From Bolinopsis microptera (Eukaryota; Ctenophora; Tentaculata; Lobata; Bolinopsidae): 64,000 nucleotides of DNA. Below, piece after piece: positions 1-64,000 of this stretch. The notes under the pieces are model-generated. The model worked only from the letters and a program-made list of their open reading frames with translations, had not been told where the DNA came from and made no database searches. The stretch lies in the NCBI RefSeq assembly GCF_026151205.1, contig NC_087077.1:4278001-4342000 (forward strand). The letters are read 5' to 3'. Every line of letters starts with the position of its first letter. Positions within the stretch are counted from its first letter, which is position 1. The position numbers were made by a program, and so were the translations under genes.

Positions 1-134
1 TCTTTTGTTAAAACCTCTGCAGTCTGAAATGTACTTTGTGAATTCAGAAGAAGTCATAAACCAGCCGCAGCCTTTCATCTTATTATTAAATTTGTAAGAC
101 TATTTTTTGTCGATCAATGACGTGATATGATAAA

Positions 135-355
135 CCTTATCAGTTATGGGCTTTATTTGAACGGATATTAATTGGACGCTGGAGGGCAGCCGGCAGAGGC
201 GTTCATTTTAATGACCGTTCAAATAATATAAAGTTCGATAAGGTAACTAAATCAAATACTGACCAGTGATCATGAATGCCTTCGAGCTTTCATTTTAATG
301 TCCGTTCAAAAGTATGTCCATTCACAAAATGCCTGGTCAAATAACGGCCGATAAG
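135..355. repeat. Fragments of the TA-target transposon family
   Basis: Two short stretches match the ends of the elements at 11878, 36511 and 47624. One runs from CCTTATCAG at 135 to CGATAAGG at 243, and a second right-hand end (GCCGATAAGG) finishes near 355. Between them are the family's degenerate GAACGGACATTA / TAATGTCCGTTC motifs. The element is too small to encode anything. It could be a decayed MITE, or a deletion derivative with a second end nested in it. Confidence 0.6.
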
Positions 356-360
356 GTAAA

Positions 361-3300
361 ATACAAAATGTGAGGAAGTCTACAAGAATGCTGCAAGGTT
401 TTCAATTAAGTATTTTTAGCAGTAACCAGTCCGGGAGCGGTATATACAAATTGCTTGCGGAGTGGTATATACAAATTGCTAATAAACGCACATGATGTGT
501 CATTTAACAGGGCTGACTGCTTTTGTTTCTCGTCACCCGCCGAGATAAGCGGCGATCAATCAGTTCCTATGAATGTGTTTAGAACAATTATGAATTCTTT
601 AAAAATTGTTATTTCTGGAGCGATTCACACCTGTAAAATCCTCATGAAAAAGACCGACAGCTAAACGATCTAAACAAGCTCAATTTGTTTCTCACCCAGG
701 GCTTGGGCATCTAGCAGTTATCCCTCAAAACGTAGAGCCTGTTCAGCACTATTACTCACTTGTTTGACAAATAATCTGCAGTTTAGTGACCTAAAGTTAG
801 GAATGCAATGCCATCTTAATGTCATTCAAGATCTCGAGCATTACAAAGATAAGCTCAACAAGTTCTCTCTCCCTGATAAGCTGCTGATCAGGGGATATTC
901 ATATACTATTCCAGTTCCAAAAACCAACTCTCTGCTGTGCTGGCGCAACGAGGGAGACTTTACTTCTCTGTGCGTGGTCAGAAAATGTGATAGCCCCTGT
1001 CTTTACATATCGGGTACAATTTTCGCGGGTTATTACCTACTATTGTCTATTAGTCGTCTTAATTTAAATTGTATCGTTAAAATTAGCTCCGATATCGTAC
1101 AGCATCGAATATCGATTGAAATGTCGATTCAGTTTTCAGTCAAAACGTTTTTTTGTTGTTGGACGAATCGGACTGCATTTACTGTGCCATTATAATGGCT
1201 TAAAAGTAAAGTAAAACTTGAAACAAAAGTAAAAAGAAGCTTATACAAATTATGATTGGTGCTATTCGAAGTATGAGAAGAATGACTGAACCTTTTAATG
1301 GTATGCTATTCGAAATATGAGAATGAATGACTGAACCTTGTAATAGTATGCGCTTGAATGAGAATCTGTGCATAAGAATTGAAAATAATTAACTACCATA
1401 AAAGGTTACCATATGCAGTAACTTTTTCTGTTCCATGACTTTTTGCCTGGAAGTCATTGTAAGGGTTAGCCATCATGACATGAATCATAATAATGCTATC
1501 GAAATATATAGGGGACGGTGCCTACCTAAGGTCCGGAAAAATGTTTGGCCCACAAAATGTATTCCGAAATGATTCGCCTGAAAATTTATTCATCTATACT
1601 GAAAAGGTTTCGTTGGTTACAAATTTCATCCGAGTTTATAATGCCGGTTCAAAAGATATCACATCCTATCGGACTATTATTTGGGAAATTGAACATTAAG
1701 ACTTTTTGAGTGTGTAATAAAAGCTGTAACTTACAACTGTTACTGGCAGTATGTGACAAGCTGCAGAAACTGCAGAAACCTGTCTTCTTAAGTGTTAAGA
1801 AGTTAAGAGAATTCCAGGAACTTACCATGTTGCCAGTTTTAAATTAAAACCCTGATTGCCTGATCTCCAAACATTCCGGGATCTCAACCACGAACACCTT
1901 ATATGTGTTATGAACATGTTGTTATGAACATATCGTGCTGAAATTACCGACAGTTCACCATATTCCATTTCTATATTCACAGGCGATGTGGGGTGGTCAG
2001 AAGATGGCTTTGTCAAGTCTTGACGAAACTCAACATAGGACATAATATATAAAGGATGGTATTATATATATTATATATAGGCAATTCCACAAGAATGTTA
2101 TCCAAAACTATTTTCAACGGGTCTCGAATCTCCTTTTCCTAAATTCTTGCCAGCACAATGAAGAACCCTGGCTAAGATCCCTTATTTCTCGTGAAATATC
2201 TAGTAACCTTGAAGTTTCCGCCCGTAAATAGTAAATGTTTCAAATTCCTTTGATGTATGAGTTGCGTTATTACTTTACAAATCATCTGATCTGTTATTTC
2301 GACTGTTGATAGAGAAAAGAGAGCGGCTCTCATACAAAGCAGGATACTCGCTACGAAACAAACTTTCGGAATGATCAAACACACTAAAATTACTCCTGGG
2401 ACTACAGACCTATGATACTTTAACACCAAATCGTTAGAAATTGACATCTAATTTAAAATTAGCGCATTGATAATTCGGCTGAATTTCCAACAAGGATATA
2501 AACTGTAATTACAGACCACAGCTAATTGAAATACTGAAAATCCTGCATATTTCAGGCTCATTTAAACTTGTGAGTTATTTAAACGATAAACTGCAGACAG
2601 AAAGTTAATTATTTCACTAATTATGTGTATATTATTAAGAGTCAAAGTATAACATAAAGATGCCAGATATTGCACGATGTTGACAATCTAGTGTTTCATC
2701 GCATGATAGTTGCTAATTTTGAAGATAAGATTATGCTATTATGTAACCCGATTAACCTGATTTATTGGTTGCAGATAATTTCTGAAAATTATTTCAATAA
2801 GCTTACTGTGTTCTGATTCGTGTAGGCTTCATGGTTTATCACGGCAAGATAATATCACTTTGACTGAATACTGATAGTGACTTTACATAGAATTTTTTTA
2901 AATGCACTTTAAAGCGCTTCGGTTGCTGTCCTTTAATCAGGTTCCAACCAATCAGGCCACTGATTGAGTGAAAAGATATTGTACTCCTCTAGATCGTAGA
3001 CTTAGAGTACGCTAAATAAGTATTGACCAAATGATACATTAGACATAATCACAAAAGACTAGTAAGTAGTAACCGCTCTAGGGATTTGGCTGCTGGACCG
3101 GACTCCGGAGACGGTCTGATATCAGTCTATTTAAAATTTTACTGAAAGGTTTTTGAAATTTTCAACCGCTGGTTGCTAGATGTCAGACAATTATTTCTTT
3201 AACTTAAGATTTGTTTGGAGAGGCGAATCATACACAGTTTAGGCTCTTGAAATCTCCTGATATTGTGCACCAACCATTGCATTGAACCCTGTGAACCTAT

Positions 3301-5500
3301 GCTAAGGATCCGTCATGTAGTGATAAACTAATATTTATCAGATTGGTAACTTTACCAAGCAACAACTGAATACTCTCATTTGCTCAACAAAAAATAATTT
3401 AAAAATAATTTTATTAAACTCTTATTTTGTGCACTTTGAATCTTGCTTTATATCATTTCAAATGTTGACAAACTTCAAAACTCGGTCACATCGTAAAATC
3501 ATTCCATATGTTTTCTGCATCACTCTTTCATCTTTTAAGTTTTGTTTATTTGAAACAATATTACCTACGGGAGTTGTAACTCGTACAGTTGTTGAAGCTT
3601 AGCCTTAAAATTTCATGCTTAAAACTAAACTAATGAAATGAAGGGGGTTTATTTAAGTTTAAGTTTTTCAGCTCTAAATATAATGCAGGAGAATTTGTTT
3701 AGTGCGTATTCACTACTTGCTGAATAAGGTGTTGTTATTTATGCTACTTTACAGTTTTCTGGTTTCAAGCACTAAATTTCAAAGTATGTGTGCTGATACT
3801 AGTTTTCAAATCTAGTCAAGTTTACCACATCGCTCCATAAACAGTTCAGTTTTAAATGCCTCAGCAACGATCAAATAGAGTTACTCTCTGATTTCTAGCT
3901 TTCGAATATCATTATCAGTAGAGGATGTATCATACATTAATTAATGTAGCTGGAAAGCTAAGCTGAAAGTAGCTGAAATGGATCAGGACCATCATTATCA
4001 CTAGTAAAAGGTCTCAGAAGATTACCAAGTCGTTACCAACAATAGTATTAGTGGTGTTAACAATTGTTAACAATATGATGGTATAATAACCCGTTATAAT
4101 CACCACGTAAATGCGTTTAGAAGAAAACTTTATTTAAAGTACACTTCAATAAAGAGATGAAGTAAACCTTCGCGTAATTCAATAAAACAAAATAAAAATA
4201 ACCACAAACTTAAGTGATCTGATTTAGAGACAACTTATCTCTAGAGTCCCAAATTTATTTGGTAGTGGTCCCTTTGTAGAGATAAATACTTCAAGGACCT
4301 TCCGAATACCGCACAAGTGTTACATTATGAGGCTAAATGTAAATACTTCACCTTTTAAATACCGATTTTGCAGACGATTAAACAGAAAAAGAAGAAGTGA
4401 AATATAAGATAATATATTAAATATTATTTAAAATGATGTTATTTATCAGATTGTACCCCAGATATGTTTTGAATTATATTTATATGTCGTAATATTTCCA
4501 TATTTAATATATATTTTCTTGTTTCGCTATACGACAACCATTACGTTGAAGATAAATGGTTATTTAACGATCATTACGCGACTAATGATACGCAGACATT
4601 TCAGTTTTTAACGGAATACAACAATCTTCACACCTGCCACTTTTTAGAGGCATCGAATAAAACGATTTCAGCCTTTTAATACTAAGATTTTGAAAGATTT
4701 TTAAAAAGGAGCTTTTCTGTCGAATCCTTGACCAAAATTTCACAGATTTGGCTGAATTTGTGACCAGTGAACAATCGGTGAGGTCGGTGAGAGTGACACT
4801 GTACTGGAAGCTGTATATACGGAGAAAAATTTGATGGAAGGAAAATTTTGAAAATGTCCTACCGCCTACCGGTAGGAAATGTTCAGATTTCAGCTTTCCG
4901 CGACCCAAATTTGAAATTTCACTGTTGTTCATTTTTACACCCTGAATGATTTTTTGTTACAGTGCCTATTTAACAGGACCCTAAAAATCACATAAAATCC
5001 TGGACTTTCCGATTGGATTCGAGGCTTCATCCCAAGTGAGTCGCTTCCCAAATCCTGGCTACGCCCTTGCTTAATTGAATTTCGGTATATCCTAAAATTT
5101 CCTAACTTTTCATGAGAAAGTGTGAAAACCATTGTTAATCACCGTTAATGCTAACTGCTCAGAAAAGACGATGCAAACCTTCATACGATAATCGATAAAT
5201 GTCTCAACGATTTAAAAAGTTAGGAATCTAGATTATTATATAATATGAGCAAAACCACGTCTAAATTTAGCAACTGACACAAATATATAAATATAAGCTT
5301 GGCTGACCTGTGTTGGAGTACAAAGAACCTCGTCGACTCCCAGATGAAATTTCTTTCAGTTTGACCTTAAAACGTATATCAATTTTGATGCTGTCAAAAT
5401 AGCAAGATAGTTACTTTATTCAATTTTATACTAAAATCTGAATTATACTTTTAAACAAAGTAAATTACGTATTATATACGGAATAGGGAGGCAACAACGA
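361..5500. other. Gene-free AT-rich region
   Basis: I found no exon chain, RNA gene or recognisable domain here. Open frames are short and have no supporting splice context. One open stretch of about 140 codons at 764-1195 begins at TTG rather than ATG and matches nothing I recognise. A TA-rich run lies at about 2046-2082. The sequence reads as intergenic or old decayed repeat. Confidence 0.5.
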
Positions 5501-5514
5501 TGATTTTTTGATGC

Positions 5515-7911
5515 ACTAAAGGAGGAGTTACAGGAAGGAGGAGTTACAGGAAGTTAACTGGTCTCAGCTTCGTGACTCATGCTCCTTTGAGGAGTTTCCT
5601 GCTCTTTTTACGGAGACCCTGTTCCAGATTTGCTGTTCGTGTGTTCCTCAGAAATCGGTGCCCTCTGGACGTCCTAAGCACAGCAACGCGTTGAGACGGA
5701 AATGCAACCGGCAAAAAGCACGACTCCAAGCATTAATTGACAAGAATGCTTCAGAAGACCAGATCAAGGCAGTCAGGAATAAAGTTGCACTCTTACAGTA
5801 CGACATCATGACTGCACATACCAAGAAACTGGATGAGAAGGAGAACAGAGCCATCGAGAAGATTAAAAGTAATCCGAAGTTCTTCTATAGTTATGCCCGA
5901 TCCCTCTCAACTATCAAATCCAGTATTAACATGCTATTTGATGCAAACCAGGAGATCACTACTGACACAAAGCAGATGGCGGACTTACTTCAGGAGCAGT
6001 TCAGCTCCGTGTTCAGTGATCCAAGCTCTCCTGATATCAAGGACCCAGATTTCCCGTTACCTATGATCGAACATCCGCAAACTCTTGAAGATTTTTGCAT
6101 CATGGATGACGATATCATATCTGCAATTGGGAATATTCCTCCTAACTCTGCTAGCGGACCTGATGGAATACCTGCTATCCTCTTAAAGAGCTGTGCAAAA
6201 GAGATGTGCGAGCCGATACGGCTCATCTGGAGTGAATCCTTTGAGCGTGGTGAAGTACCTAAGTTCTACAAAGATACCTACATCACTCCTCTATACAAAA
6301 AGGGTGATCGGGCGAGAGCTGTCAACTACCGGCCGGTGGCGCTCACATCTCACGTTATAAAAGTGTACGAACGCATACTGCGTGGCAAGATGGTTAGCTT
6401 CATAGAGAAGAACGGATTACTCTGTGATAATCAACATGGCTTTCGATCTGGGCGGAGCTGTCTCACCCAACTGCTCAGTCACGTTGATGACATTGTTCAA
6501 GGATTGGTGAAAAACGCTGATACTGACGCCATATACCTTGACTTTGCGAAAGCATTTGATAAAGTGGATCACCGACTGCTTATTAAGAAACTTAGAAGAA
6601 TGGGAATTCACGAAAAGGTGGTGTCGTGGATTGAATCCTTCTTAAGTGACCGCACACAGTGTGTTGTGTTGGACGGGATGTCATCACTTGCTGCAGCAAT
6701 CATAAGCGGAGTGCCACAGGGTACAGTTTTGGGCCCGCTGCTTTTCATTTTGTTCATTAATGACATGAAGCTGTGCATCACAGGATGTGTCATTAGATTC
6801 TTTGCTGACGATACACGGATTTTGAGGCACATCTATACACTTGATGATGCAAGTATACTGCAAAATGATCTCAACTCTGTCATTGACTGGGCAAGATGCA
6901 ATAACATGTCATTGCATGAGGATAAATTTGAGATACTCGTGCACAAACACTGTCCCCGAAACAGCTTGCAAGACCTCCCGTTTGCCATCCTGACGCAAAC
7001 TTATCAAGTTTCGCATGGTAACATAATGTACCCTACGGATGCAGTCAAAGACCTGGGGGTTTTGATCTCGGCGGACTTGTCTTGGAGCTCACATGTTACT
7101 ATGATAGCAGATCGTGCCCGTAAAGTTGCCTCTTGGGTTCTGAGCGCTTTTAGATCGAGAAACAAGATCACTATGCTGACCCTCTACAAGTCATTAGTCA
7201 GAAGCCATCTCGAGTACTGTTGTCCCCTCTGGAATTCAACTAAGCAAGCTGATATCGCTGAGCTAGAGGGAGTACAACGTACATTTACGTCCAAAATACA
7301 TGGTGTGCAACATCTGAACTATTGGCAGAGACTAAAGGCCTTAAAATTGATGTCACTTCAACGGAGGAGAGAACGTTACACTATCATTCATATGTGGAAG
7401 ATCCTACACAAGAAGTGTCCTAATGATGTCAACGTTCAGTTTACAGATACACTCCGTTATGGCCAGAAAGCAGTAGTCCCTAGCTTGTCAACGTCCAGTA
7501 GCCAAAGGAATCAATCGATCTTTGACAGCTCATTTGTAGTGATGGGGCCTCGATTGTGGAACATCATTCCCGCAAACCTGCACCTTATCGAGGACCCCCT
7601 ACGTTTCAAGTCATTGTTGACGGAGTTTGTTACATCTATTCCGGACGAACCTCCTGTTACTGGATATTGTTGCCAGAACGGGAATTCGTTATTGAACTGG
7701 AGCGCAGAAAAGACAGCAACTTCGCTGCACGGGTGGTCAGCCGTTCTGATGACCCGATAGAGGATCTATGAAGCAACCCCAAGTAACCCAAGTAAGTAAC
7801 GAGACTATGATTTGTTGAAGAAGAGAAAGTGGCAATATATATAATAATAAAGCCTAAAGGCAAGTAAAGTCAATGACTTTACTTGCCTTTAGGCTTTATT
7901 ATATATATATA
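5515..7911 (+). mobile_element. 5'-truncated CR1/jockey-type LINE with reverse transcriptase
   Basis: A 700-codon open frame (5658-7760, opening at GTG) encodes a non-LTR retrotransposon reverse transcriptase, which copies element RNA into DNA at a nicked target. Visible motifs are SGPDGIPAILLK near residue 165, YLDFAKAFDKVDH near 293, GVPQGTVLGPLLF near 350 and FADDT near 381. The C-terminal thumb region has HLEYCCPLWNS and a YWQRLKALKLMSLQRRRER block, typical of the CR1/jockey group. The endonuclease and ORF1 are missing. The frame continues upstream without a stop to about 5530, where a 16-bp tandem duplication (AGGAGGAGTTACAGGA twice) breaks it. So this is a dead, 5'-truncated copy with an intact RT core. 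The last 30 or so residues do not resemble the family and may be out of frame. Confidence 0.9.
7836..7911. repeat. Near-perfect palindrome at the LINE 3' end
   Basis: Arms of about 37 bases meet at 7873 with a one-base spacer. The inner 27 bases of each arm, including AAGCCTAAAGGCAAGTAAAG, are perfectly complementary, and the outer part runs into TA repeats. It lies about 75 bases after the LINE stop codon. It may be the element's own tail hairpin or an inverted duplication of the tail made at insertion. CR1-type LINEs usually end in a short direct repeat instead. Confidence 0.85.
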
Positions 7912-8100
7912 AGTCATGTGTAACTAGTAAATACAAACAATATTGTCACGGCAGCGAACTTGCGACAAGTGTAAAGAATAGTAAACGCGTGCAATGTAGG
8001 ACGCGCGCATGTAGTCACATTGCAGATCACGTGATACGCAGCTTCATCTATATAATACACCCGCATGGGCCGCGTTACCTGGGTAACGCGCAGAAACTCT
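7912..8100 (+). promoter_or_regulatory. CpG-rich stretch with TATA-like box (possible LTR or promoter)
   Basis: This short block stands out from its surroundings by CpG content: several GCGCGC and ACGCG words, a CACGTG E-box near 8027, a CTATATAATAC TATA-like motif near 8049 and a GTTACCTGGGTAAC palindrome near 8077. It resembles a retrotransposon U3 region or a small promoter. No second long terminal repeat, primer-binding site or downstream gene is visible, so the call is weak. Confidence 0.25.
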
Positions 8101-10030
8101 TAATTAATCAGAGAAGCTTAATCGCAGTATTGATCTAATCGGCAGTGATCGATCCTGATCTGTGTGTTTCGTAATTCACCACGTAGTATAGTAGAAGTAG
8201 TAGTATAGTAGAAGTATAGTACTACCCAGACCCCGCCAGTACTACCTGTATCAGTAATAGTATTAGGTCAGTATATTAGGTTAGTAGCTGGAGTTTTCTC
8301 AGCGAAGCTTCAAGAAAGAAGTATGCAGCTGTCGTGTAGACCTAATGATACGTCTTGTGCCAAGTCTAGAACCTTATTAATTTATTTAGGTATGTTTTAT
8401 TTACTGGCCAGTGCGACCTCACGAGAAAAGTTTGTTATTGAAATTTTAAGGTTGCTAGATTTGCTTAGTTAATGATCATTTGAATCTTAAATTAAGCTGA
8501 AAACCTCTCTTTAGCTCAATATTCCTTGAACTATCTGATTGACAGGTAAAATGATCGTTAAGATAAATTTATCACGTGTTTTTTTGTATTCTAGTACACT
8601 ATACAGCTGTTTAGCTGACGTAACCCTCCCTACTCAATACCAGATTTATAGAGGTCTAGCAGCGTAATTAACACTCTGGTAATCTACATTGTACTCTGTA
8701 GAATAGTCCCACATTCAGGTAAGTACCACTTCATTGTTCGGAGAATAGTTCCCTGTTTTATCAGCATCGTCCTGTCTACACTTAATTGCTTTAGGATAGA
8801 AATAAAATGACCCACTTATGCGTGCCTTGGCTAGCCATTGTACTTTATTACTATTTATTGATCATATGTGGGAGGTAATATAATATAATTGGGATTTAAT
8901 TCCTTAATAAGGAACTACCAATCTCGATTATAGCTACCTATACATTTGAGCTACAATACATGTTCGTTGATTATATTTTGTTGAGGTTGCATGTATTGGG
9001 TTGTTGTAGACATAATTACCATTCTCAGTATCTCAACTTATTTTATAGTTACTTGGTATTTGAGGATTTGTTAACTCACTTATTTTGAGTATATGTGCCA
9101 GCTTAGTGGTTCCATCTAATCACACAGTCTACTACATCAGTTCAATCACACGGTTAATGTGATTCCTCAGATATAATGTATATCTCTGATAAGGTGACAC
9201 ATATATTACATAATATATTACATAATGAATAATGATGATGATAGAAAATATTGGAGTCGCTGCTTCTTTGATATTGCTTATTTGTCAATTAATTTGTCTG
9301 ATAAAACTGCTATCTTAGTATCTAGAACAATGTTCTATCAGTGCTTCTCATTGCAGTGTTTCAATAATCTCTCTGTAGTATCCATATTCCATAAAGAATG
9401 ACAGAATGTAGATTATGTTGTTGTAGAACGTTGGTTCCCGTGGTTGCGCAGTAGCGGTGTATTACAGTAGTTCACACAGACAATTATAGGACACACTGAT
9501 AATGATTGGTGATGAATGGTACTTGTCTCTGCATCTGTTTTATTTAGGTTACGTAATCTCTTTATTTTGAACTGAGATATGAGCCAACAAGACGACCAAT
9601 TGTATCCTACCCAAATTGTGATCAAAGTCAGTTTTGTGATATATTTCAAACCACCTAGACCAGACCTAGAAGTAGACGTCACGAGGGGAGACGGAGAGTG
9701 GTGCCTCTTTCTTGCCTTATAATTTAATTGCTTTTTTGTGAACTTTAATGAACTTGGAAGATGACCAATTGCTATTTTATCCTATTGATTATGATCAATT
9801 GAATTCAGTTTTGGCTAATGCTAATTTAACGCTCCTATTACAGAAGTATCCACTTTTAATTTGTTCAGCTATCACAATTTCTTCAAGAGAACTACTGAAT
9901 ACTAAACATTTCTGACTGAGAAATTAACCTTGTTTTCTTGCAGTTCACACAATGTTTAATTATACATATCATTAATTAAATCTTCATTGAAAATTGGATT
10001 AATAAGCTATTAACTCAAGCTTGGTTATAG
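8101..10030. other. Gene-free AT-rich region
   Basis: No exon chain or known domain was found. There are GTAGTATAGTAGAAGTA-type short repeats near 8185-8225 and a TATTACATAATATA repeat near 9200. Otherwise the stretch is unremarkable. Confidence 0.45.
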
Positions 10031-10039
10031 GCCCGATTT

Positions 10040-11595
10040 AACGAAATAAATTGTAATAATATTTTTAATAAATAACCCACGCTATAAATCCGCCCAAATT
10101 GTTCGTTAATTGGAGTTTGGTATGCGTCCTCCTCACTCCTCACTCCTCCTCACTCCTCACTCTTCATAGAATATATTTCACGGCGCATGCGCTGAATCTG
10201 TCAAGGCTAATCAAAATTGTTCGCTTAGTTCGTCATACAGCAGTTGATCTGTTCTGACCTTTCCCGAATGTTGAAATTCGACATCTAGCGTCATCTATCG
10301 TGAAATGACGCTATTTAGCGCTAGATTGCGACATTAAAAAGGTGCCACGCAAGTGTCGACATTGTCGCTAATTGTCGCTAACTGGCGTCCTCTAGCATCA
10401 TCTAGCATCATCACGTTAGATGTCGCTAGATGACGCTAGATGTCGAATGTCAACAATCGGTAAAGGTCCATCTGTTCTGGGTATGATAATTTATCAAGGG
10501 GAAAATGGAATACTTGATAATCAGACGTTCTTGTAGCGGAATATTTTTATACTTTTCATGTTTCTGATTCGTAAACGAAGCACATTGTGGCGGATTCGTT
10601 TATTTGACCTTTTCAACCAGTTACCGGACAGTACTGTAAATGGAGCTTTTAACAGGTCTAATGTTGATAGTCCGCAATATGACGTCACTATTACCTGTTA
10701 TCAAGACTCGCACTATCTGTCTCTTCCAACCATTAAATAGATGTAGTTCGTATTTCTATATTGTGAGGGAGTTTGTTGTTCATGCCACTCGATGCTTAAC
10801 TGTTCATTGTTTCCCTTGTTTTTATTTTTTCGAAATACTGAAACGTTTTCCGGCCAGGAATAGAAATTTACCGTGTTCACTTATTGTTTGCATTATTTTA
10901 AATTATGAAATTAGCAAAAATGAAAGTGATTAGCTTCGTCCTGGACCAAAGTAGTTTTCTGATTGTACCAGATTTAATGAAATTAATAATATTTCAATAA
11001 AGCTAAATACAATTAACCCATGTCCCACGGTATAAAGATCCGCCCTAGTTTTTTTGACTTATGTTTTCCGACGAGCGGATGTTTGGCATGCATCCTCATT
11101 CCTCATAGATTATAATTCACAGAGTATGCACCGAATCTGTCAAAGCTAATTAATAATAAAATTATTCACTTTGTTTAGCGGTTGAACAGTTCTGGGCATC
11201 TTAATTTGCCAATAAAAAATTGTATACTTGATAATCAGAGATGGAGAGATATTTGTACATGCCGGAGTTTCTGATTTGTGTCTGCATGAAACATAGACTC
11301 CAATCTTGAAGAACTTAATTTTAATTTAAATTGTGATACATTTACCTTTTAGTTCGACTTGGCAACTTGTTACCACATATACGAGTAGTGAGTAACCTGT
11401 CTAAGAGGAGACAATTTGCGGCAATGTTGCGTCACTATTACGGCACCTACTAACGTATAGTACACGTAACGTATAATGGTGGGTACCTTCTCCAATCTCA
11501 CACTATCTGTCTTGCCTCTTCCAACAGTATGTCTATATTGTGATGGAATTAGTTCAGCCTCGTTACTGTTCCTGCTACTTAATGCTATCATGCTA
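10040..11595. repeat. Diverged tandem segmental duplication (about 0.6-0.75 kb per copy)
   Basis: The stretch 10040-10800 is repeated, diverged, at about 10975-11595. Matching landmarks in order are: ACCCACGCTATAAATCCGCC versus CCCACGGTATAAAGATCCGC; GCGCTGAATCTGTCAA versus GCACCGAATCTGTCAA; ATACTTGATAATCAGA in both; and CACTATCTGTCT with TCTTCCAAC in both. The first copy carries a 214-bp MITE that the second lacks. No coding potential is convincing in either copy. Confidence 0.75.
10257..10470. mobile_element. MITE with about 40-bp inverted repeats and 7-9 bp target duplication
   Basis: The left end ACCTTTCCCGAATGTTGA and the reverse complement of the right end (ACCTTTACCGATTGTTGA) match, and the similarity continues through TTCGACATCTAGCGTCAT. 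The element is flanked by TCTGTTCTG at 10248-10256 and again at 10471-10479, read as a target duplication of 7 to 9 bp. The duplicated segment downstream keeps an unoccupied version of the site (GTTGAACAGTTCTGGGC near 11183). A duplication of this size suggests the Mutator or hAT groups; the long inverted repeats lean towards Mutator. A related half-element with TAGCGCTAGATATCGA lies near 59210-59260. Confidence 0.8.
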
Positions 11596-11826
11596 CCTCA
11601 CACCATTACAATTAATCATTTACATTTTCAATAACACAATTTGTTTTATCACTTTCAGACCTTTCTTTCATCATTTTAATCTGAAACTCTCTGACTTACA
11701 GCAATAATAATCGAATAACAGTTTTATAATTGCATCTTTCCTTCGTAGTTTCATATGAACTTAAAAGTTCGTGGACGACTGACTATCAGACCTAATAATT
11801 ACAAATTATATGAACCAGCAGCTGGT

Positions 11827-11856
<30 letters not shown>
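11827..11856 (+). repeat. Run of 30 G
   Basis: An uninterrupted homopolymer of 30 G lies 20 bases left of a transposon end. It can form stacked G-quadruplexes, and its exact length is likely to be unreliable in assembly. Confidence 0.9.
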
Positions 11857-11857
<1 letters not shown>

Positions 11858-11877
11858 AGCAGCTGGTACTGGATATA

Positions 11878-12663
11878 CCTTATCGGACCTTATTTGGACG
11901 GACATTACTTGAACGCTGGAGGCCCTAGCGTTCATCTTAATGTCCGTTCAAATAAAGTCCGTTCAATTAATGTCCGTCCAAGTTAAAGTCCGTTGAATTT
12001 TTTTCAAACATTTTTTCATTTCGAACTTTTTGTCCAGAATATGACAATTTTTTAATTTCAGTCAATTTCAATAGCTATCATTAGACTAAACTATATTGTT
12101 GAATTAATAAAAACAAGGTATTATAAAATTTTAACTATCTAAACAGTAAATATCACATTATTGCATGATCACTATCTTGAAGTTGATCTTCGGCTTCTTC
12201 TACCTCCACATTTTCTTTTACAACTGGTTGTCTGTCCAACTCGTAGTCGTACCGGGCAATAATCGATCCCAACTGCTCTACTAGAGAGATACTTGAATGC
12301 CTAAAGTACAGCTTAAGCTGTATCTCTAGCCCCCCACTTGGTATAGGCGACCTTCGGTGGCTTATGTCAGCTACCATACCTTCTACCATACCACCCATCT
12401 CGATAAAGTAGAAGACAAACCGGGATATCTCCCTAGGTATGTGACTGACGGTATCTAATCTAGTCCTATAGGTACCTTATATGCACAGCGCAGATAAGCT
12501 TACTGTATAAAAATTGATTTAAAAATCATTTGCTAAAACTCCAAAAAAAGATGAATAAAATTCGGATTTTTGATGGTTTTGATTGCCTTCTAGCGTTCAT
12601 ATTAATGTCCGTTCATAATTATGTCCGTTCAAGTAATGTCCGTCCAAATAAGGTCCGATAAGG
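11878..12663. mobile_element. Deletion derivative of the TA-target DDE transposon
   Basis: The element begins CCTTATCGGACCTTATTTGG, ends with the inverse and is bounded by TA on both sides (11876-11877 and 12664-12665). Both subterminal regions carry spaced copies of the GAACGGACATTA word. The part from about 11990 to 12200 is the reverse complement of 49575-49770 in the large copy at 47624, so this copy lies in the opposite orientation and has lost most of the transposase. The open frame inside it (12153-12398, -) is antisense to the transposase strand and is not taken as a gene. Confidence 0.8.
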
Positions 12664-12665
12664 TA

Positions 12666-13034
12666 GAGGTTACTTCTCCCCCTCTGCACATTTTACAGGT
12701 CGTTACACTGTTACAGTATATTCCATACGTTTTTATGGGTTTTCATTCGAATTGAGCATTTACTTTCAAGTACTGATGGTTAAACTTTGTGACAGCTACA
12801 ATATAGTAGTATGTATAAGTAGCTCTGTTGAACGAGCTGCTCGTCTGGTGATATATAGGTGGTCGCAAATGAATTGCTGTCATTAAACCTCGCTACCCGT
12901 ACTCCTCTATATTAGTATACTCCCGGGACATGCAGTGCTGGGACTGATATTCATTATTCAAATTAAAATAGCGCCGCGTCCTTTATTAATACAGATGTAG
13001 CCAGACCAGGTGCAATCATTACTATCATTATTAC
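12666..13034. other. Unremarkable spacer
   Basis: No gene or repeat was seen between the transposon end and the 24-bp minisatellite. Confidence 0.4.
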
Positions 13035-13317
13035 TGTGACCCATCTCCCCTGGTTCTATGTGACCCATCTCCCCCGGTTATATGTGATCCATCTCCCCTG
13101 GTTCTATGTGACCCATCTCCCCTGGTTCTATGTGACCCATCTCCCCTGGTTCTATGTGACCCATCTCCCCTGGTTCTATGTGACCCATCTCCCCTGGTTC
13201 TATGTGACCCATCTCCCCTGGTTCTATGTGACCCATCTCCCCTGGTTCTATGTGACCCATCTCCCCTGGGCCTATGTGACCCAGCTCCCCTGGTTCTATG
13301 TGACCCAGCTATCTTGG
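13035..13317. repeat. 24-bp minisatellite, about 12 copies
   Basis: The unit TGACCCATCTCCCCTGGTTC plus TATG repeats with very few changes. Edge copies show CCCCGGTTATATG, TGGGCCTATG and CCCAGCT variants. Because 24 is a multiple of 3, all frames stay open and give spurious repeat proteins on both strands. There is no start, splice or domain evidence for coding. Confidence 0.92.
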
Positions 13318-14074
13318 CCGTTTTACTTACATTCTGCAACTTAGCAACTGTTTTCTCATTATTCTAGACATAATTAGTTTCACTAACTCACTAAAACCAA
13401 TTTATAAAAGTACAACAAGGAATGTTGTCTTTACAGTTTAGCTAAAACTCGGTTTACCTGTAAAATTAAAACATCCGAGACGTACGTTTTTCTTGAACAC
13501 TGTACGTTTAATACACGTGTATTGCTTATCATCGTTATAGCCTCAAGTAGTTATCACTCTTTATCGTACTCTACAATGTTTTACAAAGCCTGTATCTTGA
13601 CTCAATACAGTCATTTTAGCTGATTACTGTAATTCAAAACGTCAGATTCCATACCTGCAAGACCGAGAATGCTTTATTTCGTGATTCAACGCTCTTCCTT
13701 TCTGAAAGAAACTATTCCAAAAATAGACAGTTTATTAGAATTGTGAGTTAATTAAGTGCTCCCAACATGACCCTAAACCACGTGACAGCATGTAACAATA
13801 GCACCACTGATCAACCTGATTAGATTGTCTTATAATACCAAGCTGTGTGAGTTGGGGGAGAGCTTTAAATATAATTCTCTGTCCAATTGAACGAGTGGAC
13901 GTGTTCTATTGTTCTCTAAGTTGCTCTTTACTGTACTTTGCTATTACTCTATTACCAGCTTCCATTCACTCGTCCCTGTTCTATTGTTCTCTAAGTTGCT
14001 CTTAGCTTTACTTTACTTTGCTGTTCTTTCTGCTTTCGTGAGCATGTACATTATTCACTTCAAATCTCATTAAA
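13318..14074. other. Leader region of the Penelope-type element
   Basis: No gene was found. A direct repeat containing TTCTATTGTTCTCTAAGT occurs at about 13902-13928 and again at 13977-14003, just before the reverse transcriptase ATG. It may be part of that element's leader or pseudo-LTR; I could not define the element's ends. Confidence 0.4.
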
Positions 14075-16633
14075 ATGCTTTACTTCTCAAAATCTTATTT
14101 TTATTCTAAAGTATCCATAAGTCCGATTAATAATTCAAACAAAAAAAGATATAAAGTCCACCAGCCTTCAGACCTACGCATCACACCCCTACAAACGGTT
14201 CTTACATCAGATCCTAATCCTAACTCCAAGAAAAAGTCTCTGACTGCTGCACTTAAGTCTGTTGAAGACAGCCTTATGCTGTCCTTAAACACTCTATATC
14301 CCTATGGACTAAACGATCGCCTGGAGAAGCCTTACTACCTGGATGCAGAGAACGAATTTCTGGATGGAGCATGTATCTACAAGCTCTTCCCCCCTCGCCC
14401 TTCGTCCCGAACATCTCGAGGCTCGAAAAATTCCACAACCTCACCCCCTCCCAACCCTAACAACTCTAACCCTAACATTACACTTTCCTATATTGTGAAA
14501 CTTTTTAAAGAGGGTAATCTTCGAGCATGTCGTGCTTTAATCTGTAATCTTAAAAAGCATCAAGTTATAGGCCTTGGTAGCTTTACTTCTAATAATATTG
14601 GCAATGCTACTACTGATATTAAAGTTTGTTATTTAATTGTGATTGATTTATGTAACCATTTTAAAACTCGCTCTATCTCATTTTTAGATTTTAAGAAACA
14701 TAATTTTAAAGTTAATAAGAAACCAGTTAATAAATATTCAGAATTTGTGCCTATTAACTTTGTATCTAAAGAGTTGGAATATTTTGGATTAAATTGTATA
14801 TTAAATGATTCTGACGCTATGAAAGTATTTCCGTTTAAGGATCTCAGTAAGAAATTCAGTAATCCTCAGTTTAGATTCTCGACCTGTTTTAAATATGAGA
14901 AGTCAATCCGTGCTGATGTTACCAATTATAAGGAACATGTTTTAAATAATGAGCCTATCTCTAATGTTAATTGTTTTTGTAGTCATTACAGTGATTTCAT
15001 CAACCCGAGTGTCGGGCATGTTATCACTGGGAACGTAGATATTGTTAAGAATAATAAACTTAGAAAATTATTTAAGAAAGGTTACACTTTTATTGAACCA
15101 GTTTACAAAAATAAGTTTGCTATTTTTAGGAGTGTTAAATCAGACTTACATAGATATATTAAAAGTCTGGCAACTAAGTACAGTGTCAGCACTAAATTAT
15201 TTGATGGTTGGCGAGCCATAGTTTTAGATACTCTTAAACCCAAGATTTTTTCCTCTAAGATATTTTGTAAGCGGAATCAGACTGTTATTTCCTCGGAGTT
15301 TGAGGACCTTAATGTCCTAAAAGAACATTTTATTATGACTAGCATAGACAAAGCGAGTAATAATGTTTCTTTTGTCTGCAAGAAGTACTATTTAGATAAT
15401 TTATTGCATGAACTTTCCTCCACTAGTACTTATCAAGTTTCCACAGATTCTGAAGAGGATATTGTAAGAAAGCATGTGCAATTTTGCCAGAAGTTTAAGA
15501 TTCCGGTGAATGATCTTTCGGTACCATTTATGCACATGTTACCGAAATTCCATAAACCGACCTTGGATTTCAGGTACATTGCAGCTGGGGTTAAATCTTC
15601 TACTAAAGTTCTTTCTAAAATTCTGAGTGGGGTATTTAAACTGCTTGGTACTACTTTAAAATACCTAGATAATTTTAATTTTAAGTTCTTAAACGCTTCT
15701 GGTTATTGGATTGTCGACAATAAAGACAAAGTGACATCCAACCTTAATTATCTTAATAATGCCTGCTCAGCTAAGTCAGTGTATTCGTTTGATTTTAAGA
15801 AACTGTACACCAACCTTCCCCATGATAAACTTATTGAGAAGTTATCATCTTTAATTAAATTATGTTTTGAGGAAAAGAAACTTGACTTTATCAATATCAA
15901 CGACCAGTTTAAAGCTAGATGGTCGGGAGTTAATAAGACTAAGTGGTCTTTTACATGTAGTGACCTGATAGATATGTTTAAATTCTTAATGGATAATATT
16001 TATGTTAAGTTTCGAGGTGTGATCTACAGACAGGTAATTGGTATCCCAATGGGATGTGATTGTGCTTCCCAGGTCGCAGACCTTTTTCTATACTGGTACG
16101 AGCATAATTACATCACATTGCAAGTTAAAAACAAGAACCCTGTGGTTCACACTTTGAAACACGCCAGTCGATACATTGACGATTTAACCACCCCCAATAT
16201 CAACAATAAGACTGTCGATATTATTTGCAATGATATTTACCCCGCAGAGTTGAAGATTATACTTACAAACTCTTGCAATTTATCTACGACTTTTCTTGAT
16301 TTAGACATTAATATTTTGAACAATCGTTTCTACACTAAATTATATGACAAACGACGTGACTTTAGTTTTAAAGTCGTTACTTTTCCTAACCTTCGCTCCA
16401 ACGTACCTGTTAAACCTTCGTATGGAGTATTTGTAGGTGAATTATATAGGATATGCAAATCTTCCTCAGTAGTTACTGAATTTATTCATGATGTTAAATT
16501 ATTAATTGATAAACTGATTACCCAGAATTTTGAACGGAAAATCTTACATAGATATCTTAAATTATTTATTAATAGTCAGCCAGCGTGTATCCTCAGACAC
16601 TGGCATATTTTCACAGTTAATGACTTCATGTAA
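14075..16633 (+). CDS. Penelope-type reverse transcriptase, intact ORF without endonuclease
   Basis: A single uninterrupted 852-codon frame from ATG encodes a reverse transcriptase of the Penelope-like type, the enzyme by which such retroelements copy themselves into chromosomes. Visible motifs are PKFHKPTLDFRYIAAG (about residue 497), FDFKKLYTNLPHDKL (about 571), IGIPMGCDCASQVADLFL (about 654) with the downstream acidic pair in RYIDDL (699-704), then FLDLDI, LYDKRRDFSF and YGVFVGELYRIC. The N-terminal half is lysine/asparagine-rich and unassigned. No GIY-YIG endonuclease follows the RT; the protein ends soon after LHRYLKLFI. That matches endonuclease-lacking members, or a product whose endonuclease has been lost. 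Codon use is strongly AT-biased. No terminal repeats were identified. The intact frame suggests recent insertion or selection. Confidence 0.85.
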   Translation: MLYFSKSYFYSKVSISPINNSNKKRYKVHQPSDLRITPLQTVLTSDPNPNSKKKSLTAALKSVEDSLMLSLNTLYPYGLNDRLEKPYYLDAENEFLDGACIYKLFPPRPSSRTSRGSKNSTTSPPPNPNNSNPNITLSYIVKLFKEGNLRACRALICNLKKHQVIGLGSFTSNNIGNATTDIKVCYLIVIDLCNHFKTRSISFLDFKKHNFKVNKKPVNKYSEFVPINFVSKELEYFGLNCILNDSDAMKVFPFKDLSKKFSNPQFRFSTCFKYEKSIRADVTNYKEHVLNNEPISNVNCFCSHYSDFINPSVGHVITGNVDIVKNNKLRKLFKKGYTFIEPVYKNKFAIFRSVKSDLHRYIKSLATKYSVSTKLFDGWRAIVLDTLKPKIFSSKIFCKRNQTVISSEFEDLNVLKEHFIMTSIDKASNNVSFVCKKYYLDNLLHELSSTSTYQVSTDSEEDIVRKHVQFCQKFKIPVNDLSVPFMHMLPKFHKPTLDFRYIAAGVKSSTKVLSKILSGVFKLLGTTLKYLDNFNFKFLNASGYWIVDNKDKVTSNLNYLNNACSAKSVYSFDFKKLYTNLPHDKLIEKLSSLIKLCFEEKKLDFININDQFKARWSGVNKTKWSFTCSDLIDMFKFLMDNIYVKFRGVIYRQVIGIPMGCDCASQVADLFLYWYEHNYITLQVKNKNPVVHTLKHASRYIDDLTTPNINNKTVDIICNDIYPAELKIILTNSCNLSTTFLDLDINILNNRFYTKLYDKRRDFSFKVVTFPNLRSNVPVKPSYGVFVGELYRICKSSSVVTEFIHDVKLLIDKLITQNFERKILHRYLKLFINSQPACILRHWHIFTVNDFM

Positions 16634-16999
16634 TTATAGTGTGTGTGAAGCCCTCTTGTAATTCCTTATGCATGTTACCTTTTGCCTTTCTCCTTTAGCC
16701 ATTATTTCTTTGATCGTATCGGTACAGTTTACTTTCACAGTTTATTGTTAAACTTTCAAGCGGTAAACCAGTTTATTTTCTATATTATTTCAGACTTTTA
16801 TTTAAGTCTAGTTAACAGTTATACATTATTATATCATATTTTATTGATCTAAGGTGTAGTATTGCCAGATCCTAGTTCATTTTGTAACGGAGTTTTATAC
16901 TAACAGGAAACGATGTAACAGAGTCGATATATTTTAATGTTGCCATGGGGTGGCAAGTCCCCATACATCGCAGTCCGGTAGTTTCATTGCGTCATAATA
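16634..16999. other. Spacer between convergent reading frames
   Basis: AT-rich sequence between the stop of the reverse transcriptase (+) and the stop of the PAN-domain gene (-). It probably holds the 3' untranslated parts of both. No hairpin or repeat was seen. Confidence 0.4.
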
Positions 17000-18100
17000 T
17001 TAACAACTCATGTTTGCACTGATGAAACCACTGCTAGCCTCAGGCTCGTTCTCTCCTCCCGCCTTCGTCTTCAGCCAGCAGTAGTTATTAGACTTACTCA
17101 TAGTGAAGGAGACGCAGTCAGCAGCGTCAAGGCAGCTCGTCCAACAGTCCTCATATCCATTGGATGTGAAGCTCGCTAAATCTGCACCCCGGAAGTCAAA
17201 ACCATCCATAACACATGACCTGTCAAAAGCTACGAATCCTTGCTTTGGAGCACAGTCGATGTTCATACTGATAAGAGCAACATTGATAAAGGGTTCTAGC
17301 TGTCCTACTCCTTCCCGCTTGTTCTTTAGCCAGCAGTGGTTGTCAGATTTTCTGAGAGTGAAGGACTGGCAGTCTTGTGTGTCTCTGCAGTGGTTAGCAC
17401 AGTCCTCGAAGTTTTCTGATTTGAAGTTGGTGAGGTCTGCACCAAAGAAGTCGAAGTTGTCTCTTTTGCAGCTACTGTCTACAGCTGACCTGTCACACTT
17501 CAAGTTCATGCTGGTCAAACCGGCGTTGCTTTCTGGGCCGTTTAGTCCACCGTTCTTGTATATCAGCCAGCAGTAATTGTCTGAGTTTCTGGTGGTGATG
17601 GATCTGCAGCCGGGTTCGTTAACACATGCCACGACACAATCTTCAAGGCTTGATGCGCGGAAACTTCGGATGTCAGGCCCCATAAACCCGAATCCAACTC
17701 TCTTGCAATTCAAGTCGTATGAAAGTGGCTCCGGCTTTGGTTCTGGATCCGGTTGAGGTTGCGGTTCCAGCTTTGGCTCTGGCTCTGGCTCTGGTTCTGA
17801 TTCTAATCGAGGTTGCGGTTCCAGCTCTGGCTCAACATACATTTTTCTGCAGGAGTAGTCACATTTCTTCAGCTGCCTCTCAATCTTTCTACATTTCTTC
17901 ACATCCTTCTTATTAACAACAACATCTTCAGAGATATAACAACCGGATTTTGATTCGTATCCCTTTTTTATACACGACTCAAACAATTTGATCTTCTTAG
18001 CGCATTTCTTTGCAGATTTTCCCCCTTTCTTGATTTCTTTTCCTAATCCTCCGACGAGTGCAAGGACGATAATCACTAGAAAAACGAAACGTCTCGCCAT
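17000..18100 (-). CDS. Secreted three-PAN/apple-domain protein, single exon
   Basis: A 366-codon intronless frame from ATG. Residues 1-20 (MARR, then a run of F/V/L/I/A) form a signal peptide, so the product should be secreted. Residues 21-88 are lysine-rich with eight cysteines. Residues 89-126 are a Glu-Pro-rich linker. Three PAN/apple-type modules follow at about 132-202, 211-283 and 296-366. Each has six cysteines with spacing C-x22-C-x3-C-x5-C-x11-C-x24/26-C and the shared motifs G-x-D, EDC, SFT and CWLK. PAN modules bind proteins or sugars in adhesive, mucous or coagulation-type proteins; the ligand here is unknown. The start is supported by the signal peptide. The protein ends at the last module's final cysteine. 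Intronless structure next to retroelements could mean retroposition, but I saw no poly(A) tail or target duplication. Confidence 0.88.
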   Translation of the reverse strand: MARRFVFLVIIVLALVGGLGKEIKKGGKSAKKCAKKIKLFESCIKKGYESKSGCYISEDVVVNKKDVKKCRKIERQLKKCDYSCRKMYVEPELEPQPRLESEPEPEPEPKLEPQPQPDPEPKPEPLSYDLNCKRVGFGFMGPDIRSFRASSLEDCVVACVNEPGCRSITTRNSDNYCWLIYKNGGLNGPESNAGLTSMNLKCDRSAVDSSCKRDNFDFFGADLTNFKSENFEDCANHCRDTQDCQSFTLRKSDNHCWLKNKREGVGQLEPFINVALISMNIDCAPKQGFVAFDRSCVMDGFDFRGADLASFTSNGYEDCWTSCLDAADCVSFTMSKSNNYCWLKTKAGGENEPEASSGFISANMSC

Positions 18101-20361
18101 TGTGCTGACACTGGATTAGTTAAGCTACGACCGCGAACCTCATGAATTTGCTTTCAGAACTTAATATTTTATTATTTTGTTTCATTTTCTATATGCATGT
18201 ACCATCATCAATTATATTTCATTACATATTATTAAAAGAATCCGTATCAGTTGATATGTTTTATTACTTTAAAATGCCTGACTTTCATTTTCAATCACAA
18301 TTACCGTTGCCATTATCACAATGCTGGCAAGCATTACCGTTACCATTATATTCACATATACCCCCTATACTATTATAACCCCTTTATTATTTTACAGGCA
18401 TTAAGACTCATCGAAAGTAGTTCAGCAGGTATATTTAAGTTCAAATCATTCTAATTCAATGTTTAAGATGACAGGAATAAGAAATAGTCATGTGGAGGTT
18501 TTTAAGAAATTTGCGCAAAATACGCGCCAGCATATTATACGAAATTCGGTAAAAAACCCAAAATCGCCATATTCAGGTGCCTCAAAAATTGAGTTAGAGA
18601 TCTGAAACTTTGCAGGGCGTCTAGACAATGACCAATTCGACTGTAAAAAAATGTTCATGTTTCAGGAGTATCGGGAAGTGGGTTTCCTGGAACCCCTGTT
18701 TTACAACAGATTGTCGTGAAGTATATATATACATATATATTATATATGTAATATATATGTATAGATGCATATTGTGGGTGGCGTCGTCTGCTGACAGTGC
18801 TCAATCGGCAGGCCGAGAGCTAGATACAAATTGAAACGACCGGTTAATGTTTCAATCATGATACAAAACCATGATATCATCAGTGACAACTATAGATGTA
18901 TATATAGACGCTTTGGCAGTCTACCTTACTCGTGAATACTATGACTGGGATAAAGTGGTGGGTTTTGGAAAATTCCGCCATATTTTTCCCGGTCATTACT
19001 TTTCCCAGTCATAAATTAACCCGCTATAATATTCTCGAGTAAGGTATACATACATAAAATTAATCCTTAATGGTGTAAAATCGATTTGAAAAGTTGTTAT
19101 TTTGTCAAAAATCAAGTTTAAAAAACACCTAATTTGATGACGTCATCAAGTGGTGATGATGACGTTACATCATTTCTTGATATAATGCAAACTGAAGTGT
19201 AAACAATTATCTTTAAGACCAGTGGTTCGAGGTGACTGTATCTTTTATACTTTTGAATATACGGACACTTGAATGTAGGCTACAATCGGTTATTACCGAG
19301 ATTGTGCTTCGCTGGTTATTATTACTTGGAAGTTGGAATATATTGGAGCTAATAACCTTTTATTTCTCTCAAGCGTTTCCCTTAAACTTGCTTAGTAGGT
19401 AAGCTAGTGTAACACACTTGTGTAGGTAAGCTAGTGTACCAGTCTGATTAAAAAACACTTGTCGATAAATTGGTATGAATATGATATTAACTTATTGAGA
19501 CACGTTGAATTGCTAACGAATTGATAGGATGATACCTCTAGTAATCATGTCAAGACTCAAGAGTTAATTAATAGTATTATATATTAGTATAACTAACAGG
19601 AACCCGTCTAACCCTAAAGTTACGACTCAAGAGACTAAAATAATTATCACCTATTTAATTCGCGTTTTTGACACCACTTGAGGGTCCAAATTTCGGGCAC
19701 TAGAATTCTTATTCCTTGGCCAATTTTTAATTTTTTTCATGCTAATTTGAAGGCCATTAAAGCATTTAAACCAGTCAAAAAAGTTTAAGTTGTATATATT
19801 TTACGGTTTTTGCAAAAATGTCGTGTGAAGACGATTTACACAAGTATTTTGAAAGCTCCTGTTAATACAATCCTTTCGTATCACTTATATGTTTTAAATA
19901 TCCCCCTCCATGTCGTGTTAAAGTTGATGCCGTGGTCATGTCAGTAAAATGGTACGGATATATATCGTCTCGCTTTATATATAGTAAGATATGTTATCGA
20001 GAGAAAAAAATAGCGCGTTATGGCAATTCAAGCTTGTGTAACAATATTCAATATTTACGGAGCGTAAAATGAATCTAATATTTTTGCAACCGCGTGTTCT
20101 TATTCGGCGAGAATAAAAAGAGGGGAATAAAAGGCAGGCTGAGAAATGTCCACCGTTCTTTTGTAGTTGTATATGGTCAAATGGATTTTTGTCACGGACA
20201 TTTCAATGTTGTAAATCTCAATACGTGGTAGAGCTCACACCTTTCAGACTTTTGAGACCTTTATTTTCGTTGGTACAGAATGGTTTGTCTCCCATTTTGA
20301 TAAATTTGGTACCAAAAGTTGCCTTAAAGTGCGAATAATACAAATTAACTATTATTAAGGA
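18101..20361. other. Gene-free AT-rich region upstream of the membrane-protein gene
   Basis: Contains a TATATA-type run near 18721-18765, a duplicated TAGGTAAGCTAGTGTA motif near 19397-19440 and no exon chain. The promoter of the gene starting at 20362 should lie in its last few hundred bases, but I saw no diagnostic element. Confidence 0.4.
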
Positions 20362-23300
20362 ATGGTAGAGGGAAAGAGAAGATGTCACAGTACATCAGAA
20401 GCGCCGTTACTGATCAAAGAACTGGACAAGCTGGACTCCTGGGACGATCCTTTCTGTTACGGAGACGAAGACAGCTCTTCAGAAGCTGTTTATCTGCTAC
20501 CCCAACGTAAGTAAGGACTGGTAAGTACCGGGAACTTGTTAGTACTGTGGAACTGGTAAGTACTGTAAGTACTGGGGTACTGGTAAGTTCTGGGGAACTG
20601 GTAAGTACTGGGGAACTGGTAAGTATACTGGGGAACTGATAAGTACTGGGGAACTGGTAAGTATACTGGAGAACTGGTAAGTACTGGGGAACTGGTAAGT
20701 ACTGGGGAACTGGTAAGTTCTGGGGAACTGGTAAGTATACTGGGGAACTGGTAAGTACTGGGGAACTGGTAAGTACTGGGGAACTGGTAAGTACTGGGGA
20801 ACTGTTAAGTTTTATACTATGCCAGGAAACAAATCGAATATTAATTGTTTTTATGTTTTTGACTTGTTACAGAAAAAGAATAGAAGGTATATCGTTATTA
20901 TTCCTTCTTATCGCAGGCCTTAGATTCCGTATCAACTGTAAGATTCAGTATCCACTGTAAAACGATTACTGTCATCAACGCGTTATCTCTCATCCCAAAA
21001 TATTTGGGCAATTCACCACTATAGTCGAATGGTAATCACTGATTATAGAATTACTAAGTTGATAATTATTTACGTTTGCTAAACAGTAAACACTAAACAT
21101 GCAATGTGATGACTGACAGACAGTTCGGTTCGATTTGGTTTGGCAGAAAAAATCGTAATTGGGCTGTTCGGCAAAGTATTCTCGTGGCAGTATCCAAGAA
21201 GCCTGACCTTGTTTCTAGTCACTGATAATTGTAACTGTTTAAATGCGGTGCTCGTTTGTTCCCAATACTTACACTTTACTCTAGTAGCAGTACTAACCCT
21301 TGTGAATATATCAATATAAAGGAACAGTTTACCCCCACGGGGAACTACCTCAATGTCTATACTCTATACCAAGGACTGTCTTACAAGTTCCTGGGTCCAG
21401 TATTAGGGCATATTAGGGACTATAATAATTAACCAGCAAATACTATATATTTGTAGCGTTGTAATAACCAATAATAGGAACCATGTTGATCATTAGCTCA
21501 TTAGTCTTTGTGACGAAGGTCCAAATATATTCACAGAAATTATATTACAGAAATTGTTAGCATCTACCATCTACCAGACGTAAATGAGGATATTTTATAG
21601 GCACAATTAGGCGTAACTATTACTAAACCGCAAATATTTTACGATGATGTTAATCCTTGACCTTTGCTTTATATGACGGATATCATGTACGAGTTGTATG
21701 GCTCAATGATACTACATCAGTTCTAGCGAGCTCAATGTTCTGAAATCGAACTTGCGATTATATGCGACCTTGCAAGGTTGAAGCTACTATATGCAACCTT
21801 GCAAGGTTGAAGCTACTATATGCAACCTTGCAAGGTTGAAGCTACTATATGCAACCTTGCAAGGTTTAGGCTACTATATGCGACCTTGCAAGGTTGAAGC
21901 TACTATATGCGATTTGCAAGGTTGAAGTCACTGTATGCGACCTTGCAAGGTTGAAGCTACTATATGCGACTTGCAAGGTTGAAGCTACTATATGCGACCT
22001 TGCAAGGTTGAGCTACTATATGCGACATTGCAAGGTCCATTTGTTCTCCAATCCCACCTCTTTGAGTTTTGACTTTCCTTTTTTCCCTTCTTTATTGTTT
22101 TATTTACCAGCTAAGGTTGTTGTGACGTTCATTGTTCATTGTTCATTGACAGAAGAAGAAGGCAGCTGTCGAAGTGCCATTCCACTACACAATAGGAGGT
22201 CAGATAGTATGATGAAGTGTGACGTAAAAATAAAGAAGCAGTAGTAGCACTGTAGTACAGGTAGTTCAGTAGTAGTACAGGGGCACTGCAGAGTGCAGTG
22301 CCCCAAAAGGGGTTAAATCCTTCAGTTTATTTATACATATTATGATATCACGTTATATTAATATTTTATGTAAATTGGTCATTAAAACCACCGGTACCAT
22401 TCGTCAGGCACTTAACTCTGACAATGACAGTTGACACGCTCTCTGACAAGACTCAGTGGTTCTCAGCTCGCGCTTGTAGTTTGTAACCAGTCATATCATC
22501 TGTCTAGCTTACAGATCATATTAATTTCCACCTGCCATCCTGCGTGCCACACCTTGAGACTTATACACTTGTTGTAAAGATAATATCACATTGAACAGTG
22601 CTACTGATAAGTATTGTTGCAATCTGTAAACTTCTTGTATTCTTGTGGTCGGTCTGTGGGGCCGGCCGCTTTGTTGTTATCTGCTACAGAATAGAGCGGT
22701 ACTCTGTATAAGCGGTGCTCTGTATAAGGTGATATCTCTTATACTTATCACGGTTACATCTTGTAGTGGTCACACAAGATGTAACCGTGGTTCTGCGCAC
22801 GCCATATGTAACCGTGGTTCTGCGCACGCCATATGTAACCGTGGTTCTGCGCACGCAAGATGTAACCGTGGTTCTGCGCACGCAATATGTAACCGTGGTT
22901 CTGCGCACGCAATATGTAACCGTGGTTCTGCGCATGCAAGATGTAACCGTGGTTCTGCGCACGCAAGATGTAACCGTGGTTCTGCGCACGCAAGATGTAA
23001 CCGTGGTTCTGCGCACGCAATATGTAACCGTGGTTCTGCGCACGCAATATGTAACCGTGGTTCTGCGCACGCCATATGTAACCGTGGTTCTGCGCACGCA
23101 AGATGTAACCGTGGTTCTGCGCACGCAAGATGTAACCGTGGTTCTGCGCACGCAAGATGTAACCGTGGTTCTGCGCACGCAAGATGTAACCGTGGTTCTG
23201 CGCACGCAAGATGTAACCGTGGTTCTGCGCACGCAAGATGTAACCGTGGTTCTGCGCACGCAAGATGTAACCGTGGTTCTGCGCACGCAAGATTTAACCG

Positions 23301-26300
23301 TGGTTCTGCGCACACAAGATGTAACCGTGGTTCTGCGCATAGAAGTGCGCAGAACCACCAGGCTCTTAAACCGGAAGAACACGGATCAGACATTCCTCCC
23401 TGTTTTATAAATATCTCCTTCTCTAGTCTTTTACCGCGCAGCACTATACCGCCAACTGCCGCAGCACTATACCGCCATCTGCCGCAGCACTATACGTACC
23501 GCCGTTCTGCCGCAGCACTATACCGCCGTTCTGCCGAAGAGGTGAAGACCTAGACTAGTAGTTAGTACGGCCAGAATTGTGATCAGTGATAGCTACATGG
23601 TATATTAACAGTAGAACAGTAAGTATTATTATTCCTTCCATACTTAGGCGAGCCAAAACAGTTAGTGGACGTTCGTCTAAGTTACTTTAAATTTATTATT
23701 TCTGTAAGGAATCCATACGTCAAGCTATAAAAGGAATAAATAATCAGTTAATTTGACCATTTAAGGGGCTCGGAGGTTGGTAATTTGTAGATTTTAAGAG
23801 TTTATGTAAATGTCCTTCTTTTGGTTTAGTTATAGTCATGTAGGGACTAACGGTGTAGAATGAATTCTCCGCATCCACACAGCATCTTAACAACACGTAA
23901 CCTAGCAACACACAGCATCTTAACAACACGTAACCTAGCAACACACAGCATCTTAACAACACGTAACCTAGCAACACACAGCATCTTAACAACACGTTAC
24001 CTAGCAACACACAGCATCTTAACAACACGTAACCTTAACAACACACAGCATCTTAACAACACGCAACCTTAACAACACACAGCATCTTAACAACACGTAA
24101 CCTAGCAACACACTGCATCTTAACAACACGTAACCTAGCAACACACAGCATCTTAACAACACGTAACCTAGCAACACACAGCATCTTAACAACACGTAAC
24201 CTAGCATCACACAGCATCTTAACGACACGTAACCTAGCAACACACAGCATCTTAACAACACGTAACCTAGCAACACACAGCATCTTAACAACACGTAACC
24301 TAGCAACACACAGCATCTTAACAACACGTAACCTAGCAACACACAGCATCTTAACTACATGTAACCTAGCAACACACAGCATCTTAACAACACGTAACCT
24401 GTCAACACACAGCATCTTAACAACACGTAACCTAGCAACACACAGCATCTTAACAACACGTAACCTAGCAACACACAGCATCTTAACAACACATAACCTA
24501 GCAACAGACAGCATCTTAACAACACGTAACCTAGCAACACACAGCATCTTAACAACACGTAACCTAGCAACACACTGCATCTTAACAACACGTAACCTGT
24601 CACTCCACCATTTGTTCAATCGTGTTTTTAAACATTAAGCCTCCTCGGACAAGTCTACTTATTCTCATTATCCTTTAGGTTCCAAGTCTAATTTCTCACT
24701 GAAGTTTAATGATAGTCATGTCGGCATGATCTGACTGATGAAACTTGATCTCCATGCTATCATGCAAAATGTACTCAAGTGCAAGATTCGACATAACTTT
24801 GATTATTGCTAGGAATTGAATAATCCTTCTGTGATGGTGAGTAACATGTTATCTCATTTCTTTACATCTTCTTTCATACCTTGTCATCCAATGTTATGCC
24901 TTTACACGCTAGTACCTACTGGTATTTCCCTAAGCAGGTATCCGAACTTATTCACATTATTTAGGATTTTGGTGTGTTACACCAGAGGGTAAACTACGCC
25001 ACTACGCCTGTCAGGCCCTAGTACGCCTGTCAGCGTCTCATTCTCCTAGTCAGTACAGTCAGTATACGTCAGTATACGTCATCATAATAATAATAGTATA
25101 ATCTTGTGTGTTCATCTCTATTTAACTGTATGCTGGTCTATTCTACAATTAAAGGTAGGTTAAATATCGATTACCCAGTATTTGATTTGAGATGCTGTCT
25201 TTATTAACTCCTACAAGATATGCGAGCTACTTGACAGTGGTACCAGTGAGCACCCTGTAAGTGCCCCAAAGTGCCGCCCAATTAGGTCACTAGCGTGTTA
25301 CTCTGTATTCCGTCTGTGCAGTATTCTGCCTGCAATATTTCTGAAGCTCTGTTACTCGTGTTACCTTACAAAACAGTGAGGTTCAGTTGCACAAATGTTG
25401 AGTTGGTGTGCAATCTGAGGAATAGTTACTTTGTGGTCCTGTACCGATACACACGTGCATAACACGTGCATAACACGTGCATAACACATATGTTAGGGTA
25501 CACCTGTTGTGAATACTATAACTTATATAATTCACATAATAATATTATAACTTATATAATCCACATAATAATAATATACTTATATAATTCACTCTGCACT
25601 GCATTTGCGACTTTAATGCATCCTGAATTCTTGACCTGCTCGCTGTAAGAATACTTCCTCCACATGATAAGAAAGTTTAAACCGTGTTATACAGTTTGAA
25701 GTATGTTACTAGTGACTTCCAACAGTTTAATATAGAAGTGTAGGGTAATCATATCTGTTACTAGTACAGACAAATCCGTCTGAAAAAATCGATCTGCTGA
25801 CACACGAAGCTTTCAGAGGATTTTTGACGTTTTTGAGTCCTAATAGGTGCCCTCTATGGCTGACCAACTTTTCCAAACTTTTCCACGTGGCTTAAGGCCA
25901 CTTTTTGCCACTTTTTACCACTTTTTACCACCTTTCTCGTATGTCAAATATCTAGCGTTCTGAATATCGTAGACAGTTCTAAATTGAACCCCGGTGTTCG
26001 TAATATTAAGGAGAACAATTGTTTCTTCGAGAGTTTTCTTGTCAGATAATTAGATAATTGGCTAATTTATAATTAGCTAATTATTTTAAAAATCCAAAAT
26101 TTTTTTTTGCTTAAAATGATCAAAATAACATGAAACGTGGAGAAAATTAGTTTTTAGAAAAATTAAAAATTTTTCGACTTAGAAAATTTTTCGACTTCGA
26201 AAAAAAAAATTTCGACAAAATTTTTTTTTGAATTTCCAAAAATTTTTGAGATTCGATATCAGTCATACATTGCACTATACTTTCTCGTGATACACAAACC

Positions 26301-29300
26301 TTTATAATTTAGCGATATCGCTATTATCATAATCATAAATTTCAAGTTTGCAGATACAGATCATGATAGAAGCCAGAAGGGGTTACGTTTCTTGTTTATC
26401 GTGATCAGAATCTGCACATGATAGAAGGGGTTATGTTTCTTGTTTATCTTAATCAGAATCTGCACTTCTATAATGAAATATAACGCTGCCACACAATCCC
26501 TCATCTCAAAGAAACAGCAGTTTAGTTAAATCAACACAACCACCAATTTAACAACAACAGTTTAGTTAAATTAACACAACCACCATCCGCAGATCCTATT
26601 CTTCCCGCAATCACAATTCACAAGTTAAGTTTTCGTTTGCTACAAATCGTATTGTTTCTGCAAATCCCCTGTCTTTCCTATGTTTCGCGAGCTTGCCATC
26701 AAAATAAAGCTCCTAAAACAGTATGGAAAGAAAACGCAGGAAATCCGCAGTCTCTTATCTGGAAAGGAGATCGCCTACTGCCTCATATTATATCGTGTGG
26801 TAAGAATTGTATCTTGTTCAGTATTTTATTATTACGGCTTTCTTTGAATTGTACGTTTTTTTTTCAAAATGCAAGTGCTTGAGTTGATACAATAGGGGGT
26901 GACGGTCGAGAGAAATGACATAGCAGTTACGAGGATAAATGCTCTGTTGAACGACTGGCTCAATGTCCCTAGTGTTGAGGAAAAAAAGAAGATTTACAAA
27001 AGCGTCTTCACCACATTATTCAAAATGGACACAGGTCAGTTATATTACTTTCGAGTTTTAGGTGCTGTTGTTTGTGCTCCAAAGTTGTCTAAATTTATCA
27101 ATTACCGTATGTATTTATCCTTATTAGCTTATTGACGGAAATATGGGCGATAAGAAATATAATCGTCAAATTGATCGTCTAGGTTCGGGTAAGGATGAGT
27201 ACCATATTCGATCTGTGCAAAAATATTTAGCATTGGACAACAATTCTAAAGATGCGCTTAAATCGGCAATCAGAGGTATTTAAACATTTTTATCGTTCAA
27301 ATTCGTTGAAATTGAATATTGAAACATCGCCTGATTATATATATAATAAATAGAACTAGAAATGATAAAATCAGCTTTTTGTCTGCAATCGGTATCCAAG
27401 AAATTCATGAGAATGTCAAATAAATTGAGCAGAGAGTCATATTTCACGATCACACTCCTCAGTTTACTACAATACTGACACTGAAGCAGTAGATGTTCTG
27501 AATGAAATTATTCCTCAAAGCGTGCAACCAGTAATACAAATATTACAATCATCTGACGCTGGTCCTTCTACTAGCAAGACTAAAGCTGAGATAACTAAAA
27601 TTAGTGATCGATGCAAAATATGCTTAAAAGAAGACTTGTTAAAAAACCTTACGGTCATAACACGGAAGGTATTTTATAAAAACACACAACAGCATATTTT
27701 TCTTCTAAGTATTCATTTTTATTGATGAAATAATGTAATATTTTAAATCAAGATATGCAGTTCTTCGCCATCAATAGACATACGTTATAAACATATTAAC
27801 ATATTCAGGGAGTTGAGACATTACACTCGGCCGGGATTGAAATTCAAGTTGGCGATTTGTTCCACAACGTTTGCCGGCTAAATATCACAAGAAGAACCCG
27901 ACCCTCAACTGCATCAACTGAATCAACAGTGAGAACAAGAAGTTCGGAATCGAATGTATTTTGCTTCCAAACACATTGTTTTTACTGCGGATTAAAAGTA
28001 TCAGATCGTTATCGCTATCACAACGAAACAAGATTTGTTGAAACCCTTGAGTGCAAGCTAACTGTAGACCAAGCTATAGCTAAGCGTCCTGCAGATGATC
28101 CATGGTGTCTCGAGGTAAGCTAAATTCCCACATAACTCTCATGCTCATAAAAAGGGTATGATAATAAAAAATTTCGTTTTATTTATATTGTGAAATGTTG
28201 TTGCATGTTAATCACGCACGTGTATTCTCAGGTTTTAGGAAGGTTTAATACGGTTGTAGATCTTCCTGCTGCAGATGCCTGCTATCACAATGCATGTGCC
28301 ATCAATTTCAAATGTGGTTACGGTAAACCAAAGAAATTTGATTTAACAACACCTCACCCACCGAGAAAACGAAGGCATACGACAGAATCAATAGTGATCC
28401 CTCAACGCTTACCGGATTTTTCCCGAATGGCTGCCTTTCTCACAATTATGAGAAAGTTTGAAGATTCTGAAACGGGAAGTGAAAAGTTAGCGGTCCTTCA
28501 AGATGAAATGGGTAAAATATCGGAGCCATATGGTGTTGTCTACATGAAAATGCAGATAAAGATACATTTTGATGATAACGTAGATTTCGTTGGTAAGTTA
28601 TTTTAACGACAATATTGTTCCAATCTTCCTTTAGAGAGTGCTGGTATTTTCAATGAGATGCACAAGTTGCAGCTAAATAACAAATTTTATTCCTGCAGAT
28701 GGTCTTGTGATTATAACGAACCGGTCGTCTAGGATAATAAAAGACTTTTACGATAAGAAAGACAACTCATCTGAAATTGACGTTTCCAAAGAAAAGAAGA
28801 GAATACTTAAAGCTGCCCTTGATGTGATGTTAGAGGAGATACGCACATTCGATAAGTATTCTTCGAAAACTGATGAATATCCTACAATTGTGGGTCAATC
28901 GGTAGACGATCTGTTAAATGGTAATAGAATTTACGTATTCAAGTATTTAACACTACGTGGCATAAATTATTTATGATTTCTACTTGGGTTATTAGTTACA
29001 CAATAAACAGTAAAAATTGTATAATGGCAAATCATTTCAGAGTTACCAGACCTTCTGAAGATGTTTGTTGAAGGTGTAGTGAAAACAAAAGTAAAGAGCA
29101 AGTCTAAAATGCTTGGTTTAGCACACTCTATATTAGCGGCTGTTAAGCCTGGCTCACTGATGTCACCTGTTCAACTAGGAATAGCAGTGACGGCGCACCA
29201 TCTATTTATGTCTGCATACCTAAACAAGATGCTGTCTTCGTTTGGATATGCATCTTCCTACCAAACTACACTCAATTTTGAAAAGTCAGCTGCAGTTACT

Positions 29301-32300
29301 CAGTCGAAGTCAACATCTAAACCTGGCGACTCTTTCGGGCAGTTCATTGCCGATAACGTTGATGACAACCCAGACACATTACACGGCAAGGACTCTGTAC
29401 ACGCAATGGGGATTATGGTGGCAATGACTCCAGGTGTTATAACAAGCCTAACTATCAAAAAAGAAACCGTTTCTGTGGACAAACTTAAGTCCATGTCTGA
29501 TGGCAACATAAAAGTTTGTATGATCAAAGAAGCCAAATTCCTCAAAAACGTAAAATTTCTGGATATTTTTGGAGACATCCCATCTTTTACGTATCCAGAA
29601 AGTGACCTGCTCTACATCACGTCAGCTGCTTTAGGGACTAAGACTCCATTATGGTCTGGCACAATGCAGGCAATGACACGAGGGCAACATCCTAAACCAT
29701 CGTCGTTCCATTTTCTTCCTCTCATCAACCTGCAGCCGAGTAGTATCGACTGTGTCTATTCTACTCTGGTTTACATTAAGGAAGAGTGCAAGAAAATGGA
29801 CTGCTACCCTGTAGTGACTTTTGATCAGCCGCTATACTTTAAAGCAATGTCACTTACAAAGGCACAGGACTCTGATGTCTCGGACGTGTTTGTTCGGCTA
29901 GGGACCTTTCACCTAATGATGTCCATACTTGCTTGTATTGGATACATAATGAAAGGATCTGGCCTAGAGGAAATCATAGGCCAATGTTACTCGGAGGTCA
30001 CAGTGAAAGACATTATGAAAGGTAAAGCCTTTAATCGGGCTATAAGGGCCCATTCGATCGTCCACAGGGCTCTTTTCTACCTTCTCATCGAGGATAAAGT
30101 AGACTCTACTTTGACGAATGATGAAAAGATATCGCTCATGAGCTATCATCAGCGTCTTTCGGACAAAGAAGATCCCTGCGAAGTGAAGGACCTCAAGGAG
30201 CAGGGACTCTTCAAAAAGCTGAGGGACATAATCCACGAGGCCAAAATAGAGCAGAATGAATCAAAAACGTCTAAGTTATGGTTACAGTACTTAGAAATGG
30301 TCGACATTCTTTTCGAACTCTATCGTGGTGAAAGGATTGGTGATGTCAAACAATCAATTTCTGCCAAAAAGCACATACTACCATATCTTGCAGCAGGTGA
30401 TGATAAAATAGTACTTTTATATGTTTCCAAAATCGATTAACTAAGTATGGTTACGATTTCGTATTTAACCGTGTTTCTCTCTGCTGCAATGTTATATACT
30501 TTTAATTAAAGCCAATTTAGGTAACCGTAATCATTACACTACTTCGTTGTGGCTCGATATTCAAGAAATGGAACAGCTGCAGTCAACACATCCTCAACTA
30601 AAGAACTTTGTAGGATCTGATTTAGATTCGATTCGGCGATCTGATAGATTTTGGGGAGGTGAGTGTCTTGTATTCAATAACGTGCTAATGAGCTGATTAT
30701 CGTCATAATCATTTAGAAATATTTTATCACAATTAAATCTACCGCAACAATTTGTAAATCAAACACCTATTGATAAGTCTATTTCCAGCTATTTCAACCG
30801 ACCAAATCATAGAACAAGTTCTTATGAAATCTTTGAAGTCAAGAGGAGGTATGACTGGACCAGGAAAAGGCTTAAACGTTGAAGCCTCAAGGAACCAGTG
30901 GATTCATAGTCGGCCAATTTGCGCAGCTGTAAGCAGGTTTGTCTGCGTTAATAATATTGAAGAATGAACGATCATTTTTATCCACTACTCCTGCTTATAC
31001 TTAAGTAAATTTTACAGAGCACATCAAACTCTAAAACCTAGACACTTTCAGTGCAATCCAGAGTGTAGCAGGAGTTGCTTACTCCACAAGTGACCAGCAT
31101 CAGCAGGCCTCAGAATCAAGAGTAGACGTTGACACACAAGATTTTGAAAAGATATGCTTATTTCTAGAGGAGAGGGAACCTTTTAGGGACAATGATGAGC
31201 TGGTAAACATTGTCAATGGTGTTCAGGCAGGGGAGTATGTTACAGCTCACAAAGCTCTAATGTTAGGAAATTGTATAGTCAATAGTATGGTTTCTAAAGA
31301 AATTAAGAAGTACAAATTTTCCCGAAAGATGGCAGTCGTCAATATGGCTGCTGTCTTAATTAAGGAAAAGAGTAGATCATACACCATCGATCCTAACCTC
31401 CTCTTCCAAAGACTTTTGTCTTCAATCATACTACGCCGAAACGATGTTGATATTGCCACAGTCTTCTGCCATGAGCTGTGTGCATTTCCTACAAGACTAT
31501 TTTCTGCAGAAAAAATGATGCTATCCTCCGAAAATAAGTCACAATTCACTAACAAATTCCCCGTCCTAGATGATACGGAAAGTAGTAACAGAAGTGGGAT
31601 GAGATATGTTATCGATGGAGGTATGCTTCTTCATCGCATTGCATGGAAGATTGGGTCTTCCTATAATGACATATGTGCCAGCTATGCTTCTTTTCTGTCA
31701 ACGTATCCATTGTGTACGATTGTATTTGATGGATACCATTGTAATTCAACTAAAGACATGGTCCACAATGTACGAGGGAGAAATCTCAACTGCTGTAACA
31801 TTACACCAGAGTTCTCTACTGCACTTACTGTAAAAAAGCCACAGTTCTTGTCTAACTCAAACAACAAGCAAAGATTCATCAACCTTCTCTCTGAATATTT
31901 GACGCAGTCAGGATTTACCTGCATACACGCTTCGGCTGACGCAGATGTACTTATTTGCAGGACTGCTATGGATATATTTAAAGATAAGAACAATGTGACT
32001 GTAGTTGGTGACGATACTGATCTATTGGTTATTCTTACCGATATGACAAAAAATGTCGTATTCAGTAGATGGAAAATCTATATGTCCACGAAAGCCCATG
32101 TTTATGACCTACAAGCACTTAAACATCATCTTGGAGATAAAGTGGTTTCCTCGATATTAGTTTTACATGCATTCACAGGGTGTGATACGGTAAGCCGCAT
32201 CTTCGGCGTCGGCCAAGACAAACTGTTGAAAATGAGGAATAAGTTAAGTGAAGCAGATCTTGATGTTTTTTACAGCCCTACTGCAACAAAAGAGGAAGTC

Positions 32301-35300
32301 AAGTTAGCCGGGGAGAATTTGTTTTCGATCCTATTGAGTCTCCTCCCCACTGATGCTACACTTGATGCAGCACGGTTACGACTGTTTAATGCCAAGGTCG
32401 TCACCGGGGTAACTGCCATTGAAAGTACATCTCTACCACCTACTTCAGCAGCCGCTTTGGAACATTCTCTGAGAGTCTACCATCAAGTTCAAACGTGGCT
32501 CGAAAATGACTTGCAACCTACCGATTGGGGATGGAAACTCGTCAACGGACAACATATTCCTGTAACGTCACAACTTCCGGCAGCCCCCAGTCATATCCTA
32601 GAAATCATTCATTGCAAATGCAAAGCCGGCTGCAAACACCAACAATGTAGCTGTCTGAAGCATAACATAAACTGTGGACCTGGATGCACTAACTGTTTGG
32701 ACAATTGCGAAAATCGTACAGACGACTAATAATAATATCAATTTCGGATCATTTATCTATACTATAATTTAATGTACTAAATGAATATGTTATATTAAGC
32801 TTATTTTACAATCTGCAAACTTGAAATTTATGATTATGATAACAGCGATATCGCTAAAATATAAAGGTTGCAATCTATGACTGATATCGAATCTCAACAA
32901 TTTTTGGAAATTCAAAAAAAAAATTTTGTCGAAATTTTTTTTTGTAAGTCGAAAAATTTTCTAAGTCGAAAAATTTTTAATTTTTCTAAAAACTAATTTT
33001 CTCCACGTTTCATGTTATTTTGATCATTTTAAGCAAAAAAAATTTTTGGATTTTTAAAATAATTAGCTAATTATAAATTAGCCAATTATCTAATTATCTG
33101 ACAAGAAAACTCTCGAAGAAACAATTGTTCTCCTTAATATTACGAACACCGGGGTTCAATTTAGAACTGTCTACGATATTCAGAACGCTAGATATTTGAC
33201 ATACGAGAAAGGTGGTAAAAAGTGGTAAAAAGTGGCAAAAAGTGGCCTTAAGCCACGTGGAAAAGTTTGGAAAAGTTGGTCAGCCATAGAGGGCACCTAT
33301 TAGGACTCAAAAACGTCAAAAATCCTCTGAAAGCTTCGTGTGTCAGCAGATCGATTTTTTCAGACGGATTTGTCTGTACTATACAGTACCTACATGGCAG
33401 GCAGCTCAGTGCTGTTGATGCCAGCTATATAACTAGTAGTGACAGTACTCTGTAAGGTTTCAATCTTAGTTTTGTTGCTTTTGTTGTAATTTTTTAGTCA
33501 TTCATGATCTTAAGTTAAGTCAGTATGTTGTTTCTCTTATCGCTAGTGGATATGACTGAACAATGTTCAGGGAATTTCAGACAATGATATTTACATTTTC
33601 AGTCATGTTCAGTGAACATGACTGAAAATGTAAATATCATTATCTGAAATTCCCTCTGAACCGGTCCGTTTTGTAGGTCGAGCCAACCCAATTAGACTTA
33701 AATACCACAAGGCATTTTCTCAGTATATATTTCCTTTTCTCAGTATATATTTTCATTTGTGCTGAAGTTATGTTCGTTGATAAGAGTTTTATGGTAAGGC
33801 TTCAGAACATTTAGGATTTGTTGTATCAACCAATCTACATTTAATTACGAATTGGGAATGTTTAATGTTTGTATAATGTCTATCTGCCTATATCCAAATG
33901 AATGATAATTCAATAACTATATAATTATAACCAAAAGTGATTAAATTACGTTACAGTTAATTTGCTGGATCAAGATAAGAACTGATAAGGTAGAGAATAC
34001 CAATATATTTAGTTGGTATTATAAAAGCTGTCATGCACGCAATTGGTGTCAGTATTTACAGTATTTTACTAGTTTTATTAGTTTTATTAGTTATTAGAAT
34101 AAAGAAATAAGCACGACCTGTTACCACGTGATAGGTTAAATCTGAGAAAGTCTGGAAAAGTCTGAGAAAGGCTGGGTTTAGTTATTCTAATGATTTTACA
34201 TATTGTGGGAGTTTTGTATAATGTGCTTTGTTTTGTCGCTTAATCGTCAACTATTTAGTTAGTGTTACTGTTTCCTCTGTTACTCCAAGGTTTCTTGTAA
34301 GTTGTACCTCGATCAAGTTCAACAACATTTAGTGAAAGATAAATTTCCATTCACAATGGTTAGCAAGAATGACTGGATTGCAATAACTAATAGTTATTAT
34401 TTACAAGATGGTTATAACAATAATAGCTAACTTATAACTAACTAATAACAACTAACTGCCACTAGGTCAGGCAAGTGTAGAAAGAAGAGATTTCTCCAGG
34501 AGACTAAGCCTCACAACAGAGAGGATGAAGGAGACAAGGAGACTTATAACTAAGGGCTCTACTACAAGTATAATGAGCGGGTCCTCCTTCCTGCTCCTCG
34601 ACTCAGGCAGACCCGCCCCTCCCAGTTAGTAACTCATTATTAGTAACTAGTTAGTAACTCTACTACAAGTATAATGAGCGGGTCCTCCTTCCTGCTCCTC
34701 GACTCAGGCAGACCCGCCCCTCCCAGTTAGTAACTCATTGTTAGTAACTAGTTAGTAACTCTACTACAAGTATAATGAGCGGGTCCTCCTTCCTGCTCCT
34801 CGACTCAGGCAGACCCGCCCCTCCCAGTTAGTAACTCATTATTAGTAACTAGTTAGTAACTCGTCAGCTTTTTATACATATTTTATATATTGTGTGAAGT
34901 TTTTCCTTTCAGCCGCTCTGGGAAATATTAACTAGCGAACTGTAGAATCCAGCAGTATAGTCCAACCTATTTCAATTACCTCCCCTATAACTGTCTTGAT
35001 ATTGGTTAATATATTGGTTATATATCGGTTATATATTGGTTATATATTGGTTATATATTGGATAATATAATAGTTAATAACCAGATACCACCTCCCAGAT
35101 CCGCTACAGAGACGAATGTCAGTCCTGGTAGACCAGCAGAGACAGCCAGTAGCTCTCCTACACTCAGACGGTAACGGTGTCTCCATCAGACCTGTTCTCA
35201 GAAGTCTCAAATCTACTGGCTCTGTTACCAGGCTATTTGACGATCCTTATGGGTAGGTGATATTAGAATTTGCATCACATTTTATCATTATTCGCATATA

Positions 35301-38300
35301 TTAGCTATTCTTAACATAGCCTAAACATGTTCTAAACATGTTCTCTAAGTAAACTCAGTTTCATGCCACTTGCCTATTATGTTAGACATTACTGCATATT
35401 TTTTATTTAAGCCGCCATAAAAGCGTCATTTCGCATTTCGGAGAAGAATGAACAAAATGAGCAATAACTCCTTGTTTGCTAGACTATTTTTGATTTATAA
35501 TAATAAACGCAGGCTCTAACCAATAACAGGTTAATTACTAAATAAGTGTGTTTATTTTCACAACTTGAGTAGGAAGCTTCTCTCTAACTGGTCATTAATT
35601 ATAAACACTAATTAATGCTATTTAAATCTCCTTGTTAAGTTGTTAAAAGGAGTCATTGTATACATAATTATACATCGTATACATAATTACGGTAAATATT
35701 AGGATTGCTCTCATGTGTGGACGCGTGGTTTTCTTTGGTTTGATGAAGAACATCTTCTCATTTTCCTCTCCTATCTCATATTCAACTGTGTAAATTCGTT
35801 CCATATATATATATATTTCGTTGCTGTACTCCTACACATTAAAAGTCGGTGTTGATTAGATCTTCGAAATAGTTCTTTGCATCATTTTATTAAACATCGT
35901 TATCTGAGATAAAATTGTTCTAAAAGCAACTGAAATATACACAAATCTTTAAAATAACTTACAAACTAGGAAAGGAAAACAAGTCTTAGGAAGACGTACA
36001 AAACTATGTGACTCAAAACGGTACAAAACTAAAAAATACTGAGTAATAGTCAAACAAAAAGAATGGCTGAGTACATCTTATCTAATCTATTAAAGATTAA
36101 TTTCTCGGAAAAAGCTAGATTTCTCTGAATCAAGCAGTAAAAATATTAAAATAGTGATGAATATAACACGTCTCTGATAGCAATATTGTAAACTAAACAC
36201 GGGTAAAATATATATATATTTTCATACGGAATTATCCTGTGACCCAAAGTTGGAGGGAACAGATAAAACTGTATTGAAATGTACATGCTAACCTCACTCC
36301 TCAGACACTAAATACTTGTGTTTCTCATATTGTATACGTGTGTTTACTGTTTATTACGTAGGATCAGGTCATGGGAGAAGCTACAGAATATATATATAAG
36401 CCTGATATATAGACTATTTAATTAGCAATGTCTAATAGGCAAGTGACGTTAAATAAGGATTACCACCTAACGGTTAAACTTCGTCTACTGTTAGAACATG
36501 TTTAGAACTACCTTATCGGACCTTATTTGGACGGACATTAAATGAACGGACATAATTATGAACGGACATTAATATGAACGCTAGAACTAGAAGGCACTCA
36601 AAACCATCAAAAAACCGAATTTTTTCTCATTTTTTTAAACGTTTGTTTATTTCAAAAAATGATTTTTAAATCCATTTTTATACAGTAAGTAAGAAAAGCA
36701 GTCGTTAAGCAGTAAAAATGTTAAAAGATGTGTACATGATCAGTGTTAAATATCGCATATCATCTTCATCAAATGGGTTTTCGTGCATGAAATAGTTCAA
36801 CGTTAAAAAATTAACCTTTAAAATTAACCAACGTTGGCCTATAAAACGTTTAAGAACTTTTCATTCACAATCTAAAATTAAATACAATGTTAAAACGCTG
36901 TCAAATTTGTAACGTTGCTCATATCAATTGGTTCATCTTTTTGGGCGTTCGTGTAATGTTTTTATCCCAGTTTCAACGTCTTTTCAGTTTCAACGAGTCA
37001 GCTATAAACTTGATCTCTATTTCCAGACTTTCATAATGATCATTAGGCTCACAACAGCTGGAATAAAATAAGTTAACCTCCTTTCTGGCTCACTTGTGGG
37101 CTGCTTCAGAAGGCTATACTATATATGACTGTCTAATTGAATAATTGGAAGAGAACTCCATCAGGCCTAGCTGAACCAAGCGGGGAGTTGATACACCTTT
37201 CACAAGCAAGAGCCACTTTGGTCTACTTGCTGTGAGTTGTCTCAGCTACGCCTACATGGGTTGGGGGTCCCCCCCTTTTCTTTTTTTTTGGCTTTGCTGT
37301 TTGATCTGCACTGATCACCATTATTTAGGACTCGACATGATTTAGTGTTTTACAGTGTGGGAGCTTCGGAGTAACTCTTAGAGGAAATATCTTCGATCAG
37401 ATTTGCAAGGGTTTTGCTTGACCGTCCTTTTTCCAGTTGCCGCTCTCATTAGCGATTCATCAAGAGCGATTTTTCCATGGGATTTATTTTCGTTGACTTA
37501 CATATTGCGTAGTCTGAACTCTGATATCATTGTGGTAATATAATTTCCCGAAGCTGCAAGATTTTGCAGTTTTTAATTCCCGGGTGCAGATAATTATATA
37601 GACTTAAAATAGAATTAAAGTCGATGTACCAAGCGCTTAAAGGGCCGTTGCAATCTATAAATCAATTTTATATTGGAGAAACTCTTTAGTCTCGTCTAAT
37701 AGACAATGTCCTTGGCAACACGATTTACCGTAATATATGTAGAGGCTGGAACAAGTTTGTAATGTTGGCGGGGACTAGCTCATGAACTATGTTGTTGAGT
37801 GCCATAATTTCGTTGACTTTTTCCGCAAAGTGCCCTCTTGAAAACATCATATACTAGTAGAGTTTTCTGTGCCTCCGGCAGACCAAGGAAAACCTTTCCG
37901 TCGTTAACTTACGGCACAATAAAGTTCTCATAGTTGTCATATTCTGGACAAAAAATTCGAATTTTTGAAAAAAATTCAGCGGACTCTAACTTGGACGGAC
38001 CTTAAATGAACGGACTTTATTTGAACGGACATTAAGATGAACGTTAAGGCCTCCAGCGTTCAATTAATGTCCGTCCAGATAAGGTCCGATAAGGTATGTT
38101 GTACCCCAGTGTAATGTATTATATTCCTAGTAGTTATAGAGCCCTTTGGCGCAAGAGATATGTCTTCTCTGCATGATATATATTTGATATAACTATAAGA
38201 GAAACGCCATTTTCGGACGTGAGGAGAGTTAGGACTCCTCCATAACTACATTAAAATTCATACCTTATTTAACGTCCTGAATCAATATAGTTACGAAAAC

Positions 38301-39943
38301 ACAATTTACTAAACATTTTAAAACATAACTGCCCAGCAAAATTTTATATAATTGATTTATACAGCTCGTTCAATTGTAGACGTGGCTGGCGAGTACGTGT
38401 CTTTTATTCAGAGATAGCAGTTGACCAAAAAACTAGGACCGGTGACCGAACTTTTGAGGGGGTCCGGGGTCTCGGACACCAACCGCCAAACGGTGCTCGC
38501 GGTGCATTAAGGGGCCATCTACTTAGGACGTCCGCCAAAATCGCAAATTTTCAGACCACCCCCCCCTCCCCCTGTCCGGGTGTGTCCGAATTTTCAAAAC
38601 CACCCCCCTCCCCTGGACGTCCGGATCTCCAGCTACTTTTAAGAGTACGAATAAAACTCGGCTCTCATGAGCTGCTCTGGGAATCGACTTCTCGTTCAAA
38701 ATACAGGGATCTAAACTTACAAAGTTATTAGTGTCAAAGAGTTGAAATAAACGGGATTTTTCGTTAATTCTGCAAAAATTCCGGACGTCCGGATTTTCCA
38801 GAAACCACCCCCCTCCCCCTGTCCGGATTTGTCCGAAATTCTGCACAACCAGTAACCACCCCCTTCCATATTTGCCGGACGTCCTAAGTAGATGGCCCCT
38901 AAAACTGAGTTTTAATAGTCTGTAAGTCTGAGTTTTGCTAATCTGGGTGTTTCAGTGTAGCCGAAGAACCACGCACTAGCAACATATCAATGCCTCAGTT
39001 TATTCCAAAGCCCTCCAATCCTAACTTTCTCGCGGACAAAAAGGTAAATGTCTTTGGTGTGTCTAGTTTGTCTAATGTCTAGCTTGTCTAGCTTGTCTAG
39101 TTTGTCTAATTTGTCTAGTTTTTCTAGTGTGTCTTGTTTGTCTGGTGTGTCTAGTTTGCCTAGTGTGTTTAGTTTGTCTAGTGTGTCTAGTCTGTCTAAG
39201 TGTTATTGACATAGTCACACAAAGCCACATCCTTGTTATCGTAAATAATTCCGCCAACACTGAACACTTTCCTTTTCTAATCATTGTTACAGTTTGTACA
39301 GCCCAGTAATGAATAGCAAGTGGATAGTAAACACGTGTGATTTGCAGGAGTTTGAGAAGCAATGTCAGTGGAAAGGAGAGCGGGTTAAGAGTACGGACTA
39401 CATGCTGCTCAACATTACTGCACTCTTCATCATCACTGTCATAGTCGCAGGTAACTAACTAACTACCTAACTAACTGTGTTTACCAGCTCAAGTGCTGTC
39501 CTCCACCCCCTTATTAATGAACATGTTTGTAGTCTGTTCACTCCATATATTCCCTCTGTGGAACATTCGAGATTATATCACTTTCATCCGTCTAACAACA
39601 TGCTTTATTTTCAGCTATAATATTTTTCAGCCTATGGAGAGACGTAAGCGGAGAGATGTGGTTACTCTACTTCGGTCTAGGTATAGCAGCTTCTCTAGTT
39701 CTCCTCGCTCTCCTCCTGGTAAAACTCCACTTCTGCCTGAAGAGTCAGGGCTACAACTTCCTGTTCAGGTCCCAGAACCACTACCCTCCCCCAGTGCCTG
39801 TCAAGAAAGATTTAGATAGGATTAAAGAGTGCGACATTCAGCAGATTGACATTGAAGTGGGTACATCAGAAAAAGTGAAAGAGAAAGCGAAAGAATGTGG
39901 AAAGGACGGTGACTCCGAGGGGGAGGAGGAAAGTTTGTTGTAG
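20362..39943 (+). CDS. Two-pass membrane protein, six exons, 306 aa model
   Basis: Proposed exons are 20362-20506, 34466-34567, 35099-35252, 38956-39043, 39348-39450 and 39615-39943; all phases join. Residues 1-181 are hydrophilic and presumably cytoplasmic, with two RRxS sites (RRLSL and RRMSV) that fit the protein kinase A consensus. Hydrophobic helices lie at about 182-204 (split across the last intron) and 212-236. An acidic/lysine-rich tail follows, ending EGEEESLL. I do not recognise the family. The end of exon 2 is uncertain: the frame runs into TAG after APPS, so I place the donor at A|GTATAATG, which gives a phase-matching join to exon 3. That donor is present three times because the region is triplicated. 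Intron 1 is about 14 kb and contains a complete transposon. The gene converges on the vWD gene 0.8 kb away. Confidence 0.75.
20507..20815 (+). repeat. Minisatellite of tandem 5' splice sites
   Basis: Immediately after the exon 1 donor (CAAC|GTAAGTAAGG) the sequence repeats GGTAAGTACTGGGGAACT with period 16-20. I count 15 exact GTAAGT words including the real donor, plus degraded GTTAGT, GATAAGT and GTTAAGT copies. Every full copy looks like CTG|GTAAGT, close to the ideal U1 snRNA target. Confidence 0.93.
21758..22036. repeat. 29-bp minisatellite with an internal palindrome, about 10 copies
   Basis: The unit is about TATGCGACCTTGCAAGGTTG plus AAGCTACTA, inside intron 1 of the membrane-protein gene. 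Every unit contains the 12-base palindrome ACCTTGCAAGGT. Some units lack one or two bases, so the period drifts. Confidence 0.92.
22775..23340. repeat. 27-bp minisatellite, about 21 copies
   Basis: The unit is GTAACCGTGGTTCTGCGCAC plus a 7-base variable part, GCAAGAT, GCAATAT or GCCATAT. The array starts with an inverted partial copy: CACGGTTACATCTTGT at 22750-22765 faces ACAAGATGTAACCGTG at 22774-22789 and could form a hairpin. It ends in another small inverted repeat, CTGCGCATAGAAGTGCGCAG. With a period divisible by 3, up to five overlapping frames stay open for 180-300 codons; none is credible as a gene. Confidence 0.93.
23876..24600. repeat. 33-bp minisatellite, about 22 copies
   Basis: The unit is CACACAGCATCTTAACAACA plus CGTAACCTAGCAA, within intron 1 of the membrane-protein gene. 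Copies differ at one or two positions (GTTACC, CATGTAACC, GTCAAC). All frames are open because the period is divisible by 3. Not coding. Confidence 0.93.
25449..25595. repeat. Short tandem repeats with three E-boxes
   Basis: ACACGTGCATA occurs three times in a row, giving three CACGTG E-box words spaced 11 bases apart. They are followed by two to three copies of a TATAACTTATATAATTCACA-type unit. All of it is intronic. Confidence 0.7.
25762..26355 (+). repeat. Left terminal inverted repeat of the Academ-like element
   Basis: About 594 bases matching 32811-33381 in reverse. It contains AT-rich low-complexity stretches (runs of A and T around 26090-26240), a CCACTTTTTGCCACTTTTTA repeat near 25900-25930 and a palindromic GCGATATCGC near the inner end. 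Relative to the right copy it has about 23 extra bases near 26273-26297. Confidence 0.93.
26680..32729 (+). CDS. Academ-type transposase fused to a FEN1/XPG-like nuclease
   Basis: Exons: 26680-26799, 26896-27034, 27128-27275, 27463-27668, 27809-28114, 28232-28592, 28699-28920, 29041-30396, 30521-30658, 30789-30936, 31052-32729. From 27143 (ATG) onward everything joins in frame, giving about 1515 aa. The 26896-27034 exon does not join the next in phase; either this copy is broken there or translation starts at 27143. Domains in order: a C-x2-C (CKIC) to H-x2-C (HNVC) zinc module; a second such module (CFYC to HNAC); the central transposase-like region with FDQPLYFKA, RLGTFHLMMSILACIGYI and TDQIIEQVLMKSLKSRGG; then the nuclease. 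The nuclease keeps acidic positions expected from FEN1 at 31614 (IDGG), 31728 (VFDG), 31938 and 31944 (SADADVLI), 32010-32021 (GDDTDLLV) and 32184 (GCDT), plus the FGVG turn. A cysteine-rich tail (CKCKAGCKHQQCSC...) ends the protein. Confidence 0.82.
32811..33381 (-). repeat. Right terminal inverted repeat of the Academ-like element
   Basis: Inverse of the left repeat, starting 81 bases after the nuclease stop codon and ending ...GTCTGTACTA. The gene therefore fills nearly all the space between the repeats. Confidence 0.93.
33564..33660. repeat. 97-bp near-perfect palindrome
   Basis: Arms of about 47 bases flank a single G at 33612 (CATGTTCA-G-TGAACATG). They continue outward as GACTGAAAATGTAAATATCA against its complement, with one mismatch and a 2-base gap near the ends. 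It lies 180 bases outside the Academ right end and could extrude as a cruciform or form an RNA hairpin in intron 1. Confidence 0.92.
34558..34860 (+). repeat. 101-bp unit, three copies, spanning the end of exon 2
   Basis: Copies start at 34558, 34659 and 34760 with TCTACTACAAGTATAATGAG and are almost identical. Each contains the A|GTATAATG donor that I use for exon 2, a GACTCAGGCAGACCCGCC stretch, and several TTAGTAACT motifs that also resemble donors. The first copy begins inside the coding exon. Confidence 0.9.
34994..35066 (+). repeat. 11-bp repeat just upstream of exon 3
   Basis: TTATATATTGG and close variants repeat about six times, ending about 30 bases before the exon 3 acceptor at 35098. 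Confidence 0.8.
36511..38094 (-). mobile_element. TA-target DDE transposon relic, copy 1
   Basis: It has CCTTATCGGACCTTATTTGG ends in inverted orientation and TA on both sides (36509-36510 and 38095-38096). Subterminal repeats of GAACGGACATTA lie inside each end. On the - strand, around 37741-37790, it reads ELVPANITNLFQPL, the signature of a DDE transposase (VP-x-N-x-T-x2-FQPLD family). A 2-base insertion (CTACATATATTACGG versus CTAGATATTACGG in copy 2) then shifts the frame. A C-terminal piece, NYFMHENPFDEDDM, lies near 36740-36805. It is in intron 3 of the membrane-protein gene. TA duplication and fold suggest the Tc1/mariner-pogo assemblage. The transposase is dead. Confidence 0.8.
38511..38899. 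mobile_element. Harbinger/Tourist-like MITE, 389 bp
   Basis: The ends start GGGGCCATCTACTTAGGACG and match inversely for 24 bases without a mismatch. They are flanked by TAA at 38508-38510 and 38900-38902. A 3-bp TWA target duplication with G-rich termini is typical of PIF/Harbinger elements. The inside is rich in CCACCCCCCT tracts and GGACGTCC palindromes. It ends 56 bases before exon 4 of the membrane-protein gene, so it sits in that exon's branch-point neighbourhood. Confidence 0.87.
39053..39205 (+). repeat. Degenerate GTCTAGTTT repeat after exon 4
   Basis: About fifteen copies of a 9-10 base unit (TGTCTAGTT and variants) begin roughly ten bases after the exon 4 donor (AAAAAG|GTAAATG). 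Confidence 0.85.
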
Positions 39944-40750
39944 AAATGGTGAAGGGGTTGTTCAGCTTTTTATTTATGCGTCAGGGCGCGGTTATATATT
40001 AATGGTAGTTTTTATAATTTTATTAGCTCAAGTTTTAGAGTTTTTGTTAAATTATTGAAGTTTGTGTTTTTGATTGATTATTTATGTTATTTAATGATTT
40101 ACCTAATGTCTAACTTTTGCTATTTTCATTCTGGTTTGGAAATACTGCAAGTTGTTTGTTACTGTAACGGTTATTGATCGAGAGGATGGTTTTGAAATGT
40201 TTAATTTATAGCTTTTATAAATATCAACTGTTGTTACTGCGCTGCAGCTGTAGAGATGTGTTCACGTTGTCAATCCTATGAAGTATAAAATATATTTATA
40301 ACTATCAGCTGAAATACCAAAACTTTAAATTAATTAGCAGCTCACGGAAGTGACATACCTTAATCCTTATTAAACAAGACAGGATAATATCGCAGTTTTT
40401 TATAGCTAAAATATGAATGATAAGACAATTTAATTAATTTGATGTGCGCTTAAGTTTAACGAGCACAGTAATTAATGGTACTCAGTTAGAACAACAACCG
40501 CCATAATCGACATTTTCTGTTGCACTTGTGACATTTCTATTTAAATTGTAAGAATTAAAACAGCTGAAAATTATATTCAATAATAGTATACCAATCATAC
40601 AATTAATAATATATTTTATCAAAAACGTAAGTCTGGGGTAGTCAAAATAGTATGCGAACATAGGCCTCAAGTAGAAACCAGTAGTAACCTCGTTGGTTTG
40701 ACAATAATACATTATAACAGGCCTCAAGTTCTTCACAATCCTCCATTTAA
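39944..40750. other. Spacer between convergent genes
   Basis: AT-rich; it holds the 3' untranslated regions of the membrane-protein gene (+) and the vWD gene (-). No other feature was seen. Confidence 0.5.
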
Positions 40751-43700
40751 TTACCAGCTAACCGTCTCCAAGTCCTCCTCGGTCCAGACACACCCTATCC
40801 TGATAGACTCCTTCCTGATCTGTGCACGGGAAGGACAGCCTGATCCTCTCTCCCACTCTTCAATGCAGATTCCTAGTTCCTCCGCCTCTTCTGCAAGCAT
40901 GTGGGCTGCACCGCAACCTAAGAGATACAGTTTTTAAAGATACATCATTCTGGGGAAAGCAATGTGCGACGGAGGAAATGACAATTTAGAGTGTTATGAA
41001 TTGCATCTCCATCAATCCATGAGGATTACTACATATTAGATTTAGAATAAGCTGACAAATTGATGAAATAGTAAATGTATTTATGTCAACCAACCTGAGA
41101 ACTGATGGTTGACTTTATCGAACCACCCATAGTCAATAAACTTGGTGTCATGAACACAGGTGTCTACGAAATAGTCTAGCATCTCCGCTGGGAGGTTGTC
41201 TGCTATTGTCGCCAGCTGACTTGCCTGGCCTGAGGAGAACCCGTACATCGTCTTCTTGCAGTACGACCTATAGAAAGTGAAATAGAAAGTGAAATAGAAA
41301 GTGAAATAGAAAGTGAAATAGAAAGTGAAATAGAAAGTGAAATAGAAAGTGAAAGAGAAAGTGAAATAGAAAGTGAAATAGAAAGTGAAATAGAAAGTGA
41401 AATAGAAAGTGAGATAGAAAGTGAAAGATAAAGATAAAGATAAAGATAAAGATAAAGATAAAGTGAAAGTAAAAGTGAAAGTGAAACAAGCACGGTGATT
41501 CCGAGAGAAGTGAGAACCCGTACAATGTACATCGTCTTCAAGCAATACGACCTGTGGGGTATGGTACATAGCTCAATACATTGGCTTTAATGAATATTGA
41601 AATAATGTGCTTGTAATTGTATACCGCCATATGATCAGCAACTTACACGAGTGCTTACTGGGCGGCGCTCAGCCTGTCATTCCGCCGAATCTCTATTTAT
41701 GAACATAATAGCCTGGGATCCCCAAGTAAACAAGTGTCAGCTACTATCACGTCAAAGCGGTTTTAAAGGGTGAGGTGAAAATATTTAGCAACAAACAACT
41801 ATATCATCTCAAAAAAAATCTTAAATAGATTCAAAACAGGACAAAATCATCAAAATGGGACAAAATGAAACACTTTCTGCTAAAGAACTTGTGTTTAATA
41901 ACCAAAATTATTGGTTTTTATTTTCACTCACTCCTGTACAAAACTGGGGAAGTTATTAGGATTAGCCCCCCTGCTCAGTAGCATTGCTAAACTGCTGATT
42001 TCTTCTTCTTCTATTTCTGGTATATCTCCGCTCAACTGACAACCGGCTGAGGGAAATTAATACTTAAATATTATTGAATATATTAAGTTGATTTTTAATA
42101 CTTTTACGGCTCTGCGACACATGAAACATTTAAATTGAAATCTGTCCTCACTTTATATAATATGGTTTTGTAGCTAAAAAGGAATATTTAGGATCACTTA
42201 AAAAATCAACTTAAAAATAGAATACCTTGTCCCAGAGACCAGGCGTCCACGAACTCATTAGAATTTCGAACTTTTCCGTCATAAAACGTGTTCAAATCGT
42301 TAGACTTGTCCCCTGAGAATGTAATCGTTAGACTTGTCTCCTGAGAATGTAAAATTAATAACTTGAATAAATCTTCATCAATTGTGTGTTTAACATCACG
42401 GTGAATTATAATGCCACCATTCGGGATGTAAAACATAATCGTATTATATCGATGAATTGTTAATGTGTATCGTCGTTTTTTTACTTGACATAACTTAATC
42501 GTGTGTATAAGATCATGAAGCCACAGTTCAAGATGTTTAACAGTATTATATTAATGAATTATTGCAGTACCGTCGTTGTCCCCACATATGCCCATAGTAG
42601 GTGTGTTCTTATCCACGTAGATAGTAGCTGCTATCAAACCATCCCATTTGATCTTCAATCCAAACTCCGGCACCTCCAAGAACATCTTATCCCCCTTGAA
42701 GAGCAATTCTACCCCTGTTGATTAATCATAGATAATGAACATTAAACATGCTCATTACGATTGAATAAATTGCTCAGTATACAATAACTTATGTACTATA
42801 TACTGAGCTACAAGCTTAAAATTCTTATTACACGATATCATATCTAATACAATATCTAATCAAATAATAAAACACAATATCTAATCTAGCAGATAATCTC
42901 AACCGAATATTGAGAACATCAAGTTTAACTAAAATATCATCTTTCACTAGGGAACTGGAACGACATTTTCAGCTTAAAATGATTGAGTTATCCGTACTCT
43001 TATCGCGCTATGTGTAAATATTCGAAGATTTAATCAAGTTGAAATTAAAATCCTTACCTTTGAACTTAGTGAGAGTATCTCGTTTGATAAATGTCTTCGC
43101 TCCTTGGAGGTTGACACCATAACCTCTCAGCATCTGGATCTGGGTTCCACCTGCGCGGCATAATACATTTTAAAAGCTTTGAACTATAATTATAGAAATT
43201 AAAATCTATCTTCCACTTTGTACATGCCCATACCTGGATTGTCAGTAGTCCTAGCAACAAGAGAGACAGTCTCCAGACAGTGGGACCTGTCTCCACAGGG
43301 GGAGAAGTAACCATACACAAACCATTTGTAGTGCTCCTTATCCATAGCCAGCACGTACCAACACTGTCCCCTGTAGTTGTACAGGGTACCTGGCAGGGGA
43401 GGCGGGTTAAACACTGAACAGTGCTCAATAGTTCTTACCACGGAAAAGATCTTATTGCCAAGAACTGGAAGAACTGCATTTTCACAAGATAGTCATTAAA
43501 ATGGTCCGAGAGATATAAAGCACACATGATCAGCGTCTGACCCACCATCGAACGTCATGATATGAGGATCCCCGAATACCCTGCACTTGCTTGTGGTGAC
43601 TGGGAGAGGGGTGTTGAGCTTCACTGCCAGATCGTTGTTATTACATGCATCCGTTTTCTTCCTGAAATATGCACTGCCAGTCGATGTAGCTGAATACTTA

Positions 43701-46195
43701 TTTTTATCTTTTTACCAAGTCATTCACTTTATTGTATATATTAGTCCTTACAATACTGACTATAAATACTTTTAGTTACAGAACGTAAGTATAAACATAT
43801 AATATTATATATAACATATACGAATCCGTAATGAATATCCGAATTCAGATCCCAAGTCATTTTGTTAATGAAATCCTTAATAGTCCACTGTATTATTGTA
43901 ATGAAATCCAGCAGGTGTTTTCTAACCCTGATCCTACACAGTGTGTAATAGTTGTTTAACATTCACTCACGTGTGATAAGCACATCGCAGGATCTTACAG
44001 AAGTAGTGTCCCCCGTCTCCACATGAAGCACTGTCTACAACCAACTCACTGAGATCCGGACTAGGTCCAGATACTCTGTTCTTGTGGTTGTCTCGGTCCA
44101 TCGAGTCCAACTGAGGAAGAGGTAATTATTTATAATATTGTGGTGCTGTTACCACGGTAACCATTACGGTAACTGTGGGTTACTTGTTACCAGTGATGGG
44201 TTTATACTGACTGATGTTTATTCTATTTTTAGATTTATGTGTCTTCGTCGGTTGAAATTAAACAATGCCATATTTGATCTATACAACAATTCTCGTTTAA
44301 CACTGCAATACGTGTACGTAAAATCTTTAACCTAAAATGCTATTTCAGCGGGAGAGACAATCTGCAAACGAAATATGATATCATTCAATCGTCCTTCCGA
44401 TCTACTTTTCGATCACCCATTCAATCGACCCATTCATCGACCCATTCCTAACTTCCTGTTTCATTTTTCCTTGTCTCTTCCAACCGGATATTATCCAACT
44501 ATCAGTAATTCAATCGACCGATGGAGACAGAAGTACGCGTGCGTACTGCGTTATTGTGATTTGAGCATTTGTATTATCTCTAATTGAGTTGCTCACACTG
44601 CAACGTGACTTATTGAGTTATTGAGGTAAAGGACCCACCTTGAACCACATGTAGGTGGGTTGGAAATCGTAAAGTCTGTCAGCGTCCTCCTGAGTTTGGC
44701 AGGTCATGGTCACTCTGTCTCCTTCATTCCTAGTGAATCAAGTGGGTGGTGTGGATGAAAGACGGCACCATTTCATTAATTAATTAATTATTCGACAATA
44801 GTTTTTGCGAAAATACATCAAGTTTCTGTGGAATAATAGAATCTGCTCTATACAGAATATGTGTTGAACAATTAAAGTTGAACAATTAAAGTTGAACAAG
44901 TGTTGAAAAATTAAAGTTGAACAAGAGTTGAACAATCAAAGTTGAACAATTAAAGTTGAACAAGTGTTGAACAATTAAAGTTGAACAATTAAAATTGAAC
45001 AATTAAAGTTGAACAATTAAAGTTGTACTAACGCGCCCTGTCCCCGTAGCTGATCGTAGTCTGATTTCAAGAATGTAGACATCTCGTTAATAGGAATGGG
45101 CTCCATGGTAACGGTCTCCAACTCGATATCGTGTACCTGGTCGTCAGAGCAACGAGCTGATATCCTCACTCTGAGGGTAAACTTTAATAAAAAATCTCGT
45201 TAAAATTTAAATAGCATTAATTTTATAAATTTACTGGCAGGACAGCAAGAATAAAAGAAGTTGTCGTCGATTTAGTGTCATCTTAAATCTTAATAGGTTC
45301 AATCACGTCGCTTAGAACAATTGAAGCTCCAATCGTTATTTAATGGGACAACCATTGGAACTTCAATATCAGAGAATCCATTGGTGCCAATAGCAAATGC
45401 CGCCGTATTAGTCAGAAAATAAACCTCTAATCAGCGATGATGTTATACTCTTGTTATTTAAAGGTGTCGCTAAATGAGAGTACACTTGAATAACACCAAT
45501 GATCCTTTAAATCTGATTGCAATCAGAAAAGTCTTATCTGATATCATCATCCGATGCTGGCCAGTAGCCAGCGACAATCGAGATCAGAGAGCAATCTTTT
45601 GACCCTTTTGCCACATGGTTTTATTGGCTAATAAAACAATCTCTCCTACCTGTAACTAGTTTTGTCACAATCAGATGGACTGTATTCGAAGACATGATCC
45701 GGAGATAAAACAGCGGGACTCACTGAGCCTCCATCTTCATTCTGAAGAAAATTAGGGATATTAAGTCATTAGCAGTTATAAGTTTATAAGTTCAAAGTTT
45801 AGCGACTCTCAGATTTTAAAATAACTACAAGGACTCATGAGTTGTAGTTCACACTTCACAGTGTCGTAGCGTCCCACATTCAAACGAAAATGTAGCGCTT
45901 TTTGGTAAAGACATACCGTGACACTCCACTGCTCAATTGCGGAACGGTCCCCACCCAACTGAACAGCAAAGTAATCCTGCCCCTCCGGTCTGGATACAAG
46001 CACAGAAGGCAAACTCAAACCCACACAAGGGTCACCTGACAAGAAACCATTAATTAAATTGATTCAAACAAAATTGTGCAGAATTAAATTGTGCCATTTC
46101 TTTTATTCCTAAAAAAAGTTTGAAAATAATTATACAATAGTATTAGTACCTGCAGAAATGCTGATAAGCGTTAAAGGAATGAGCAACATTAACAT
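40751..46195 (-). CDS. Secreted Ig-like and von Willebrand D domain protein, 14 exons, 558 aa
   Basis: Exons in gene order: 46150-46195, 45917-46035, 45650-45741, 45033-45170, 44639-44729, 43971-44110, 43546-43661, 43234-43389, 43058-43150, 42571-42714, 42226-42312, 41932-42046, 41095-41267, 40751-40917. Every junction has GT-AG sites and a matching phase; the total is 1677 bases. The first exon is a signal peptide (MLMLLIPLTLISISA). Residues about 132-205 look Ig-like: EGDRVTMTC, a WFK core and GHYFCKI. A vWD domain follows from about 233: CRVFGDPHIMTFDG, YNYRGQCWYVLA, FGLKIKWDG, GICGDND and FVDAWSLGQAGC. The C-terminal 150 residues are cysteine-containing and unassigned. Proteins of this kind act outside the cell in adhesion, mucus or matrix assembly. 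The layout recalls the N-terminal part of VWDE-type proteins but lacks EGF repeats. Three of its introns carry repeats at splice sites. Confidence 0.9.
41269..41470 (-). repeat. Pyrimidine-rich 12-bp array forming the exon 13 acceptor
   Basis: On the coding strand it is about 13 copies of CACTTTCTATTT, preceded by CTTTAT repeats, and its last unit ends ...CTATAG|G, which is the acceptor of exon 13. On the far side (41545-41556) lies a second copy of the exon start (CACAG|GTCGTATTGC), so the array separates two copies of the same exon beginning. Confidence 0.9.
44868..45028. repeat. 14-bp repeat downstream of exon 4 of the vWD gene
   Basis: GTTGAACAATTAAA and variants occur about ten times. 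On the coding strand the array starts within about ten bases of the exon 4 donor (GGGCGC|GTTAGT). Confidence 0.85.
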
Positions 46196-47621
46196 GACAG
46201 CGGAATAAATAAAGTCAAAGACACGACTGCAGTCAAATTGCAGGCTAGGTTTCTGCAGTGAATTATGGAGAAATTAGATTTAGGATTGCAAGGCGATACC
46301 TGATCCCAATGAAATCATTCTTCTAGGAATTAGTACGGCCTTTTATTTCCTTAAAGCTTCTGCAAAATCATGATGTCTCGTATATATGAGATTAGAGAAG
46401 TTTATTATTTCTGAAAGTTTATCAATTCACACCCATGTTATGAGATTAAGCGAACAATGTCGCATTAAATCACAGTTATATTAAAGGGCAGAGCGCAACT
46501 TCAGGACAACTTCAGGACAATAGGTTTAGTATTGATTAAGCAGCCTACGAACAGCTAGACTAAAATAAACTTATTCGAGCCGGTTCCAAATATTAATGAA
46601 ATTAATGATTGGTTACAGGGCACAAGGGCGCCGATAACAGATACCTGATAACAAACGGATTTTTTGTTTTTAAACGCCGCCACGTCGCAGGTACTCACGC
46701 CGGTGTGCAAATTTAGAACTTTTAAATCTAAATTCTTAATTGTGCGTGACTTGACAGATAATGATATTTTTCAGATTAATTGTATTATTAATGTTCTTAA
46801 TGTGGAATTATATAATATATCCCCTATATCAGCTCCGGGGTGGCTGGTTCCAATTGTTTCTTGTCAAACACTCACATTCTAGACTAAAACTCAGACTCCA
46901 CCGAAGAAAATAAAGAGATCAGGGTTAGATCTTGTAAGGCTGAGTTTTTAACATTTAATTCAGTAAAGAGTAATCTTACTCTTAGTAAAAACCCAATGAG
47001 TGCCGAAACGTCGATTATTTCATTTGGTTTCCGTTTACAATTACACCGGTCATTCGCCTTGTTTTATTTTGTCTGCCGTGAGCTGTGATGCTCCATACTG
47101 AACACTACAATGATAAACTTGTCAAAAATCCAGACTCCATCTCGATGATGATAAGAAGGAATTCAGGGCTATCTGAAAATGTTGAATAGAATTTCGTCAG
47201 ATGCGGTCGTGTAAGACTAAAATATAATTTGATTTTGTTCAATTACTACATCGACAGAAAATTAGTTATCTGCAAAGTGCGGAGTCATTTCGGCTTTATA
47301 TATTATAACAAATTAAATAACATACTTACAATAATTGAAATTCGACTGTGCTTAGCTCAAAGGTTTCTGAAAGCTCTGCTGGAGTGAAATGTCATATTGG
47401 GTATGATATTACAGTGCCCCTATAACCCCTTTACTTCCCACTTACCGCAGGAGGCCAGCGTCCGTTGACCGTAACTGAGAGAGAGAGAATACTTCAGAGA
47501 ACCCCTTTACTACTTTGTTTTATTAAATTATTGATTTACTTTCAGACCATGAATAAATAAATAAAACGAGCGACCAATTTCAGTCTCGGTATCATTTTGC
47601 ATTCGAGAACAGTAATTTAAT
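46196..47621. other. Region upstream of the vWD gene
   Basis: No exon chain was found. An open frame on + at 46664-46882 has no ATG and no recognisable domain. Near 46994 the string CAATGAGTGCCGAAACGTCG resembles part of a minimal hammerhead ribozyme of Penelope-type elements but departs from the CTGATGA core. The vWD gene promoter should lie near 46200-46400. Confidence 0.4.
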
Positions 47622-47623
47622 TA

Positions 47624-49892
47624 CCTTATCGGACCTTATTTGGACGGACATTAAATGAACGGACATAATTATGAACGGACATTAATATGAACACTAGAAG
47701 GCACTCAAAACCATCAAAAATCCGAATTTTTTTCATTTTTTTAAACGTTTTTTATTTCAGAAAATGATTTTTAAATCCATTTTTTATACAGTAAGTAAGA
47801 AAAGCAGTCGTTAAGCAGTAAAAATGTTTAAAAATGTGTACATGATCAGTGTCTAATATCGCATATCATCTTCATCAAATGTGTTTTCGTGCATGAAATA
47901 GTTCAACGTTAAAAAATTTACCTTTAAAATTAACCAACGTTGGCCTATAAAAAGTTAAAAAAATTTTCATTCACAATCTAAAGTTAAATACAACATTAAA
48001 AAGTTGTTCAATTTTAAACGTTGCTCATATCAATTGGTTCATCTTTTTGGGCGTTCGTGTAATGTTTTTATCCCAGTTTCAACGTCTTTTCAGTTTCAAC
48101 GAGTCAGCTATAAACTTGATCTCTATTTCCAGACTTTCATAATGATCATTAGGCTCACAACAGCTGGAATAAAATAAGTTAACCTCCTTTCTGGCTCACT
48201 TGTGGGCTGCTTCAGAAGGCTATACTATATATAACTGTCTAATTGAATAATTGGAAGAGAACTCCATCAGGCCTAGCTGAACCAAGCGGGGAGCTGATAC
48301 ACCTTTCACAAGCAAGAGCCACTTTGGTCTACTTGCTGTGAGGTGTCTCAGCTACGCCTACATGGGTTGGGGCTCCCCCTTTTCTTTTCTTTTTGCTTTG
48401 CTGTTTGGTCTGCACTGATCACCATTATTTAGGACTGGACATGATTTAGTGTTTTACAGTGTGGGAGCTTGGGAGTAACTCTTAGAGGGAACATCTTCGA
48501 TCAGATTTGCAAGGGTTTTGCTTGACCGTCCTTTTTCCAGTTCCCGCTCTCATTGACATTAGCGATTTATCAAGAGCGCTTTTTCCATGGAATTTATTTT
48601 CGTTGACTTACATATTGCGTAGTCTGAACTCTGATATCATTGTAGTAATTTAATTTCCCGAAGCTGCAAGATTTTGCAGTTTTTAATTCCCGGGTGCAGA
48701 TAATTATATTAATATAGACTTAAAATAGAATTAAAGTCGATGTACCAAGCGCTTAAGGGCCGTTGCAATCTATAAAGGTATAAATAAATTGTATATTGGA
48801 GGCACTATTAGTAATAGTATTTAGTCTCGTCTAATATTATAATGCGAAAAAAATGGGGGTGACAGGCTCTGTTAACTTTGTGAGAAAAATCGCCATCAGG
48901 TCTAAATTCTTTTCTTTCTCAAGGGCTCAGGGTATAGGTAATAAGATTTCAGTCATGTTTCACCGTTTATTATTCGCATTTGTTTATTTTATACGTATAG
49001 TAATAGAGTTATAGTAGTTGCCACGACATATTTGCCCCGGATAGTTCTCTATGAAGAAGTGGTTTTTATCTTAGACAACTTTAGGTTAACCGGGGGTTAA
49101 CCTTAACATCACGTGGAGCTTTCCCAGCACTTATTTGTTTCATTACCTCCCCTGAGTAATATGAACTATAAGCTAATATGAACTATACGCGGACAATGTC
49201 CTTGGCAACACGATTTACCGTAATATCTAGAGGCTGAAATATGAAACAAGTTAGTCATGTCGGCGTGGACTAGGCACTAGCTCATGAACTATGTTGTTGA
49301 GTGCCATAATTTCTTTGACTTTTTCCGTCAAGTGACCCTTGAAAACATCATATACTAAATAAGTTTTCTGTGCCTCCGGCAGACCAAAGAGAACCTTTTC
49401 GTCGTTAATGTACGGCACTATGATTTTCTCGATAAAACTTATTCATGTTGTAGATTATATTCATTTGCCCAATATTTCTCGTTAAAAAGAACCTCAAAGT
49501 CTTTCGGAAATGTATACTTAGGAAGAAATTGATTTGTTTTTCCCTTGTAGATCAACTGCATGGGCAAACAAATTTAGATCAAGATAGTGATCATGCCATA
49601 ATGTGATATTTACAATTTTTATTTAGATCGTTAACATTTTATAATAACTTGTTTTCATTGATTCAACAATACAGTTTAGTCTAATGGTAGCTATTGAAAT
49701 ACACTGAAATTAAAAGTTATCATATTCTGGACAAAAAGTTCGAAATGGAAAAATTTTCGAAAAAAATTCAACGGACTTTAACTTGGACGGACATTAAATG
49801 AAGTTGAACGGACTTTATTTGAACGGACATTAAAATGAGCGCTAGGGCCTCCAGCGTTCAAGTAATGTCCGTTCAAATAAGGTCCGATAAGG
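47624..49892 (-). mobile_element. TA-target DDE transposon relic, copy 2 (largest)
   Basis: Same ends as copy 1, with TA at 47622-47623 and 49893-49894. On the - strand, pieces of a DDE transposase read in order: LPMQLIYKGKTNQFLPKY (from about 49567), then after a frameshift FIEKIIVPYINDEK and LPEAQKTYLVYDVFKGH (about 49440-49330), NNIVHELVPS (about 49285), and, in another frame, FQPLDITVNRVAKDIV (about 49240-49190). Stops and frameshifts separate them, so it cannot make protein. The internal sequence from about 47700 to 48800 parallels copy 1 closely. It lies about 300 bases past the 3' end of the acidic-protein gene. Confidence 0.85.
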
Positions 49893-50188
49893 TAAAACAA
49901 AGGGGAGTAAGAACCATTTGGAACCAATTAATTATTACTAGTACTACTTGCCGATTTATTGAATATTATAATTCTTTATGGTATTTGTATGATCGTATTT
50001 TTAATCGTATTTTTAATTGTAATATACACAATTGTGCGGTGATAGGAAATATAAAAATATTAATGAACAAATTTTCAAATCCTAATTTTGCACGGAATCG
50101 TTTAAATACTGAATTTGCAAAAATGTATAAACTTCAAGTTTCGAAACAAATTAATTTATTAAATTTTAAATCTTCAGTCAAATATTGG

Positions 50189-53100
50189 CTAAGATAAGCT
50201 CTCGATTGAGCAGCAAGGTGTTGAAAGATTAGAAACCAAAAGTTCCTTCTCAAAACCGAACTCTATGTCCTCATTAAGACCACTGTCGTTAATGAGTTTT
50301 TCAACATCACAAGATTTGTGCCTTAAACTGCGGCGTAGAGGTGACATTGTTGGGGAGGTGATGAAACTGAGGTCGGTTGGCAGGGGCCAGAGGCTGTTGT
50401 CATGGTTACTGTTGTCATGACAACAGAGGCTGTTATCAGCTAGAGGACTGCTGTTTTCAAAAGAAACCAGGTTTATCAGATCATCAGATATACCTGAAAT
50501 TGTAAATTAGATCTTCAATTTTCAATCAAATAGATAATACAATCTAACTAACTTATTCTTTAATGGAAACTTGGATCAACAGTTCTTTAACCTATCACTA
50601 TTAATGTAATCTTACTTTCGTCATCATCGAATTCCAAATCTAAATCGTTGTCCACTTTTATGTCCATCATAACAATCGGAGATGTAGTCAATTTGTTCAG
50701 GTCCATAGTTTGTTGAAGCTGCTCGTCCTGGTCAAAGCCGGCCTCCTCGTCACAATCCTTGTCAGCAGACATCTGAGTTTTAGTTAAACCTCCCCGAACA
50801 GCTTGCACAGCGATCTTCCAGAGAGTTTTAGCCCTGCCGTCTTTGTACTCTTTGGGATTCGTGGATAAGCTGCTCTTTGTTGGTGGAGTGATTTCGGCTG
50901 ATTTTCTACTGTCAGATTTCGAGTTTCTCTTTTCCATATCGAAAGAGCCCGCAGGAGTGGTTGCACTCTCGGAAGAAACGTATGAGTTTGTAATATTTCT
51001 ATCCTCATCCTCTATCTTAATCTTAGGGTTTCCTCGCTCTGCAAACTGTTTCCTCCACCTGCTTGCCTTATCTCCTCTGTTTCCAGGACCATTAACTTGA
51101 TCCAGTTCCTTCAGGTCCAGTTGTGCCGGTTTTCCTCCAGTAGTATCGCATATCTCCCTCTCATGTGAAGGTTTTCTAAACCACCCCCATCCACTTCCAG
51201 GACCACTCTTTGGTTCAGTCTCCTCCTCACCCCACGAGTAGGTGTTGTGGTAACTCTTCAGGGTAGACAAGAGCCAAGGGTTGCTCAGCTCCACGCTGCT
51301 GTCTCCTTTCCAAACTATACACCTATCAGTAACCGCGGGAGCGGAGATCGGCTCTGAACCATTCGAGAGTTTTAGGTTGTCGTGGTTACTGTCTCTTTCT
51401 TCGTCATCACCCTCACTTTCATCATTAATATGGTGTAAGTTCCAGTAAGGGTAGTCGTGATCCTGACCTACAACTCCTTCTCTCCAGTTACTCTCAAAGA
51501 TAGCTGAGGGCTCTACCACTGAAAACTCTATCACTGCATCATCACTTTCTTTGTTCATATAAACATCTTTGTCTTTGCAGAACGTTTTTGACATCCAGCT
51601 CCTTTTCTTGTTGGGAGCAACTTCATGATCCACAAATATGAACCACTCTGTTGTTACTCCCCTGAGAGTTAAAAAAGTAAGGGTTTTATCAGAGTCTGGT
51701 GCTTCACTTGTGTCCGTCTCTTTTGCGGACTCTTCAGTCTTAAGTGCCTCCTCAGACTCGTCGTTTTTACTACTACATAGGATACTACCAGAGGAGTGCC
51801 GACTCAGTTCTGATATAAACGGTTCCAATAATGTACTACTTTTGCGTTTTCTTTCCTTCCAGCGGAGCACGCTATCCAAGGTTCCTTTTATCTCGCCTGA
51901 CTTACGCCGGGCTAATTTCCTGCTGAACGGGTTGAGTGGAGAAGGTACTCGCCCTGAAAACAAATGCCATTACAGTGATATTAGGTGGTAGTCGCCCTGG
52001 AAGCAAATGCCATTACAGTGATACTAGGTGGTAGTCGCCCTGAAAGCAAATGCGATTACAGTGATACTAGGTGGTAGTCGCTCTGAAAGCAAATGCCATT
52101 ACAGTGATACTAGGTGGTAGTCGCCCTGAAAGCAAATGCGATTACAGTGATATTAGGTGGTAGTCGCCCTGAAAGCAAATGCGATTACAGTGATACTAGG
52201 TGGTAGTCGCCCTGAAAGCGAATGCCATTACAGTGATATTAGGTGGTAGTCGCCCTGAAAGCAAATGCCATTACAGTGATATTAGGTGGTAGTCGCCCTG
52301 AAAGCAAATGCGATTACAGTGATATTAGGTGGTAGTCGCCCTGAAAGCAAATGCCATTACAGTGATATTAGGTGGTAGTCGCCCTGGAAGCAAATGCCAT
52401 TACAGTGATACTAGGTGGTAGTCGCCCTGAAAGCAAATGCCATTACAGTGATACTAGGTGGTAGTCGCCCTGAAAGCAAATGCCATTACAGTGATACTAG
52501 GTGGTAGTCGCCCTGAAAGCAAATGCGATTACAGTGATATTAGGTGGTAGTCGCCCTGAAAGCAAATGCGATTACAGTGATATTAGGTGGTAGTCGCCCT
52601 GAAAGCAAATGCGATTACAGTGATATTAGGTGGTAGTCGCCCTGAAAGCAAATGCGATTACAGTGATACTAGGTGGTAGTCGCCCTGAAAGCAAATGCGA
52701 TTACAGTGATACTAGGTGGTAGTCGCCCTGAAAGCAAATGCGATTACAGTGATACTAGGTGGTAGTCGCCCTGAAAGCAAATGCCATTACAGTGATATTA
52801 GGTGGTAGTCGCCCTGAAAGCAAATGCGATTACAGTGATATTAGGTGGTAGTCGCCCTGAAAGCAAATGCGATTACAGTGATATTAGGTGGTAGTCGCCC
52901 TGAAAGCAAATGCCATTACAGTGATATTAGGTGGTAGTCGCCCTGAAAGCAAATGCGATTACAGTGATATTAGGTGGTAGTCGCCCTGAAAGCAAATGCG
53001 ATTACAGTGATATTAGGTGGTAGTCGCCCTGAAAGCAAATGCGATTACAGTGATACTAGGTGGTAGTCGCCCTGAAAGCAAATGCGATTACAGTGATACT

Positions 53101-56100
53101 AGGTGGTAGTCGCCCTGAAAGCAAATGCGATTACAGTGATACTAGGTGGTAGTCGCCCTGAAAGCAAATGCGATTACAGTGATATTAGGTGGTAGTCGCC
53201 CTGAAAGCAAATGCGATTACAGTGATACTAGGTGGTAGTCGCCCTGAAAGCAAATGCGATTACAGTGATACTAGGTGGTAGTCGCCCTGAAAGCGAATGC
53301 CATTACAGTGATATTAGGTGGTAGTCGCCCTGAAAGCAAATGCGATTACAGTGATATTAGGTGGTAGTCGCCCTGAAAGCGAATGCGATTACAGTGATAC
53401 TAGGTGGTAGTCGCCCTGAAAGCGAATGCCATTACAGTGATATTAGGTGGTAGTCGCCCTGAAAGCAAATGCGATTACAGTGATATTAGGTGGTAGTCGC
53501 CCTGAAAGCAAATGCCATTACAGTGATATTAGGTGGTAGTCGCCCTGGAAGCAAATGCCATTACAGTGATACTAGGTGGTAGTCGCCCTGAAAGCAAATG
53601 CCATTACAGTGATACTAGGTGGTAGTCGCCCTGAAAGCAAATGCCATTACAGTGATACTAGGTGGTAGTCGCCCTGAAAGCAAATGCCATTACAGTGATA
53701 TTAGGTGGTAGTCGCACTGAAAGCAAATGCGATTACAGTGATACTAGGTGGTAGTCGCCCTGAGAGCAAATGCGATTACAGTGATACTAGGTGGTAGTCG
53801 CCCTGAAAGCAAATGCCATTACAGTGATACTAGGTGGTAGTCGCCCTGAAAGCAAATGCCATTACAGTGATATTAGGTGGTAGTCGCCCTGAAAGCAAAT
53901 GCGATTACAGTGATATTAGGTGGTAGTCGCCCTGAAAGCAAATGCCATTACAGTGATATTAGGTGGTAGTCGCCCTGAAAGCAAATGCGATTACAGTGAT
54001 ACTAGGTGGTAGTCGCCCTGAGAGCAAATGCCATCACAGTGATATTAGGTGGTAGTCGCCCTGGAAGCAAATGCGATTACAGTGATACTAGGTGGTAGTC
54101 GCCCTGAAAGCAAATGCGATTACAGTGATACTAGGTGGTAGTCGCCCTGAGAGCAAATGCGATTACAGTGATATTAGGTGGTAGTCGCCCTGGAAGCAAA
54201 TGCGATTACAGTGATACTAGGTGGTAGTCGCCCTGAAAGCAAATGCGATTACAGTGATATTAGGTGGTAGTCGCCCTGGAAGCAAATGCGATTACAGTGA
54301 TACTAGGTGGTAGTCGCCCTGAGAGCAAATGCGATTACAGTGATATTAGGTGGTAGTCGCCCTGAGAGCAAATGCGATTACAGTGATACTAGGTGGTAGT
54401 CGCCCTGAGAGCAAATGCGATTACAGTGATACTAGGTGGTAGTCGCCCTGAGAGCAAATGCGATTACAGTGATATTAGGTGGTAGTCGCCCTGAAGCAAA
54501 TGCGATTACAGTGATACTAGGTGGTAGTCGCCCTGAAAGCAAATGCGATTACAGTGATATTAGGTGGTAGTCGCCCTGAAAGCAAATGCGATTACAGTGA
54601 TACTAGGTGGTAGTCGCCCTGAAAGCAAATGCGATTACAGTGATATTAGGTGGTAGTCGCCCTGAAAGCAAATGCGATTACAGTGATACTAGGTGGTAGT
54701 CGCCCTGAAAGCAAATGCCATTACAGTGATACTAGGTGGTAGTCGCCTTGAAAGCAAATGCGATTACAGTGATATTAGGTGGTAGTCGCCCTGAAAGCAA
54801 ATGCCATTACAGTGATACTAGGTGGTAGTCGCCCTGAAAGCAAATGCCATTACAGTGATACTAGGTGGTAGTCGCCCTGAAAGCAAATGCCATTACAGTG
54901 ATATTAGGTGGTAGTCGCCCTGAAAGCAAATGCGATTACAGTGATACTAGGTGGTAGTCGCCCTGAAAGCAAATGCGATTACAGTGATATTAGGTGGTAG
55001 TCGCCCTGAAAGCAAATGCCATTACAGTGATACTAGGTGGTAGTCGCCCTGAAAGCAAATGCCATTACAGTGATACTAGGTGGTAGTCGCCTGAAAGCAA
55101 ATGCGATTACAGTGATATTAGGTGGTAGTCGCCCTGAAAGCAAATGCCATTACAGTGATACTAGGTGGTAGTCGCCCTGAAAGCAAATGCCATTACAGTG
55201 ATACTAGGTGGTAGTCGCCCTGAAAGCAAATGCCATTACAGTGATACTAGGTGGTAGTCGCCTTGAAAGCAAATGCGATTACAGTGATATTAGGTGGTAG
55301 TCGCCCTGAAAGCAAATGCCATTACAGTGATACTAGGTGGTAGTCGCCCTGAAAGCAAATGCGATTACAGTGATACTAGGTGGTAGTCGCCCTGAAAGCA
55401 AATGCGATTACAGTGATACTAGGTGGTAGTCGCCCTGAAAGCAAATGCCATTACAGTGATACTAGGTGGTAGTCGCCTTGAAAGCAAATGCGATTACAGT
55501 GATACTAGGTGGTAGTCGCCCTGAAAGCAAATGCGATTACAGTGATACTAGGTGGTAGTCGCCCTGAAAGCAAATGCGATTACAGTGATACTAGGTGGTA
55601 GTCGCCCTGAAAGCAAATGCCATTACAGTGATACTAGGTGGTAGTCGCCTTGAAAGCAAATGCGATTACAGTGATATTAGGTGGTAGTCGCCCTGAAAGC
55701 AAATGCGATTACAGTGATACTAGGTGGTAGTCGCCCTGAAAGCAAATGCCATTACAGTGATACTAGGTGGTAGTCGCACTGAAAGCAAATGCGATTACAG
55801 TGATACTAGGTGGTAGTCGCCCTGAAAGCAAATGCGATTACAGTGATACTAGGTGGTAGTCGCCCTGAAAGCAAATGCGATTACAGTGATATTAGGTGGA
55901 AGTCGCCCTGAAAGCAAATGCGATTACAGTGATATTAGGTGGAAGTCGCCCTGAAAGCAAATGCAATTACAGTGATACTAGGTGGTAGTCGCCCTGAAAG
56001 CAAATGCAATTACAGTGATACTAGGTGGTAGTCGCCCTGAAAGCAAATGCCATTACAGTGATATTAGGTGGAAGTCGCCCTGAAAGCAAATGCGATTACA

Positions 56101-59100
56101 GTGATACTAGGTGGTAGTCGCCCTGAAAGCAAATGCCATTACAGTGATATTAGGTGGAAGTCGCCCTGAAAGCAAATGCGATTACAGTGATATTAGGTGG
56201 TAGTCGCCCTGAAAGCAAATGCCATTACAGTGATACTAGGTGGTAGTCGCCCTGAAAGCAAATGCAATTACAGTGATACTAGGTGGTAGTCGCCCTGAAA
56301 GCAAATGCGATTACAGTGATACTAGGTGGTAGTCGCCCTAAAAGCAAATGCCATTACAGTGATATTAGGTGGTAGTCGCCCTGAAAGCAAATGCGATTAC
56401 AGTGATACTAGGTGGTAGTCGCCCTAAAAGCAAATGCCATTACAGTGATACTAGGTGGTAGTCGCCCTGAAAGCAAATGCGATTACAGTGATACTAGGTG
56501 GTAGTCGCCCTGAAAGCAAATGCCATTACAGTGATACTAGGTGGTAGTCGCCCTGAAAGCAAATGCCATTACAGTGATACTAGGTGGTAGTCGCCCTGAA
56601 AGCAAATGCAATTACAGTGATACTAGGTGGTAGTCGCCCTGAAAGCAAATGCCATTACAGTGATACTAGGTGGTAGTCGCCCTGAAAGCAAATGCGATTA
56701 CAGTGATACTAGGTGGTAGTCGCCCTGAAAGCAAATGCGATTACAGTGATACTAGGTGGTAGTCGCCCTGAAAGCAAATGCCATTACAGTGATACTAGGT
56801 GGTAGTCGCCCTGAAAGCAAATGCCATTACAGTGATACTAGGTGGTAGTCGCCCTGAAAGCAAATGCCATTACAGTGATATTAGGTGGTAGTTGCCCTGA
56901 AAGCAAATGCGATTACAGTGATATTAGGTGGTAGTCGCCCTAAAAGCAAATGCGATTACAGTGATACTAGGTGGTAGTCGCCCTGAAAGCAAATGCGATT
57001 ACAGTGATACTAGGTGGTAGTCGCCCTGAAAGCAAATGCGATTACAGTGATACTAGGTGGTAGTCGCCCTGAAAGCAAATGCAATTACAGTGATACTAGG
57101 TGGTAGTCGCCCTAAAAGCAAATGCGATTACAGTGATACTAGGTGGTAGTCGCCCTGAAAGCAAATGCGATTACAGTGATACTAGGTGGTAGTCGCCCTG
57201 AAAGCAAATGCAATTACAGTGATACTAGGTGGTAGTCGCCCTGAAAGCAAATGCGATTACAGTGATACTAGGTGGTAGTCGCCCTGAAAGCAAATGCGAT
57301 TACAGTGATACTAGGTGGTAGTCGCCTTGAAAGCAAATGCGATTACAGTGATACTAGGTGGTAGTCGCCCTGAAAGCAAATGCGATTACAGTGATACTAG
57401 GTGGTAGTCGCCTTGAAAGCAAATGCAATTACAGTGATACTAGGTGGTAGTCGCCCTAAAAGCAAATGCGATTACAGTGATACTAGGTGGTAGTCGCCCT
57501 GAAAGCAAATGCGATTACAGTGTTACTAGGTGGTAGTCGCCTTGAAAGCAAATGCGATTACAGTGATACTAGGTGGTAGTCGCCCTAAAAGCAAATGCCA
57601 TTACAGTGATACTAGGTGGTAGTCGCCCTAAAAGCAAATGCCATTACAGTGATATTAGGTGGTAGTTGCCCTGAAAGCAAATGCGATTACAGTGATACTA
57701 GGTGGTAGTCGCCCTGAAAGCAAATGCCATTACAGTGATACTATGTGGTAGTCGCCCTGAAAGCAAATGCAATTACAGTGATACTAGGTGGTAGTTGCCC
57801 TGAAAGCAAATGCAATTACAGTGATACTAGGTGGTAGTCGCCCTGAAAGCAAATGCAATTACAGTGATACTAGGTGGTAGTCGCCCTGAAAGCAAATGCA
57901 ATTACAGTGATACTAGGTGGTAGTTGCCCTGAAAGCAAATGCAATTACAGTGATATTAGGTGGTAGTCGCCCTGAAAGCAAATGCGATTACAGTGATACT
58001 AGGTGGTAGTCGCCCTGAAAGCAAATGCGATTACAGTGATACTAGGTGGTAGTCGCCCTGAAAGCAAATGCCATTACAGTGATACTAGGTGGTAGTCGCC
58101 CTGAAAGCAAATGCAATTACAGTGATACTAGGTGGTAGTCGCCCTGAAAGCAAATGCCATTACAGTGATATTAGGTGGTAGTCGCCCTGAAAGCAAATGC
58201 AATTACAGTGATACTAGGTGGTAGTCGCCCTGAAAGCAAATGCAATTACAGTGATACTAGGTGGTAGTCGCCCTGAAAGCAAATGCAATTACAGTGATAC
58301 TAGGTGGTAGTCGCCCTGAAAGCAAATGCGATTACAGTGATACTAGGTGGTAGTCGCCCTGAAAGCAAATGCGATTACAGTGATATTAGGTGGTAGTCGC
58401 CCTGAAAGCAAATGCCATTACAGTGATACTAGGTGGTAGTCGCCCTGAAAGCAAATGCGATTACAGTGATACTAGGTGGTAGTCGCCCTGAAAGCAAATG
58501 CGATTACAGTGATACTAGGTGGTAGTCGCCCTGAAAGCAAATGCGATTACAGTGATACTAGGTGGTAGTCGCCCTGAAAGCAAATGCCATTACAGTGATA
58601 TTAGGTGGTAGTCGCCCTGAAAGCAAATGCCATCACAGTGATACTAGGTGGTAGTCGCCCTGAAAGCAAATGCCATTACAGTGATACTAGGTGGTAGTCG
58701 CACTGAAAGCAAATGCCATTACAGTGATACCGTCGTAGCGGTTTAACTTCATACTACAACTTGGCGCCGGACATCATCTTTTGATATTAATGTCCAAATT
58801 ATCTTTCTTTCAGTTATACGCGTCGGCTCTGTTTAGTGGGCAAATATTATGTTGTAAGAAATTGAAACAAAACAAATATTAGTAATTAAATTCGAATATG
58901 ATGAACATTGAACAAATCATTGTTCAAGTTTAAACAAAGTAAGATTACAGACCGGCCACTTGCAGATCATTTTCTCATTATACTTTTTAAAAGTTGAAAC
59001 TGCAATGTTCTTGCCAAGTCTGTGGCTGGAAAAATCAACTTACAAAATCGGTATCAGGCTTCTCTAAGTCTAATACGTCTTGATTAAATGCAGTATGTAG

Positions 59101-60235
59101 ATACAAAAGAACACAGCATGAAAATAGTCAACAGAGCATATTTTCATGAATGATATTGCTATTCCCAAAATGCTATCGTCAAATATAGTGTCAAATATGA
59201 AATAGCGCTATATGGCGCTCGATAGCGCTAGATATCGAATTTCAACTATCATTATCAGTAAAGAACCAGCAAATTTTCATGAATGATATTGCGATTCCAA
59301 AAATGCTGGATAACGAAAAAAAAAGCTTTGTCTCTTTGATGATATATAAGGCTACAATTCGCTATCCCCGAAACTTTCTGATTGGTGGAGTGATGAGTAT
59401 TCGGCTTGGTGACGAAGTAAAGGGTTGTGCTATTTGTTTTTGCTCATATTGAGCCGCTGAACTAGGTCTGGGGGAACCATGTTCCACTTGGAAAGAAGTC
59501 CTCCCCGTTTGGCTGGCTTTTTGCCCACATCTGAAACGAACGGGTTACACTTTCAGATCACCCGTAGCAGTAGCAACTTTACTTAGCTTATTCAGTTTTG
59601 AACTGCGTGGAACTTTATCAGCGAGTGTTGCCTAAAAGTGGAACTTTATCAGCGAGTGTTGCCTAAAAGGCCTCCGATAGCTTACGTGAAGTTTACATTT
59701 CTATGAACGCTTAAAAACATATCACATATAGCTACGAAATATATTTTATCAAGATATGTGTTAGTGCTCATGTCTTATCAGTTTAGGGTGCCTTCCGAGT
59801 TTGCATTTTATTTTTACTGAGTACTGACCATGCATGAATCTCGATCAGATAAAATTGTATAAGTTTAGTAACTGGTCGTTATCGCTGAGCAAATGTAGCT
59901 AACATAGCAGAAAAAAATTATTCTTTGAAAAAGAAACAGCCCGTTAGTTTTTATCACTTACCAGTATTTTCAGATTTAGACCAGAATTTCGGGTGTTCTG
60001 ATAGGAAAGAGCAATGTTAATAACGTAATACAAATAATCACCTTAGTATTGCTGTACAACTACTACAATCATAGCAGGTAGTATTGTTGTACAACTACTA
60101 CAATCATAGCAATTATTATCAATATTATCAATATGATAATATCTCTCCTACAAATAATCTCTCCTAGACACTGGACCTTCTTCAGCTTCAACAGCTCTAG
60201 CGTTGATACACAAGAGATCACTGACATTGGCAGTA
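50189..60235 (-). CDS. 3' part of a gene for a long acidic protein of unknown family
   Basis: The two 3' exons are clear: 50616-51953 (1338 bases) and terminal 50189-50493 (stop TAG). They join in phase and encode the last 548 aa. The large exon is rich in Ser, Lys, Asp and Glu and looks mostly disordered. One more ordered block contains TLRGVTTEWFIFVDHEVAP and EFSVVEPSAIFESNWREG; later come SWGEEETEPKSG and KTLWKIAVQAVRGGL. I do not recognise the family. Upstream candidate exons on the same strand are 60177-60235, 59962-59997 and one beginning at 59530. They join each other in phase (EEHPKFWSKSENTDVGKKPAK) but I found no donor that links the last to 51953 in phase, so an exon may be missing or they may belong elsewhere. 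Between them lies the 43-bp array. The 5' end was not found. Confidence 0.6.
51952..58731 (-). repeat. 43-bp minisatellite, about 157 copies, each with a 3' splice site
   Basis: The plus-strand unit is GCCCTGAAAGCAAATGCSAT followed by TACAGTGATAYTAGGTGGTAGTC, with a three-way C/G/A site and a T/C site. Read on the coding (-) strand, each unit has a CTAATAT or CTAGTAT branch-like motif, then GCATTTGCTTTCAG|GGCGACTACC. The real exon boundary at 51953 reads GCATTTGTTTTCAG|GGCGAGTACC, so the unit is a copy of the authentic acceptor plus about ten exon bases. A few units have lost one base. There are no unique spacers, so it is not a CRISPR. Confidence 0.96.
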
Positions 60236-61941
60236 CTGTGTAATTAACGCCATAACAGTAGTTTCAGTACTGGTTTCATTTACAATGGTTGCAGTACATT
60301 GGTTACGGTACATTGGTTGCGGTACATTTACAGTCGTTTTCATTCATTCCAAATTGCTACCAATCTGGTACATCAATTTATGTTGGCCGAGAAAAACACA
60401 AACTATGCGATTCCGTAATATTTCTGATTTTCGTTGTAAAATTCCATGTACACTTTGTACGGCATGCACCCCTTGAGATGATGAGATGATGGTTCAGGCA
60501 GCGTTTTACAAATTACAACCAGAGATGCAGAAAATAAACGTCAAAGTATTCCGTAACCATGGTATTGGTAACTATGTACCATGGTAACTACCGCAACTGA
60601 ATAGTGCCTCTGATGCTATAATCAGATGGCGACGGTGAAGCAACTTGCATCATTGACACGATTTAATTCTTCGATGGTGTTAAGATGGCAGCACCCTTGG
60701 AGGGCACAGATCTAATAACCAACGGATTGTTTCAACTAAAGAAGTGATGATGCCACTGATAATTTTTATGCCTTTTTTTCATTTTGTTTTCGCTGATCAC
60801 TTTTTAGTTGCCCTTTCAGTGTTCTCACTGCAAGTGCATTTTAAAACACAATGTTTTTTTGAATACCCACGATTTGCACAATCGTGGGTATTACTATTAA
60901 AGTATTAGCTGATAGCATCTGCATAGCATTTTTAGCTTTTGAAACAGAAAATCAATTGGTAAGTTAACTTTATTAGCATTTGTTGACACGAAAGAATGAC
61001 GGCCGTGGCAATGAGGTGCTTAGTTAAAAATTAAAAAGGCGAGCGCAATTTTAAAATTCCTGTTCGAATTTTATGAGCACCAACTTATCAAAAACGATTT
61101 ATAAGTATAGCATTACCTGAATATTTCAAGCTTTGTTCATGCTAATTGTTGTCAATTAATTGTTACGTAAAGAACTTGGCGAACAAACTACAAAGGCTGG
61201 CGCCACCTCATAATTAGTACTATAATTAGCAAGAGCATTATCTAGCAGACTTTAATAATAGCGGACTTTTCAATGAAATACAATTCCTTGCGTGGTCAGC
61301 TAGCTCGCAGATCAGGTCAGGTCCATCACACTTCCAATTTATACAATACAAATTTATTGATAATTGGGATGAACCAGGAACCTGCATTGATTTCAGTTGA
61401 AATAGGTACCCGAATAGGATAAAGTCAGGTGTTGCTAACTATATCATCTCCATCAACTATTATTACAATAAGTAGGTCAGTATGGTATAAAACAAGTAAG
61501 CGCCCATCTTTGCAAAGGATAAGCAGTCATGCAACATATAAACATAAAATACAGTCTTTTGGTGTAGCTGATAGCTACTAGCTATACTTTTAGCTATATA
61601 AGCTAACTATAGCTACTAGCTATACTTTTAGCTAGATAAGCTAACTATAGCTACTAGCTATACTTTTAGCTAGATAAGCTAACTATAGCTACTAGCTATA
61701 GCTAACTGACGGAAACATCTGTAGATCTCATTCAACCTCATTTCCGCGATATTATACCAAAGCGTGCTGTATATGAGTCCATCAATAATACAGTTGATAG
61801 CAGTGATGTTAACACCAGGTCAATAATATTAACTAGCTCGAGTCTGTCTCTAAATAACCGAACATTGAATTGGTAGCTGCAATTAATTATCTGCTAATTA
61901 ATTAGCTGCAATTAGTAGCTGAGCTGCTGACAGCGCGGGTC
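60236..61941. other. Mostly gene-free spacer
   Basis: Holds a short CATTGGTTRCGGTA-type repeat near 60290-60330, a repeated AATGCACAATCGTGGGTATT-like stem near 60868-60890 and a three- to four-copy repeat at 61560-61705. The 3' untranslated region of the EF-hand gene should lie just below 61942. No exons were recognised. Confidence 0.4.
61560..61705. repeat. About 39-bp repeat built of TAGCTA words
   Basis: AGCTATACTTTTAGCTAGAT plus AAGCTAACTATAGCTACT repeats three times and then decays. It is highly self-complementary because of the AGCT and TAGCTA words. Confidence 0.85.
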
Positions 61942-63611
61942 TCATGAGAAGCAAATAGATTCCTCACTTTTAGCGGTCTTGCTGGCGTAGCTGAGGGCTA
62001 GTTTGTGATTGGTTAGGTCTTTGTAGTCGAAGAAGGCCTCGAAGTCAGGGTCCAGCTCTGCTAGGGATAATATCTCTGCGAACTCCTCCTCTGTTAAAGG
62101 GTCGTCTCCTATTCTTGTTAATGCCCTGAGGGTATTAGTATTACAATCATTTCTTGACAGTTTATCATTTAGAAATGACAACTGCAAAGACATTTGTATG
62201 AAAACTACGATCGGCAGTAAAATTGTTGATAAAAATGTAAGCGGCTAAAAGTAAAGGCACAACGGTCGTGTCTGCCAGGGTCTTCGTAAACCAAATCTTG
62301 ACCTATAAGGTTAGCTTTCGTTTAGGGCATAATATTTACTGGATACCGTTATACCAACTGGTATGCAATTCTTGACTCAAAAAAGCTATTCAAGTCAAGT
62401 GAAATGTATACCTGTGAAGGTCTTTAGTCTGCAATTTCCCATCATCGTCCCTATCAAATATCTCAAACGCATTAGTGATATCCGCCAACGTCTCCTCCTC
62501 GTTCCTTCCCACCACTAACTTAAACACCTCCTGGAACTTCATGTTCTGGTTGTTGGTTGTCATGACAGCGGCCTGTGAGAGGATATTCTGAGTTTCCCGA
62601 TCTTCTGAGGAGTATCCTAGTTTGGATAAGATATCTGTGATGTCATCCTGGTTAACTCCCTCCTTCTCCGGGTCCCCCACTGCATCGTACGCTCTCTGTA
62701 CTGCTGTCCGGAATGTGTTCATGAACCCGGACCCGCTTTTGTCGGTAGATTCATCGTCATAATCGTCCCTGTACTCGTCTGTGTCTATCGAACCTCGACT
62801 GGAACATTTAGAAATCAACAACAAAAATCCATCCAGCAAATGACTGACCTAAGAGTTAGATATATAATTTAGGGTCTGAAGACATTCCCGTCTATATAAC
62901 TTCCGCCCCTGGGTTTGAGACTTGGAATAGCTCAAAGTACCCATCAGAAACAAATTTGGCTTGGGTAGAAATTTTGGCTATGGTGCAGTTTTGCGCACTT
63001 TACCACACCCTCTTTTAGCGCTTTCGCGACTTTAAAATCAAAATAACCCCGCTTCTAATTATAAGTAGAAGCTCAACTTGCCATTAAAATTTTTTAGAAT
63101 CATCACAATTAGGGGGGTACAGCATAATTTTAAAGTCACCAGACATCAGGTTGTTCAGTTATGTGACCACACCTTTTTTTGCTCTCGCAAGTCGTAATTT
63201 TTCACACTAAATACGAGATATCTCGGCTTCTGATTGAGCTAGGTGCTCATCTTGGGCATTAAAATGTCCAAAATCATCATATTAAGTAGGGTATAGCACA
63301 ATTTCAAAATCCTCAGACGTCAGGTTGTTGAGTTTTTAGGCCAAAAGTCCTTTCAATAAATCAACAACCCGATTGTCTGAGGACTTCGAAATTATACTCT
63401 ACCCTACACAATGTGGGTCCATTTAATAACCGTTTAAATAAAAGATAAAGTATTACCTGTGACTCCTGTGTCTGGCATCAGCGGGGATGATCTCCTCCAA
63501 CGTAAGGTTCTCCCCTCGCCCCGACTTTGACTTGAGATTATCAACAGCATCTTGCAGAGCTGCTCTCCTGGCCTGCAGAGGCGTTCTCCTTATACTTTTA
63601 TACGCAAACAT
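61942..63611 (-). CDS. EF-hand calcium-binding protein of the calmodulin superfamily, three exons, 241 aa
   Basis: Exons 63457-63611, 62412-62798 and 61942-62125 join with matching phases and end at TGA. The N-terminal 65 residues are basic, then acidic with an Asp/Tyr/Glu-rich stretch (TDEYRDDYDDES). From about residue 75 there are four helix-loop-helix-like units. Only the third has a full calcium loop, DRDDDGKLQTKD at about 167-178, with ligands at positions 1, 3, 5 and 12 and glycine at 6. The first (GDPEKEGVNQDD) and the others are degenerate. This pattern fits regulatory EF-hand proteins such as myosin or axonemal light-chain relatives; I cannot choose among them. The ATG at 63611 follows a good promoter-like region, but a weak AAAAG acceptor at that point leaves open a further 5' exon. 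Confidence 0.82.
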
Positions 63612-63755
63612 AAAGCAAACCAACAAATAGAGGACAAAATAGAGGGTGGATAGCCAAAATCGTGGATATTAACTAGTGAGTAGCCGGAATTAAATACTAA
63701 AATACAAACTGTAATTGACGTATAGGATGGGAGATAGAGGTAATGTTCCGGGCAG

Positions 63756-63965
63756 TTACCAGCCACCAGTAAAACAAAGTGTATTATACACTCTGACATC
63801 ATGAAAATTGGTATGACGTCATTACACATGGTGTGACGTCATTACACGTGATGTGACGTCATGACACGTGGTGTGACGTCATTACACATGGTGTGACGTC
63901 ATTACACGTGGTGTGACGTCATGTTCCAGCCAGCGGTAAAACAGATTGTATTATGCACGAGCAGC
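63756..63965 (-). promoter_or_regulatory. Six-CRE array with E-boxes upstream of the EF-hand gene
   Basis: TGACGTCA, the full palindromic cAMP response element, occurs at 63814, 63834, 63854, 63874, 63894 and 63914, exactly 20 bases apart. CACGTG E-boxes lie between them at 63845, 63865 and 63905, and CACATG in the other gaps. On the gene's strand a TATA-like GTATAATAC follows at 63780-63788, about 170 bases before the ATG. A related block (CCAGCCAGCGGTAAAACA, TATTATGCAC) repeats on the far side at 63925-63957, so the array is bracketed by copies of the TATA-like region. Confidence 0.7.
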
Positions 63966-64000
63966 ATTGTTAGTTCATGTGCGTTTAATGCTCTTTTATA

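Follow-up and report, generated by a model that had tools for sequence, protein, structure and literature searches.

The window analysed here, a 64-kb stretch of Bolinopsis microptera NC_087077.1, carries on its minus strand a 43-bp minisatellite that overlaps the start of a predicted exon of 1338 nt (Table 1). This exon, whose length had been given correctly in the first-pass annotation, sits within a 460-codon frame and is found at a single locus of the assembly. Its product gave no Pfam match above the cut-off and no significant PDB match. Putative exons of a calmodulin-like gene lie upstream; the one that matches calmodulin in the PDB has Pfam EF-hand matches below the cut-off. On the other side, AATAAA is present at 50160, just behind the putative last exon.

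Since the libraries searched contain no relative of the 1338-nt exon, we infer its border and acceptor at 51953 from phase and coding score. The exon opens in phase 1 and thus fits the upstream calmodulin-like gene, whose exon 61968-62125 closes in phase 1, an agreement that luck would give one time in three. Phase-1 joins of 61968 to 51953 and of 50616 to 50493 yield one open frame of 767 codons. The first 118 codons of the exon had a coding score of 0.227 in the right frame, whereas the two remaining sense frames scored -0.077 and -0.251 and no antisense frame exceeded 0.074; one of the six 20-codon windows in this part was near zero (-0.01). The first in-frame ATG is located 118 codons inside. 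A weaker acceptor-like site, ACCCGTTCAG|CAG, in a different phase, was also noticed by eye within the exon.

Table 1. Features of the locus (positions within the 64-kb window)
Feature	Position	Strand	Basis or remark
43-bp minisatellite	51944..58730	-	about 33 intron-end bases and 10 exon-start bases per unit
Outermost array unit, degenerate	58703..58743	-	segmentation
Terminal-copy acceptor TTTGTTTTCAG (last unit's end at 51954)	51954..51964	-	sequence and frame test
Exonic decamer GGCGAGTACC common to the repeat unit	51944..51953	-	one mismatch (GGCGACTACC)
1338-nt exon, orphan acidic/Ser-rich protein	50616..51953	-	frame, phase, coding score
Putative last exon (stop ...CSIESLS*)	50189..50493	-	phase-compatible
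Putative upstream exon of calmodulin-like gene	61968..62125	-	phase 1 end, CTAAAA|GTGAGG
Putative upstream exon, EF-hand-like	62412..62798	-	PDB calmodulin match, E 1.8e-6
Putative upstream exon sharing the open frame	63457..63572	-	open frame
Candidate 36-nt cassette exon	59962..59997	-	phase kept
Candidate alternative exon with in-frame stop (short isoform)	59430..59530	-	no poly(A) hexamer of five at 58731-59427

Anatomy of the array and frames behind its acceptors

Tandem Repeats Finder reported a period of 43, 157.9 copies, 96% matches and a score of 12356, and segmentation of the 6.8 kb resulted in 158 units, of which 155 measure 43 bp, two 42 bp and one, a degenerate edge unit, 41 bp, in line with the approximately 157 copies counted initially. 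As had also been proposed, the unit corresponds to the acceptor region of this very exon; the array lies on the intron side and enters the exon by about 10 bases. Because repeat identity continues, with one mismatch, through 51944-51953, the array ends at about 51944 and not at 51952 as annotated. The terminal copy shows two private differences, C37T and the exonic C6G, as expected for an edge copy escaping homogenisation. The repeat is confined to one locus: a fuzzy unit search (≤3 mismatches) retrieved 155 copies across the whole 264.65-Mb assembly, and the same search within the window retrieved 155, every one inside the array, for a chance expectation of 0.

In sequence, the array acceptors hardly differ from the real one. 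TTTCAG is the commonest unit end (129 of 158), and AG is in place in 151 units, in 150 of them by the unit end and in one across the border, where the G is lost and CAG is still readable; seven units read CAA instead of CAG. The first exonic base is G in 151, T in 3 and A in 1 of the 155 full units. A branch-like CTAAT or CTAGT had been described before each acceptor. These motifs are indeed found in 51 and 105 of the 158 units, respectively, but the motif therefore has no branch-point A in two thirds of the units. No depletion of variants was detected at the acceptor positions of the units, 5 of 11 being variable as compared with 8 of the 32 remaining positions, which lends no support to the tuning or sponge function suggested earlier.

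The frame behind the acceptors was tested for 154 of the 158 AGs, leaving out the four that precede units with a G4A change. The long frame was kept by the terminal acceptor only, confirming, for the copies tested, the claim that no other copy opens the long exon. Behind the other 153, a stop was reached after 8-33 residues, the tails comprising 19 residues in 142 cases, 8 residues in 8 and 31-33 residues in 3. The 19-residue tails resemble RRLPPSITVIAFAFRATTT, and 111 of them read RRLPP(S/N)ITV(I/M)AFAFRATTT.

Several other classes of element were considered and rejected. Mutually exclusive exons of the Dscam type, whose units are complete exons with both splice sites and usually in frame, do not agree with a 43-bp unit, which is not a multiple of 3, with early stops behind 153 of 154 tested copies, or with the absence, by eye, of a strong donor in the unit. 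Recursive (ratchet) splice sites would read AG|GT, and the consensus at the junction is CAG|GGC, with G as second exonic base in 155 of 155 full units. A dispersed satellite or transposon-borne repeat is discounted by the location of all 155 fuzzy matches of the assembly in one array. A spliced-leader origin of the terminal acceptor was considered and set aside.

Junction arrays elsewhere in the genome

A ctenophore receptor was among the PDB matches of the glutamate-receptor paralogue L063, in keeping with a ctenophore host, and was absent from the best 60 PDB matches of the paralogue L062. Tandem arrays numbered 30 in 140 kb of sampled regions, covering 10.4 kb (7.4%). Both acceptor and donor junctions are affected by arrays in this genome, the former at loci L029, L030, L037 and L050 and the latter at L028, L054, L055, L059 and L060; at L053, the unit contains no exonic base and the array starts at the donor without extending across it. 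The exons at L030, L037 and L060 are supported by homology and that at L055 weakly so, the remaining loci being recognized by open frame only. At L030, which encodes an M1 aminopeptidase, an exon (...VIAHEVAHQ) and a second exon flank an array of 10 acceptor copies, spaced by 37 in seven of the nine gaps. Once joined, the two exons match Pfam Peptidase_M1 with 82 residues on 82 positions (5.3e-40; second exon alone, 4.3e-16). L037 is an acceptor array at a thrombospondin-1 exon (Pfam TSP_1, 2.8e-15). The array at L060 is of the donor kind, and the exon that stops on this donor encodes a homeodomain up to model position 45 (2.7e-13). L050, found among the GACTTTT controls, comprises 7 copies of a 32-bp unit with the acceptor junction CTATTTGCAG|GGTGGATGA; its peptide had no Pfam match.

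Frames were called exon-like by eye. Among 17 of the 18 distinct TTTTCAG arrays (a C3 satellite was left out), three had an exon-like frame from the last copy (L029, L030 and L037). L033 and L042, with open frames (78 and 55 aa) equal to or longer than the counted ones, and L032 and L039 (about 40 aa) gave no Pfam match and were left out of this count; L044 (42 aa) was left out of both the count and the Pfam search. For CAGGTAAGT, the 100 matches listed contained nine distinct arrays, of which eight were assessed, the region fetched for L061 ending inside the array. An exon-like frame ended at the first donor copy in five of the eight (L053, L054, L055, L059 and L060) and was absent in L056, L057 and L058. 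The GTAAGT survey covered eight arrays of C1 (L021-L028): L028 spans a donor, as judged by frame, L021 has its start next to a CDK exon's donor (PDB CDK2, E 1e-12; no Pfam match), and the remaining six appeared antisense, intronic or unclear. The exon peptides of L028, L029, L053, L054 and L059 had no match in Pfam; in the PDB, that of L054 had none and that of L059 matched only at E 0.23-0.51. Junction arrays seem to be common in this genome.

We do not claim a genome-wide enrichment of splice motifs in arrays. Counts of search windows with the motif three times amounted to 915 for TTTTCAG versus 213 for its reversed form, 14,961 for GTAAGT versus 2,920 and 431 for CAGGTAAGT versus 0, but they are inflated because long arrays are counted repeatedly. 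Distinct arrays among the matches listed (C1, C2 and C3 up to 10.73 Mb) numbered 18 for TTTTCAG, counting the C3 satellite, located at both 10.52 and 10.73 Mb, as one, versus 7 for GACTTTT, two of them hardly periodic; outside arrays, TTTCAG occurs 625 times per Mb versus 322 for GACTTT. For GTAAGT, 8 distinct arrays were counted versus 2 for TGAATG, the count covering the plus strand of C1 up to 2.6 Mb. Of 61 arrays in 212 kb, 3 contained GTAAGT, as compared with 1.3 expected, and this hexamer was not among the best 40. Downstream of the last copy, the longest open frame had a median of 13 aa in the 7 GACTTTT controls versus 35 aa in the 17 TTTTCAG arrays (p = 0.075), a comparison that does not separate the groups, since the control L050 is itself an acceptor-junction array.

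Origin of the array and its possible effect on splicing

The first-pass annotation knew of no described system of this scale; as a kind, the array is preceded by amphioxus mirages (PMC3087553), human CBS (PMC2630376) and human IFI6 (PMC4526556). Mirages are described as minisatellites across intron-exon boundaries, acceptor side included (PMC3087553). They are known in Adh3, the globins BflGb6 and BflGb9, troponin C and PGBD5, with units that range from 10 to 160 bp among genes, 6 and 3 copies in two haplotypes of BflGb6, and length instability on record (PMC3087553, PMC3902484); according to PMC3087553, RT-PCR suggests that they leave splicing undisturbed. As described there, they share with the ctenophore array a junction-spanning tandem repeat, splice signals in many units and edge copies that are not homogenised (PMC3087553, PMC3902484). 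Unlike these arrays of 6 and 3 copies, the present one has 158 and extends over 6.8 kb. It overlaps the inferred exon border by 10 bases, carries splice signals in 151 of 158 units and has the predicted exon at one edge, with an unhomogenised edge copy.

The human IFI6 (6-16) minisatellite has short units with donor sites. Its units act as alternative splice sites, as those of the array might, with documented transcript variants (PMC4526556; cited title Turri 1995). In human CBS, the 31-bp VNTR c.1444_1467+7(16_21), by its numbering, similarly covers an exon end and intron start and so contains many splice-site copies, but it lies on the donor side, with 16-21 copies, and is polymorphic in people (PMC2630376). 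CBS 844ins68, a 68-bp duplication of the intron 7/exon 8 junction, also doubles a splice site, though in two copies only, and the distal site is strongly preferred; the sites are termed donors in PMC2630376, but the cited title (Romano 2002) has 3' splice site. Tandem repeats at exon-intron boundaries are also described in human paralogues (PMC2812944). Intron gain by tandem duplication of proto-splice sites starts, as the array would have done, from duplicated AG/GT sites (PMC3087553); there, the repeat becomes a new intron, whereas here an existing intron is enlarged.

Repeats of this kind have rarely been described, and the array is unusually large among them. We favor, with a probability of about 0.7, the interpretation that it is a giant mirage and mostly tolerated ballast. 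A tandem duplication of 43 bp astride the intron-exon junction at 51953 would have seeded the minisatellite, which would then have grown to about 158 copies inside the intron. Productive mRNA would take the terminal copy, the sole one adjoining the long exon, and the array would be tolerated because this copy still opens the exon. Splicing to any other copy would lead to a short tail and a stop, and such transcripts would therefore be truncated or degraded, so that, with the array present, output of the long isoform may fall in proportion to the wins of upstream copies. At the level of sequence, this interpretation is backed by the anatomy and uniqueness of the array, the matching phase, the premature stops (153 of 154) and the kindred arrays at homology-supported exons.

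Regulation by the array is possible. Most transcripts might join some array copy, the array as a whole serving as a robust 'stop' exon by which the long isoform is turned off. We consider this improbable: 142 of 154 acceptors, near-equal to the real one, do lead to a 19-residue tail and a single one to the long frame, but the acceptors show no sign of constraint, seven units read CAA, and amphioxus mirages are reported not to disturb splicing (PMC3087553, PMC3902484). In a genome so rich in arrays, the overlap with the junction could be plain chance. That an unrelated intronic minisatellite happens to end at the exon, with an accidental likeness to an acceptor, nonetheless appears extremely unlikely, as the terminal copy contains the acceptor and continues past the junction for 10 exonic bases with one mismatch, and as the unit is absent from every other place in the assembly.

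The calmodulin-like gene might also stop at 59430-59530, where the candidate exon has an in-frame stop. Exon 51953 would then belong to another gene, with its 5' exon either within the repeat or on its far side, or with a spliced leader added at the terminal acceptor, and the array would be a repeat at a gene start. Spliced-leader trans-splicing occurs in ctenophores. This arrangement is improbable as well, since the exon fits the upstream gene in phase (one in three by luck), the codons before its first in-frame ATG score as coding, and none of the five poly(A) hexamers AATAAA, ATTAAA, AGTAAA, TATAAA and AATATA was found within 58731-59427.

The locus represents a natural competition experiment, in which about 150 nearly equivalent 3' splice sites follow one another and the one at the end is predicted to be productive; it would show directly whether distance, order or the following exon determines acceptor choice. 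Because junction arrays recur in one genome, a model in which junction duplication shifts intron boundaries and creates introns can be tested beyond amphioxus. More speculatively, and with considerable doubt on our part, ctenophore genes may carry a large unrecorded population of splice-junction minisatellites, and here some 150 near-identical acceptors, leading nearly always to one short stop tail, may let array length set the ratio of long to truncated protein. If so, this ratio would change at each expansion or shrinkage of the array.

The array and the exon that it precedes

A minisatellite of about 157 copies of a splice site had been noted here in the first-pass annotation, and this was confirmed by TRF. 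Divided at AG, the array comprises 158 units with GGCGACTACCACCTAGTATCACTGTAATCGCATTTGCTTTCAG as their consensus on the minus strand; the length is 43 bp in 155 of them. The most frequent unit variants are found at position 29 (C/G/T) and position 16 (G/A). Neighbouring units are barely more similar to each other (96.7%) than units at lag 80 (95.9%), and rare variants are clustered (e.g. a change at position 39 confined to 53.76-54.49 kb), the pattern expected from local tandem turnover. When the assembly was searched (264.65 Mb, 232 contigs; the eight contigs with a printed length measure 16-26 Mb), the unit was matched 155 times with up to 3 mismatches, all 155 within this array. Among 61 arrays in 212 kb, including the window, which was sampled because of this array, it is the longest (6.8 kb, the next one 3.9 kb).

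Features of the window, numbered as in the whole stretch; exon borders are predictions
Feature	Position	Strand	Remarks
Candidate donor-side junction array	20507-20810	+	15 exact GTAAGT copies, mostly 18-bp units
Exon following the 1338-nt exon	50189-50493	-	
1338-nt exon	50616-51953	-	donor AAA/GTAAGA at 50616
43-bp array	51944-58730	-	TRF: period 43, 157.9 copies, 96% matches
Putative stop exon	59430-59530	-	phase-compatible
Putative 36-nt cassette exon	59962-59997	-	phase-compatible
Upstream exons	63457-63572, 62412-62798, 61968-62125	-	one open frame; calmodulin-like

The terminal unit ends in TTTGTTTTCAG at 51954 and is followed by the first ten bases of the 1338-nt exon, GGCGAGTACC; the repeat, starting at 51944, does reach about ten bases into this exon, which starts at 51953, as had been proposed. 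The exon lies within a 460-codon open frame. A TAA in an array unit, at 51972-51970, closes this frame on the upstream side, and a coding exon must therefore start below 51970. The first 118 codons of the 1338-nt exon had a codon score of 0.227 in the exon's frame, compared with -0.077 and -0.251 in the alternative sense frames and 0.074 in the best antisense frame; the array, used as a control, scored negatively in all three frames. The score was trained on other exons, the remainder of this exon and two receptor genes. The exon had no match above cut-off in Pfam (best, DFF-C, 0.021) and no significant match in PDB (best 0.018); the assembly contains it once.

The gene around the array was modelled with inferred exon borders throughout. 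Its upstream exons resemble calmodulin (PDB calmodulin, best E 1.8e-6), and Pfam EF-hand matches are present, all below cut-off. Their frame ends in phase 1; the 1338-nt exon likewise opens in phase 1, as does the exon after it, behind which an AATAAA is found at 50160. The joined frame comprises 767 codons with a single stop at its end. Since the stop and cassette exons fit the phase, a short isoform of the calmodulin-like gene, ending in the stop exon, would be possible, although none of the five poly(A) hexamers sought was found at 58731-59427.

Elsewhere in the window, long open frames at 5520-7760 and 14042-16633 (both plus strand) resemble, as judged by eye from their translation, reverse transcriptases of non-LTR and Penelope-like element types. 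Separately, PF10613 (glutamate receptor) had 32 matches in the assembly, including groups on contigs C3 and C12, mostly in open frames of 340-990 aa, which implies few introns. Among the matches listed for the glutamate-receptor gene L063, the best was ML032222a (214 bits), which we take to be a Mnemiopsis receptor, followed by the kainate-like receptor 4zdm (190 bits), presumably from Pleurobrachia; both were absent from the best 60 matches of its paralogue L062. The L063 matches fit a ctenophore host.

Predicted use of the array acceptors

A script joined the upstream exons to 154 acceptors out of 158; the four preceding G4A units were unmatched. A single acceptor, at 51953, gave the long frame, in agreement with the earlier suggestion that only the last copy opens the long exon. 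The other tails were of 19 residues (142/154), 8 residues (8/154) or 31-33 residues (3/154), and 111 of the 142 19-residue tails read RRLPP(S/N)ITV(I/M)AFAFRATTT, the remainder being slight variants. As nearly all copies would yield the same shortened protein, the choice of array copy would hardly matter. Unit variation gave no sign of selection for retaining the array acceptors: with the terminal copy left out, 5 of the 11 acceptor positions (33-43) were variable versus 8 of the other 32 (Fisher p = 0.26). Four of these five acceptor changes are pyrimidine swaps; the fifth, found in 7 units, turns AG into AA. Judging from the sequence, the array most likely works passively, the terminal acceptor serving the 1338-nt exon and the remaining copies being tolerated, and it may exact a cost as truncated transcripts.

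Splice-junction arrays in other species and in the same genome

The first-pass annotation knew of no described system of this scale. The kind is already known: published cases are amphioxus mirages, minisatellites that span an intron-exon boundary (PMC3087553), with troponin C and PGBD5 as further examples (PMC3902484), splice-junction repeats in human CBS (PMC2630376) and IFI6 (PMC4526556), and tandem repeats at exon-intron boundaries as a possible source of new introns (PMC2812944). The claim holds as to size, the array being larger than the cited cases as described there, and it belongs to an animal group, the ctenophores, for which we found no report of splice-junction repeats in the open-licence literature.

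Further junction arrays were found in the same assembly. At locus L030, an exon coding ...CSVIAHEVAHQ ends in CAG/GTAACA, and ten TTTTCAG copies, at spacings of 39, 37 (seven times) and 43, form an array in the 3' part of the intron; the next exon opens at the last copy. The unit includes the first 20 bases of this downstream exon (24 allowing one mismatch). With the two exons joined, 82 residues align to 82 positions of the M1 peptidase model (5.3e-40); the second exon alone gives 4.3e-16. The acceptor of a thrombospondin-1 exon is repeated at L037 (45-bp unit with 19 exonic bases, 2.8e-15), as are the donors of a homeodomain exon at L060 (35-bp unit with 28 exonic bases, 2.7e-13) and of a WD40-like exon at L055 (matches of 1e-4 and 0.0056, below cut-off). 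The array of L053 starts at a donor. By frame alone, L028, L029, L050, L054 and L059 look like junction arrays likewise. L050 (G000:C5:12421520-12423020, minus strand), fetched as a control, is by its frame an acceptor-junction repeat: its seven 32-bp units end in CTATTTGCAG/GGTGGATGA and are followed by a short exon that looks terminal and whose peptide had no match in Pfam. Unit lengths of eleven junction arrays were 20, 23, 29, 32, 32, 35, 36, 37, 41, 43 and 45, two of them multiples of three.

Within the window, a possible short exon ends near 20506; the candidate GTAAGT array follows it immediately, and an acceptor-like TTGTTACAG lies beyond the array, near 20871. Adjoining the window, L006 (G000:C6:4342001-4350000, minus strand) contains, at about 1469 down to 1199, an exon-like stretch that ends in GTAAGTGTTA with the donor repeated in about 17 ten-base units, and just upstream a 56-bp TTTCCAG/TTTTCAG array of 22 copies (2800 down to 1567). 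At L057 (G000:C8:7267920-7268970), a 37-bp array from about 905, with units TTATTTCAG/GTAAGTAG, resembles tandem copies of a recursive splice site. A large satellite of 47-bp units at G000:C3:10522198-10525882 and from 10725660, with units beginning TTTTCAGGACAGCAATG, accounts for most of the 100 TTTTCAG-array matches listed.

No preference of arrays for splice junctions was demonstrated in our surveys of this genome's arrays. Fourteen regions of 10 kb each, sampled from contigs C1-C6 at round coordinates, contained 30 arrays (period of at least 9, at least three copies), which occupied 10.4 of 140 kb. At such a density some arrays must overlap splice junctions, and splice-junction arrays may be ordinary in this genome.
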